Made by a program: the position numbers and the translations under genes
Shown here: piece by piece, positions 1-64,000 of the stretch
Layout of the letters: every line of letters begins with the position of its first letter
Numbering within the stretch: position 1 is the first letter of the stretch
Origin: Patagioenas fasciata
Lineage: Eukaryota; Chordata; Aves; Columbiformes; Columbidae
Assembly (NCBI RefSeq): GCF_037038585.1
Contig: NC_092522.1
Span: forward strand, 124,416,661 to 124,480,660
Direction of reading: 5' to 3'
DNA length: 64,000 bases
Notes under the pieces: model-generated
Told to the model about the DNA's origin: nothing
The model's input: the letters and a program-made list of their open reading frames with translations, nothing else
Databases searched by the model: none

Positions 1-82
1 ACCCTGCGTGAGCAGCTGGGTTGGACTGGATGATCCCCAGAGGTCCCTTCAACCACAACCAGCCTGTGGTGCTGTGTGGGGC
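1..82 (+). mobile_element. CR1 LINE 3' end fragment
   Basis: GGTTGGACTGGATGATCCCC then AGAGGTCCCTTCAACC, the CR1 3' UTR end; truncated by the window edge. Confidence 0.75.
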
Positions 83-274
83 AGTGTTTAGGGTCTGCTG
101 TCACTCAGCCTCCCTGTTTAAAATTCCCAAAAGCTCTTTTGCCAGATGTTTGCTTGTCCTCTGCCCCTTTGAAAAGCTGTTGTAAGTGGTTTCTTTATGT
201 ACCTGCACAGAACCAGTGCAGACCATGAACAACCACAGCCTGGATTTTTGAGCATTTCGTGCTTTTTCTCGCAG

Positions 275-3200
275 GGGTGTTCGCTCACCTGGAGATGCTG
301 GAGGCGCGGGCTCACGAGGCGGCCGTGAAGCAAGTGGCAATGGAGCAGCGGAAAGAGCAGCTGGCCAGGCTGGAAGCGAGAGTGCAGGAGCTGCGACAGT
401 GGCGGGATGAGCTGCAGGCTAAAGTGGAGCTGCAGGAGCAGGGGGTGAGAAAAGGCTCCCGCAGAGACCTGGCTCAGAGAGGGCTCTGGTGCACTCTGGC
501 TCTCAAAACGTGGATTTATTGAACTTATTCATGCAGAGCCAACTCCTACTTTTAACTTTTCCCTTTTTAAGTTACATACAGTCCTGGTGTCCCCTGTTTT
601 CAGTACCGTGTAGTCCAGAAATGCTGGGTCTACATGCTTGGGGGTCGTGTGGCCGCTTCTGAATTCTTCGCTTGAGTTTTTCTCCCCTCTTCTGCTTGAA
701 ACGCTATCTCACTTTTCTCAGCGCTGTTTATTATTTCTCTGTAGCCTGAGTGCAGGTGACACATTCATGCCGGTGATTTCTGATCTCTCTTCTGCCTTTT
801 GTAGCAACATGGGCAAGAAGGAGTTGTGACAGATCCAGTGCAGCACAGTGCTCAGGCTGTTTTAGAGTGGAAGATAAGAAAAGTTAAGTCCACGCTGCAG
901 GTCTTTTACCTCACAGGTAACATCTCGAGATTCGTGTGCGCTCTGCCAACGGCTGCGTTTCTGGGGTGCTAAATTTAGGAAAATGAGCCTGATGTGAAGC
1001 ACGATGGTTTTAAACTAAAAGAGAGGAAATTCAGGCCAGATGGAAGGAAGAAATTGTTTGTGCTGAGGGTGGTGAGAGCCTGGCCCAGGTTGGGCAGAGA
1101 GGTGGTGGATGAACCATCCCTGGAGACATCCCAGGCCAGGCTGGACGAGGCTCTGAGCAACCTGAGCTGGTGAAGATGTCCTGCTTGTGGCACAGGGGGA
1201 ACTGGATGAGCTTTTAAGGTCCCTTCAACCCAAACTATTCTGGGATTCTGTGATTCCCTGTTAATGCTGCTGTTGTGCCTTGAGCCTTTAGAGTCTCAAA
1301 ACGTTGGAATAACCATAACCTTGTAATGCCCTGCCTTTCACAGGAGGCCTCTGGGATGTTGCAGGATCTATTATTTACTGAACTGTATCATTCTGCTGAG
1401 GCCAAACCTCCAATCGTGGGGTCAGTTTTGGGCCTCTTGCTACGGGGAAGGCCTTGAGGTGCTGGAGCAAGTTGAGAGAAGGGAACGGAGATGGAGAGGG
1501 GCTGGAGCACAAGTGTGATGGGAGCGGCTGAGGGACCTGGGGGGTTCAGCTGGAGAACAGGAGCTGAGGGGAGACCTTCTGATCTCTGAACTGCCTGAAA
1601 GGAGCTTGGAGCCAGGGGGGTCGGGCTCTGCTGCCCAGGAACAAGCGCCAGGAGCAGAGGAAACGGCCTCAAGTTGCACCAGGGGAGGCTGAGGTTGGAT
1701 CTGGGAACAATTTCTTCCCCAAAGGGCTGTGGGGCATTGGAACAGGCTGCCCAGGGCAGTGCTGGAGTCACCATCCCTGGAGGGCTGGACAGACGGACAT
1801 GAGGTTCTCAGGACATGGGGCAGTGCCAGGGGTGGGTTATGGTTGGACTGGATGATCTTGAGAATCTCTTCCAACCAAAATGATTCTGTGATTCTCTGAT
1901 GAGAGAAGCACTGAGTAAACCCTCTCTCTCCCCAAGGGATCAGTGGGAAGCTGAGCAAGCAGGGCGTGTGTTTCTGCATCAGCACGGCTTACGAGGGCAC
2001 CTACTTGGATTCCTACTACCTGGACCTGCTCACCGAGCCAGAAGTGCGGATTCACCGCCACTCCATCCCCACCTTCATCCCCATGGAGCAGATCGCCAAG
2101 AAGTACTTGCAGACAGACATCAGGCGCTTCTTGTCTGTCCTGTCCGACCACCTGAACGCTTACGTAAGGAGGAGGTACCAGGCAGACCAGTTACAGGTAG
2201 GGGTGGCTGTAATGACGCTGTTCACCGTTCTTTTCCCTTTGATGTACCAAGCGTTACGAGTGTCTGAAGTGCTGGGGGAAATCTGGGCTGTTTTCTCTCT
2301 TTGGAGCACCCACAGTTCTGCTTTTTTAGAACTTCACACATTATTGTGTGACTATGAACTCAGCTGTCTGTCCTGTCAATTATCACCTACTTGGATGTCT
2401 TGCTCGTTAAAAATTTACTGCCAAACGCAAAGCTGTCCTCCTCTCCAGAGGTCCCTCAGCTGGAATGTAGTAAAAAGCTGCTGGAGCATGTGGCTTAAGA
2501 TGTGCCCAGGCATTATTTTATTTGACAGTCTTTCCCACACAGCCACCCCGGAGTGTATAGACATGCTGGGCTGGAGCTCAGCGAGCTCCTACTCCTACCC
2601 TGCTATTCTCTCTTCTTAACTTCAATGTGTTTGTCCCTCCAGGAGCACTTTTCAGATCAGATAGAAGGAACCATGCAAAGAAACTCCTTGTGTAACTTGT
2701 TGGTCTTTAATTACAACCCGTCAAGTAAAAGCGAGACCTTTCCGTTCAACGCGAGGCTGCTTTACGGAGATCTCTGCTGCAGCCTCCCCACTGAAGTTGT
2801 CGTTTCCTGCGCACGTAAGTGGATGGTGTGGGGTGAACAGACCGTCCTGTCACTCTGCAGGTGGACAGGGTTTCTTTCTTGTTGAGTTCAGGGACAGAAG
2901 GGAGCGAGCTGTCATTTCTGTGAGAGAAAAGATGGTAGAACGGGCTGTGAGAGATCAGTGCTGGGTCTTGAAGTGGTTGTGACTCATCAAATCACAGGAT
3001 GGTTTGGGTGGGAAGGGACCTTCCCAGCTCCCCCAGTGCCAGCCCTGCCATGAGCAGGGACATCTTCACCAGCTCAGGTTGCTCAGAGCCCGTCCAGCCT
3101 GGCCTGGGATGTCTCCAGGGATGGTTCATCCACCACCTCTCTGCCCAACCTGGGCCAGGCTCTCACCACCCTCAGGGCAACAATTTCTCCCTCATATCCA

Positions 3201-3987
3201 GCCTGAATCTCCTTCCTTTAGTTTAAAACCATCACCCCTTGTCCTGTCACTACAGGAGCAGAGGGGCACAATCCCCCCAACCCTGCTGCTCACGCTGCTG
3301 GGGACGCAGCCCAGGACACGGGTGGGTTCTGGGCTACCAGCGCACATGGCCGGGTCATGGCCGATCTCTCACCCCAGCACCCAAAGTCCTTCTCCTGGGG
3401 GCTTTTTATGGCCTTGTCGGGCATTGGAACAGGCTGCCCAGGGCAGTGCTGGAGTCACCAGCCCTGGAGGGTTGGACAGACAGACATGAGGTTCTCAGGA
3501 CATGGGGCAGTGTCAGGGGTGGGGTAACGGTTGAACTTGATGACCTTGAGGGTCTCTTCCAACCAAAATGATTCTGTGATTGTAAATTTCAGTTCTTTTC
3601 TGAGCTCAGGGAGCAGCTGCATGGCTGAGGCTCCCACGTTACTGTCCTCACCCTTCAGCTGTGGGTGTTTCTTAAGGCTCTTGTGCTTTCCACAGCCATC
3701 AAATCCCAGGATGCACAGGGAGGAGAGAGAAGGGTTATAAGAAAAAAACCTGCATGGTGAGGGTGAGCGCAGGACTCCCGAGGGATGAAAGAGAAGCGAA
3801 CAGTTGTACGTACGCTGGCAAAATGGTGTTTCTTTCCCTTTTAACCATCGCTTTGTCTCCAGCGGACGCTCCCGCAGCCCTCGCAGAGATGGCAGCAGCG
3901 CACTCGGACCTGTTTCGCCGCCTGGCCCTGCACAAAGCATTCGGCTCCTTTGGCAGCGCGGGGGAACACGTGGATGGAGCTCAGTGA
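275..3987 (+). CDS. CENPO: Centromere protein O (5' partial, 5 exons)
   Basis: Coding exons are 275-444, 805-916, 1937-2196, 2643-2814 and 3863-3987 (TGA at 3985-3987), all with AG/GT borders and compatible phases; they encode about 279 residues. The first exon (about 15 residues) lies left of the window. The first visible exon is a charged coiled coil (HLEMLEARAHEAA...). The next ones carry family hallmarks such as CISTAYEGTYLDSYYLDL, IPMEQIAKKYLQTDI, RRRYQADQLQ and RNSLCNLLVFNYNP, which belong to the tandem RWD fold. CENP-O joins CENP-P, -Q, -R and -U in the constitutive centromere-associated network, which binds CENP-A nucleosomes and supports kinetochore-microtubule attachment. The C-terminal exon (HSDLFRRLALHKAFGSF) matches the family end in position though it is more divergent. 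Length is close to the usual ~300 residues. The gene is convergent with ADCY3, as in mammals. Confidence 0.95.
1000..1258 (+). mobile_element. CR1 LINE fragment (CENPO intron)
   Basis: Starts in GATGGTTTTAAACTAAAAGA, runs through GGTGAGAGCCTGGCCCAGG and ends GGTCCCTTCAACCC...TGATTC. Confidence 0.9.
1423..1902 (+). mobile_element. CR1 LINE fragment abutting CENPO exon 4 acceptor
   Basis: From GTTTTGGGCCTCTTGC to CCAACCAAAATGATTCTGTG. It ends 35 bp before the exon starting at 1937, so only the polypyrimidine tract separates them. Confidence 0.9.
2990..3410 (-). mobile_element. CR1 LINE fragment (CENPO intron 5)
   Basis: Reverse-oriented: begins CACAGGATGGTTTGGGTGGG and continues through TTTAAAACCATCACCCCTTG. 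The 3290-3410 part is less certain CR1. Confidence 0.8.
3415..3583 (+). mobile_element. CR1 LINE fragment (CENPO intron 5)
   Basis: GGCATTGGAACAGGCTGCCC to CCAACCAAAATGATTCTGTG. It lies head-on to the preceding reverse CR1. Confidence 0.88.
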
Positions 3988-4515
3988 CTGCCCAGCCTTT
4001 GGAAACGCATCTCCCCAACCTCGACAGGCAAATATTCTCTCTTGGCCTCTTTGGATCTTGAAATGGATGTTTTCCTGAGGCTTTGGGGTGTCTGTTGCAG
4101 GGAATCTCTCCTCGGTGCTGTGCTGCTTCGCTTGTTGGAGCTCCCATCTCCACAGCTGCAGGAAACATCACGTGGCCGAAATCAGAAACTGTATTTAAAC
4201 TGCAAAATCTCAGTGTTTTGAGGACAACAGTTTATAGATCAGCACGGTGCACCTCAAAAAAGAGGGGAGCGAGCGGAATAATCTGTGCCCTACGGCCATA
4301 AAGGACTTTGTGTCAGAAGCTGGAAGCGGCCGAGGGACAGAAGTGACATTGAACTTTCCAGAAAGTGTCACCCCTGCGTTTCCTTCCCTTCAGGCATGGG
4401 GCAGCTTTGCTGCCAGCCCATCCTGCTTCAAGTCTGGCTCAGATCTTTAAAAACTTGCTGGTTTGTAATAGTCCTTCAATGACTTGTTCATTAAATCAAA
4501 TACAAGTTACTGAAA
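3988..4515 (+). other. CENPO: CENPO 3' UTR with ATTAAA poly(A) signal
   Basis: After the CENPO stop there is no further coding potential. An ATTAAA hexamer lies at 4490-4495, a plausible poly(A) signal giving a ~530-nt 3' UTR. The cleavage site is inferred only. Confidence 0.5.
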
Positions 4516-5207
4516 TTGTGGTGTTTAAAAAAAAAATCTGTTTTCTTTCAGCCTTATAATGTGGTTGAGTAGAATAGAATGGGGTTTAAATTACAATGTA
4601 TTTATAATGGGGTTTAAATGACAGTATTTTCTCCTGTCTTATTTTTAAGCCGATCCCACGTGTGATAAAGCAACAGGGCAAACACTTTATAATTTTTTAA
4701 ATTATTTCTGTGGTCGTTAGAGCTTCTTGAGCTTCTTGTCAAGCTTGGACAACCTGTTTAAATGTAACCTCTGCCTTTCCAGCGTAGCGGTTCCACCTGT
4801 GCTCCAACCAGAGGCCTTTTCATCATCCCGCATCACTTTTAATTCTGTGGTTGTGTTTTCTTCCATGAAAAAAGTATTTGGAAAGCGGAAAACGTGGTGC
4901 CTGGCCTAACAGCAGGCAGAGCTTGCAGAGCGCAGGTTTATGTGTAAGTCCTCGCCTAACTTTGGGCAGAGCCAAGACCTTGCCGTTGGGTGAAGGTCTG
5001 GGCCAGGCTTTTGGGGGGAATTCAGTGGAAAATGGGCACTTAGGCTGCTGAAGCGCCACAGCTTGTCACTGAGGCAGCTGTCACAAAGCCAGGCTTAACC
5101 CAGGTGTTGGGCTCACCCCCCTGGTTGTGTGGGACAGAGGGAGGCAGGTCTGGGATTCAAGACTCCAGCATCACTCTGGGCTCCTCTGGATGCTGCTTGA
5201 TGTGGAT
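4516..5207. other. CENPO-ADCY3 convergent intergenic spacer
   Basis: About 0.7 kb between the inferred 3' ends of two tail-to-tail genes. It is moderately AT-rich. I see no gene, no CR1 and no clear repeat. Confidence 0.5.
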
Positions 5208-6181
5208 TTTATTTCCTTCCACCTGGCGCCGTGGGGATTAAATTCCCATATCACTCATGTCGCCGGTCCCAAAACCCCACATCCCCTCGCATGGGGGGTC
5301 AAACCCCTCTCACCACATCCACCCCCCACCCCAAACAAACCAGGCGCAAAATCTGGCTGTAAAATTCAGCTGCTTCTATTCAAGCAATTAGCGGCGTAAT
5401 TACACTCTGAGGGTTCCAGCGTTCCCCCTGGGCCCTGGGGCCATCGGGTTTTACACCCCCGTCCCCTCCTGGGCTGGTCCCTGCTCCTCCATCAAGTGAC
5501 AGTAAGTGACAGCAGCGTCCGGACGAGCGCGGGGAGGGAAGAGGCACAGTTAAAAATATAAATGTCCATCTGTATCTTATATATATATATTTATATATCT
5601 GAAATACACAATATTGGTTCTTTTTTTCTTCCAAGGCAGCGCTGCAATCTCCCTGTCCCCCATTTACCTACAGTGCTTTGTGACGAGGATGAACTTGGTA
5701 CCAAGAGCAAAACCCCGGATGATGCTCCTGCTTCGGAGCTCCTGGCGCGCAGGAGCGATGTGGTGGCTTCCCAGCCAGCCCTGAGTTTGGATCTCCTCAT
5801 GCCGAGCGCATGATGGCCGGGGGCGGTCCATGATGCTACTTTAATGTCCATGCTGTCCCCTCGATGGTGTCACCACCTGCCTGGTGAAGCCTGGGACACC
5901 CAGGGACATGCAATGTGTCCCCAGCCCCACGTCTGCGAGCTTGTGCGTGAGCGTGACCATTCAAAGAATCCCACCGAGCCTTGTGTCCCCCTCCTGCGAC
6001 GGAGCGAATCCCCCAGGAGAAACCTCCAGCGCGCGAAGGGGTTGGTGTCTCGCGGTTGGTGTCTCCAGGTTGGTTTCAGGTCTGGACTGCGGTGGGATGG
6101 ACGTTCCCCGGCACCGTGTGTCCCCCCGGCTCGGTGCCAGGAGGTGGTGGCCGTGGTGGCAGGTGGGCGCGGGACCCTCAC
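5208..6181 (-). other. ADCY3: ADCY3 3' UTR (probable)
   Basis: Sequence downstream of the ADCY3 stop on the minus strand. It contains a (TA)n-rich tract at about 5576-5600 and, furthest out, a minus-strand AATAAA (plus-strand TTTATT at 5208-5213) that could end the transcript. The boundary is inferred from that hexamer alone. Confidence 0.4.
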
Positions 6182-9100
6182 TCACGAGCTGTCCACCACC
6201 TGGTGGGGCAGGGTGACGGAGGAGCCGTTGAGGAAGGAGCCCTGCTTCTCCCGGCCCTTCAGGAAGAAGGTGAGCAGCTCCCCTTTGCCCTTGACGTAGA
6301 TGGCTCCCCGGCGCACGAAGCGGAACCCATATTCCTTCAGGATGAGGTGAGTCTCCTCCACCACCTGCGGGGACAAGGTGACATGGTGGTTGGCTGTGGG
6401 GGTGCTCACCTGGCACATGACATGGGGAGCAGGGCCCCCCATGTGCTGCTCAGACAACAGGTCTGCCCCCCAGACTGGCTCCCACCCCATTGTTTTGGGG
6501 TGCTCCTCCTTGAGCATCACCTTGCACCATCTCCAGCTTGCAGGAGCCCCTCAACCAGCTCCAACCCCTCTGTGTGCTCCTGCCAGCACCTTCCCCCTCC
6601 CACCCAAACCAGCGGTGTTCTGAGGGCTCCAGCCCCCCCCAAGCTGTACCCATGTCTGACCAGATGTGAATTGTTTGCGCTGAGGGTGGTGAGAGCCTGG
6701 CCCAGGTTGGCCAGAGAGGTGGTGGATGAACCATCCCTGGAGACATCCCAGGCCAGGCTGGACGGGGCTCTGAGCAACCTGAGCTGGTGAAGATGTCCCT
6801 GCTCATGGCAGGGGTGGCACTGGGGGAGCTGGGAAGGACCCTTCAACCCAAACCATCTTGTGATTCCATGATGGGTCCCCCTTGTCACCCCACCTGTATG
6901 TTCCCCATCACGCCGGTGGACTCCATCCTGCTGGCCACGTTCACCGTGTTGCCCCAGATGTCGTAGTGCGGCTTGCGGGCGCCGATGACACCCGCCAGCA
7001 CGGCCCCCTTGTTCATGCCTGTGCAAGATGGGGAGTGGACGTCACCTCCATGACTGGTGACACAGATGGGACATCCTGGGCTGCAGGAGAGTCCGTTCCA
7101 GGGGTTGGGGCAATGAGGTCCCACCCCAGCCCGGCTGCTGCCCAGTGTCCCAGTGCTGGTGGGGAAGGTGGGACAAGGGACACCAAGGCAGAACCTGCCC
7201 CACCCTCCCAGACTTGCCTATGCGGAGCATGAAGTTGTTGAAGGACTGGTAGTTGATGTTCATCAGCGTCACCTTCATGGCCAAGGCAAAGTCAGCCAGG
7301 TCGGCCAAGTGCTGCCAGCGCTCCTTATCTGAGAGGGTCTCCTTCTGCAAGGGCAGCACTGGTCAGCTCTGCACCCCCTTTGCCCATTGTCCCCCCCGAG
7401 CACAGGGGCCTCTCACCTTGGTGCTGTAGCCGTTGGCGTTGGCATCGGGGGTCACTCCAGAAGCGGCCATGTAGGTGCTGCCGATGGTTTTGATTTTGGT
7501 GATGCACCGGAACTGGGGTTCATCCAGGAGCTGAGTTGTGGAGAGAAGACCCTCAGGCACCCCAGGGCCATGGTGGGTCCTTCTGCCCCCAGAAGAGAAG
7601 GTCTAGCCAAGCCTCATGCCATCCCCGTGGCCAGCTCCATCCCGACTCACCGCGTCGAAGTCGGAAATGATCTCGTTGAGGAACCGCAGGCACTCGATGC
7701 CCCCGTTGTTGATGCTCTCCTCTGTGTAGAAGTCGGCAAAGTTGGGGAGGGAGGCAAACATGACGCCGATCTCATCGTAGGACTGGCTGTACAGCTCCTG
7801 GGGATGGGAGGGACAGTGGCCGTGAGCTGGGGACATGTCCACGCATGACACCAGCACCTCCAGCAAACCCAAACCCTCCCGTGAAACCATCATCCCTTGG
7901 CATGTGTGAAAACATGAGGGTGCTCTTCAGCCTCACCTTGCATGGCCAACATATCATCTTCATCCAACCAAAGGTGCTCAGCCAGAACCTATGGCAAAGC
8001 CTCCAGATCCAGAGGACTCCCCACCCAAAGAAATGGGGGTAAACATCCCCCTGCCAGGTGCTCCTCACCTCATCCCGCTTCTTGGAGCCCAGGAAGTGCC
8101 GGGCCACGTGCTCAGGCAGCATGTTGGTGACAAGGGCCTCATTCCAGCGCCGCATCTCATAGACCCGCTCCTTCTGGTCGTGGACATCGATCTTCCAGAG
8201 GAAGAGGGTCCTGGCCAGCTTCTCCACCTGGGGATGGGGGGGGACACGGCTGCAGCCCCAGTTCCCACCCACCGGTGGGTCCCCTTGAGCACTGGGGGCA
8301 TTCCAGTCACCATGGGTCCAGTTTGGGCTTGGGGACAACCTGGGGGAAGGCTCTGGGACAAGATGAAGCCCTAACTGGGGATATGAGACCTGCTCCGAGG
8401 TGCATACAGGACCCTCATGGGGCACGCATGGACCTTGGGGCCACCCCTAACCATGGGGGTGGGACCGAGGTGTCCCCTGCACTGCTGTGGTTCTGGAGAG
8501 CCCCTGGGTGGCCTTCCTTGGAGAAGAGCTGGAGATGCTGTTGTCTGCCTTGGAGCTTGCAAGAAAGAAGGGGCTGAGGGTGAAGACACAGAAGGGAGGG
8601 ACCTTCCCGGGGCCAGGGCATCACTCACGTGGCGAGAGAAGTAGTAGAAGCTGAGCATCACGATGAAGATCATCACCGTCATGGAGTATTTGGAGGGGAC
8701 CAGTGAGGACCTGCCAGCAGAAGGAGAGAGGTGTGGGTGGGTGGTGGCCATGGCTGTGACCCCTAACCCTGTGCCCACCCCCCTGCCACCCCTTACACGC
8801 TTTGCTGGCCACGGCGGCGGTCGTACTGGTCAAAGATATACTCCCAAGTGTAGATGTTGACGGTGCCGGTGGCCCCGGTGATGAGCACCATGAGGGTCAG
8901 CTTGACCATGTGGCTGACCTGCACCAGCATGATGGTGGCGACCAAGGCCAGCAGCGCGATGTAGCTGTAGTACTTGGGCTGCTCCCCACAGCCACCCGGC
9001 CACGGTGGCCCCATCGTCATGTTGCTTGTCCCACCATGGTCCTGCCAGCAGCTGAGCTGGGGGCACGAGGGCAGCGTGAGGAGGGGGACGTGGGGATATG

Positions 9101-12100
9101 GGTCACCTCTCCCTGGGCTGCATGGCCACCCAAAGGGACAGGGTGCTTTGCAGAGCAGGACAAGGTGACCCGACCTGAATTTCCACCCTGTAGTGCAGCC
9201 CAGCTAATTAATTGCTTTAATGATCAACTCTGGGCTGCTTGCATGGAGGCTGGAGCTGGCTCAGCCCCGCTGGTAGCTCACCATGTCCACGATGTCGGCC
9301 GTGGTGACGATGACGATGGCGGCCATGGCCCAGGTGTTGCGTGCCCAGCGGGTCCTGTCAATCCAGGTGGAGAAGGCCACGAGTTTTTTGGGGAAGACCT
9401 GCAAGGAGAGGAGGGTGGGGAGGGGTTCGCCCAGGCAGGACACAGCCATGAGCCACCACAATGACCCATCACCACGAGCGGTGAGCCCGTCCCGTCTCAC
9501 CCGGGGGAAGATGGCAGCCAAGGAGCAGAGGGTGAGGATGAGCAACAGGACCTCCCCCACCACGAAGGTCACGTAGTTGGCCACCAACCTGCCAAAAAGC
9601 CCAAGAGGGGACAGGTTTGAAGCCCAGCAGGGCCATGGGACCACCATCCCCCACCAGGTCCCTGCTGTACCAGGGGTCAATGAAGACCTCCACCAAGGCG
9701 GTGAAGAAAAGGACAACGCAGGAGCAGCTGAAGGCAGCTCCGCTCTGCTTCTCCTTCTCCACCGAGTAGCGCGTCTCCATTTCGGGGTCGATGAAGCGCA
9801 TGGAGAGCCGGAAGGTGCTCTTGCCCTTCAGCCTGTTGGTGACACAGCCCATCAGTGCCCGGTGGCAGCAGGGACCTGCCGAGCCGCGCCGCCGGCCGCG
9901 TGACTCACGCCTGGATGGACTCGCGCTCCAGCAAAGCTTCGTTGAGTAGCTTGTTGAGCTCCTGCTCGTTCTGCGAGGCGTCCATCACCCGCTCGGCCAG
10001 GTCCCGCAGGCGCAGCCGCCGCCGAGGGTTGGGGAAGGAGGGGTTCACCGCCTGTACCCACACAACAAGGTGTCAACCAGACCACGCCAGCAGCGGTGGG
10101 ATGTCCAACCACCCCAGCGTGGCCACCAAATGCAGGTGAGATGCGCTTTGCACGGGCTGTACCTCGCCATCCTCCTCCCCGCTCTCCAGGGTGCCCCTCA
10201 CCCTGGCGTCAGGCTCCTCGGACTCCTCGGGGCTGAGGCTGCCGTTGAGTTCCTTGGTGTTGACCAACGGTGGGGAACCACCATGGGAAGAGGTCAGCGA
10301 CAGCTTCTGCAAGGCGGGAGGCGGTGGGTGGCAGTGAGGCGTCCCCTCCGACCCCAGCTCACCACGGTGTCCCCACCACTCACCACCCCGTTGATGCCGT
10401 TGCGCAGGGGCTGCTTGGGGACCACCACGAGGTAGGTGACGATGCCCTTCTCCTTCAGGTACTCGCAGCGGGTGCCACCTTCTCCTGGTTCCACCTCGAA
10501 CTCGCCCTTCAGGCAATCCATGGTGCTCTGCGAGATGTGCACCCGCCTGCCGGCACCGGGTGCCAGCGTCACCCGCGGGCGCGGGACACCCCGTGTGTCC
10601 CCCTCCGCCTCCCCCCCAGGAGATGCTCACCCGGGGATGCCACCTGCCTCCATCTTGTTGGCCACGGTGACATCGGTGGACCACACGTCGTACTGCCAGC
10701 GCTTCTGGCCCAGCACCCCCCCCAGCACCGTCCCGCTGTGCACCCCCACCCGCATGTCCACCGCCGTCTTGGTCTTCTCCCGCACGTAGCTGGAGGGGAA
10801 CACAAGGATGATCTTGGGGTGACCCATCTCCATCCCAACCCCCATCATTAATCATCACCTCTCCGTATTGTAATGCATGTTGAACCCCCGGGGTGCACCC
10901 CAACCCACCCTGGGGGGGTGATTCCCCCCACCCAGAGGAGTGAAGCCTTACGAGATGGCCTCCACCATGGCCAAGCCCATCATGATGGAGCAGACGGCGT
11001 GGTCCTCCCGGTACTCAGGCAGCCCGCAGATGCAGTAGTAACAGTCACCCAGGATCTTGATGCGCAGCTGGTGGTGTTTCTGGGGATGGCGGCATGGGTG
11101 TCACCCCCAAATCCATCAGTTTGGACTCCCTTCCCCCCTATCCCTCCCCCATCCTGACCTTGACCGGCACCGGCATCTCCAGCGCCCGGCAGGGACACAA
11201 ATAATCGGATTTTCCATTCCCATCCCGCCTTCCCGGAGGGCTCAGCTCAGGGCCCCCTCCTTTCCCAACTCTATTTTTACAGCACAGGCGTCTCCCGCAT
11301 CCCCGAGCGATGAACATTTTAACCTCCTCCTCCCCAGCCCGGGATGCGCCGCTCCTGGGGGGGTGTCCTCCTGAGTCCCTTTCCCAAAATCCTGGGTCCC
11401 CTCTCCCAAACTCCTGGGTCCCTCCCGAACTCCTGGGTCCCCTCTCCCAAAATCCTGGGTTGCTCACGAACTCCTGGGTCCCCTCTTCCAATCTCCTGGG
11501 TCCCTTTCCCGAACTCCTGGGTCCCCCTCCTGAACTCCTGGGTCCCCTCTCCCAAACTCCTAGGTCCTCCCGAACTCCTGGGTCCGTTTCCCGAACTCCT
11601 GGGTCCCTTTCCTGAACTCCTGGGCCCCTCCCGAAATCCTGGGTCCCTTTTCCGAACTCCTGGGTCCCTTTCCTGAACTCCTGGGCCCCTCCCGAAATCC
11701 TGGGTCCCTTTTCCGAACTCCTGGGTCCCCTCTCCCAAATTCCTGGGTCCCTCCCGAACTCCTGGGTCTCCTCTCCCAAACTCCTGGGTCCTCCCGAACT
11801 CCTGGGTCCCTTTTCCGAACTCCTGGGTCCCTTTTCCATACACCTGGGTCCCCTCTCCCGAACTCCTGGGTCCCTTTCCTGAACTCCTGGGTCCCCTCTC
11901 CCAATCTCCTTGGTCCTCACAAATTCCTGGGTCCCCTCTCCCGAACTCCTGGGTCCCTTTCCTGAACTCCTGGGTCCCCTCCCCCAATCTCCTTGGTCCT
12001 CACAAATTCCTGGGTCCCTTTCCTGAACTCCTGGGTCCCCTCTCCCGAACTCCTGGGCTCCTTTCCCACCTCCTGGGTCCCCTCTCCTGAACTCCTGGGT

Positions 12101-15100
12101 CCCTTTCCTGAACTCCTGGGTCCCCTCTCCCAATCTCCTTGGTCCTCACAAATTCCTGGGTCCCTTTCCTGAACTCCTGGGTCCCTTTCCGGAACACTCA
12201 CAGCTGCCAACTTGTCGAAGCGGGCGAAGAGCTCGTTGAGGAGCTTCACCAGCTCCTGGGCGCTGCAGGACGAGGAGAGCTGGGTGAAGCCCACGATGTC
12301 GGCGAAGAGGATGCTGCGGGGAGCAAGGGCGAGCGGCTCAGCCCCAGAGTCACAACCCCCGGCCCCCTTGGAATCCCCAGTTCCCCTCTCGCCTTTTTCA
12401 CCAGGAAAATGGATATTTTGGGACATGGCTGAAAAACGATGCTCTGTAAATCACTAAAGGGCCCCAAGCCATAGTTTAGTTTGCACCCTGCAAATGCACA
12501 ATGCAAATGCGTGGTACGAATATATGGTACACGCTGCAAATATATGGTCTAAATGCAGGTAAGAAATGCAGAGTCTAAATGCACAGTGCAAATGCATGCT
12601 GCAAATACATGGTCTAAATGTAGGGTAGAAATGCAGTCTAAATGCACGGTGCAAATGCAGGGTAGAAATGTAGAGTCTAAATGCACGGTGCAAATGCAGA
12701 GTCTAAATGCATGGTGCAAACACATGCTGTAAATACACAGTCTAAATGCAGGGTGGAAATGTAGAGTCTAAATGCACGGTGCAAATGCATGGTGCAAATC
12801 CAAAGTCTAAATACACAATGCAAACACACAATGCAAACACATGCTGAAAATACACAGTCTAAATACAGGATAGAAATGTAGAGTCAAATGCACGGTGCAA
12901 ACACATGGTGTAAATGTAATGTGCAAATGCACAATGCAAACGCAGGCTGCAAATACACAGCGCAAATGCAGGGTAGAAATGCAGTCTAAATGCACAATGC
13001 AAACACATGCTGTAAATACACAGTCTAAATGCAGGGTAGAAATGTAGAGTCTAAATGCATGGTGCAAACGCATGGTGCACATGCAAAGTCTAAATGCACA
13101 ATGTAAACACAGGGTGCAAACACACGCTGCAAATATATGGTCTAAATGCAAGGTAGAAATGCAGTCTAAATGCACAGTGCAAATACACAGTGCAAATGCA
13201 CAGTGCAAACACTCTGCAAATACACAGTCTAAATGCAGAGTAGAAATGTAGAATCTAAATGCATGGTGCAAACACATGGTGCACATGCAAAGTCTAAATG
13301 CACAGTGCAAATGCACAAAGCAAACGCATGGTGCAAACACACGCTGCACATACATGGTCTAAATACAGGGTAGAAATGCAGTCTAAATGCACGGTGCAAA
13401 CACATGCTGTAAATACACAGTATAAATGCAGGGTAGAAATGTAGAGTCTAAATGCATGGTGCAAATGCACAATGCAAACATCATGCTGTACATACATGGT
13501 CTAAATGCAGGGTAGAAATGTAGAGTCTAAATGCACGGTACAAACACATGGTGCACATGCAAAGTCTAAATGCACCGTGCAAATGCACAATGCAAACGCA
13601 TGGTGCAAACACATGGTGCACATACATGGTCTAAATGCAGGATAGAAATGCAGTCTAAATGCACAGTGCAAATGCACAATGCAAATGCAGGGTAGAAATG
13701 CAGAGTCTAAATGCATGGTGCAAACACATGGTGCAAATGTAATGTGCAAATGCACAATGCAAATGCAGGCTGCAAATACACAGCCCAAATGCAGGGTAGA
13801 AATGCAGTCTAAATGCACAATGCAAATGCACAATGAAACACATGCTGTAAATACACAGTCTAAATGCAGGGTAGAAATGTAGAGTCTAAATGCACGGTGC
13901 AAATACACAATGCAAATGCACGGTGAAAATGCAGGGTAGAAATGTAGAGTCTAAATGTATGGTGCAAATGCAGAGTCTAAATGCACAGTGAAAATGCACA
14001 ATGCAAACGCACAATGCAAACAGATGCTGTAAATACACGGTCTAAATGCAGGGTAGAAATGTAGAGTCTAAATGCACGGTGCAAACGCATGGTGCACATG
14101 CAAAGTCTAAATGCACACTGCAAATGCACAATGCAAACGCAGAGTCTAAATGCACAGTGCAAATGCACAATGCAAACACATGCTGTAAATACACAGTCTA
14201 AATACAGGATAGAAATGCAGAGTCTAAATGCATGGTGCAAACACATGGTGCAAATGTAATGTGCAAATGCACAATGCAAACACAGGCTGCAAATACACAG
14301 CCCAAATGCAGGGTAGAAATGCAGTCTAAATGCACAATGCAAATGCACAATGCAAACACATGCTGTAAATACACAGTCTAAATGCAGGGTAGAAATGTAG
14401 AGTCTAAATGCACGGTGCAAATGCATGGTGCAAATCCAAAGTCTAAATACACAATGCAAACACACAATGCAAACACATGCTGAAAATACACAGTCTAAAC
14501 GCAGGGTAGAAATGTAGAGTCTAAATGCACGGTGCAAACGCATGGTGCACATGCAAAGTCTAAATGCACAGTGCAAATGCACAATGCAAACACATGCTGT
14601 AAATACACAGTCTAAATACAGGGTAGAAATGTAGAGTCTAAATGCATGGTGCAAAGACAAAAATCTAAATGCACCGTGCAAATGCACAATGCAAACACAC
14701 GGTGCAAACACATGCTGTAAATACATGCTCTAAATGCAGAGTAGAAATGCAGTCTAAATGCACAGTGCAAATGCACGGTACAGATGCAGGGTAGAAGTGT
14801 AGAGTCTAAATGCATGGTGCGAATGCAGAGTCTAAGTGCAGAGTCTAAGTGCGCAATGCAAACACATGCTGTAAATACACAGTCTAAATGCAGGGTAGAA
14901 ATGCAGTCTAAATGCACGGTGCAAATGCACAATGCAAACACAATGCATGTGCTATAGTCTGAGCGCTCCCATCTCCATAGGAACAGAGAGCAGCAAAGTG
15001 ACATTTCCAAGCTCCTGGGCCCAGGATGCTGGAGCTGCTTGTTCCTGAAAGATCCCAAGGCCTCTGGCTCAATGTCCCCCACACATGCCCTGCAAACGAT

Positions 15101-18100
15101 GCTCTGCAAACCACAAAGGGGCCACAAGCCCTGGTCTGGTTGACAACCATCCCCTCTCACTGCAAACTACCCCGATTTCTCCTCTTTTCTAGCCAGGCCT
15201 GCAAAACGCACGTTTTTTGCCAAAAAAGGGCGATTTTTTCCCCATCGTACCTGACGTTCTCGTGGCGGTACATGTACATGGTGTTGAACTGTTGCATCTC
15301 CTTCTGGCTCGGGTCTTTCTTCATGTCCTTCAGCATCTCGTCGGCCACGTGCTTGGGCAGGATGGAGAGCATCAGCCGCTCCTGGGGACAGCGGGGAAGG
15401 GACATCGTCACCAGGGCTGTGCCAAGGGCAGCGACGCATGGTGCAAGTACATAGTGCAAATATGTGGTGCAAAGGCTTAGCCTAAATGCAAATCCATGGT
15501 GCAAAGGCGCAGTCTAAATCATGGAACAACAGAATCATTTTGGTTGGAAGAGACCCTCAAGATCATCAAGTCCAACCACTACCCCAACACTGGCACTAAA
15601 ATACGTGGTGCAAACTCACAGTCTGAATGCACAACGCAAACGACTGTTTCAATGCATGCTGCAAATGCACAGTTTAAATGCACGGTGCACGACGCAAAAT
15701 GCACAGCGCAAATCCGTGGTGCAAACCCACAGTCCAAACGCACAACGCAAATGACAGTTTCAATGCGTGGTGCAAATGCAGAGTGCAAGAGCAGTCTTAA
15801 TGCACGGTGCAAATGCACGGTTCGAAATACATGACGCGACTACATGGTGGAAATTTAGAGTCTTAAATGCATTGTATAAATGTACTGTGCAAACACACGA
15901 TGCACACGCATAAAGGAAATGCATGGTGCAAATACACGATGCAAATACACGATGGATGTAGAGTCTAAATGCACAGTGCAAACACATGGTGCACATGCAA
16001 AGTCTAAATGCACAATGCAAATGCACAATGCAAACACACGCTGCAAATACATGGTCTAAATGCAAGGTAGAAATGCAGTCTAAATGCACAGTGCAAATGC
16101 AGAGTCTAAATGCACGGTGCAAACACATGGTGCAAATGTAATGTGCAAATGCACAATGCAAACGCAGGCTGCAAATACACAGCCCAAATGTAGGGTAGAA
16201 ATGCGGTCTAAATGCACAATGCAAACGCACGATGCAAACAGATGCTGTAAATACATGGTCTAAATGCAGGGTGGAAATGTAGAGTCTAAATGCACGGTGC
16301 AAATGCATGGTGCAAATCCAAAGTCTAAATACACAATGCAAACACACAATGCAAACACAATGCAAATGCACAATGCAAATGACAGTTTAAATGCATGGTG
16401 TAAATGCACAGTGCAAATGCACGATGCAACCCCCTGGTGCAAACGCACGCTGCATGCGCTGTGGTCTGAGCCTTCCCCTCTCCATGGGGACAGAGAGCAA
16501 AGTGACGTTAAATCGAATCACAGAGCCATTTAGGTTGGAAAAGCCCCTCAGGATCACCGAGTCCAATCGTTCCCCCACCCCTGTCCCTGCCCCATGTCCC
16601 TGAGAACCTCATGTCCGTCTGTCCAGCCCTCCAGGGATGGTGACTCCAGCACTGCCCTGGGCAGCCTGTTCCAATGCCCCACAGCCCTTTGGGTAACTTG
16701 AGGCCGTTTCCTCTGGTCCCATTGCTTGTCACTTCCAGGCTCCTGGGCCGCGGCTGCTGGCGCTGCCCGTCCCCAGAGGATCCCAAGGCGCAGGCATCTT
16801 TGGTCCAATGTCACCCACACGTGGGGACAGCGAGTGGAACAAGCCACAGGTGGAACAAGCAGACTGAGCACGGATTGGGGTGTCCCTGAGCACCCCAGGG
16901 AGCTGGGAGCCATCACTGCAACCCCAAACCCGCACCCACAGGTGGAGGGGATGCACCCATGGGTGCCAGGTCCCCCTTGGCCATGCTCTGCCAGGGATAC
17001 CAGCTGCTGCTTTTACCATTTTCCTCCTTCTTTTACGAGTTCTCACAAAGATTTTTGCAAGTGGGAGCAAGTCCCAGCCAGGGGACAGTAGGAGGGTGGC
17101 ATTTTTGTGCCACCAGTCTCCCTGTCCCTGTCACCTTGGGAAGGAGGGACAATCCCACATGCTGATTTGGACACCAACTGCAAAATTTGCTTGGCCACCC
17201 CATATCCTTTCTGTAGGTGCCACATGGAGCTCAGCCCCTCGCTGGGAGCTTGAGAATTAAAATGCATTGGGTTGGCCAAGGGTTTATCCCGAATAAACCT
17301 GGGACACGGTGCTGGGGGTGACCTCGGGGTCCACACCGATGTCCCCCAAAGTCCCTGTGAGCTGCTCTGGGGTGTCCCACCCCAGCGCTGGGTGAACAGA
17401 CCTGGATTAAACCACCCCAGGGAGGATTTATCCATTTAAAAATGTGGTGGGTACCCCACATCCATGCACAGGACTGGACCAAGGTCACCCATGAGGATCG
17501 AGCCCACTTGGGGACATCACACCCAGGGCTGTCCCCACAGCCCTGGAGCTGGAGGAAGGATAAATCTGCCCGGCTGCATGCGGGGATTTGCACTAAATGT
17601 GAGTAACGTGGTTAATGAATTGGGTTTTCCCCCGGGACGGGGCTGTTTCTGCACGCAGCCGTGGTGGAAACGTTGCTGGAGAAACGGCACCGTGTCCCCA
17701 TCCCTGTCCCTGTCCCCAGGGGACACGTGCAGGAGCTCCCCGGCCGCTCTCGGCTCCCATTAACCCGCAGGGCTGCTGGTTCAGCCACCACCGATGGCCT
17801 GGAGGGAGGAGGGATGGATGGATCCACCATCACCCCCTGCCCCTCGGCCCCACGCCAGCAGCTTTTCCTGCAGGATCACGGGCTGTTTTTAGCTCAGTTC
17901 CCCAAGGAAACAGAGCTCACGTGACAATAATCCCTGTGTCCCTTCCTAGATCCTTCTAAAGCCGCGAGCTGGGGTCTCCAAGGTTCCCCCACCCAGAGCA
18001 TCCCCCAGCCCCAGGATTTGCCCTTATCACCCAACACCCCCCCAAACCCAACCCCTTAGGAGCCATCAGAGCGTCCCCCCCCAGGTTTAGCAGCAAAGAG

Positions 18101-21100
18101 CACATCGGTGGCACTGACCCGGCCCCACCACGTGTCTCTTGTTGCCATTGGGAGCAAATTGGCAGTGAGTCCACCAGATAAGAGATGGGAGACGGGGAAG
18201 AGGCCCCAGATAACGTGCTAAAATTGGCCCAGCTTGTCACCCAACAGGGCTCTGGAACGGCTGCACCGCGACACTGGGTCCCCTCTCTCTGCTTCTCTTG
18301 CCGATGGGGACCTGGCCGGGGATGGGGACCTGCTGTGTGTTTGTGCTCAGGGACAGGGACGTGCTGTGACGCCATGCTCGGGGATGGGGACCTGCCACGT
18401 GGCTGCACCTGGGGACCCGCAATGTGACTGTGCGTGGGGACAGGGACCTGCCACGTGGCCCTGCCAAGGGACCTGCTGCATGGCTGCACCTGGGGACCTG
18501 CCACACTGCATCCAGCCAGACCTGGACAGGCTGGATGGGCAGAGAAGAACCTGATGAAGTTCAACAGGGGCAAGTGCACCTGGGGAGGAACAACCCCAGG
18601 CACCAGCACAGGTTGGGGTTGAGCTGCTGGAAAGCAGCTCTGCAGAGAAGGACCTGGGAGTTCTGGGGGACAACAGGGTGACCGTGAGCCAACAATGTGC
18701 CCTGTGGCCAAGAGGCCAATGGGACCTGGGGTGCGTGAGGAAGAGTGTGAGCAGCAGGTCAGGGAGGTTGTTCCTCCCCCTCTGCTCTGCCCTGGGGAGG
18801 CCCCATCTGCAGTTGTGGGTCCAGTTCTGGGCTCCCCCGTTGAAGAAGGACAAGGAATCACTGGAGAGAGTCCAGGGAGGGACACAAAGCTGCTGAGGGG
18901 TCTGGAGCATCTTTGTGATGAGGAGACTGAGAGAGCTGGGGCTGTTGAGCTGGAGAAGAGAAGCTGAGAGGGATGTGATCAATGGATCAATATCTCAGGG
19001 TGGGTGTCAGGGGATGGAGCAGACTCTGTTCAGTGGTGCCCAACGCCAGGGTGAGGGGCAACGGGCACAGACTGAAACACAGGAGGCTCCATGTGAACGT
19101 GAGCAGAAACTTCTTTGGTGGGAGGTGCCAGAGCCTGGCCCAGGCTGCCCAGAGCGGGTGTGGAGTCTCCTTCTCTGAGACATTCAAACCCACCTGGACC
19201 CACCTGTGTGATCTGCTCTGTGACCCTGTGTGAGCAGCTGGGCTGGACTGGGTGACCTCCAGAGGTCCCTTCAACCCCAACCAGGCTGCGATTCTGTGGT
19301 CCCACCAAGGGACCTGCCATGCAGCTGCTCCTGGGGACCTGCTACATGTCTGCACTGGGGTTGGGGACAGCCTGGTGGTGGCCGTGGCAGGATCTGGGAG
19401 AGGATGGACACACGGAACGTCCCCAAACTGAGCACCGGGTGCAAAGCTGCAAATGCACCTCCCACCTTGGCTCCTCCTGTCCCCATCACCACCCGCCACG
19501 GTCCCTCCGCACCGCGCAGGGTGGGTGCCACGTCCACGTCCCAAAGCCGCGCCACTGTCCCATCGCCATCCCCTGTCCCCGTGCCCAGCGGTGGCTCCCA
19601 CCTGCTGCTGGCTCTGCTCCTCCAGGTTGAGCTTGACCTCCAGGGACTGGCGCGCCTCCAGGAAGGCTTTGCGGTGCTTGCGGTCCGCCATGTAGTAGGA
19701 CATGGTGCCCACCGTGATGGCGCAAAGGTAGATGGCAACGTTGGACAGGATCTGTGGGGACAGAGAAAAGGAGACAAGGGGTGAGCAGAGACACTGAGAA
19801 GCCCCCGGGGACGGTGCTGGTGTCACCGCAAGTCCTGGTTTGGGTGAGAGTGGAAAAAGTATTCAAGTGGTGGAGAAGGATTTAAAATACACCCTGGGGT
19901 AAAGCACTGAGCCACGGCCACCATCCCCTGCTGGGGGGACTCACTGGGGACCGAGGGGATGATCCCACAGCCACCGTTATCTGCTGGGGGGACTCCATGG
20001 GGACTGACGGGACCATCCCACAGCCACCATTACCTACTGCGGCGCTCCATGGGGACCATCCCATAGCCACCGTTATCTGCTGGGGGGACTCCATGGGGAC
20101 CGAGGGGACCATCCCACAGCCATCGTTATCTGCTGGGGGGACTCCATGGGGCCTGAAGGGACCATCCCACAGCCACCATTATTTACTGTGGGGACTCCAC
20201 GGGGACCACAGGGACCATCCCACAGCCACCGTTATCTGCTGGGGGGACTCCACGGGGACCACAGGGACCATCCCACAGCCACCATTATCTACTGGGGAGA
20301 CTCCATGGGGACCGAGGGGACCATCTCACAGCCACCATTATCTACTGGGGAGACTGCATGGGGATCGAAGGGACCATCCCACAGCCACCATTATCTACTG
20401 GGGAGACTGCATGGAGACTGAGGGGACCATCCCACAGCCACCGTTATCTGCTGGGGGGACTCCATGGGGACCAAGGGGACCATCCCACAGCCACCATTAT
20501 CTACTGGGGAGACTCCATGGGGACCGAGGGGACCATCCCACAGCCACCATTATCTACTGCGGGGGCTCCATGGGGACCGAGGGGACCATCCCACAGCCAT
20601 CGTTATCTGCTGGGGGGGACTCAGTAGGGACCGAGGGGACCATCCCAGTGGTTCTGCAGGAGGGATCCAGCCGGGGAATCACACCCTGAGCATCCCAGGA
20701 GCGCTTTTGGTCCCCAGGGGGTGACGCCGCTTCATTAAAACTTGCAGAGATGTTTTGGAAAAAGGCAGCAGGTCGGCAGGGACCGGGCGCAACCACAGGG
20801 GACGGTGACACCGCAGGTGAGTGACTCACGTGCCACCCGCTCCCGTCCCCCCCCAGCCATGGGAATTGCACCCCTTTGTGCAGAGAAAGTGAATAAAAAC
20901 ACAGCCAAACCCTAAAATCGTGTATGTGCTCACGCTCCTGCCCCTCTACATCCCTCTCAGTGGCACGGAGCCACCTCTGGGCTCTTCTCCATTGGGGATG
21001 TGCCGCTGTGCTCAGCATCTTTGTCCTGTCCCCAGTTCCCTGGTGTGGACCTTGTCCCCTCCTTGGTACCAACTTTGTCCCTTCCCTGGTTCAAAACTTC

Positions 21101-24100
21101 GTCCGCTCCCTTGTTCCTGTATCCCAGCCTGGTCAGAGGAAAACCCCAATGTGACCCTGGTCCCTGGGTGTCCCCGTCCTCTGAGCTTTTACCACCCGAC
21201 AGCAGCCTGGTCTCATCACATGGAGATAGGGAGCAGCCACCAACCCCTCCACACACGGGGACACTGAGGCAGGGATGAAACAGCAATAAGCACAGGACCC
21301 CCAGCTGGTGCCCCAGGGCCTGATCCTGCCCCAGGTGTCACCACCACAGTGGGGGGATCCCCGGGAACCCCCTGCACCCACAGCGCGGCGGACGGCGAGC
21401 GAGGAGGAGAAACCCCCAAAACAAGCAGCCACTTGTTATTTTTAACCAGCCTCTTGGGTTGTCATGACAACGGGCCGTTTTCCCAGGGCTGGGTGGGGAC
21501 GGGGCAGCTCGGGGGCCACTGGAAACCCTGGGGACACGCTGGTCAACACAACCATGTCCCACGCTGAGCATCTTCCGGCTGCATCCCGCAGCCGTGCAGT
21601 GGATGCTCAGCCCCAAAATCCTCCCCCAGCACATGCCTTGAGTTGCAAAACACCTCCTGGCACCCCAAAGGGAGGAGACCCCACTGCCAGCATGGTCACG
21701 GGTTATTATTTGTGCTCAGTAATTTGGGGGGGGAGCGAGAGCAGAATGAGCCTCATCCGTCCTTCCACATCCTGCTGGGATCCCATCCGAACCAGGACTG
21801 GGTTGTTGGCTAAGCCCGAGGATGTTTGTGCACAAACCACAGCAGAAACGGCCCCAAAACCACCGAACCCCAACAATTCAGCCTCCTCTGGCAGGAGTTG
21901 CCGGCATCTCTCGTGAACCCCCCATCAGTCCACGTGGCCCCGCTCCAGCGACAATCCTATTAATAGCGGTGCCCTCCGGGAGCTGCACCGCCGGCTATAA
22001 TAATAATAATAGTAAGAATAATAAAGCATCCGATGTTTATTTCTGGACGTAATGTTCCGCCGTTATTTGCGGCGTTGCCAAGGTTTTGCCGGCCCCGGAC
22101 TCTCGGTGCCGCGGCAATGATTAACGCGGTGGTGACGGCCACGCATGCCCGCTGCCGGCCACGCGTCCCCCCCCGCTTTCCACGCACCGGGCTTGGTGGC
22201 AGCGAGAGGGTTTGGTGGCTTTGCATCAGCCACGTGTCGCGTTTAACCGGGAAAGCCGCTGCTGCACCGGGATTTCTCCTCCAAATGGGCATTGCTGGAG
22301 GGGCACCCGCGCCGTCACCACAGCACCCCGCTCCAGAAATTGCGCCCAATAAGTGCTTTACTTAGCAAAACCCTGTGTGACACCAGATGTCCCAGCTCTA
22401 AACCACGCACCCTAGAGACAGGGGAAAAAAAAAACACAGTATTTTGGGTCTTTTTGGTTCAGTTTTCCAAACTCTTGGTGCAACTACAGGCTCGACGCTC
22501 CCAAAACTTCCCCAAAAGTGAATAAATAGCCCTCGTTTCCCTTCCTGGGAGCAGCTGGAGGTCTCCTGGGACCTGACCCAGAGCATCCCAAATTCCCGCA
22601 GCATCCTCCCACGGAGCCCACTCCACCAGCGATGCTTCCAGTGGGATTTTCTCCTCTACCATCAGCAGCCGCCAACACAAGTTCCCAACTTGGGTTTCTT
22701 TCCTTTTCCCCCCCACCCTGGCCAGGGAAAGGTTCCCCAGATCGATGGGGACATCGGTGGGAGGAAAGGGACACGGCCAAGCTGTGAAACACGCAGATTT
22801 AGGGAATAAAGAGAGGTTTTAGCTGTGCCAGGCGGGTGTTTCCCAGGAAATATTAAGAACCTGATGGGCCAGGGACCACTCTCCCCCAACCGACCCCAAT
22901 GTCCCCTCCTTTGCTGTGTATGTGAACGGGTGGCCCGTCCTCGGGGCCACATTTGGGCTCGGGGATGCTGTTTTTGCAGCTTTGCTGGTGCAGAAAATCA
23001 CCCCAAAGGGTTCTGGGGCTCTGGCCCAGGCGCAGGGCTGGCGATGGGAAAGCGCCGGGGGCTGCTTGTTTGCCAGCCCGGAAGCTGGGATCCTGCCACA
23101 TTCCTGCTCAAAATGGCCATTTTTGGCCATTTTTGCAATTCAAAGGCAAATCGGCACCAGCAAGGCTGCTGGGCAGGGGGATGGGGGAGCCCGCAGCCCC
23201 CCCGTGCCTCAGTTTCCCCAGCAGCCCAGCCACAGCCTGTGTGGCCATGGTGGCTCTTGGGAATGGACCCACGGCCGTGTGCGTGGGTGGGTGCTCCCGC
23301 ACTCCCCAGCACCCCAATGTTTTGGGGAGCCCCCCGCTCCCAGCAAACACCACAATCAGCTCACAGGGTGCGGATCAAACCCAGCTTTAGGCTCAGGGCA
23401 CTGGGACAGCGACAGTAACTCATGGAAACACCAAACAGAGATGATTTGCCCGTCACTCCACACCACCCCGAGGTCCCCATGTCCCGTTGCCACCGCCGTA
23501 CCTGTCTGAGCACCGTCCCCTCATCCAGGGCGTCCTGCTGCTGCTGGGCGACGGTGACACCGAGCACCAGCGTGTGGATGCCGCAGGAGACGGCGGTGAT
23601 GAGCACGATGGGCGCCAGGCGCAGCGGCAGCGTGATGAAGAAGGAGAAGACGAAGAACGCTTGCCAACCCACCGTGTCGCTGGCCTCGGGCGAGCGGGAG
23701 AAGTTGAGCCCCAAGTAGCAGAAGATTTGGGCCAAGATGAGGACCCAGAGGACGTAAGGCAGGAACCTGCGGGTCACCCTCTCGGGGAGCAGCCGGTACT
23801 TGCAGAGGATGAAGAGCAAGACGTGGGCGACCAGCCCGGCCACCGCCGCCAGCACCGGGGCCAGTTTATCGGCGCTGTAAACCACGGCGCACATGATGAG
23901 GACGTAGCAGTCGAAGAGGGCGGCGAAGACCACCAGCACCAGGAGGGTTTCGTGGCGTTGACGGCGGAAATAAGTCTGGTAGAGGTTCTCCAGGGACTCG
24001 GGAGCGAAGGTGAGGCGCATGAAGCGGGGCAGGCAGAGGCAGGGGCCCGAGCTGCGCACCGTCACCTCGTGGGTCCGACCCACGGCGTGCTCGGGGTCCG

Positions 24101-24176
24101 ACGGCAGGCTCACCGAGTAGTCGGCGGAGTACTCGGCCGAGCACTCGGGCTCTGAAAAATCCCTGTTCCTGGGCAT
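6182..24176 (-). CDS. ADCY3: Adenylate cyclase type 3 (complete, 20 coding exons)
   Basis: Converts ATP to cAMP at the plasma and ciliary membrane downstream of Gs/Golf. Exons in transcript order: 23502-24176, 19602-19751, 15251-15381, 12202-12313, 10952-11079, 10631-10789, 10384-10546, 10163-10306, 9909-10051, 9671-9832, 9501-9588, 9282-9398, 8797-9041, 8629-8710, 8069-8227, 7651-7797, 7417-7530, 7218-7344, 6894-7018, 6182-6364. They total 3354 nt, 1117 residues, with every phase matching (human is 1144). TM1-5 lie in exon 1 and TM6 in exon 2. C1a (exons 3-7) has metal-binding D324 (FADIVGF) and D368 (ILGDCYY). TM7-12 lie in exons 10-14. C2 (exons 15-20) has [12 protein letters not shown] and [15 protein letters not shown]1049 aligns with the CaMKII-inhibited Ser1076 of the mammalian enzyme. 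The loop in exon 13 carries NMT, a possible glycosylation site. One intron uses a GC donor (7217). Confidence 0.97.
6660..6875 (+). mobile_element. CR1 LINE fragment (last ADCY3 intron)
   Basis: GAGGGTGGTGAGAGCCTGGC to CTTCAACCCAAACCATC. Antisense to ADCY3. Confidence 0.9.
7218..7344 (-). CDS. ADCY3: ADCY3 coding exon 18 with GC splice donor
   Basis: Encodes residues 974-1016 of C2 ([29 protein letters not shown]). The exon ends ATAG followed by GCAAGT on the minus strand. Joining to the exon that starts GCATGAAC restores the conserved RIGMNKG, so the donor dinucleotide must be GC. No GT lies at a position that preserves the frame. Confidence 0.88.
11385..12195. repeat. ~20-bp minisatellite in ADCY3 intron 4
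   Basis: About 35-40 copies of a unit like CTCCTGGGTCCCTTTCCCGAA, with variants ending in CCCTCTCCCAAA or CCTCC. The last unit stops about 7 bp from the exon 4 splice donor. Several long overlapping ORFs on the minus strand ([15 protein letters not shown]-like) are by-products of the repeat. Confidence 0.95.
12202..12313 (-). CDS. ADCY3: ADCY3 coding exon 4: first catalytic metal Asp
   Basis: Encodes residues 319-356 of the C1a domain, including [21 protein letters not shown]324 is the first of the two Mg-coordinating aspartates of class III cyclases. The 5' splice site (GTGAGTG at 12201 downward) directly abuts the intronic 20-bp minisatellite. With the intron retained, the frame stays open for 94 further repeat-encoded codons. 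Confidence 0.93.
12480..14947. repeat. TGCAAATGCACA-type tandem array, part 1 (ADCY3 intron 3)
   Basis: Nearly 2.5 kb of short degenerate units (TGCAAATGCACA, TCTAAATGCAGGG, TAGAAATGTAGAG, CATGCTGTAAATACACAG) combined into higher-order blocks of roughly 60-160 bp. The array keeps minus-strand frames open and creates Cys/His-rich pseudo-ORFs of up to ~250 codons, which are not genes. Several exact ATGCAAAT octamers occur. Confidence 0.95.
14951..15145. repeat. Duplicated array flank, copy 1
   Basis: 14951-15090 is similar to 16456-16510 plus 16733-16830 (same order, split there by a CR1). 15091-15145 is similar to 12431-12480 (shared AACGATGCTCTG, CCCAAGCC/CCACAAGCC). Flanks of the array are therefore repeated around exon 3, indicating tandem duplication of the array with its borders. 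Confidence 0.75.
15251..15381 (-). CDS. ADCY3: ADCY3 coding exon 3, surrounded by a 4-kb minisatellite
   Basis: Encodes residues 276-319 ([20 protein letters not shown]...), the start of C1a after TM6. It is an island of about 300 bp of single-copy sequence between two parts of a long tandem array (12.48-14.95 kb and 15.44-16.45 kb). Splice sites are canonical (CCCCAG acceptor, AG|GTACGA donor), and its split Ser codon joins exon 4. Confidence 0.93.
15436..16455. repeat. TGCAAATGCACA-type tandem array, part 2 (ADCY3 intron 2)
   Basis: About 1 kb of the same repeat family as 12480-14947, on the other side of ADCY3 exon 3. It is more degenerate at its left end, and a short minus-strand CR1 fragment (15525-15600) is embedded in it. 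Confidence 0.95.
15525..15600 (-). mobile_element. Short CR1 fragment inside the TGCAAATG array
   Basis: AATCATTTTGGTTGGAAGAG through ATCATCAAGTCCAACC, flanked on both sides by array units. Confidence 0.8.
16456..16830. repeat. Duplicated array flank, copy 2, interrupted by CR1
   Basis: Matches 14951-15090 in two pieces: TCTGAGC...CAAAGTGACGTT before, and TTCCAGGCTCCTGGGCC...GATCCCAAGG after, a minus-strand CR1 at 16511-16732. The partner copy has the uninterrupted site, so the CR1 arrived after the duplication. Confidence 0.75.
16511..16732 (-). mobile_element. CR1 LINE fragment inside the duplicated array flank
   Basis: ATCACAGAGCCATTTAGGTT through CCCACAGCCCTTTGGG to the CACTTCC junction. 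The corresponding site in the 14951-15090 copy is empty. Confidence 0.88.
16831..18299 (-). other. ADCY3 intron 2 unique sequence
   Basis: About 1.5 kb of unique intronic DNA between the array flank and the ~33-bp minisatellite. Nothing coding or repetitive recognised. Confidence 0.4.
18300..18510. repeat. ~33-bp minisatellite, left half (ADCY3 intron 2)
   Basis: Imperfect units of the type GGGGACCTGCCACGTGGCTG followed by CACCT. The array resumes at 19300-19375 beyond a CR1. Confidence 0.7.
18511..19299 (+). mobile_element. CR1 LINE fragment with ORF2 C-terminal remnant
   Basis: About 790 bp starting in the reverse-transcriptase C-terminal region (GACAGGCTGGATGGGC, AACAACCCCAGGCACCAGCA) and ending GGTCCCTTCAACCCCAACC. 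It is frameshifted and has no intact ORF. It splits the ~33-bp minisatellite. Confidence 0.9.
19300..19378. repeat. ~33-bp minisatellite, right half
   Basis: Two further units (GGGACCTGCCATGCAGCTGC, GGGGACCTGCTACATGTCTG) continue the 18300-18510 array. The intervening CR1 is an insertion into the array. Confidence 0.65.
19917..20655. repeat. 53-bp minisatellite in ADCY3 intron 1
   Basis: About 14 copies of a 53-54-bp unit containing GACCATCCCACAGCCACC, TTATCTGCTGGGGGGACTCC and ATGGGGACC. Two unit types alternate, one with GTTATCTGCTGGGGGG and one with ATTATCTACTGGGGAG, suggesting mixed amplification histories. Confidence 0.95.
20660..23501 (-). other. ADCY3 intron 1, distal part
   Basis: About 2.8 kb of intron between the 53-bp array and coding exon 1. 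It holds a TAA microsatellite and a CpG-rich patch around 22050-22200. No exon or CR1 recognised. Confidence 0.45.
21994..22026. repeat. (TAA)n-like microsatellite
   Basis: ATAATAATAATAGTAAGAAT run in ADCY3 intron 1. Confidence 0.7.
23502..24176 (-). CDS. ADCY3: ADCY3 coding exon 1: N-terminus and TM1-5
   Basis: Encodes residues 1-225, starting [20 protein letters not shown] at ATG 24176-24174 in a CpG-rich context. Hydrophobic segments after about residue 78 ([55 protein letters not shown], then two more) are the first five membrane helices. The donor CAG|GTACGG ends the exon in phase 0. A plausible acceptor (TTTCTGCAG, exon edge 24201) sits 25 nt upstream of the ATG, as expected if a non-coding 5' exon exists. 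Confidence 0.93.
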
Positions 24177-24960
24177 CGCGGCACCTGTCCCTGCTCCGGC
24201 GCTGCAGAAACGCCGCGGTCCCCCACGTCCCGATGCTCAGCGGGGCATCACCCACAGCATCCCCCTGGAACCGCGAGGCCTCTCCCCTTCTCCTGCAGCC
24301 GTAACCCCAAATCCGGCTGCGTGCTGAGGAGCGGCCGAAGGAGAGAAGAAGGGAATAAGGATCAATCAAGGCCGGCGTGGCGTGGGGAGGCCGGGAGCCC
24401 AGCGATCCCTGCCAGCTCTCCCTCCCCAGCCCTTGCGCACTTGCCAGGTTGCAACCGAAACGTGGCGGAGCCAGAAAGATGTCGCGATGCCTCCCCGCTC
24501 CTCCTTCGAGGGCAGCCGCTTCGGGGGCGATCCCCCCCGCTCCCCTTCTTTTTCCCCCTTTCCCAGCCGCTCCGTTCCGCAGGGATGGATGGAGAAGGAC
24601 CGGGGGTGGTGGTGTATGGGGGGTGAAGATCCCACCTGTCGCAGCCCGGGGAACGATGCGTTTCGCCTCCCCCGGTCCCCGGCAGCATCCTCCGGTGCCC
24701 GGAGCGCCTCCCCCGCTCCCTACGGCCGGGGCCGCCCCGTCCCGCCGCCCCCGCCGCCTCCCCGGGGCCGGGGCTGAAGCAGCGGTGGCTCCGGGGCCAT
24801 TGCAGCGGCTCCGGGGGTGGCGGGGGATGGAGCGGGCAGGGCTTCCCCGGGGCCGGGCACCCACCGCCGGCTGTGCCGGTACCGGCGCGTCCCGGAGCGT
24901 CTCCGCCCCCTGTAACCCTCTCGGTGCCGGCGGCTGGTTTGGCGCCACTCCCTCGGTCCC
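24177..24960 (-). promoter_or_regulatory. ADCY3: ADCY3 CpG-rich 5' region / promoter
   Basis: About 0.8 kb of very GC- and CpG-rich sequence directly upstream of the ADCY3 start, densest at 24650-24900 with CCGCCCC-like and CCCCGG runs. It is typical of a CpG-island promoter with 5' UTR. No TATA box is obvious. A good minus-strand donor (AAG|GTACGT, exon edge 25047) lies just beyond and could end an untranslated first exon. The TSS cannot be placed from sequence. Confidence 0.6.
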
Positions 24961-25245
24961 AGTGCTGCTTTCCTGCCCCCCTCTCCATCCTCATCATCAC
25001 CCCTCAACCCCCCCACCATGGCAGCTCCCCATAGGGACCCACGTACCTTGAACCAACGGCCTCGCTGGGTGCCAGGGACCCCAGCCCCAGGGGGTGAGGG
25101 GGATGCTGGGACATTCACCCCCTGCACCCAAATAATCTGCCAGCCTAACTCACCCATGGTCCTCCCTGAGGTCACAGCCACCAGCTGGGACAGAGAAACC
25201 CAAGGTTTCCCCTCCAGCACATCCCCTTTTGCCTACGCTGCCCAA

Positions 25246-25605
25246 ATCAGAGAAACATTTTGGTTGGAAAAGACCCTCAAGATCATCAAGTCCAAGCATT
25301 ATCCAACCCCTGGCACTGCCCCATGTCCCTGAGAACCTCATGTCCGTCTGTCCAGCCCTCCAGGGATGGTGACTCCAGCACTGCCCTGGGCAGCCTGTTC
25401 CAATGCCCCACAGCCCTTTGGGGATGAAATTGTTCCCCACATCCAACCTCAACCTCCCCTGGCGCAACTTGAGGCCGTTTCCTCTGCTCCTGGCGCTTGT
25501 TCCTGGGGAGCAGAGCCCGACCCCCCTGGCTCCAAGCTCCTTTCAGGCAGTTCAGAGATCAGAAGGTCTCCCCTTAGACTCCCATTCTCCAGACTATGGT
25601 CACCC
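25246..25605 (-). mobile_element. CR1 LINE fragment
   Basis: CATTTTGGTTGGAAAAGACC through TTCAGAGATCAGAAGGTCTC, intergenic. Confidence 0.9.
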
Positions 25606-26379
25606 CCATGCTGACCGATACCCCACTAAAACCTCTTCAGAAAGTTCCCCCCTCCTCTTCCTCGTGTTTCAGCCATCACCTGTTCCCCTGGATCTGCACA
25701 ACCAGCTGCGGTTCCGAGCGACAAACACGCTGGTTCCATTCCGACAACCACGGAGCTGCTGCATGGCCGGAGTCACCGCACTCCTGGGTTTCCTCAATGA
25801 GAGGCCATCACAGCTGCTTTGCCAGGGGAAGTAATTGCTTCTGCGCGGTAATTAATACCTAAATGGGTCTGAAGGTCGGCAAGGGGACCCAGCACTGGTT
25901 CACGAAGCCTCATTTCAGCAGAGGGTTTGTTCCCCGGGCCCTGTGTGGGTGTGCTAAAGGGTGCAGGAGCCTGGAATGGCAGCAAGGAGCAGATCGTGGC
26001 TCTTGGGCACAGGACCAGACCAGAAATCCTCACGTCCTCCCCACCCGCCAGCTCTGCCAAGCACCGGGAGGCAGGCGGAGTGCAGGCAGAGCCTCTGGGC
26101 ACAGCAAGGGAGGATTTTCACTCCCAGAGATCTTCAGAGGTGGCTCCTGGCTGCGTTTCCGGCTGCAGAATGTCCCTTCATGTGGGATTCAGATCCTGGA
26201 GGCTTTGTGGCCGGATGGACACTCCAGGAGCAGGACTTGCTCTCTGTGTGATGGAAGAGGACGTAGGACTCAGAGCCTGGGCGGTGGCGGGTGCTGGAGG
26301 GAGCCGATGGAGCCGGGATGGAGGAATCATCACCCAACCAGTGCTGTCGGTGAGATGTGTGCGTACCGAGCTTTGCTGG

Positions 26380-26572
26380 GTAGTAAAACCCTGGCCCAGG
26401 TTGGGCAGAGAGGTGGTGGCTGAACCATCCCTGGAGACATCCCAGGCCAGGCTGGACGGGGCTCTGAGCAACCTGAGCTGGTGAAGATGTCCCTGCTCAT
26501 GGCAGGGGGGACACTGGGTGAGCTCTGGAGGTCCCTTCAACCCAAACCATCCTGTGATCCGATGATTCTCCC
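26380..26572 (+). mobile_element. CR1 LINE fragment
   Basis: CCTGGCCCAGGTTGGGCAGA to CAACCCAAACCATCCTGTG. Confidence 0.9.
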
Positions 26573-26815
26573 CCTCTGCATCCCCTGCCCAGCACCAGGC
26601 CCCACCGCAGCTCAGTGAATCCCACCTCACATCCCTCTGGGACTGTTCCCTTGGTCCCTGATCCAGCTTCCGCTCCTGCAGAGTTGATTCACAACCTCCA
26701 TCATCACCCTCGAGGCTCTTCACCACCAGCCTCGGTCAGACCCGGCTCAGGAGAGAAAGGAGTCAAAGGGCAATTAAACATTAACAGCAAGCAGCAGGAC
26801 GGCTCACAGGGCTTC

Positions 26816-28699
26816 CTTTGTTCCAAAGAGGGGTTTACTTTATAAAAATAACACAACTTAGAAGGTCACCGGCATCGCTAGACGTGACACACGTGTCCCA
26901 TTGTCTCCAAACATCCCGTCAGCTCTGTAAACAGACAAAGAAACCCCAAGACCGGTGGCCAGAGTCACCTGAGGAGCAAAACAGGCGGGATCGTGCGCGG
27001 CATGAGGGGCCTGGAGAGCCCCTGAGCAGCAGGAACCGCGGAAGCCTCGAAACCACTCCAGGTGCTGAGGTTTCACCCTCGAAGTGAAGTGCACCATCCA
27101 GCAACAGGGCTATTTACCCTCCTCAGAGGTAAAAATAAATACAAAGAGGTTTGAAACCAGGATTAAGTGATTTCCTCTACCAGACAAGTGGGGAAGTTTC
27201 CAGTGAACTCCGCAATGTTACAAAATACGTGGAACAAGACCCTGTCAAGTGTAAATTGCCACAGTCCGTCTTGCTGATCTCCCCGGCCTGGAAGAGGAAA
27301 AATGGAGCTATTTTAAACATTAACATCTTGTAGAAACATTTCCCCTTGGTTATTTCTCCACCAGAGGAGCAAAAAGTGCCTCCCAGCGGGACGGTTTTCT
27401 TCTTCTCAGTAACTCAGCACCAAAAACCAGAGCAAGAGGAAAGTGATGCTGGTTTTAAAGTCCCTTAACGCTTGCTGCCGAAAAGGAAGGGGGTGTCTAC
27501 TGTTGCTTTATGAAACATAAAAAAGCTGCCTTGAAGTGAAAATAAATTAAAAATAAATATTGCACTGACCATAGGAGAAAACGCTTTTAAACAGGGTACC
27601 TGTGCGGTGGGGTAAGGATTTTGTAGCTCAACGTCCTGCCCTTCCCTGCCAAGCTCACAGCGCAGCAAGGAGATAAAACTGGGTGCTGACAAAACCACAG
27701 GAGCCCGAGGAACCTCCAGTTTGGTCTCCCCTAAGAGCCTGGCAGACATCACAGCTCTGACCACCTCAGGAACACGATGGCCAGATCCTGAGCCTTGACC
27801 AGCACTTGTTGGGGTGAGCAGCAACACTCCCCCTCTAAATCAAGACTGTTCAAAGAAAACGCCAGTTGTGATGAGGAAGGAGCAACCCGCACCCATTTGC
27901 TGATCCCCAAGCTGTAACGCAACCAGCAATGCAGGGCGATGAGAAGAGAGGGTTGGGGGAGAACGCGTCCCCTCCATCACTCGTCTCACTTGAGAGCGTC
28001 ATGGGTCTCAAGCGAGTGGGGAGACCACAGGCACCCATGCAGCTCCGTGGGGTGGGTGACACTCAGGGAACGAGACTGGCCCAGGGGAGGGGGAGCAGAG
28101 CGGAGAGGAGGAAAAGGACGCACCTGGGGACAGTTTCTCCCTGCAGGAACAGAGAGGTTTCATCAAGCAAACCCTCTTTTCCTCACTGCAGCAGCGCTGG
28201 GTGTCTGCTGGAAGGAGCCAGGTTTGACCAAGGAGCTGAACCGCCATGGTGCTTGGCAGCTCCTGTGAGGTTTTTCGGTGGGGGCAGCTCTAGGATCACC
28301 CGGACAGACTGACAACCCCCTCCCCTCCCGGGCATCCTCCTCCCACCACACCAATGCTCTCAGGTCAGATTTTGCTCTGCCCTCGCTGCACCCACATGTT
28401 AGAACCGCACATCCAAACCCCTCCCTGCTGCTGACACCCAGGAGGTGACACACAGCTGGGAAGGTGGGGACATCGCTGCTTCCTGCACTTAACACCAACT
28501 ACAACCTGAGGCTACGGATGCAGGGAAGGCTCTGAAGTCCCTCCCCTCCTCAGCGCTGTCCCCTTCGCAAGCCACCAGAGTTGGTCCAGGGAGCATCGGT
28601 GTCCGTGTGAGGAGGAGAGCGGTGCCCCACGGCCGTGAGGCTGCTGGGGAGCTGGCTGGGAAGAGGGGAAGGTTTCCAGTTCTGAGTGGCTCTTGTTCC
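26816..28699 (-). other. DNAJC27: Probable DNAJC27 3' UTR
   Basis: Unique, CR1-free sequence downstream of the DNAJC27 stop on the minus strand, with AT-rich patches (27540-27560, 26835-26850). I see no unambiguous AATAAA on the minus strand. A TATAAA variant occurs near 26835. Extent is inferred from the absence of repeats and is weakly supported. Confidence 0.3.
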
Positions 28700-31600
28700 C
28701 TACTTGATGTTTTTGAGGAGCGCGGTCCGGGCGTTCACCACGGCTTTGAAGGCGTCCTCGCTGCCGGGAGCCACACACTTGTCGGGGTGGAGCAGCACGG
28801 CCAGCTTGCGGTAGGCTTTGTTCACTTCGTCCCTAGGAGACACGACACAAGAAGAGAGGACATTCTGTACTTAAAAGGGGTCCATAAGAAAGATGGGGAC
28901 AGACTTTTGAGCAGGGCCTGTTGTGATAGGACAAGGGGTGATGGTTTTAAACTAAAGGAGGGAGATTCACTCTGGACATGATGCAGAAATTGTTTGTGGT
29001 GAGAGCCTGGCCCAGGTTGGGCAGAGAGGTGGTGGATGAACCATCCCTGGAGACATCCCAGGCCAGGCTGGACGGGGCTCTGAGCAACCTGAGCTGCTGA
29101 AGATGTCCCTGTCATGGCAGGGGTGGCACTGGATGAGCTTTGGAGGTCCCTTCAACCCAAACCATCCTGTGATTTGATGAAAACCAGCATTACCAGCTTC
29201 ATTCTCTCCTACAACTGAGTAGTCCATGGGGTGCTACACATTTTGGCTCCCCAGTGACCCACCTCCATCAGCACTGAACACCTCCACTCCAAAATAAGTG
29301 ACATATCTGTGCTATGGGGAAAGAGCCTGTTTTTCAGCAGCACACAGGCATTTCTGCTAACACGTGTGTCACCGGTGCTAAGGCGAACGCGGTTCCCGAA
29401 AGCATTTCAGCAAGATCAGCGCAGGCGATCGGTGCCGCAGGCACGAGAGCTCGTCCACAGGAACCCTGAGCAGTGCCAGCAAGGCAGCCAGGACCAGGGA
29501 TCCGGGTTCATCCTCTGCGTCTTCGGCGCGTTGGCAAGAAGGAACGATGCCAAAGCAAATATAAGGGGGGAAAACCAGCAAACTCTTGAAAAATTTAGAG
29601 ACTGGAAAACTAGAAGTGCTGCATCATCTGCTCTGGGTGAGAAGGGGTTGCTGAGGTTTCAGCCAAGCTTCCTGGGGTTTAAACCTTCTTCTTAAGGTTT
29701 AACTCGCTCTCACCAAAACACTGAGTGTCTGGAAGTGCTGGTGCTCTGACAGGTCCTAAAACTTTGTGATTCTATGAGCAGTGGGGGAAAACCCCTCTCC
29801 TGGGGCAGATCCACCCTCTCCCCACAGGACTGTGCCACCACGGATGTTCCCATCATAGACACATGGCGGTGACATGTGCTTCGGTTGCTGAGACTCCGGC
29901 ACCATGAAAGCAAAAAGCCAGGAGACAGCGTGGGGGCACACGCACCCTGACTCAGCTTCGCATCAAACCGCCTACACGCTCTGGGCGAGGACCTTGCAAA
30001 TCACTTCAGCCCCCGAAGCCTCGGGTGTCTGGGCCAGGCAGACATCTTGACTCTGGCTGCAGGCTGTGTGGAAAGGGAGGTGAGTCCGTCTGTCCTGGTG
30101 ATCACAGCAAAACTGCCCTGCAGAGCTGCTGCGCCCTCCCCGTGGTTGGGAAGGGGCTGGAGGAGGGGTTGGACTCGACACCCACATTTCAGAGAGCCTG
30201 CAGGAGGATGTGTGAGTCCTGAATGGTGTATGGTATCCAAAAATCCACCCTCCAGCCCCTCTGCAAGGAGTACACAAGGGTAGTCATAGAATGACAGAAA
30301 CATTTTGGTTGGAAAAGGCCCTCAAGATCGAGTCCAACTGTTAACCTCACACTGGCACTGCCTCATGTCCCTGAGAACCTCATGTCCGTCTGTCCAACCC
30401 TCCAGGGATGGTGACTCCAGCACTGCCCTGGGCAGCCTGTTCCAATGCCCCACAGCCCTTTGGGGAAGAAATTGTTCCCCACATCCAACCTCAACCTCCC
30501 CTGGCGCAACTTGAGGCCGTTTCCTCCCCCTGGCTCCAAGCTCCTTTCAGGCAGTTCAGAGATCAGAAGGTCTCCCCTCAGCTCCTGTTCTCCAGCTGAA
30601 CCCCCCAGCTCCCTCAGCCGCTCCCATCACACTTGTGCTCCAGCCCCTCACCAGCTCCGTTCCCTTCTCTCCACTCGCTCCAGCACCTCAAGGCCTTTCT
30701 TGTAGTCCTCATGTTTCAGAAAGAAAACAAGGTGCAGCTCTAGGAGTTTCTTTTAGCTGCCCAATTCATATGGCAGAACTGGGAGATTTGATATCCAGCC
30801 TCTTATAAGGCAATGACCAATTCCACCTGATGAGGAAGACAAGAGAAAGCTTGTCTTGTGGGAATACCATTGCCAGGTGGGAGAGCTGTAACATCAACCC
30901 CTTTTTGCTAACATGGGCAGCAGCCACGCAGCAGCCTAAAAAGCTTCTCCAGGTGTGGAAAGCAAGGCAAGTAAAGCTGGAGCCGCTCCGGACACGTCTG
31001 GTGAGTGACCAGAGGTGGCTCAGGCTGGAGGCAGGAGGCAGGGCACGGCTGAAGTTCTTAGGTTCATCATTCCCATCTCACCTCCAGCCTTGCTTTTCTG
31101 TTAAAAGGGGAAACTTGGTGCTCAGGATTAAGGATTTATTTTTCATCACCCCAATTCTGTGCCCAGCTGCTCTATAAACCAAAGTGAAATTATCAGGTCA
31201 CTAAAAGAACACAGATGCCACCAGCCTGCCAGGTCAGAAAGATCAGGGACAGCCAGGAAAATGCTGAATTGTTGCTCACCTCGTGGCTCCAGGTTTGACC
31301 CCCAGCATGTCCCAGCTGTCCTTGCTGTTGCGGATCCTGCGGATGGCATCTGCCTGCTCTTTGGTGAATCCCACCCCTGTGCTGGAAGGAGGACGCTTCC
31401 CACCGTTGTCACACAGGTCGATGATGGCCGAGTAGAAAGTCTGAGGACGTAAGGAGGAGTTAGGGGGAAAAATCCGCCTTCAAACAGATTTCTGCTGGGT
31501 AATGTCAAATTGCACTATGTCATTTTCGGGAAGGAAACCAAATAATCAAACCCAAGAAACAGCTGAAGAGTATAAAACACAACAGATACAAAACCAAAAA

Positions 31601-34600
31601 AAAAGGTACACATGAAATAATTCTTTGCTATAAAATATAATTTAGATGGGTTGCTCAGTAAAATATGTTAAAAGAAGAGTCCCCAAAGGTGGTGACAGTG
31701 CATGGGAGACCCCACTGCCCTCGCCAGCTGCGGGCGCATCCTCCAAAGCAAGGGGAGCATTTGCACAACTGCTGAATGTTCACTCCCTGCTGCCTGGGCT
31801 GGGGGGGGCTGGGATACCCCAGTTTGGGGGGGATCTGGTCCCTGCAAGGACCACAGGACAAGCTGAGGAGAAGGTCAGGCCCCACATTTACCTCAAACCC
31901 ACTTGAGCTCAGTGCTAGACCCGTATAGGTGACACGGGCATCTCTGCTTTATGTTCCCAGAGCTGCAAGAGGGATCATCAGCTCTGAGCAATGTAAAGTT
32001 CAGGCCAGCTCAGGACCAGGGGAACCAGTACAGACCCTGAGCTAAACAGTCAAAGGTATCTCAGGGTGGCATTTCATGGGAAGACACCCCTGGGGCAGAG
32101 GGCCCATGGGTTTTGTGGGATCCAGGCAGTTCAGGGAATATTCTGCCATCAAATCCTGGCTCGGTGTGGTGTCTGTGCCCTCAGCACCTTCATTCCACCT
32201 CACCTGAAACATCTCGTTGATTCCTTCTCCTGTTTGTGCTGATGTCTCAAAGTACAGAAAGCCCCGGCTCTCTGCCCAGAGCCGCCCCTCGCTTTCATCC
32301 ACGCTGCGGTGCTTGGTGCAGTCAATCTAGAGCAGGAGAAAACACAGAGATCAGAGATCAGACAGGGGCTGCAGCAGCAGCAGGAGGAACACAGCTCCAA
32401 GGGCGACCAGTAATCTGAACAAGGGGATCGAGTGCACCCTCAGTGAGTTTGCAGGTGACACTAAACTGGGTGGGAGTGTTGACCTGCTGGAGGGTGGGAT
32501 GGCCATACAGAGGGATCTGGACCAGCTGGATCAATGGGCTGAGGCCAGTTGTATGACCTTCAACAAGGCCAAGTGCCCAGTCCTCCACCTGGGTCACAAC
32601 AACCCCAGGAACGGTCCAGGCTTGGGGAAAGAGCAGCTGGAAAGTGCACAGCGGAAAAGGCCCTGGGGCTGTTGGTGCCAGTGGCTGAACATGAGCCAGT
32701 GTGTGCCCAGGTGGCCAAGAGGCCACCAGCAACCTGGTTGGTACCAGCACTGTGTGGCCAGCAGGCCCAGGGCAGTGACCGTCCCTGTGCTGGGACCTGG
32801 GGAGGCCAAACTGCCAGTCCTGGGGGCAGTTCTGGGCCCCTCACGCCAAGAAAGGTCTTGAGGTGCTGGAGTGAGTGGAGAGAAGGGAACGGAGCTGGTG
32901 AGGGGCTGGAGCACAAGTGTGATGGGAGCGGCTGAGGGAGCTGGGGGGTTCAGCTGGAGAACAGGAGCTGAGGGGAGACCTCCTGATCTCTGAACTGCCT
33001 GAAAGGAGCTTGGAGCCAGGGGGGTCGGGCTCTGCTCCCCAGGAACAAGCGCCAGGAGCAGAGGAAACGGCCTCAAGTTGCCCAGGGGAGGTTGAGGTTG
33101 GATGTGGGGAACAATTTCTTCCCCAAAGGGCTGTGGGGCATTGGAACAGGCTGCCCAGGGCCAGTGCTGGAGTCACCATCCCTGGAGGCATTGAACAGAG
33201 TGGAGATGAGGTTCTCAGGGACATGGGGTAATGCCAGGGTTGGGGTAATGTTTGGACTCAATGATCCTGAGGGTCTTTTCCAACCAAAATGATTTTGTGA
33301 TTCTAGGAAACGCAGCCTCCAGTGCTCCTCACACACAGATCTGGCTCTTAGGAACTCTTCTCTACAACTTAACAACATTTCCCTTGCTGCAGCTGGAACT
33401 CAAGAGCGTGGGCACAAGCTGGGACCACAAGGATCCCCAAGGGCTGGAGATGAGGATGTGACCACAGCGCATCTCCTCACCACAGCCCACCTTGTTTGCA
33501 CAGACAACGAAGACAACGTTCTCCATATTCCCGTGAGGGCCCAGCTCCTGCTTCATCTCTGCCAGCCACGCGTCCAGGGCATCAAAAGATTCCTTTTGTC
33601 CCACGTCGTAGACCAAGATGACTCCCTGAGTGTCCTTGTAAAACTCGTTCCTCACCTGCAGGGACAAAGACAGAGCACTGGCACCAGTGACAGGCAGGGT
33701 GAGAGCACATGGCCTGGAAAATTTCAGAGATCACCATTCACCTGGCACCTATTTGGCTCTGGAGTAAAAATCTCATCTCCACAGAAACAGAAGATCGCAG
33801 GAAAAGGACAGATGGGGGAAAGCAAATAATAACTTGACCATGCTGCCCCCAGGTCCATCACAGGAATGTGATCAGCCCATGAAAGGCTCATTATATGCAG
33901 AAAGAAGCACAGAGGCACAAAGGTGTCACGAACTCTTGGGGAGACTGGAAGGTCTGGGAGTTGACCAAGAGACCCATTTGCACGTGTAGATGTGTGTGTG
34001 TGTGTGTGTCTGTCCCTGTGCATGAGGCAGCGGGGCAGAGCGAGGACTGGGGGCAGCCACCCTACAGACTGATGTCTAAGCCTGGCTCTTGGAGGGATCT
34101 GCAGAATGTCTGTCTGTCTGTGCCGGTGTGTGTCAGGGGTTCTGGAACAGCAGCTGGAGTGAGGCTGGAGTGAGGCTGCAGCCTCTGGGGCTTGTACAGA
34201 ATCACAGAATAGAACCACAGGATGGTTTGGGTTGAAGGGACCTTCCCAGCTCCCGCAGTGGCACCCCTGCAATGAGCAGGGACATCTTCAGCAGCTCAAG
34301 TTGCTCAGAGCCCTGTGCAGCCTGGCCTGGGATGTCTCCAGGGATGGTTCAGCCACCACCTCTCTGCCCAACCTGGGCCAGGCTCTCACCACCCTCAGTG
34401 CAAACAATTTCTTCCTCATGTCTGGCCTGAATCTCCCCTCTTTCAGTGCTGCCCTGCATTAGGTGTCCGTGGCAGGAAAGAGGGAGGCGTGTTGTAGCAG
34501 AGGAAGCTCCCAAGAAATGTATTTTCAAGTTTCCCACCCCCAGACTCAATTTCAGGCAGATCTCAGGAAAGCTGACGAGTGTCAAACACTTCTGAGATGG

Positions 34601-36471
34601 GTCTGCCTTACCTCATAGAAGAACGGGTGCCCCGCCATGTCAAAGATGTTCACCTTGATCTCTCGGTCTCTGACCTGCACTCTGAAAGAGAAGAGGGAAA
34701 CGCTTGTGAAGGCTTCAGCTCAGCCCTCGCACGGGCTGTGTCTCCACTATAGAGCTGGGTGACCGGGGACAGGAGAATCAGTACAAAGTTCTAAGTGCTG
34801 TGGTTTAATGGCCAGAAAATCACAGAATAGTTTGGGTGGCATGGGACCATTAAATCTCATCCAGTGCCAGCCCTGCTATGAGCAGGGACATCTCCACCAG
34901 CTCAGGTTGCTCAGAGCCCCGTCCAGCCTGGCCTGGGATGTCTCCAGGGATGGTTCATCCACCACCTCTCTGCCCAACCTGGGCCAGGCTCTCGCCACCC
35001 TCAGCACAAACAATTTCTGCATCATGTCCAGCCTGAATCTCCCCACTTTGAGTTTAAAACCATCACCCCTTGTCTTATCACTACAGGCCCACTCCTGTCA
35101 TCCATAACCATGCAGCTCATCCCACTCTCCCGGCATTTGCGACTCCTCATCACGAAGGTACTTACTTTGTGACACCGTAGTCGATACCAATGGTCGCCAG
35201 GTATTTGGGAACAAATCTCTTCTCGCAATAGCGCTTTATAATGCAGCTCTGGAAGAAGGGAAAAGGGACTTTCAGCAGGATGGCACCACACACTGTAATA
35301 GCCACATTAACACAGAATTCACCGACAGCCCCCGGTCAGCTGAATGGCTGCTAACACATGAACTCCGCCCATAGTCCCTAAACTAACTCATCAACCCACA
35401 ACCAAAGCACCAATCTCTACCAGAAGTATATTTTTTTCTGCAAAAGAAAGAAAAAGCCAAGATCGCAGCCCCTGAGAGTCAATTATTCCTTACCTGTCTG
35501 GAGGCAGTAGTGCCACAAATATCCGATTTATTCCCCTAGAGAGAACATCCAGCTGGAGGAGCTGTTTATTCAGGATCCTGGGGACAGTCAGCTCCCCCAA
35601 AACCACAAAGAACATTTCAGCAGCACAAGAAGCACATACAGGGTCACAGTGGGTCCCTCCAGCCCCAGTTTTGGCCCTGACTGCCAGAGATACCGTTTAA
35701 GGAGAGCAGAGGAGCCAGCTGCAGAGATAAATGCCATCAGGATAAATATCACCTGCCATCTATTTGCCTACTCGCTCTGTCCTGCAAGATCCTTCTGGAT
35801 TTTCTTACTGCCAAACGAGGCATTTGTCTGCCCCAAGGGAGTCCTCCTGCTACCAGCAGTTAAACAGGATTAGATTTATTCAGCAAACAAAAAAAAAAAA
35901 GGGAAATTCTTCATAACAGAACCTGGTTGGGAAGAAGAAACAACATCCCATGGAAGAGAATGGTAATTCAGCACTGGAGGAGGAACAGGAGCTGCTGAGG
36001 AAACTCCAGCTAAAGCCAGACTGGGAGGGGTGATCTGGAGAGACCGATTGCGGCCTTTCTGCAATTAAAAGGGGCCCATAAGAAAGATGGGGACACACAG
36101 AAAACTCTCGCGGCGCCATGACACCTCCTAAGCTCCCGCCCCCTTCCACGCAGCCAATAAACGCCGGCATTTAGGCGTGCGGCCCCCGCCCCAAACTGTC
36201 CATCATCCACTCGCCCCAACCACCCGCCTCGCACCACACGGCACGACCTGCCTCTGATTGGCTCCCGCCAGCCGGCACAGCCACCAATCCGTGACCTCTC
36301 TATCACGGCGGCTGCCTGCATCCGGTTCCCCATTGGATAGCTGGCCTGCCCACCACCGCCCGCCCGCCAATGGCAGCGCCTCACCTTGCCCACCTCCGCG
36401 TTGCCCATGGAGATGACTTTAATCCGCAGCGACTTGCGCGTTTCCTTCCGCTTCGGCGGATTCGCCTCCAT
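28700..36471 (-). CDS. DNAJC27: DnaJ homolog subfamily C member 27 / RabJ (complete, 7 exons)
   Basis: Rab-like small GTPase with a C-terminal J domain, implicated in nuclear MEK/ERK signalling. Exons in transcript order: 36385-36471, 35166-35248, 34612-34681, 33491-33655, 32204-32326, 31280-31440, 28700-28832. They sum to 822 nt and 273 residues, the same length as the mammalian protein. Visible motifs: P-loop GNAEVGKS split across the first intron; G3 DMAGHP, where His replaces the catalytic Gln usual in Rabs (a family trait); G4 NKID across exons 4/5; G5 ETSAQ; then DSWDMLGVKPGA and the J-domain HPDK in the last exon. There is no C-terminal prenylation cysteine. The start ATG (36471-36469) lies in a CpG island. 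Introns hold several CR1s in both orientations. Confidence 0.97.
28866..29182 (+). mobile_element. CR1 LINE fragment (last DNAJC27 intron)
   Basis: Starts CTTAAAAGGGGTCCATAAGA about 35 bp from the last exon, ends CCAAACCATCCTGTGATTTG. Confidence 0.9.
29183..30283 (-). other. DNAJC27 intron 6 unique sequence
   Basis: About 1.1 kb between two opposite CR1s. No exon, RNA gene or tandem repeat seen. Confidence 0.4.
30284..30708 (-). mobile_element. CR1 LINE fragment (DNAJC27 intron 6)
   Basis: CATAGAATGACAGAAACATT through CCAGCACCTCAAGGCCTTTC. Confidence 0.9.
32400..33306 (+). mobile_element. CR1 LINE fragment, longest in the window, with ORF2 remnant
   Basis: About 900 bp. The 5' part translates to the CR1 reverse-transcriptase C-terminal region (AIQRDLDQLDQWAEA, FNKAKCPVLHLG). 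The 3' end is CCAACCAAAATGATTTTGTG. It starts about 75 bp from DNAJC27 exon 5, in intron 4. Confidence 0.92.
33990..34010. repeat. (TG)n microsatellite
   Basis: Short TG dinucleotide run in DNAJC27 intron 3. Confidence 0.85.
34198..34462 (-). mobile_element. CR1 LINE fragment (DNAJC27 intron 3)
   Basis: AGAATCACAGAATAGAACCA, GGATGGTTTGGGTTGAAGGG, through GGCCTGAATCTCCCCTC. Confidence 0.9.
34816..35092 (-). mobile_element. CR1 LINE fragment (DNAJC27 intron 2)
   Basis: AAAATCACAGAATAGTTTGG through AAAACCATCACCCCTTGTC. Confidence 0.9.
36061..36100 (+). mobile_element. Tiny CR1 remnant
   Basis: AAAAGGGGCCCATAAGAAAG plus ATGGGGACA matches the internal CR1 segment seen intact at 28868 and 61952. 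It lies in DNAJC27 intron 1 next to the CpG island. Confidence 0.55.
36154..36371. promoter_or_regulatory. Cluster of five CCAAT boxes in DNAJC27 intron 1
   Basis: CCAAT at 36154-36158, 36284-36288 and 36367-36371, and ATTGG at 36257-36261 and 36332-36336, within 218 bp of CpG-rich DNA that begins 14 bp inside intron 1. NF-Y sites normally lie just upstream of a TSS, so this may belong to a broad or bidirectional promoter. Confidence 0.5.
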
Positions 36472-36905
36472 GGCGGCCCGGGGCGGAGCGCGCCGAGCCG
36501 GGGCGGCGCCAGCCGGTCTCGGTTGAGGCGGCGGAAAGACGGACGGAGCGACGGAGCGCGGCGGGGCCGGGGCCGCCTCACCGCGCAGCCCCTCCCGCTC
36601 TCGCGAGACTTCACCCCCCGTACCCGGCAGCAGCGCGAACTTCTCGCGAGATTTGGTGAGAGCGTTGGCGCTCTCTGCTCTGCCGGGGGCCGCTACCGTC
36701 CAGCAGGGGGCGGTAGTGAGGCGCGGGAGGGCTCGCGTCTCCTGTCCCGCCCCCGCCACGCCCCGGGGGCCGCTGTGAGGAGCCGTAGCCAAGGGACACG
36801 GGACCGCGGTTCGCGTCCCCTCCCCGCCAAGTGGAGCGGGACGGGGTGGCACCTCCGCCAGGTCTTCCCCTCCTCCCCTGCCCTGTCCCGGCACCTCCAG
36901 GAGCT
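36472..36905 (-). promoter_or_regulatory. DNAJC27: DNAJC27 CpG-island promoter
   Basis: CpG-dense sequence immediately upstream of the DNAJC27 ATG. It contains two perfect TCTCGCGAGA palindromes (36599-36608 and 36642-36651), 43 bp apart and about 130-180 bp from the start codon. This element is known to drive CpG-island promoters and is bound by BANP when unmethylated (earlier linked to Kaiso). No TATA box is seen. CpG density drops toward the mariner at 36986. Confidence 0.7.
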
Positions 36906-36985
36906 GCAAAGCAGCAGCACGTAGTGTCGAGTTTTACTGGGTGCTCCCTGGGAGGGGCTGCGTGGCCCTGGAGACCTCCAGGGAT

Positions 36986-38236
36986 CAGCTTGGTGCAGAA
37001 GTAATCGCGGTTTTTGCATCATTGAAATTTCCCGTTTGATAGTGGAATACATTCCTAAATCAATGTGGTTACGTCATGCATCATTTTAATGATGCTTTAT
37101 ATGTTGTTTTGCTACTGACTTATTACTTGCTGTTTATTTTAGATTTATTTCAGGCTATGGAAATGCTGTCAGGCAAAAAGCAAATCCGAGCGATTTCCTT
37201 ATTCGAGTCCAAAATGGGTTGTAAAGCTGCAGAGAACTCGCAGCACCAACAGCGCATTTGGCCCAGGAACTGCTGAGAACAGACGGTGCAGCGCTGGTTC
37301 GAGGGGCTTCCCAAAGGAGCCTTGAAGGGGAGCGTGGTGGCCACCATGGGAAGGTGACAACGACCCATTGAGAGCACCCATCGAAGCCGATCCTCTTACA
37401 GCTACACGAGAAGCTGCTGAAGACTCAGTGTCCACCGTTCTACAGTTGTTCCCATTTGAAGCAAATTGCAAAGGTGAAGAAGCTCGATAAGTGAACGCCT
37501 CATGAGCTGACCGAAAATCAAAGAAATCATCGTTTTGAAGCATCAGCTTCTCTTCTTTTACGCAGCAATGAACCATTTCTCAGTCAGATTGTGACGTGCA
37601 ATGAAAAGTGGGTTTTATACATCAACCAGCTCAGTGGTTGGACCAAGAAGAACCTCCAAAGCACTTCCCAAAGCCAAACTTGCACCAAAAGAAGGTCACG
37701 GTCACTGTTTGGTGCTCTGCTCACCATCTGATCCACCGCAGCTTTCTGAATCCCGGCAAAACCCTCACATCTGAGCAGTCTGCTCAGCAAATGGATGGGA
37801 TGCACCAAACCTGCAACGCCGCAGCGGCATCGGTCACCAGAAAGGGCCCAATTCTTCTCCACCACGCCGCCGCCCGACCGCGCGTCGCACAACAAGCGCT
37901 GCAAAAGTTGAATGACTTGGGCTGTGAAGTTTTGCCTCGTCTGCCACCTTCACCTGAGCTCTCACCAACCGACCGGCACCTCTTCAAGCATCTCGACCAC
38001 TTTCTGCAGGGAAAACACTTCCACAACCAGCAGGATGCAGAAAATGCTTTTCAAGAGCTCATTGAATCCCCAAGCACGGATTTTTACGCTACAGGAATAA
38101 ACAAACTTATTTCTCATTGGCAAAAATGTGTTGATTGTAATGGTTCTTATTTGGATTAATGAGGATGTCTTTCAGCCTAGCTATAATGATTTAAAATTAA
38201 CGGCCTGAAACCGCGATTACTTTTGCACCAACCTAA
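36986..38236 (+). mobile_element. Hsmar1-type mariner DNA transposon (inactive)
   Basis: About 1.25 kb bounded by ~30-bp terminal inverted repeats: left end GGTGCAGAAGTAATCGCGG (from 36992) and right end CGCGATTACTTTTGCACC (38212-38229) followed by AACCTAA and a TA. These match the TIR type of the Hsmar1/MADE1 mariners and their avian relatives such as chicken Galluhop. The left-most 5 bp are degraded. It lies about 0.5 kb upstream of the DNAJC27 start. Confidence 0.93.
37157..38159 (+). pseudogene. Mariner transposase pseudogene
   Basis: The reading frame starts MEMLSGKKQIRAISLFESKM at 37157 and ends KCVDCNGSYLD at 38159, but several frameshifts and stops (from about 37275 on) break it. The longest intact part is 37608-38159. 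Of the mariner DD34D triad, the first Asp region reads CNEKW (Asp to Asn), the second (DNARPH in the family) reads HAAARPR, and only the third (SPTD) is kept. It therefore cannot encode an active enzyme. Confidence 0.9.
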
Positions 38237-38261
38237 TAAAGCAAAGCGATTGACCAGCAGG

Positions 38262-38822
38262 TTTGGGGGGGATTGTGCCCCTCTGCTCTGCTCTGGTGAG
38301 ACCCCCCTGCAGTGCTGGTCCAGCTCTGGGTCCTCAGCACAGGACACACATGGAGCTGCTGGAGAGGGGCCAGAGGAGCCCCAGGAATGACCCGAGGCTG
38401 GAACAGCTCTGCTGGGAGGACAGGCTGAGAGAGTTGGGGGGTTCAGCTGGAGAAGAGAAGCTCAGGGAGACCTTAGTGCAGCCTTTCTGGACTGGAAAGT
38501 TGCCATGAAGAAAGATGGGGACAGACTTTAGAGCAGGGTCTGTTGTGATAGGACAGGGGGTGATGGTTTTAAACCAAAGGAGGGAGATTTAGGCCGGACA
38601 TGATGCAGAAATTGTTTGTGCTGAGGGTGGTGAGAGCCTGGCCCAGGTTGGGCAGAGAGGTGGTGGCTGAACCATCCCTGGAGACATCCCAGGCCAGGCT
38701 GGACGGGGCTCTGAGCAACCTGAGCTGGTGAAGATGTCCCTGCTCATGGCAGGGGGGGCGCTGGGGGAGCTTTAATGGTCCCTTCAACCCAAGCCATCCT
38801 GTGATTCAGTGATTCTATGATG
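38262..38822 (+). mobile_element. CR1 LINE fragment next to the mariner
   Basis: GGGGATTGTGCCCCTCTGCT through GGTCCCTTCAACCCAAGCC and CAGTGATTCTATGATG. Confidence 0.9.
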
Positions 38823-41454
38823 TCCTGCCCCAACATGACCTGCTGCATGACCATAGCAGGGTGTTCGCCCCCAATATAGGAACTCTCTCTCCTCTCGCTT
38901 CACCTGGGTCCCTGCAGGAATGAATTAGGCCAGGATGGGAATGTCCCAGTTGGGATGCAGCTCACAGCCTTCTGGGTGAATTAGATGGAAAATATTGATT
39001 TCATCTTGTTTAGGAGATGTGGGGGTTGGCGTTGAGTCATTTCTTAGTGGGGAAAATGGGACCTCCTCAAGGATGGTCCACTCACAAAACAAGTTCTTGA
39101 GGGGAGGATGTTGCTGAGGCAGGTGGCCTCAGGTGACACCGAAGCTGGCACTGTCCCCAAGACACAGCCCATGGGGTCTGAGTAGAGGGACCCATCCCTC
39201 CGTGGGGCAGGGTCAACCGCAGGGTCCCTGGTCATCCATAATGTCCTTGTTTGCTTCTTGTAGGCCAGCAAGATCCTGTCAAGAGGAGGAACTTTTCCAT
39301 CATGCTGCGGCGACGAGGTACGAGGAGGGGACACGTGGGTTTTGAGTTCTCCTTCCCGGGGGGGTCACAACCACCTCTGGGCAAGGAGAACTCCAGGCAG
39401 GACCCACAGGGTTTGAGCATCTCTGGGGACTTGATAGAGATGGATGTGAGATGGGGTGTCCTTGTCTGAGATGTTCTGAGCTGAGGGACCCTATGACCCC
39501 CCCACCATGCCCTGCTGGGACCATGTGTCTGTCTGATGAGGGTTTGGAAGGGGGGGGTGGCAAAAGTGGGTGCTGGGGGTGTGGTGGGGGTCACTGGTGT
39601 GTCCCCAAATTGGGGACACTGGCGGTTGTGTCCTCAATATCTCTTGTGGCTTCCTCTGGACTGGCAAGGAGAAGCTGCATTTTGACGGGTCTGTTATGGG
39701 CTGTTTGGGATCTTCTGCCTCATTATCTGGTCTCATAAATCTTCGCCGTTATCCGTCCCTCCGGGTGCTTTATGACGCCAGCTCTGTTCTTCATCTTCAT
39801 GTCACCTTATCTTTAGCTCTGTTCTTCTTTGTTATCTTGGGTTTGTTCTTTGTCTTCTCGCTATCTGGCCTCTTGATGAAACCAGGCACATGTCCCTGTG
39901 CCAATTTATGCTGATTCCTTTAACCCTTCCTCCGCTGGTCCTGTACAAACATTCCTGGTCTTATGGGTGTTATTGTTTCTTACAAATCTGGCAGCTGAAT
40001 TCAGCCCTTCCTGCTTGAGATGCTGCTGGGGACACCTTGGCCCAGGGCACCGTCCCCCTTCTCGAGCCACGAGGGATCCCACCTGCTCAGCAACAGCGTA
40101 GAACTGGGCTTATAATTCCCACTGGCAAGTGCTGTCCTGCCCCGATCCCAGCGGTGCGGACGAGAAGAGCTTGAGGGGTTTTTTGGGGGGAGTTTCATCC
40201 TAGGCCAAGTGTCTCCTTTAGTTTACTAGGAAAAGAGGAGAAAGAAAGAAGGTAGTGGTTTGTTTGTTTGTTTGTTTGATTGATTGTTTTTCCCTCTGTG
40301 TTTTGGTACCAGATATAAAGCTTTCTGTGGGGTTTTCTCTGGGTTGGGAGGTACAAAACCCCTCTGTGCCTGGAGAGGAGGATGCACCAGCATCGTGCCA
40401 GAATTTGGGCAGTGTAAAGGCTCATAACAGCCCTACCGACTTGGTAGGGATACAGCAGCAGACACCAGCCCAGCAGCTTTAGGGATAAACAATTTATCTC
40501 TAAATAACAGTACAGTAATAAGTACAGATCAGTAGTGCAATTATCCGGGTTATAATGACAGCAAATCCAGTAATTCACTAATACAAGCCTAGAGTTGATA
40601 TCTAGGCGTGCAAAGGCCGTGAATAGCAGGCAGGCAGGGAGCAGGATGTGGCTTCTTCTCCAGACAAGGGACTTGGACCAGCCGAGAAGGCTTGGGGAAT
40701 CCCAGATTCCATGATGGGACCGTCCTTTTTGGTCCTTGTGTCATGGAAGCATCATTTGGGCTCATTAACCCATCATCGCATGCCACCCCGTGGTGGTGCA
40801 CCCAGAAACCATCACAGCAGCAAGTACTAATACATAAAGAGGTGGCTAAACCAAGTAAGAAATGGCTCAAAATAACGGTAACATGACATAAGACATTGAG
40901 TATTTCCATAGAGGGAGGGAGATCATCCTAAAGGGGATTCCAACCAGCTACACTTGACTATTTTTTGAGCAAATTCCAAGGTTTGTGTGATGGACACAAT
41001 GGACAGATATTAATGTTTGTTGTGCCTGCTCCCTCCCTGGCTTCAGCAGTCGGTGCGAGGCTGTGAGCTGCAAAAACTGTCCCATGAGACTGGGGACAGG
41101 GGGGAACGTGGTGGCAGGGGTATAGTTAGTTGACAGTTCTTGACAAGCAATAATTGGGGCAGTACAGTTAAAATCACATCCAGGCAGGGTAGCAAAGCTA
41201 CAGATACACAGAAAACTAATGCAGATAAAGTATGTTATATGCAGCATCAATATCTACAAAAGAATATGAAGATGTGAGGGCTCACGGCTGTTCGTGCTGC
41301 ACACAGCTGTTGTCCCAGTGTGTTTATCGGGAGTGTTTGCACATGAGAGGCTCCCCAGGGTGACAAAGACACATATTGGGGGCTCTAAAGGGATTTTCTT
41401 CACATGTGAACCCCAGTCCTGGATCAGGAATACAAGATTTGGCGTCCCCTGGTC
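38823..41454. other. Intergenic segment without recognised gene
   Basis: About 2.6 kb with no CR1, which stands out against the CR1-dense surroundings. 39640-41250 is AT-richer and could be an old LTR-type insertion in minus orientation, but I recognise no terminal repeat, primer-binding site or coding motif. Confidence 0.3.
40257..40287. repeat. (TTTG)n microsatellite
   Basis: About five TTTG units followed by GATTGATTG, in intergenic DNA. Confidence 0.85.
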
Positions 41455-41866
41455 ACCAGCACAAGCGTGATGGGAGCGACTGAGGGAGCTGGGGGGTTCA
41501 GCTGGAGAACAGGAGCTGAGGGGAGACCTTCTGATCTCTGAACTGCCTGAAAGGAGCTTGGAGCCAGGGGGGTCGGGCTCTGCTCCCCAGGAACAAGCGC
41601 CAGGAGCAGAGGAAACGGCCTCAAGTTGCGCCAGGGGAGGTTGAGGTTGGATCTGGGAACAATTTCTTCCCCAAAGGGCTGTGGGGCATTGGAACAGGCT
41701 GCCCAGGGCAGTGCTGGAGTCACCATCCCTGGAGGGTTGGACAGACGGACATGAGGTTCTCAGGGACATGGGGCAGTGCCAGGGGTGGGGGAACGGTTGG
41801 ACTCAATGATCTTGAGGGGCTTTTCCAACCGAAATCAGCCTTTGATTCTATGATTCTGTGTTTCTG
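41455..41866 (+). mobile_element. CR1 LINE fragment
   Basis: CACCAGCACAAGCGTGATGG to GATTCTATGATTCTGTG, the 8-bp CR1 3' tail repeat. Confidence 0.92.
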
Positions 41867-42766
41867 ACTGGCAGAGACTTGGGTTTTTTTGCCTTTGAAC
41901 TGGCCCTGCGCCGTCACCCTGCTGTGTTTGATGTGTGAGCAGCCGTACATGAGGTGTGCACTAAAGGTGTGGCGGTGACAACCTTGTGCATGTCCCCTGA
42001 GTGTCCCTGTGGCCTGCACAGCTCCACTGGGCTTGGGGAAAGAACCGGTGGTGTTTGGGCATGAGAGGCAGAGCGTGCCTCTGTTTCCCCATCCCGGAGC
42101 CAGGGTGTTGGTGAGGTGGTGCAGGGCACCGCCCTGTCCCCCGACTTTAGTTGGGACAGAATAACTGGGAATGTCTGGAGGGGTTGGGGACATTCCTGTA
42201 GCCATCTCACACCAGTGCTCCCAGCAGAGACACCCATGGGTGCTCCCCTCGCAGCTGCAGGGAGGGCAGCGCTTGGCTTTTTGGCACGGATCCTGCTCCG
42301 CTGGCTGCTGTGAGCGCTCCATGTGTGGGCAGCATCACCTTGCGCTGTGACAGTGTCTCCCCTGTCCCTCCCGTGCCACACACGTGCAAGAATTGGATCC
42401 TCGTGCAAAAAGTGATGCGGAGATGTGTGAGTGGCGGCACTCACACGTGGGAACCATCGGTGCATGGGAAGAGCCCGTCCTTGGGCATCGTGCGAGTGAC
42501 CTGGTGGGTGTTGGTGCCAGAATGGGTGCGGGTGTGCGAGAACCAGTGCAAACACCCCGAGGCCAAGTGCTGGTGTGTGGGAGCAGCCTTCTGGGTCTGG
42601 ACCGGGGGGTCTGGCTCTGGTCTGGGTATGTGGTGGCCAGGAAAGGGAACTGTGGCTCAGTGCCGGAGACCCCGCTGTGGTTACTGCAGCAGCTCCGTGG
42701 CCATGGAAACAGCTGTGGGAGAGAGGGGGCATGTGGGAAGGGGGATGCGGGGAAGGATGCAAGACA
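41867..42766. other. Intergenic sequence between two CR1s
   Basis: About 0.9 kb, GC-moderate, with no gene, CR1 or tandem repeat recognised. Confidence 0.4.
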
Positions 42767-43228
42767 GACCTTGAGGTGCTGGAGTGAGTGGAGAGAAGGG
42801 AACGGAGCTGGTGAGGGGCTGGAGCACAAGTGTGATGGGAGCGGCTGAGGGACCTGGGGGGTTCAGCTGGAGAACAGGAGCTGAGGGGAGACCTTCTGAT
42901 CTCTGAAGTGCCTGAAAGGAGCTTGGAGCCAGGGGGGGTCGGGCTCTGCTCCCCAGGAACAAGCGCCAGGAGCAGAGGAAACGGCCTCAAGTTGCGCCAG
43001 GGGAGGTTGAGGTTGGATGTGGGGAACAATTTCTTCCCCAAAGGGCTGTGGGGCATTGGAACAGGCTGCCCAGGGCAGTGCTGGAGTCACCATCCCTGGA
43101 GGGCTGGACAGACGGACATGAGGTTGTCAGGGCATGGGGCAGGGACAGGGGTCGGGGAACAGTTGGACTTGATGATCTTGAGGGGCTTTTTCCAACCGAG
43201 ATGATCCTATGGTTCTACGAATTCTATG
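42767..43228 (+). mobile_element. CR1 LINE fragment
   Basis: GACCTTGAGGTGCTGGAGTG to TCCAACCGAGATGATCCTAT. Confidence 0.9.
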
Positions 43229-44260
43229 CTGAGCTCTGTAGAGCGTTACTGAGCCCTAGGCAGGGACATGGCCACGTGTCCCGAGAGCATCCCATGCCCC
43301 AAGTGATTCGGCGTCCTCACCTTTACCTGCTGGAGAGGCAAGGGGACTGTGCTGTGCCCAAGGCACGTGCTTGTGTCCCTCTGGGCAAGGCTGGTGTGTG
43401 TTGGGGTCCCTGTTGTGACAATGACAGGTGGGGACTGAGGAACCATGCTGGCAGCAGGCAGGATTTGATCCTTCTTGGCCCTTGTCTTGTCCCCCACCCC
43501 AACCTCCATGGATCCATCCTGACCTTGGGCAGGGATTGTAGAATCACAGAAGTGTTTGAATTTCTTTGGCCACTGTGTCCCTCGACTGGTGGCCTCGCAA
43601 ATCCCCATGAGCAGAGGGACGAGGGTTCCCAAGCTGGGGGGTTTGGCCACATCTGCTTCAGGCTCTTCCTTCATCATCAGGTTTTACTTTGAGGCTTTTA
43701 AATTCACAACAGAAAGGACTTTGTGCCTGATTCTGGGGCTGGGCCTGACCAGGGACACTCAGGAGCTCTGTCCCTTGGCCTGTCACTGCTGCCATGTCCC
43801 CCATTAAAACCCTCTGATCCACTGGGAACGTGGCTCTTCGTGCGGCTGCTCCGTCACCCAGGGAATCAGCAACACAGATTAACTCCCGAAATGTTTTAAT
43901 TAAAACATAATTTCCCTGCGAGGAGGATCGTGAGGCACCAGCTATTGCCTAATTAGATGATCCAACCCGGGGGGTTTTGCAGCAAAAAGCTTAGGGAGGG
44001 GGAGATTTGCGGCAGCCCAGTGCCAGCACCTCCTGTGCCCCCTGTGCCTCCTCAGCCCTGTCACCTCCAGCCTTGTCCCGGTCCCCAAGTGGGGGGTCAC
44101 TTGTGCTTGTGTCAGGGTCTGCTATGGGGAGGGCTGGGGCTTTGCTGATGGGTCGGTCTCATACGTTGTGGCTCTGGCACAAGAGGCTCTGGCAAAAAGG
44201 GAGCACGGAAAATAGGCAGAATTGGTCCAAATGGTGGGAAAAAGGTAAATGTAATGGAGA
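43229..44260. other. Intergenic sequence
   Basis: About 1 kb between CR1 copies. I see no coding region or repeat. The TTAATTAAAACATAATTTCC patch near 43895-43915 is the only AT-rich feature. Confidence 0.4.
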
Positions 44261-44261
44261 A

Positions 44262-44990
44262 TCATAGAATCACAGAGCGTTAGGGATTGGAAGGGACCTG
44301 GAAAGCTCATCCAGTGCAATCCCCCCGGAGCAGGAACACCCAGCTGAGGTTCCACAGGAAGGTGTCCAGGCGGGTTTGAATGTCTGCAGAGAAGGAGACT
44401 CCACAACCTCCCTGGGCAGCCTGGGCCAGGCTCTGACACCCTCACCCCCAACAAGTTGCTTCTCCTCTTTCAGTGGAACCTCCTGTGTTCCAGTTTGCAC
44501 CCATTGCCCCTTGTCCTGTCACTGCTTGTCACCCAGAAGAGCCTGGCTCCATCCTCCTGACACTGCCCCTTTCCATATTGATCCCCAGGAATGAGTCCCC
44601 CCTCAGTCTCCTCTTCTCCAGCTCCAGAGCCCCAGCTCCCTCAGCCTTTCCTCACACGGGAGATGCTCCACTCCCTTCAGCATCTTGGTGGCTGCGCTGG
44701 ACTCTCTGCAGCAGTTCCCTGTCCTTCTGGAACTGAGGGGCCACAACTGGACACAATATTCCAGGGGTGGTCTCCCCAGGGCAGAGCAGAGGGGCAGGAG
44801 AACCTCTCTGACCTACTGACCACCCCCTTCTAACCCACCCCAGGTCCCATTGGCTTCCTGGCCACAAGGGCCCAGTGCTGGCTCATGCTCACCCTGCTGT
44901 CCCCAGGACCCCCAGCTCCCTTTCCCCTACACTGCTCTCTAATAGGTCATTCCCCAGCTTATACTGGAACTTGGGGCTGTTCCAGCCCAA
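44262..44990 (-). mobile_element. CR1 LINE fragment with ORF2 3' part
   Basis: AATCATAGAATCACAGAGCG at its 3' end, then CCCTGGGCAGCCTGGGCC and, further in, sequence of the ORF2 C-terminal region (CAGAGCAGAGGGGCAGGAGA). About 730 bp. Confidence 0.9.
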
Positions 44991-45769
44991 AGGTGGTGCT
45001 GTGCCGTGCCGTGCCAGGCGTTGCTGTGCCATACTCTGCAGTGCCACGCTGCGTTGTGCCGCGCAGCATCGTGCTGTGTGGTCCATCCCTGCCTCAGTTT
45101 CCCTTGGGCAGCAGGGCATTGCTGCATCACTTCAGTGCTGCTAAGACACCTAGGGAGGTATTTTCCTTGTTCCCCACCCCCTCCAAACGCTCTCAGCCCC
45201 TTCCCTGCCATCCCCGTCTCTCCAGGGCAGTCTGAGCCCCCCATCTCAGTCTCCAGAACTTTTTAGAAGCAGCTGAGCAGACCTGGACCTCAGCAGCATC
45301 CGTATTTCGGGAGCCTGGTGCAGCTCCCACTTGGCCGGGCTGGCAGCGGCTGGTGCAGGGAAAGGCCATGATTGCCACTCAGGTGGCCACGGTTGCCACT
45401 TGGGTGGCCACAGATGCTGGGGTGGGTGCTCTGTGGGGCTGGCAGCAGGATGGGGGGAGCACACACAGGATCTTCCCCACATGGGGAAAGTGGGGGGGTT
45501 TAATACCCCCGGGTGCTTATTCCCAGGATGAGCGATGCGAAGGGTGACCAAGCTCTGAAAGGAAACCTCTCTGCTGCGGTTTGGGGTCCCAAAACGGGGC
45601 TTGGGGTCCCCAAATGGAGCTTGGAGCTGGCTGACCTGCTGAGGAAGGATGCTCAGGGGCTCACCGGTGTGTTTGTGGGGGTGGGGGGGTCCCAGCTCAC
45701 TGGCACAGCCCAAATGTGCAGGGCTGCTGGGGCTTGTGCTGCCAGGTGTGGGGTAAAGCCCCAGGCTGT

Positions 45770-46665
45770 GGTTTGGGGGTGGGTGCTGTGGGGTGTGCGG
45801 GGTAGGTGAAGGGAGGGGTGGGTGATGTGGGATGCAGGGGGTGGGTGCTGTGCTGTACAGTGGGGGGTGGCTGATGTGGGGTGCAGGTGGGTGGGTGCCA
45901 CGGGTGAAGGTGATGGGTGATGTAGGGGGTGGGTGCCCTGGGCTGCAGGTGGATGGGTGCATGGGGTGCAGGAGGGGGTGGGTGCGGGGGTCATGGGTGC
46001 TGTGGGGTGGGTGCCCTGGGCTGCAGGTGGATGGGTGCGTGGGGTGCAGGGGCGGGTGGGTGCGGGGGTCATGGGTACTGTGGGGTGGGTGCCCTGGGCT
46101 GCAGGTGGATGGGTGCAGGGCGGATGGGTGCTGTGGGGTGCAGGGTATGGATGCTGTTGGGTTACAGGGGGTGGGTGCTGTGGTGTACAGTGGGGGGTGG
46201 CTGATGTGGGGTGCAGGTGGTGGGTGCTGTGGGGGTTGCAGGGGTGGGTGGGTACTGTGGGGTGCAGGAGTGGGTGCTGTGGGGGGTGGGTGCCCTGGCG
46301 TGCAGGTGGGTGGTGCATGGGGTGTAGGGTGGGCTGGGTGCTGTGGGGTGCAGATGGATGGGTGCATGGGGTGCAGGGGGGGGCGGGTGCTGTGGGGTGC
46401 AGGTGGATGGGTGCATGAAGTGCAGGGCAGGGTGGGCGCTGTGGGGTGGGTACCGTGGGCTGCAGGTGATGGGTGGAGGGGGGTGGGTGCTGTGGGGTGG
46501 GTACCGTGGAGTGCAGGCGGTGGGTGCAGGGGGTGGGTGCTGTGGGGTGCAGGAGGTGGGTGCAGTGGGGTGGGTACCGTGGGCTGCAGGCGGTGGGTGC
46601 AGCGGGGTGGGTGCAGTGGGGTGGGTACCGTGGGGTGCAGGCGGTGGGTGCTGTGGGTGCAGCGT
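45770..46665. repeat. G-rich (GGGTGGGTGCTGTGGGGTGCA)-like minisatellite upstream of EFR3B
   Basis: About 0.9 kb of variable units built from GGGTGGGTGC, TGTGGGGTGCAGG and TGGATGGGTGCATGG. It ends about 150 bp before the EFR3B GC boxes. Multiple closely spaced G-runs on the plus strand give G-quadruplex potential. The very long ORFs across it (up to ~600 codons on the minus strand) are artefacts. Confidence 0.92.
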
Positions 46666-46689
46666 GGGGCAGTGGCGGGTGCACCGCGT

Positions 46690-47080
46690 GGACGCCGCGC
46701 TGGCCCCGGCTGTGGGACAGCGGGTCCCGGAGCCTCAGTTCCCCCGAACCGAACCGGGGGGGCCGCGCGGGCGGGAGGAGCTGCGGGTGGGAGGAGCCGC
46801 GGCCGTGGTGCCGCCCCCGGTTCCGCCCCCAGGACCGCCCCCGGTGCCGCCCCCCCGGTGCCGCCCCCGGCCGGCGCCGCTCGGGGAGGGGGCAGAGCCG
46901 GGCCGGGCAGCGCCGCCTGCAGCCGCACCGAGCCGGGCCGGGCCGGGCCACGCCGGGCGGCAGCGCCATGTACGGTGAGTGCCCGCGGGGCGAGCCCGGG
47001 GCCGGTACCGGGGCCGGTTCGGGGCCGTGCGCGCCCCCGCTCCCGCTTCCCGGGGACTTGGGGCTGCATCCCCCGGGGCC
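46690..47080 (+). promoter_or_regulatory. EFR3B: EFR3B CpG-island promoter with GC boxes
   Basis: Strongly CpG-rich DNA around the EFR3B first coding exon. Five CCGCCCC boxes (46811, 46823, 46835, 46847, 46861) are spaced at 12-14 bp about 100-155 bp upstream of the ATG, a classic Sp1/KLF arrangement. No TATA box is seen. The TSS is probably between about 46880 and 46960. Confidence 0.65.
46968..46974 (+). CDS. EFR3B: EFR3B coding exon 1 (7 nt)
   Basis: Only ATG, TAC and one G are coded before the donor GTGAGT. The assignment rests on the match of the joined N-terminus MYGVCGCC to the family and on the CpG-island setting. It is too short for ORF detection. Confidence 0.9.
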
Positions 47081-50000
47081 TGGTTAGTGGGAGCCTCGGT
47101 CTTTGTAGGGCGGTGCACCCCCAGTTACTGGGGGTATCCCCTCTTTGGGGTGGGGGAGTCCTCCGTCCTATGAAGAGCTGTGCATCCCCAGTTTTCAGGG
47201 GGGTGACCTCGCGTTGCGGTTGGGGGACCTTGGTCTTTTGCAGGGTAGTGCACCCTATAAGTTACTTGGGGGGGTCACCCTCTCTTTGGGTTTTTGGGGG
47301 ACCTCCGTCCTTTATAGAGCCATGCATTTCCCTGGTTACTGGGGTGACTGGTCTTTGGGTTTGGGGGGGACTTTGGTTATTTACAGGGCTGTGCGTCCCC
47401 CTAGTTACTGGGGGTGACCCCTCTTTGGATTTGGGAGGGGACATTTCTCCGATATAGAGCTGTGCATCTCCATAGTTACTGGGGGTGTCACCCCCTCTTT
47501 GGGTTTTGGGGGGACCTTGGTCATTTACAGGGCTGTGCATCCCCCTAGTTTCTGGAGGGTGCCTCCTCTTTGGGGTTGGGACACACACCATGATCCTATA
47601 AAGGGGCATCACCCCCTCCCTGGGGGACCATGGGCCATTAACTGTCCCCCCCAAGCTGCGGTTCCTGGTGTCACCTGCTCCCCAGGGCTGGGGGTCCATC
47701 CTTCTTTATAGGACCAGTGACCCCCATACTGGTGGGGGCTCACCCAGTCCTTGGGGTGGGGAGGCGTTGGGTGCTATATAGGGCTCTTCAGCTCCACCTG
47801 GTTATTTGGGGGTGAAGTGTCACCCCCCCATCAGATCACAGGGAATCTCAGTCCTATATACAACCACACCCCCACCATACCAGGGACCTGCCCGGTCCTT
47901 GGCGTGGGGCAGCCCCATATAGGCCTGTGTACCCCGGGGTGTTTGGGGGATTGCCGTCCCCCCACATTGTCACCCCTCTGCGCAGGGTGGCCATATGGGG
48001 TCCCACATTCCCAGCGGGGCAATACCATGTGCGTAATGGGGAGCAGCTGGTGGAGCAGCTGGTGCCCCCCCCCCGGGGCAGCGGGCCACGCTAAGCCGCT
48101 GGGAGCTTTTGGGAAGGGCTGGGGGGTGGCCGGGTGGCTCTTAAATCCTCACCACCCGCCACCCGAGCATCCTTCCCTGTGCTGTCAGCGCAGGGCCAGC
48201 ACCACGGGCGAGGGACCCCCCCCGACCGCTGCCCTTCCTGGGGGGTCCTGCGGGGTTTTTTTGGGGCTCTCGGTCGAGCCCCCTCTCTGCGAGGAGCTGC
48301 GATGCCGGGGGTGAGTGGTTTTGGCAGGGTGAGGTGGGTGGGCAGGGTGCTGGACCCCCCTATCCCACCAGGTGATGGGGTGCGTGTTTTGGGGTTCAAT
48401 GGGGTGCGTACATGGGGAGGTCCTGAGGTGCATCGGGATGCAGCGTGTGCCTCCTGCAGGGGAGGGAGAGGCGCTGGGGGGCTTGGGGAGGGGGTTTTAC
48501 CCGTGGGGGGGAAGCCGGGGCAGGACACGCGGTTCCGTTCCTCTCCTCCCGGTGCTGACTCCTCCGTGGCCTCCGTTGAGTCATTCAGGTCTCCCAGCTG
48601 GTATTTTTCCACCCGCTTCCCTCCCCTCCTTGGCTCGGTGACGATGCTTCGTGTCCCCGGGGCCGCGGTCCCTCTGCAGCCCCCCCACACTGGGGGTCCC
48701 TCGCCCGCTCCCGCCGCAGGACCCGTCTGTCTGGCGTGGGATGGGGTGGCAGCGATGCTCTCCTTGCAGGACACACATCCCCGATGCCCAAATCCTCCCG
48801 ACAGTGCCCAGTTCCCCACTCGCTTGGGGCTTTTGCATCCATGTTGGGGTTTGAGCTGAATTTTGGGTTGTTTTTTGGCAATTTGTGCCGCTGGCAAGCA
48901 GGGAGCTGTTGTCATCATCTGAGCAATTTGCAGCGCCCTGGAGCATTTAATAATCCTCTGCTGGGGAGCTGCAGGGGACCCCAAACCTCTGCAAACCTGG
49001 GGGAGAGCTGAGTAGCCAAGACCCCCACCAACCCCCCTGATGTCACTTTGATCTGTCCCGAGGGGTGTGACACGCTCTGCTTGTCCCCCAGGATCCCGAA
49101 TGGCAGCGCCACATTGGACCGCAGCTCCTCTTACCCCCAGCTTACATTTTGGGGAAGCCCCTGCTCCAAAATCGCCGGTGTTTCCTCAGGGTGAGGGAGG
49201 ACAGAGCATCTCCGGGGACCTGAATGTGACTTTGAGGACAAAAGCCAGGCTGGTCCGCTCCGCGGTGGCGCTCGGGGCCGAGCATCGCTGCGGCTTGTGG
49301 CCCTGGAAAGCGTCCAGGAGCTGGAAAGCTCTGTGGGATACTTGGGATGAAAGGTGCATTAGAAATGCACAGGATTATCGGTATCTTTTTAATCTCTTTT
49401 TTAACCGTCTCTTGGCCTGGGGGAAGGATTCGGTGGATGGGATTTTTTCTCTGTGGTGCAGAACACTTGCTCTGTTATGGGGGGACCTGCTGCCTCCTTG
49501 GGAGGGGGACACGGGCCACCCATCGCATCCCCCTCATCCAGCGCTGGCACCTTGTGCTGGGCTGGTGTTTGCATGCAGGAGGCAGGAGATTGTGATGTGG
49601 GGCCCTGCGCCCATTTTCAGCCCCCATTCCATTTCTTTTTGCATCGCTGGTGAAAATGGGAGAGCTGAGCTTTAACCACAGCCTGGATCATTGAATCCTC
49701 TCATAGTTTGGGTGGGAAGGGACCATTAAATCTCCCCCTGCCATGAGCAGGGACATCTTCACCAGCTCAGGTTGCTCAGAGCCCCATCCAGCCTGGCCTG
49801 GGATGTCTCCAGGGATGGTTCAGCCACCACCTCTATGGGAACCTGGGCCAGGCTCTCACCACCCTCAGCACAAACAATTTCATCATATCCATCCTGAATC
49901 TCCCTCCTTTAGTTTAAAACCATCACCTCTTGTCCTATCAAGGATGGCTGGTTTCATGCAAACCGCAGGTTTGTGAGCTGAACCATTGGGCTGTGTCCCT

Positions 50001-53000
50001 GTCTCTAGTTGGATCTCACTGTCCTAAGCCTGGCTTAGGGATTGGCTGCTCCGCGGGGGATTTCAAACTGTGCCTGGACTTTGGCTGGCAAAATAGCGTG
50101 TTTCCCCCTTCTTGGGGCTGTGCAATGACCTTGACAGTGGGAAAAGCCTGGTCCTTTTTGTCCCCAACCCCAAAAAACTTGCTGCTCGCTCTGTCTCCAG
50201 GACCTGTGCTTTGATTCAGGAACGAGCTCCTTGGGCAGGGACTTGGCTGTAAGGGGAGCCGGGAGCTGCGGGATGGGGTTAACACTTCCATGGGGGTTCC
50301 CATTGCTTTCCAGTCCCCCCCTACTTTTACTGTGGCCACGTGTGCCAGACAACAAACCGAATCTCGACCGCCGTTTATTTCCTCCATGTCCCCTCCCTTT
50401 GCTCTCTGGTCACCAGCACAAGCTGTCTCCTCCCACAAAGCTTGAAATAGAGAAGGTTCCCCTTTTTATTTCTATTATTTTGGTAATATTTCTTTTCGGT
50501 GGCAGCGGGAACAGGGGAAATGGGGCTTTTTCTGGGGAGGAGGCGTTGTCAGCGGTGCCATCGAGGTCCCCAGGAGCTGCCACCAAGTCACAGCCGGCAG
50601 CCGCGCGAGCGGATGGGTTTTGTGCTAAATAAATAGCTCTTGGTGGGACTGGATGGCTCAGCGGGGGATGTGAAATGCAATTAAGAATTAAGCTTTTTTT
50701 TAATTTTTCTTTTTTTTTTTTTTCCTTCTATACATTTTAACTAAATGATCTGCGAATTAATTCAACGCTCGTAGAGGAAAAGGGGCTGTTTGTGGTGCCG
50801 GCAGCGCCGGGGGCTTTTCGGACCCGCTTGGTCGTGGTTCTCGTAAGGTTTTGTGTTGAACATCAATGGCTGTGGCCAAGTCCAGGGCTTTCTTCCTGCT
50901 GCATTACCATGTCCGGGCAGGATTTGACCCCTCCCTGGCAGAGATTGTGCCAGGCCAGGGGCTGATGTTGTTCACCTCGAATCTCAGCAAGCCCGGGTGC
51001 TTAAGGGCTCTGGTAATTGCTTGTGCAATCAATAATTGCGCAAGAAAATGCCTTTCCAGAGGTGTTTGGCTCCCGGCTGTAGCTCTGCTGGGGGTATTGG
51101 AGATGTTCCCCTTCCACGGGCACTCCAAACCACCAAACTGCCAGGGTCAAGAGTCACGGATCAACCTCGGACATGAAGGTTTGGATAGGAAAGGTGAATG
51201 AGAGTGGAAATCCGATGCTTTGAGGAGGTTTACAGATGCCGGGTAAGGACCGCAGACTGCGGGTGAATTTGCAATGCCTGCGGCAAACAGAATCCTTGTG
51301 TTCAGAGTGGGCAAAGAGCTGCTCTGCAGGTGTTTGAGAGGTGTAGCGATGCGCTTTGCTTGGTTTTTGCCAGTCCGGAGCTGGTAATGCCCGGCACGTC
51401 AGCCCTGGGTGATGGAGAAACACAGAGAGAGGCGGTTGTGGTGGGGCTGGAGGGGGCTGTGTTCGCTGAAGGAGTGACCAGGAGAAAGGAGAGGAGAAAG
51501 GGAAGGGGAAGGAAAAGGGGAAAGGGAGGAAAAGGGAGGAAAAGGGGAAAGGGAGGAAAAGGGATGAAAAGGGGAAAGGGAGGAAAAGGGGGGGAAAGGA
51601 AGGAAAAGGGAGGAAAAGGGGAAAGGGAGGAAAAGGGGGGGAAAGGAGGGTAAGAAGGGGAAAGGGAGGGAAAGGGAGGAAAAGGGGAAAGGAAGGAAAA
51701 GGGGAAAGGAGGGTAAGGAGGGAAAAGGGGAAAGGGAGGAAAAGGGAGGAAAAGGGGAAAGGGAGGAAAAGGGGAAAGGGAGGAAAAGGGGGGGAAAGGA
51801 AGGAAAAGGGGGGATAAGGGGAAAGGGAGGAAAAGGGGGGGAAAGGAAGGAAAAGGGGGGATAAGGGGAAAGGGAGGAAAAGGGGAAAGGAAGGAAAAGG
51901 GAGGAAAAGGGAAAAGGGATGAAAAGGGGAAAGGAAGGAAAAGGGAGGAAAAGGGAAAAGGGATGAAAAGGGGAAAGGAAAGGGGAAAATGAGGAAAAGG
52001 GAAAGGGAGGAAAAGGGGAAAGGGAGGAAAAGGGGAAAGGAAGGAAAAGGGGGAAAAGGGGAAAGGAAGGAAAAGGGGAAAAAGGGGAAAGGGAGGAAGA
52101 GGGGGAAAAGGGGAAAGGGAGGAAAAGGGGGGAAAAGGGGAAAGGGAGGAAAAGGGGAAAGGAAGGAAAAGAGAGAAGGGAAAAGGGAAAAGAGAGAAGA
52201 AGGCAGGCTAGAGAGAAAGCGCGGCTGTGGCTGGTGCCGTCACATTTCCATCTCTGTAAATGAGGGTTTTCGCTCAGGTTTGTGCCGCAATTAGAACTGG
52301 GTGTGGGCTTGGATGTGGCGTTTCTGGGGGAAGAAGGAAACCACAGCCCCGTGCGTGGTCAGCATCTCCAAAGGGCCCTTATTGTGTGTTCTGGTGACCA
52401 TGCAAAACAGGGCGGGGGGGGCGCTTGTTGTTTCTTTTTCCTCCAAAAACCTTTCAGACTCGCGAGCCCTCCCGTGTCCTTGGCTGTTCTGCCACGTCCG
52501 GCTCTGCGCTGCGTGGCCCAAAGCTTTGGCCTTGCAAAATGAACCTTAATTAAGGTTCTTCTCTTAATGAAGCAGCTTCCGGAGGCTGGTGCTGCTGTTG
52601 GGTGGACTCTCAACCTCCATCAGAGCTTCTCCGCCTATGCGATCTGGACCAGACGCGCAAACTGGCGAACATCTCGCATCAAGCCCAGAGTTTGGGTGGA
52701 TTTCCTGCAGTTTAAGCCTTTTTCCCCCCTCAGCTTTCCCTCTGCGTGTGTTGTATAACAAAACCAGGCGCCCATTAAGGCGCTTAACTCCCCTTCTCCC
52801 CTCGAACCGGTGCCAGGTACCTGATGCAAACCTCCAGCTCTGCCTTTAATGGGTTGTTTCCCTGCCTGCAAAAGGGGCTGGTGTGGCTTTAATGCCAGAG
52901 ACTAATCACAGCTGTGAAATATTAATTAATTTGGAAGCGTTGCACGTGCGCTGCGGTGCTGGAGAAAGCTCGGAAGTGTAAATAATGGAGGGGAGAATCT

Positions 53001-56000
53001 GTCGCTGGTGTAAGTGGGAATTTGGGCTGATTTCTGTCCCACCGTGGAGTTGTTAAAGCTGGGTTTGATGCCTGAGCTGTCAGTGTTTGGAAAGGGGGGG
53101 AAGATGGGGATGAGCTGTTCAGTTCTAGGCCCCTCACACCAAGAAACCCTTGAGGTGCTGGAGCGAGAGGAGAGAAGGGAACGGAGCTGGTGAGGGGCTG
53201 GAGCACAAGTGTGATGGGAGCGGCTGAGGGAGCTGGGGGGTTCAGCTGGAGAACAGGAGCTGAGGGGAGACCTTCTGATCTCTGAACTGCCTGAAAGGAG
53301 CTTGGAGCCAGGGGGGTCGGGCTCTGCTCCCCAGGAACAAGCGCCAGGAGCAGAGGAAACGGCCTCAAGTTGCCCAGGGGAGGTTGAGGTTGGATGTGGG
53401 AACAATTTCTTCCCCAAAGGGCTGTGGGGCATTGGAACAGGCTGCCCAGGGCAGTGCTGGAGTCACCATCCCTGGAGGGTTGGACAGACGGACATGAGGT
53501 TCTCAGGGACATGGGGCAGGGACAGGAGTGCATTAACGGTTGGACTCAATGATCTTGAGGGGCTTTTCCAGCCAAATTGACTCTATGATTTTTTGCACAT
53601 CCCTGTGTGACCCCACATCTTTTGGGTCTCTCTGAGCTGTGCTCACAGCCTCAGGACAGCCCGGAGCACACAGGAGCTGTGCACCCACACATCCCAGCCC
53701 TTGCCTGAGCCCCTTCTACTGTCCAGTGCCCCATCCCTGTGCAGTCACTGGGGCGGCTGAACCGGCCTCCCAGCCCTCACCCATATCGGTGCCGGCTCAC
53801 GTCTCGGATGAGCCGCTCGGACAGGTAGGCACCGATGCGATCCAGCTTCTCCGGGGCAGAGAGGGCATAAAACGTCAGCTTCTCCATGTTGGTCTTCACC
53901 AGCCCATCCTGAAAGAGAGCAGCACAGCGCGTCACAACCTCACACCGGCCCTGGCAAACATCAGGAGCATCTCTGCAGCGGGTTCTCAGGGACATGGGGC
54001 AGTGCCAGGGGTGGGGGAATGCTTGGACTCGGTGACCTTGAGGGTCTTTTCCAACCAAAATCATTCTGTGATTAGTTGGGCAGACCCAGGTGGGATTCAG
54101 GGATGTGGCACCGGTGTGGATTCAACCTCCGGCCCTGCTCCCATTTGGGATTCCCTTCCCCAGTACAGAGCTGTGATTTGGGGCTCAGCACCCCGGCTGC
54201 GTCGGTGGCAGCAGAGAGAGCGGCGCGTGGAGCAGCGCCAGGGGAAGCTGCGAATTTAATTGCTGAGCTAAAGGGCTTTGCACCGCCGGCTCCACGCGAC
54301 GGCTGGGAGAGCGTTTCCCTGTCTGACAACGCTCCCGTCCGTCCCGCTCAGCGACGTGAGAAATGCGTCCTGGCAGCGACAGCCTTGGCTCCCCGGTCCC
54401 CAGTGTCTCTCTGCCTCAAAAGATTTCCTTGTCCCTTCGTTCCGGCGTCAAGGGACACGTCTCCCTGTGACCAGCGTTGCCTTGTGTTGCCCTCGGAGAG
54501 GGACACATCTCCCTGTGACCAACGTTGCCTTGCGCTGCCCTCCGAGGTTTGGGTCTTCTGCAACATCCCCAAAAGCGTCTCTGCCCACCGAGGAGCTGTC
54601 AGCTTTTATCAAACCCCTTTGCAGATGCTGGTTCGTACCGAAGGACACTTGGATGAACAAGGGAATGAGCTGCGCCCGTGCAGCCCGAACCCTTCAGGAA
54701 GGCTGGGAGCTGTTAATTAACATCAGCACATTGCTCTGAGTTACAGAGCTGCGAGCTGGATTCAACCCCCTCCCCAACTAAATATGGTAGAGGTTTAATG
54801 CAACCGCCCAGGGTCCCCCCCTCTTTTCACCACGGCTCTTTTCCAACACATTTTCTTTGCATTGAGCTGAACCGAACTGCTTGAGCCACCTTGGGGGGCA
54901 AAAGGAGATTGGTGGGTGCAGAAACTGCATTTTTAATGTAGGTTTTCCTGCCTCTTAATTGGTGGCAGAAGCTCAGAGCGGCACCCGAGCGAATAAGAAG
55001 AAGTGGGTCTGCGACCCCGACATCTCTTTTGGTTCCCACCACCCCTGGTAGCACCGCATCCATCCCTTCCCTCTGCTCGTTTCTTGCTTTCCCTGTTTTA
55101 TCTCCCCTTCCCGTGGGCTCCATCCCTCTGCCCTCCCCAGGGTGGATGGAGAATAGGACTAAAGTGTCTCAGGGCCAACTTGCATATTGCTCAGTGACAT
55201 TTCTAATGCATAGTGGGGACGTTTCATCCTCCTCCCCGGGCGGGCTCACCCACCGGGTGCCAAAGCACTGGTGGAGTCGGAGGGTGGATGGATGTGAAGG
55301 AGACTCTTGCTTTGTAAATGAGATTTTGCTAAGCAGATTAGGGAAAGGTCCCTGGTTGTGTGCGGGGAAGGACAGGACAGGGCTGGGCTGCCTTCGGGAT
55401 GGTGCTTTTGCTTGGGGTTGAGTGGGTGACCTTCACGGGATACTGGGTTTAATAAGGGATTTGGCGTGTTTTAATTAAGATTTATTTGCAATCAGTTGGA
55501 ATGCCCTTATTAAGTAAATTCCAGGCATCGAATACTATGCCCATAAGGTTTTCTGGCCGTGCTTATTGCCAGAGTGTTGTTAAAATGGGGATGGGATTGA
55601 CGAGGAAAGGTGGACACGTGGTCATTTTGGGAGGTGAGCTGGGCCTGTGTCCTGTTCTCAATGGGCCATATTCTGTCCCAAAACCCCAGTTACAACTGGT
55701 ACCAGCGAACCCTCCTCCTGGAAACACATGTAATGAGTTTATTCCAGAACCTCGGGGCTTGTGCCGCTGTTGGAGTGGCTAAGCGGGGGTTACACCAGCA
55801 ACCCGCAGTCACCGGGACTGGAAAAATGCAATTATCCCTCATTAGATGACTTTCTCGGCGATGAATTATTGAAGGAAAAGGTCCTTTGGCTCGCTTTGTG
55901 CCCCAGCAAGTGTGGATGTGACCCGCCGTGGCCGAGGGTGATGGTGATGAGCCAAATAAACGCCATGGGGTGTCCCAGGCGGGCGCGAGACGGAGGTGAC

Positions 56001-59000
56001 ACACATGTCATGGGCGGCCGCGGAGCCGCCGCTGCTCCCGAGCTTCCCATCTTATCCCCTTCCATACGGGGATGGTTGAGTCACGTTTCTCCCTGCCTAG
56101 ATTTACCTTATCTTTAAGCAAAGCCGTGTCCTTGCTCTCGGAGCTGCCAGCAGGAGGAGAGCGTGACGCGCCACGCCGGTCCCCGCATCCCTGGATGCTG
56201 CTGGGCTCCGAGCATCCCCCCTTGTTAGCGCAAACCAGCCACGCTTCGTGCGCCGAAACAGCAGAGATTCAGCCTCAAAACACCTCCAAAAATCCACCCT
56301 GACCCCACGCCTCGGTGCTCAACGAGATGCCCAGCGTCCCCGACCGCCCCCGCGTCCCGGTGCCGCCGCCGGCGGAGCAAACCCGGCGCGGTTCCCATCG
56401 GAGCCGCCCCGGGTGACTCAGCAGCGCTGGCTGAAAAACTCCCTTCTTTATTTAAACGCCGGCTCCTCGCTCCACTGAGCATCTCCCCGCAGCGATGCTG
56501 CCGCCGGCCCAGGAGCAGAGCGCTACCCGGTGCCTTGAGCCCCCCGGTTTGCTCCGGAGATGATGGCTCTGAGCAGCTGGGCTCTCAGCCCCGCACTGCG
56601 GCTCTGTGTTGCCGGCCCTGCCTGCTCCTGGGAGATGCTGCACGTGGCCGGAGCAGGTACCGTCCCCTCATTTTGTGCTTTATCCCCCCGGGGTGTTGGG
56701 TTGGATCTGCAGGGAGGGACAAGCTGCTGTGGTTACCGGTGACCTTCAGTGTCATCTTTCTATTTTACTCATTTATTTTTAAATACCTCGTGCCAGCGTT
56801 GCAGCCGCAGGGTCCCCCCCGGTGCCACCGCGTTGGTGCCTCGCTCAGGGGTGGTGGATGGGGACGGCGTGGTGGGTGCGAGAGGAAAACAGCGTCTGGA
56901 AAAACAGAATCGTAGAAATAAAGCCAAAAATTAATGTCTGAGAGCCTTTTAAGGGGGGAGTTGTTGCCAGCCCCAGCGTTAAGGTTTGGTGCTGTTAGGG
57001 GCTGGGTGGGGGTCCCATCCAGACCTGATTTCAGCCCTGGAATCAGGGCCAGACTCGGGTTTGTTGTTCTCTGGAAAGTCCTTGGAGCGGGGAAACAAAA
57101 CAAGGGAGATATTTCCTCTTTCCTCAAGGTCTGTGCCATTTTTACTCTGTGTTTTTGAGGGATTTCTGCTCCCTCTGTCTGTGCGTGTGTGTCGGGCAGA
57201 ACCGAGAGCAGGCAGAGGTTTGGGGCAGGAAAGTTGTTCTCGGTTTGATGCCAGAGACCCCTCAGGGAGCTCAACCCTCTCACCGGACACCAGAGGCTCC
57301 TTTGGAGACCTTGTCCTTCTACTGGGCCGTGCTGGGACCTCACCGGTGGCTTTGGGTCCCATCCGGACCATCTCTGTCCCCCCACACCATGGGTCCCCCA
57401 AGTCCCCTCTCCTGGCAGGTGATTCGGGTCTTGGTCTCTCTCCCGCTGCTGAATTTCTTTAGGTGAGGCCTTAAAAATCTGCTTCTGGAAGGAGAGGTCG
57501 TGTTAGGTGAGATGGAAGGCATTAACTTTAATTATGCAGTTATTATTGATGGGATCCGTGCTGTGTCTGCTCCTCAGCTTCATTCATCAGGATGAGGGTG
57601 GGGGATTGGGAACGCGGTTGGGCTCTATGCTCCTTTCCCCGGGCTAGAAATGTACGTTCATCCTGAAAATACTCCAAAGTCACATTTCTGGAGGTGAGAT
57701 AATCACTGAAGAGGCTGCAGGAGGTGGAGGGGACCTGGTCTCTTGGGTAATGGGATCATTTATGGGGAAAATGTCCAGGGAGAGCTCATGGCCCCTGCTG
57801 AGACACCAGCAGGGATGCACAGTGGGGTAAATCACGCTGCCTTGTCCAGGCTGAAGGGAATTGATGAAGACAATGCAGGAGATCATCAGACGCTCATTTG
57901 TGTGAAAGGCAAACGAGGATTTATTAAGAGGCCCGTTTAAAGGCACTTTGGAAAAAGCAAAATCGATGGCGAGCAGCTGAGAAGGGAGGAGGGAGAGCGG
58001 CCGTCGCGAGGCTCGGAAATCAAATATTTGCTAGCGGGAAGGCGCGGGGGGTTTGCAAAGGAGCTCTGTGCTGGGAGTGCTGGGCCTGGGGACCCCAAAG
58101 GGGACCCCAAAACGAGCGTCCACCTCCCCTGTGTGAGCACATGGGTGGCGGGAGCTGGCACGAGCAGCCGTGAGCTCATGCGTTCCAAGCGGAGCGATCC
58201 CCGGCTCCCGCCGCCGCAGCCTTTGTCCCCCCGGCTTCCGCGTCTCGCCGGCGCTTGCCAAAAAGCAGCCCCGGATTACTCGGCTTCCCCGGGCTCACAA
58301 AAGCCAACAGTTGGCGGGGGCTGACCCCAAGCTCCTCGGTGGGCGCAGCACCCCAGGAACACCAGGTGTGCTGGAGCAGGGGGTCCAGGCGTGCGAAGCC
58401 CTCGGAGCGGCGCTGGGGAGGGCAGCGTGTCCAGCAATCTTATTTTCTTTCCCCTTTTTTAAAAGAAACAAACTCTGTAGATATTAATCAGTGTCTGGGA
58501 GGCCGGGCAGCGCTGGTACGGCTTTCCACGGGGGGTGTAGCAGCGTGGAGGTGCCCAGGGGTGCTGAACCCTCTGCTGCTGCCACTGTCCCCATGCTTGG
58601 TGTGTGTGGGAGCACAACGGATGCTCAGGAGCCCTCCTGGACCACTGGCCACCCCCAAACTGAAGATTGGAGCATCCCTGGCTGCTGTGGAGCATGAGAA
58701 ATGGGATGTGGCACAGAGATAAATACCCAGGTTGTAAACCCCTTCCTCAACACCCCCCTGAAAGCAGAGCAGGGGATTGCGGCCACATTTTGACATTTGG
58801 TGGCCAGGGCTCATTGCTCTGAGTCGGGAGGAGGGTGATGCCCGGCTTTTGCTGCTCTGTGAAGTTGCTGCTACAAGAGGTTTTGCCTCAAGGCTTGTGC
58901 ATCAGGGACAGGCTGCTGGCACAGAAATTGAGGGTGGGGATGGTTGTGTCGCTGTCCTGCAAAACACAGGTCACTTGGTGTCCCCTCGGGGGAGAGGGAC

Positions 59001-60588
59001 CGCGGTCCGGCAGCCCAAAGGTAGGGGGGCAGTCAGAGGGGTTTGGTGATTCTCAACAGCTCAGCGCTGGAGCTGCAAACAGGAAAAGCGCGTTTTCCTT
59101 TCGTAGCCTTCATAAAATGCTCTCTCTTCGTTCTCTATCGCCGTCTCCAGCAGCCCGAGCTCTCGTCGTCACTGCACGGGGCAGGGTGTGAGTGATGTGG
59201 CCTCGGGTGAGCGAGCGGAGGAAAGAGCTCGTGGGCTGAGCACCCGCGAAAGAGGATCTTGCAAGACACAGAGGCCCAGATGTAGCGGAACTTGGGACAT
59301 CGTGGTCTCTGGTGGTTGCTTTCTTGGGCGAGAAAAGCAGATAACCCTGCAGTCCTACGTCAAACGATGCTGGTCGCCTGCCAGTTCCCTGCCTCTCAGC
59401 TGTGATTTTCTTCCCTTGTGTGTCTTTTTGGCTGCGAAACTCTGGGATGTCATCAGCTTGGTGCCATGTCCTCATCTCAGGCTTCCCCGCTGAATCCAAG
59501 GATGCGTTTTCCACCAAAGGCACCTTCAGGCAGGGGATTGCCCGGGAGGTGAGGGTCGTGTCCTGCTCACCGGCTCTGTCTCGTCTCTTGCAGGCGTGTG
59601 CGGCTGCTGCGGTGCCCTGCGGCCTCGCTACAAGAGACTCGTCGACAACATCTTCCCCGAGGACCCGGAGGTAGAGGAGATGCTGCTTCGCTAAGGGCTT
59701 GGGTTGCAGGGATGTGGTGTGACTTCCAGAAACAGCTCCTGGGAGGCGGGGGATGCTTTGGCTCCATTGAATCACAGATGGTTTGGGTTGAAGGGACCTT
59801 CCCAGCTCCCCCAGTCCCCCCTGCCATGAGCAGGGACATCTTCAGCAGCTCAGGTTGCTCAGAGCCCCGTCCAGCCTGGCCTGGGATGTCTCCAGGGATG
59901 GTTCAGCCACCACCTCTCTGCCCAACCTGGGCCAGGCTCTCACCACCCTCAGCACAAACAATTTCATTATATCCATCCTGAATTTCCCTCCTTTAGTTTA
60001 AAACCATCACCCCTTGTCCTATCACAACAGGCCCTGCTCAAAAGTCTGTCCCCATCTTTCTCATGGGCCCATTTTAAGTCCGGAAAGGCCACAATGAAGT
60101 CTCCCCGAGCTTCTCTTCTCCAACTGAACACCCCAGCTCTCTCAGCCTGTCCTCCCAGCAGAGCTGTTCCAGCCTCGGATCATTCCTGGGGCTCCTCTGG
60201 CCCCTCTCCAGCAGCTCCATGTCCGTCCCTGTCCCCTGTAGGGCTGGGACGTTGCTCGAGGCTGACAAATGGTTCTTGTTGTATGTACAGTGTGGGGTGC
60301 TCAGTGGAAGCCCAGCTGAGGTTAAATATGATCCTCCTTTGCTTTTCCTGTTGTACAAAGTGTGGGGAAGCACTGGGACAGGACCAGCGAGCCAAGGTGT
60401 GCTCCTGATGTTTGCCAGGGCCGGTGTGAGGTTGTGACGCGCTGTGCTGCTCTCTTTCAGGATGGGCTGGTGAAGACCAACATGGAGAAGCTGACATTTT
60501 ATGCCCTCTCTGCCCCGGAGAAGCTGGATCGCATCGGTGCCTACCTGTCCGAGCGGCTCATCCGAGACGTGAGCCGGCACCGATATGG
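46968..60588 (+). CDS. EFR3B: EFR3 homolog B (5' part: exons 1-3; continues beyond window)
   Basis: EFR3B anchors the PI4KA-TTC7-FAM126 complex at the plasma membrane for PI4P synthesis. Three coding exons are present: 46968-46974 (ATG TAC G), 59594-59670 and 60461-60588, joined by GT-AG introns of 12.6 kb and 0.8 kb. The joined start reads MYGVCGCCGALRPRY, with Cys5, Cys7 and Cys8 as the family palmitoylation sites, then KRLVDNIFPEDPE and DGLVKTNMEKLTFYALSAPE, the beginning of the armadillo/HEAT-like helical domain. Exon 3 ends in phase 2 (GG) before GTGAGG. Only about 70 of ~817 residues are in the window; the remaining exons lie to the right. Exon 3 has an antisense copy in intron 1 (53781-53908). 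Confidence 0.94.
47085..47585. repeat. ~75-bp tandem array at the start of EFR3B intron 1
   Basis: About 6-7 units, each with a TTTACAGGGCTGTGCATCCC-like core, then GTTACTGGGGGTGACC, CTCTTTGGGTTTGGGGGG and an ACCTTGGTC-like end. It begins about 110 bp after the exon 1 donor. More degenerate traces (TATATAGGGCTCTTC, ATATAGGCCTGTGTACCCC) continue to about 47960. Confidence 0.85.
47961..49692 (+). other. EFR3B intron 1, 5' segment
   Basis: GC-rich intronic DNA after the 75-bp array. No exon-like segment fitting the EFR3 protein, no CR1 and no clear repeat. Confidence 0.45.
49693..49945 (-). mobile_element. CR1 LINE fragment (EFR3B intron 1)
   Basis: CTCATAGTTTGGGTGGGAAG through AAAACCATCACCTCTTGTCC. 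Confidence 0.9.
49946..51479 (+). other. EFR3B intron 1, middle segment
   Basis: Unique intronic DNA with T-rich runs at about 50694-50723. No coding exon recognised. Confidence 0.45.
51480..52205. repeat. GA-rich polypurine tract (EFR3B intron 1)
   Basis: About 720 bp of almost pure purine built from AGGAAAAGGGGAAAGGG units. Long mirror-symmetric purine runs can form triplex (H-DNA) and are error-prone in replication and sequencing. Confidence 0.95.
53123..53590 (+). mobile_element. CR1 LINE fragment in the left inverted-duplication arm
   Basis: CACACCAAGAAACCCTTGAG to CCAGCCAAATTGACTCTATG. It shares its atypical 3' end with the CR1 at 60807, marking both as the same original insertion. 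Confidence 0.9.
53781..53908 (-). pseudogene. Antisense duplicate of EFR3B exon 3
   Basis: A full-length, uninterrupted copy of EFR3B exon 3 with both splice sites (CTTTCAG acceptor, GG|GTGAGG donor) on the minus strand inside EFR3B intron 1. It encodes the identical peptide and differs by one synonymous base. It cannot be used by the EFR3B transcript in this orientation and is a by-product of the ~0.85-kb inverted duplication. Confidence 0.9.
53975..54075 (+). mobile_element. CR1 LINE 3' fragment at the duplication border
   Basis: GCGGGTTCTCAGGGACATGG to CCAACCAAAATCATTCTGTG. Its truncated 5' end coincides with the border of the inverted duplication. Confidence 0.85.
54451..54546. repeat. 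Two-copy 48-bp tandem duplication
   Basis: Units 54451-54498 and 54499-54546 (AGGGACACGTCTCCCTGTGA and AGGGACACATCTCCCTGTGA starts) differ at a few positions. It lies in EFR3B intron 1. Confidence 0.8.
54550..59593 (+). other. EFR3B intron 1, 3' segment
   Basis: About 5 kb of unique intronic DNA free of CR1. A CpG-rich patch at 56150-56420 and AT-rich patches at 55440-55520 and 57520-57550 are visible. No further EFR3B exon is found before 59594. Confidence 0.45.
59594..59670 (+). CDS. EFR3B: EFR3B coding exon 2 (palmitoylation motif)
   Basis: Begins after CTCTTGCAG and encodes (G)VCGCCGALRPRYKRL and VDNIFPEDPE, ending in phase 0 before GTAGAG. The clustered cysteines and following basic residues give membrane attachment in EFR3 proteins. 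It is flanked on both sides by the arms of the inverted duplication. Confidence 0.94.
59766..60235 (-). mobile_element. CR1 LINE fragment (EFR3B intron 2)
   Basis: AATCACAGATGGTTTGGGTT through CCTCTCCAGCAGCTCCATGT. Confidence 0.9.
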
Positions 60589-61270
60589 GTGAGGGCTGGG
60601 AGGCCGGTTCAGCCGCCCCAGTGACTGCACAGGGATGGGGCACTGGACAGTAGAAGGGGCTCAGGCAAGGGCTGGGATGTGTGGGTGCACAGCTCCTGTG
60701 TGCTCCGGGCTGTCCTGAGGCTGTGAGCACAGCTCAGAGAGACCAGAGCGTGTCCTGCCTCCCAAAGTGAGGTGTGGGATCACGCAGGGATGTGCAAGCT
60801 CCTTATCATAGAGTTAATTTGGCTGGAAAAACCCCTCAAGATCATCGAATCCAACCATAACCCACCCTGGCACTGCCGCATGTCCTGAGAACCTCATGTC
60901 CGTCTGTCCAGCCCTCCAGGGATGGTGACTCCAGCACTGCCCTGGGCAGCCTGTTCCAATGCCCCACAGCCCTTTGGGGAAGAAATTGTTCCCAGATCCA
61001 ACCTCAACCTCCCCTGGCGCAACTTGAGGCCGTTTCCTCTGCTCCTGGCGCTTGTTCCTGGGGAGCAGAGCCCGACCCCCCTGGCTCCAAGCTCCTTTCA
61101 GGCAGTTCAGAGATCAGAAGGTCTCCCCTCAGCTCCTGTTCTCCAGCTGAACCCCCCAGCTCCCTCAGCCGCTCCCATCACACTTGTGCTCCAGCCCCTC
61201 ACCAGCTCCGTTCCCTTCTCTCCACTCACTCCAGCACCTCAAGGTCTTTCTTGGCGTGAGGGGCCCAGAA
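60398..61270 (+). repeat. Inverted duplication, right arm (EFR3B exon 3 locus)
   Basis: The partner of 53120-53972, with about 6.4 kb between the arms including EFR3B exon 2. The left boundary is where similarity stops at CAGGAGCA (60398-60405 / about 53971). The right boundary falls inside a CR1 that is longer in this copy. This is the parental copy, since it holds exon 3 in gene orientation. Confidence 0.9.
60461..60588 (+). CDS. EFR3B: EFR3B coding exon 3
   Basis: Acceptor CTCTCTTTCAG, donor GG|GTGAGG. Encodes DGLVKTNMEKLTFYALSAPE, KLDRIGAYLSERLIRDVSRH and RYG, conserved in EFR3A/B. A 128-nt copy on the other strand at 53781-53908 differs at a single visible position (a silent ACA/ACG Thr codon). 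Confidence 0.95.
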
Positions 61271-61425
61271 CTGCCCCAGGATTGGCGGTTTGGCCTCCCC
61301 AGGTCCCAGCACAGGGACGGTCACTGCCCTGGGCCTGCTGGCCACACCAGTGCTGCTACCAGCCAGGATGCTGGTGGCCTCTTGGCCACCTGGGCACGCA
61401 CTTGCTCGTGTTCAGTTACCTAAGC
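60807..61425 (-). mobile_element. CR1 LINE fragment in the right inverted-duplication arm
   Basis: ATCATAGAGTTAATTTGGCT to TTGGCCACCTGGGCACGCAC. Longer at its 5' side than the copy at 53123. Confidence 0.9.
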
Positions 61426-61787
61426 TGCAAGGGACCAGGCAAACTGGGAGCCACGTAGTGTTTCCCTGGCATCATCCTGTCCGTGTTTGAGGAGTCTGTG
61501 TGTTTATGGTGTTTGTCCCCAGCAGCAGGACTGCCATCATCCCCTGCTCCGTCATCAGGAGCCTGTGGCATCCTCCAGGCCTTTAAAAGCCCAGAGTGGC
61601 TCTTCTAGAGCCAGATGGAAGTCTGGCTGGCTCTGGGCAAGCAGCTTGACAGGGTGGCCCTGGCTGCAGCTTGCTGGGAGTTATTCAGGACGAGCTTGTG
61701 TGTGTTGCACCCCATGAACATCTCTGTTGAGCTGTGGTGATGTGGCACAAGTGGGATCAAGGATGAGGTGGAGGGAGGGGATTCAGG

Positions 61788-62265
61788 TCCTCAGCACAGG
61801 ACACACATGGAGCTGCTGGAGAGGGGCCAGAGGAGCCCCAGGAATGATCCGAGGCTGGAACAGCTCTGCTGGGAGGACAGGCTGAGAGAGTTGGGGGGTT
61901 CAGCTGGAGAAGAGAAGCTCCGGGGAGACCTTAGTGCGGCCTTTCTGGACTTAAAAGGGGCCAAGAAGAAAGATGGGGACAGACTTTTGAGCAGGGCCTG
62001 TTGTGATAGGACAAGGGGTGATGGTTTTAAAGTAAAGGATGGAGATTCAGGATGGATATAATGAAATTGTTTGTGCTGAGGGTGGTGAGAGCCTGGCCCA
62101 GGTTCCCATAGAGGTGGTGGCTGAACCATCCCTGGAGACATCCCAGGCCAGGCTGGACGGGGCTCTGAGCAACCTGAGCTGGTGAAGATGTCCCTGCTCA
62201 TGGCAGGGATGCCACTGCGGGAGCTGGGAAGGTCCCTTCAACCCAAACCATTCTATGATGAGGTG
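61788..62265 (+). mobile_element. CR1 LINE fragment (EFR3B intron 3)
   Basis: AGGTCCTCAGCACAGGACAC through AACCCAAACCATTCTATGAT. Confidence 0.9.
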
Positions 62266-63817
62266 CAGCGTGCTGACACTTTTCCAGGGAGCGTGCCATG
62301 GGGATGCGCTGGGCTGGATGGGAATTGCTGTGCTTGTTCTGTCCCACTCCCCTGCCTGGTCCTGCCTGGACCCTTTTCCCTTCATCCTCCCTCCCCACGT
62401 CGCTTCCAGCTTTGCTGTGTTTACTGCAAGGAGAGAAGCACCCACCTGCAAATAGTTGCTTGGCCCAATTAGAAACCCTAGGGGAGCACGGGGAGGGCTC
62501 CTTCCCTTTGAAATACCTCCTGGATTGATTCTCGTCGTCTCTTAACAAAGCCACGACACACAAACAACGGCTCCGCTTCGTGCTGCGAACTCCAACCCGC
62601 CTTTTATCCTGGGGGAAGAGGCGGCAGCAGCCTCCCGGAGAAGTGCTAGAACTTGGAAAACCTTCAAAGCCTCCTCGCCATCGCCCGTCATCCGGAGTGA
62701 CAGGACATTCAAAGCTCTGCCTGATGTTCTGCGGTTAAGCGGCTGTTAACAGGCTCCGCTCGCTATGTTGGGGAAAGAAAAGGCTTTCAAAGATTCTTTT
62801 TGACATCTGATGACAAGCCTCGGCGGGCTGGGGGGGGATATATCCCTTCCTCCACCGCTTGTGCTTGGAGGCACGTAATTGGGTTGGAGCACGAGCTAAT
62901 TTTCCAAGTCTTAGCTTTGAAATGCCTGAAGTGGGTTTGAATCAGCCTTTGGTTTGTGGGTCGGCGCTGGGGGAGCAGCGGGGCACGTGGGGGCCCCTCC
63001 TGCCTGTGAGCTGAAGGCAGCCTTGGTTTCAGCCCTGTTTGGTCTCATCTTTGTGTTACCTTTATCGCTAAAAGGAGAAAGTGTTCTCATTTGAGTTCGC
63101 AGCAATGCAATTCACCATCTGTGAGAGGGTGGCTGGGACACAACAACTCCACGAGTGTCCCTTTTCTCTCTCGGTGGCCTGTGTCCAGCTGTCCCCAAAA
63201 GAGAAGCCTCTCTGTCACAATAATATTGGGCACCAAGTGTTGTTTTCAGCCTTGTTTCCAACAAAAAGGGAGCTTGATGCTCCACACTGCTTGTCAGTCA
63301 CCTCTTCATACCTTTTATTTTTCCCTCCGGGCCGGTTTTAACCCGGTTTGACAGATGGATAAGAGCCTCACAGACCCAGGAGGAGCTGGCTGCTTATTTT
63401 CACTGCATATAGAAGAGCTGTAGTGGCTTCTGAAGGACAGACAGGCTGCAGCGGGGGCTCAGCCATGCTACAAGACACCAGAGAATCTACTCAAGACTGG
63501 AGCCAGATGTCAACATTTCTGGGGCATCAAGAGATGGGATGGATCTTGCTGTGTTTTACCAGCTGGAACCTGCAGGTCCAGGGTTTATCAGACAGTTTCT
63601 TTTTCCCCGAGAGAGCAGGTGCCCCCCCAGCTGCCCATAGACGTGCAGGCAGATGTGCAGCTCCTGCCCACATCGCTGCCGCTGGGCTCGGTGCTTTCGG
63701 GTTTTCTTCTTGCAGCACAAGCTGGTGGCTGCTGCGGGACACCTGGGCTGTGAATCAGCGGGGAGAGGAGCTGGCTTGAAAGTAGAGGTTGAAAGAGGGA
63801 TTGTGCTCGATAGCAAG
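62266..63817 (+). other. EFR3B intron 3 sequence
   Basis: About 1.5 kb of unique sequence. The next EFR3B exon (expected to start VCIAME-like) is not found here, so intron 3 runs past the window end. Confidence 0.45.
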
Positions 63818-64000
63818 ATATCATAGAATGGTTTGGGTGGGAAGGGACCTTAAAAGCTCATCCAGTGGCACCCCTGCCATGAGCAGGGACATCTTCAGCA
63901 GCTCAGGTTGCTCAGAGCCCCGTCCAGCCTGGCCTGGGATGTCTCCAGGGATGGTTCATCCACCACCTCTCTGCCCAACCTGGGCCAGGCTCTCACCACC
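63818..64000 (-). mobile_element. CR1 LINE fragment, cut by window end
   Basis: ATCATAGAATGGTTTGGGTG through CTGCCCAACCTGGGCCAGG to the last base. Confidence 0.9.

Follow-up and report, generated by a model that had tools for sequence, protein, structure and literature searches.

Why does intron 1 of EFR3B carry an antisense copy of the gene's own exon 3, how did this copy arise, and does it affect the gene? These questions are raised by a stretch of 64,000 nucleotides (the window), located on C3 of the 1.45-Gb assembly, for which the initial annotation had described an inverted duplication with exon 2 enclosed between its arms. CR1 density, genome size and the presence of small chromosomes point to a bird.

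Exon layout and the inverted exon 3 block

The following features define the gene and the two blocks.

46968-46974, plus strand: EFR3B exon 1, coding part (ATGTACG, then GTGAGT)
53625-53969, minus strand: inverted copy of the exon 3 block, 344/345 identical to 60400-60744
53781-53908, minus strand: antisense copy of the complete EFR3B exon 3, 128 nt, one synonymous difference
59594-59670, plus strand: EFR3B exon 2, 77 nt, with a VCGCCG motif, between the arms
60400-60744, plus strand: right (original) exon 3 block, 345 nt
60461-60588, plus strand: EFR3B exon 3, 128 nt, TTTCAG upstream and GTGAGG downstream

Exons 1, 2 and 3 are in frame when joined, and the product reads MYGVCGCCGALRPRYKRLVDNIFPEDPEDGLVKTNMEKLTFYALSAPEKLDRIGAYLSERLIRDVSRHRYG. 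This exon order places the left arm in intron 1, with exon 2 between the arms, as had been annotated. For exon 1, ATGTAYGGTRNG was matched once in the window; 5 of 100 shuffles gave a match too. Exon 2 presumably encodes the modified (palmitoylated) cysteines. A human EFR3B sequence, used as a probe, gave 18 matches in 144 kb (the window and downstream DNA). Exon 2 was matched once, exon 3 twice (once per arm), and the 15 further matches lie downstream and correspond, in order, to residues 72-714 of the probe. The match of the exon 2-3 peptide to Pfam EFR3_ARM was below threshold (E 5.7e-5, 23.9 bits, cut-off 27.6). In the whole assembly, the exon 3 peptide was found in both arms and in an EFR3A-like exon on C2 (86%). 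We take the gene to be EFR3B and the match on C2 to be EFR3A from sequence comparison rather than from an annotated record. EFR3 proteins are palmitoylated and anchor the PI4KA complex, according to PMC11661448.

BLAST pairs 53120-53969 with 61273-60400 on the minus strand (877 columns, 93.8%). The core blocks, each of 345 nt and 6430 nt apart, differ by one mismatch. This alignment and the 344/345 core confirm the inverted duplication at its annotated place. Reverse complementarity, which had been annotated for the whole length of the arms, is near-perfect in the 345-nt block, whereas 53503-53624 is strongly diverged and about 20 nt are absent from the left arm. The left arm does contain exon 3 in full. 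Both splice sites are present in the inverted copy, and its translation is identical at 43/43 residues, without a stop. The lone block mismatch at 53873 (C versus T) sets ACG against ACA in an exon 3 codon and is synonymous. Its polarity was sought in the EFR3A-like paralogue, an approach that was dropped because the paralogue carries ACT and is uninformative.

The copied block covers exon 3 together with adjoining sequence of introns 2 and 3 and is thus unspliced and DNA-like. When 53591-53978 was used as a query against the whole assembly, two places were returned, both of them the arms themselves. From the length and identity of the block we conclude that a chance match is excluded. Seven repeat pairs with a two-copy stretch of at least 60 bp were found in the 144 kb; three are inverted, and among these the exon 3 pair is the only one with a recognised exon.

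Two other repeat features of the gene are recorded here. A direct repeat of 848 bp, 98% identical, lies within EFR3B downstream of the window (L032:6891-7736 and L034:1873-2719) and, over at least 117 bp, has no third copy in the 144 kb analysed. Within intron 1, purine-rich tracts of the GGGAAAAGGGG type precede the left arm at 51500-52219.

CR1 sequences and the limits of the copied tract

Both arms extend from the exon 3 block into sequences of the CR1 family.

53120-53563, plus strand: left CR1 copy, apparently 5'-truncated, with a variable 5' part, the core and the first half of its own tail
53564-53624, plus strand: CR1-side end of the copied tract (right CR1 tail end and unique spacer), diverged
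53970-53980, plus strand: filler of 11 nt between the exon 3 block and the second CR1 tail, unlike the right locus
53981-54072, plus strand: second CR1 tail, 92 bp, same orientation, beginning near the family core/tail border
60745-60829, plus strand: spacer and right CR1 tail end, putative template for the diverged stretch of the left arm
60805-61415, minus strand: right CR1 copy, its 5' end longer than that of the left copy

A CR1 element shared by descent had been counted as part of the duplication. This was not supported, the CR1 segments being no closer to each other than to other copies. Left and right CR1 differ at 5/63 sites in the 5' part (pair rank 14/36), at 2/320 in the near-invariant core, which in the left copy is 53183-53502 (rank 14/118), and at 13/58 in the first tail half, 53503-53563 (rank 107/135). 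The ranks are based on 17 hand-picked longer CR1 copies, both arms included, plus the second tail, and are restricted to pairs that cover 70% or more of the sites. In each CR1 segment other copies equal or beat the right copy in closeness to the left one; for the left core, the equal or closer relatives differ at 0/282, 1/244, 2/320 and 2/320 sites. At 53564-53590, the two arms differ at 2/27 sites and are mutual nearest neighbours (rank 5/105). Because the arms are mutually nearest only from about 53564 onward, the copied tract measures about 406 bp, not 853 bp. A single 853-bp duplication with a shared CR1 was rejected, the ranks of the 5' part and the first tail half speaking against it. 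CR1 3' transduction that copied body and flank in one piece was rejected as well, since the left 5' part and first tail half show no special kinship with the right CR1.

Most simply, judged from these segment comparisons, the CR1 parts of the arms would belong to an abundant family and have arisen independently of each other. The core, taken by itself, cannot settle the matter. Here the left-right pair is among the closer pairs, and common descent of this segment is possible. Identity of the core was also considered as proof of age and dropped, since unselected copies are near-invariant as well (20 of 42 matches, together with copies in the window and in L032-L039). The body of the right CR1 differs from the family consensus at 1/340 sites.

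Copies of this CR1 family occur in the window, for example at 53120-53590, 60805-61415, 32685-33301 and 1398-1892, and also in L032-L045. Similarity matches amounted to 51 HSPs, with the right copy itself left out; the CR1 profile comprised 29 copies including the right one (identity above 86%, length above 160). Of the roughly 320 bp of the core, 29 sites show singletons only and 5 are shared variable sites, and of the last 88 bp or so, 34/88 sites carry shared variants and 25 singletons only. Mean divergence from the consensus was 1.0% in the core and 11% in the tail for 13 long copies, and 3.2% and 11%, respectively, for 17 short copies. The contrast is not universal, as two copies show no tail differences (over 10 and 37 tail sites). 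Tail exchange in reverse transcription could produce such a contrast, and so could homogenisation of the core. As a test for length-dependent gene conversion of CR1 cores, length was compared with core divergence among 30 copies with an identity of at least 82% that reach the 3' end of the core. The two were correlated (Spearman -0.64, p 1e-4), but for the 3' 100 bp of the core the value was -0.27 (p 0.15), so that such conversion is possible but not established.

The copied tract thus appears to comprise 53564-53969 and to be set between two CR1 tails. Its left spacer aligns to 60771-60795 (25 positions, 3 mismatches), and the window contains no other match that could serve as an alternative template. 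On the opposite side, the filler 11-mer occurs only once in the window when both strands are considered. Junction bases of the kind described for class 2 templated insertions are therefore present and, as judged within the window only, non-templated, whereas the other junction of the tract falls within CR1 homology. The second CR1 tail differs from the left CR1 tail at 13/61 sites and could be an unrelated insertion. The flanks of 53120 and 54072, compared by eye for the target-site duplication that a LINE-mediated insertion (class 1 templated sequence insertion or CR1 3' transduction) may leave, have at most AGTT in common; CR1 elements often lack target-site duplications.

Divergence within the tract is a mosaic. 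The CR1-side end has 4 substitutions in 51 aligned bases, all transitions, plus two indels, in contrast to 1/345 in the block. Fisher's test gives p = 0.001 for the substitutions and p = 3e-5 when the indels are added (6 versus 1), values that are optimistic because the split points were chosen after the alignment was seen. The 95% confidence interval is 0.01-1.6% for the block and 2.5-31% for the spacer (3/25), and even at the upper limit of the block, 3 or more substitutions among 25 sites would have a probability of 0.008. Such a mosaic would fit gene conversion and also an error-prone junction.

Origin of the copy

Before a biological origin is discussed, an assembly artefact has to be considered, in which a chimeric or foldback read led to exon 3 sequence being joined, inverted, into intron 1. 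The locus comes from a single assembly, and a false copy would show near-identity just as the block does. However, the arms differ by the block substitution, the four adjacent substitutions, two indels and the filler. These are differences that a duplicated piece of assembly should not have, and an assembly error is therefore improbable. Against it also stand the second CR1 tail with variants of its own, the absence of any N in the window and the distance of 6.4 kb between the blocks, which is unlike a simple foldback.

With slightly better than even confidence, we favour a CR1-associated templated insertion that placed the copy, inverted, in the CR1-rich DNA of intron 1. The observations behind it are a two-copy block, CR1 bodies without special kinship, a switch near 53564, a filler and a second tail. 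The source, about 406 bp, would extend from inside the CR1 tail of intron 3 through exon 3 and back to 60400. We infer template switching between inversely oriented CR1 tails because one join lies inside CR1 homology and the other consists of the filler and a CR1 tail. DNA repair or replication could have provided the route; alternatively, reverse transcription may have jumped between CR1 and antisense EFR3B RNA. Since the copy carries the junction of the right CR1 with its flank, copying postdates insertion of the right CR1. That insertion, given a body only 1/340 from the consensus, is itself young or was recently homogenised. Beyond this, we infer both the direction and the age of copying: the event would be recent, its junction made by error-prone synthesis, or else older and followed by gene conversion that made the block alike again. 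What fits poorly with a simple recent copy is the 61-bp CR1-side end, which is too diverged.

This divergence leads to the second biological explanation, an older inverted duplication in which gene conversion from arm to arm subsequently made the exon 3 blocks alike again. It is a possible but rather doubtful origin, and in our view it is just as doubtful that 53564-53624 is an unconverted remnant retaining the original divergence. Conversion would leave a near-identical block (1/345) beside a diverged spacer (3/25), and the CR1-side substitutions are all transitions, as expected from ageing. A precedent is provided by the arms of IDS and IDSP1, which recombine and are 100% identical in exon 3, as given in PMC11610362. 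Nevertheless, the argument is based on four substitutions and two indels, the conversion tract would need to end exactly where homology ends (53969), and the right CR1 looks young, unless the CR1 cores were homogenised too. A single insertion is favoured for two reasons: the block extends exactly as far as the homology does, and the right CR1 is so little diverged.

RNA consequences and comparison with known systems

A hairpin, circular RNA, ADAR editing, an antisense exon and inversion had all been suggested as consequences of the duplication, and from the sequence each is possible in principle. The computed duplex of the blocks comprises 344 pairs with -824 kcal/mol; for the whole arms the value is -1876 versus -522 for one shuffled right arm. 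Since exon 3 itself lies in the right arm, a hairpin would hide the splice sites of this exon, which would be in more direct danger than exon 2, the exon originally named. Skipping of either exon shifts the frame because 77 and 128 nt are not multiples of three; this statement is derived from the exon lengths, and the exon 1-3 join was translated.

The strong duplex could be taken as a sign of a functional pair, in which base pairing between the intron 1 copy and exon 3 in the pre-mRNA would control how exon 3 is used. In C. elegans, reverse complementary matches in flanking introns promote back-splicing and skipping, as reported in PMC8330042. Yet loss of exon 2 or exon 3 breaks the reading frame, and pairing would face competition from another inverted, CR1-like pair that lies closer to exon 3. 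We therefore consider such regulation very unlikely, and no less so the outcomes that could be named for it (skipping of exon 3, circularisation of exon 2 and editing). Hardly credible, finally, is a copy kept identical by repeated gene conversion that acts as an antisense switch for exon 3, where the transcribed right arm would fold onto the left one, mask the exon 3 splice sites and tune full-length EFR3B.

The nearer inverted pair consists of 59778-60228 and 61799-62251. It is 93-98% complementary in pieces, closely flanks exon 3 and is partly CR1-like (78-80% match to the right CR1). This pair might by itself favour exon 3 circularisation or skipping.

On the evidence of the DNA, the intron 1 copy is most likely functionless, and the effects to be predicted for it are liabilities, namely an RNA duplex and a substrate for conversion or inversion. 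If the copy is real and fixed, the locus would be a natural case of an exon and its near-identical antisense copy in one pre-mRNA, and RNA-seq could directly show whether a near-perfect 345-bp duplex disturbs splicing of the exon. EFR3B would then be at risk of inversion in this lineage, and an unselected copy could write mutations into a coding exon.

In the open-licence literature, searched mostly by titles and abstracts, no description of an inverted exon 3 copy in EFR3B was found. Likewise, this literature yielded nothing on CR1 template switching and, among the papers listed, no case by title or abstract of CR1 with gene conversion or inverted exon duplication and nothing on an inverted copy for EFR3B circRNA.

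IDS and IDSP1 are known from the inversions of Hunter syndrome. According to PMC11610362, IDSP1 is an inverted partial copy of human IDS with a 100% identical exon 3 and recurrent inversions; table 3 lists 130 families with type 1 homologous recombination (inversion) and 2 families with type 2 (conversion and excision). The likeness to EFR3B is a nearby inverted partial gene copy with near-identical exon 3 and intron sequence. In EFR3B, near-identity is found in the block (344/345), not in the 61 bp on the CR1 side. IDSP1 is described as lying outside its gene, 3.9 kb off, and as containing exons 2 and 3 and introns 2, 3 and 7, whereas the EFR3B copy lies inside intron 1 of its own gene, measures about 406 bp and is known from one assembly.

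Class 2 templated sequence insertions (TSIP), as characterised in PMC5110952, are short segments from elsewhere with non-templated bases or microhomology at the junctions and without target-site duplication. The EFR3B copy resembles these in being a short inserted segment with an 11-nt filler at one junction. It differs in that its source is 6.4 kb off in the same gene and its junctions lie in or beside CR1 tails; the TSIP described there are human. With the inverted repeats that promote circRNA formation and skipping (PMC8330042), EFR3B shares long complementary arms around exon 2. In contrast to them, one EFR3B arm holds an exon with its splice sites, and the case is known from DNA alone. 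IDS/IDSP1 is the closest known case, and class 2 templated insertions are the nearest precedent for the origin. The EFR3B case belongs to known types of rearrangement.
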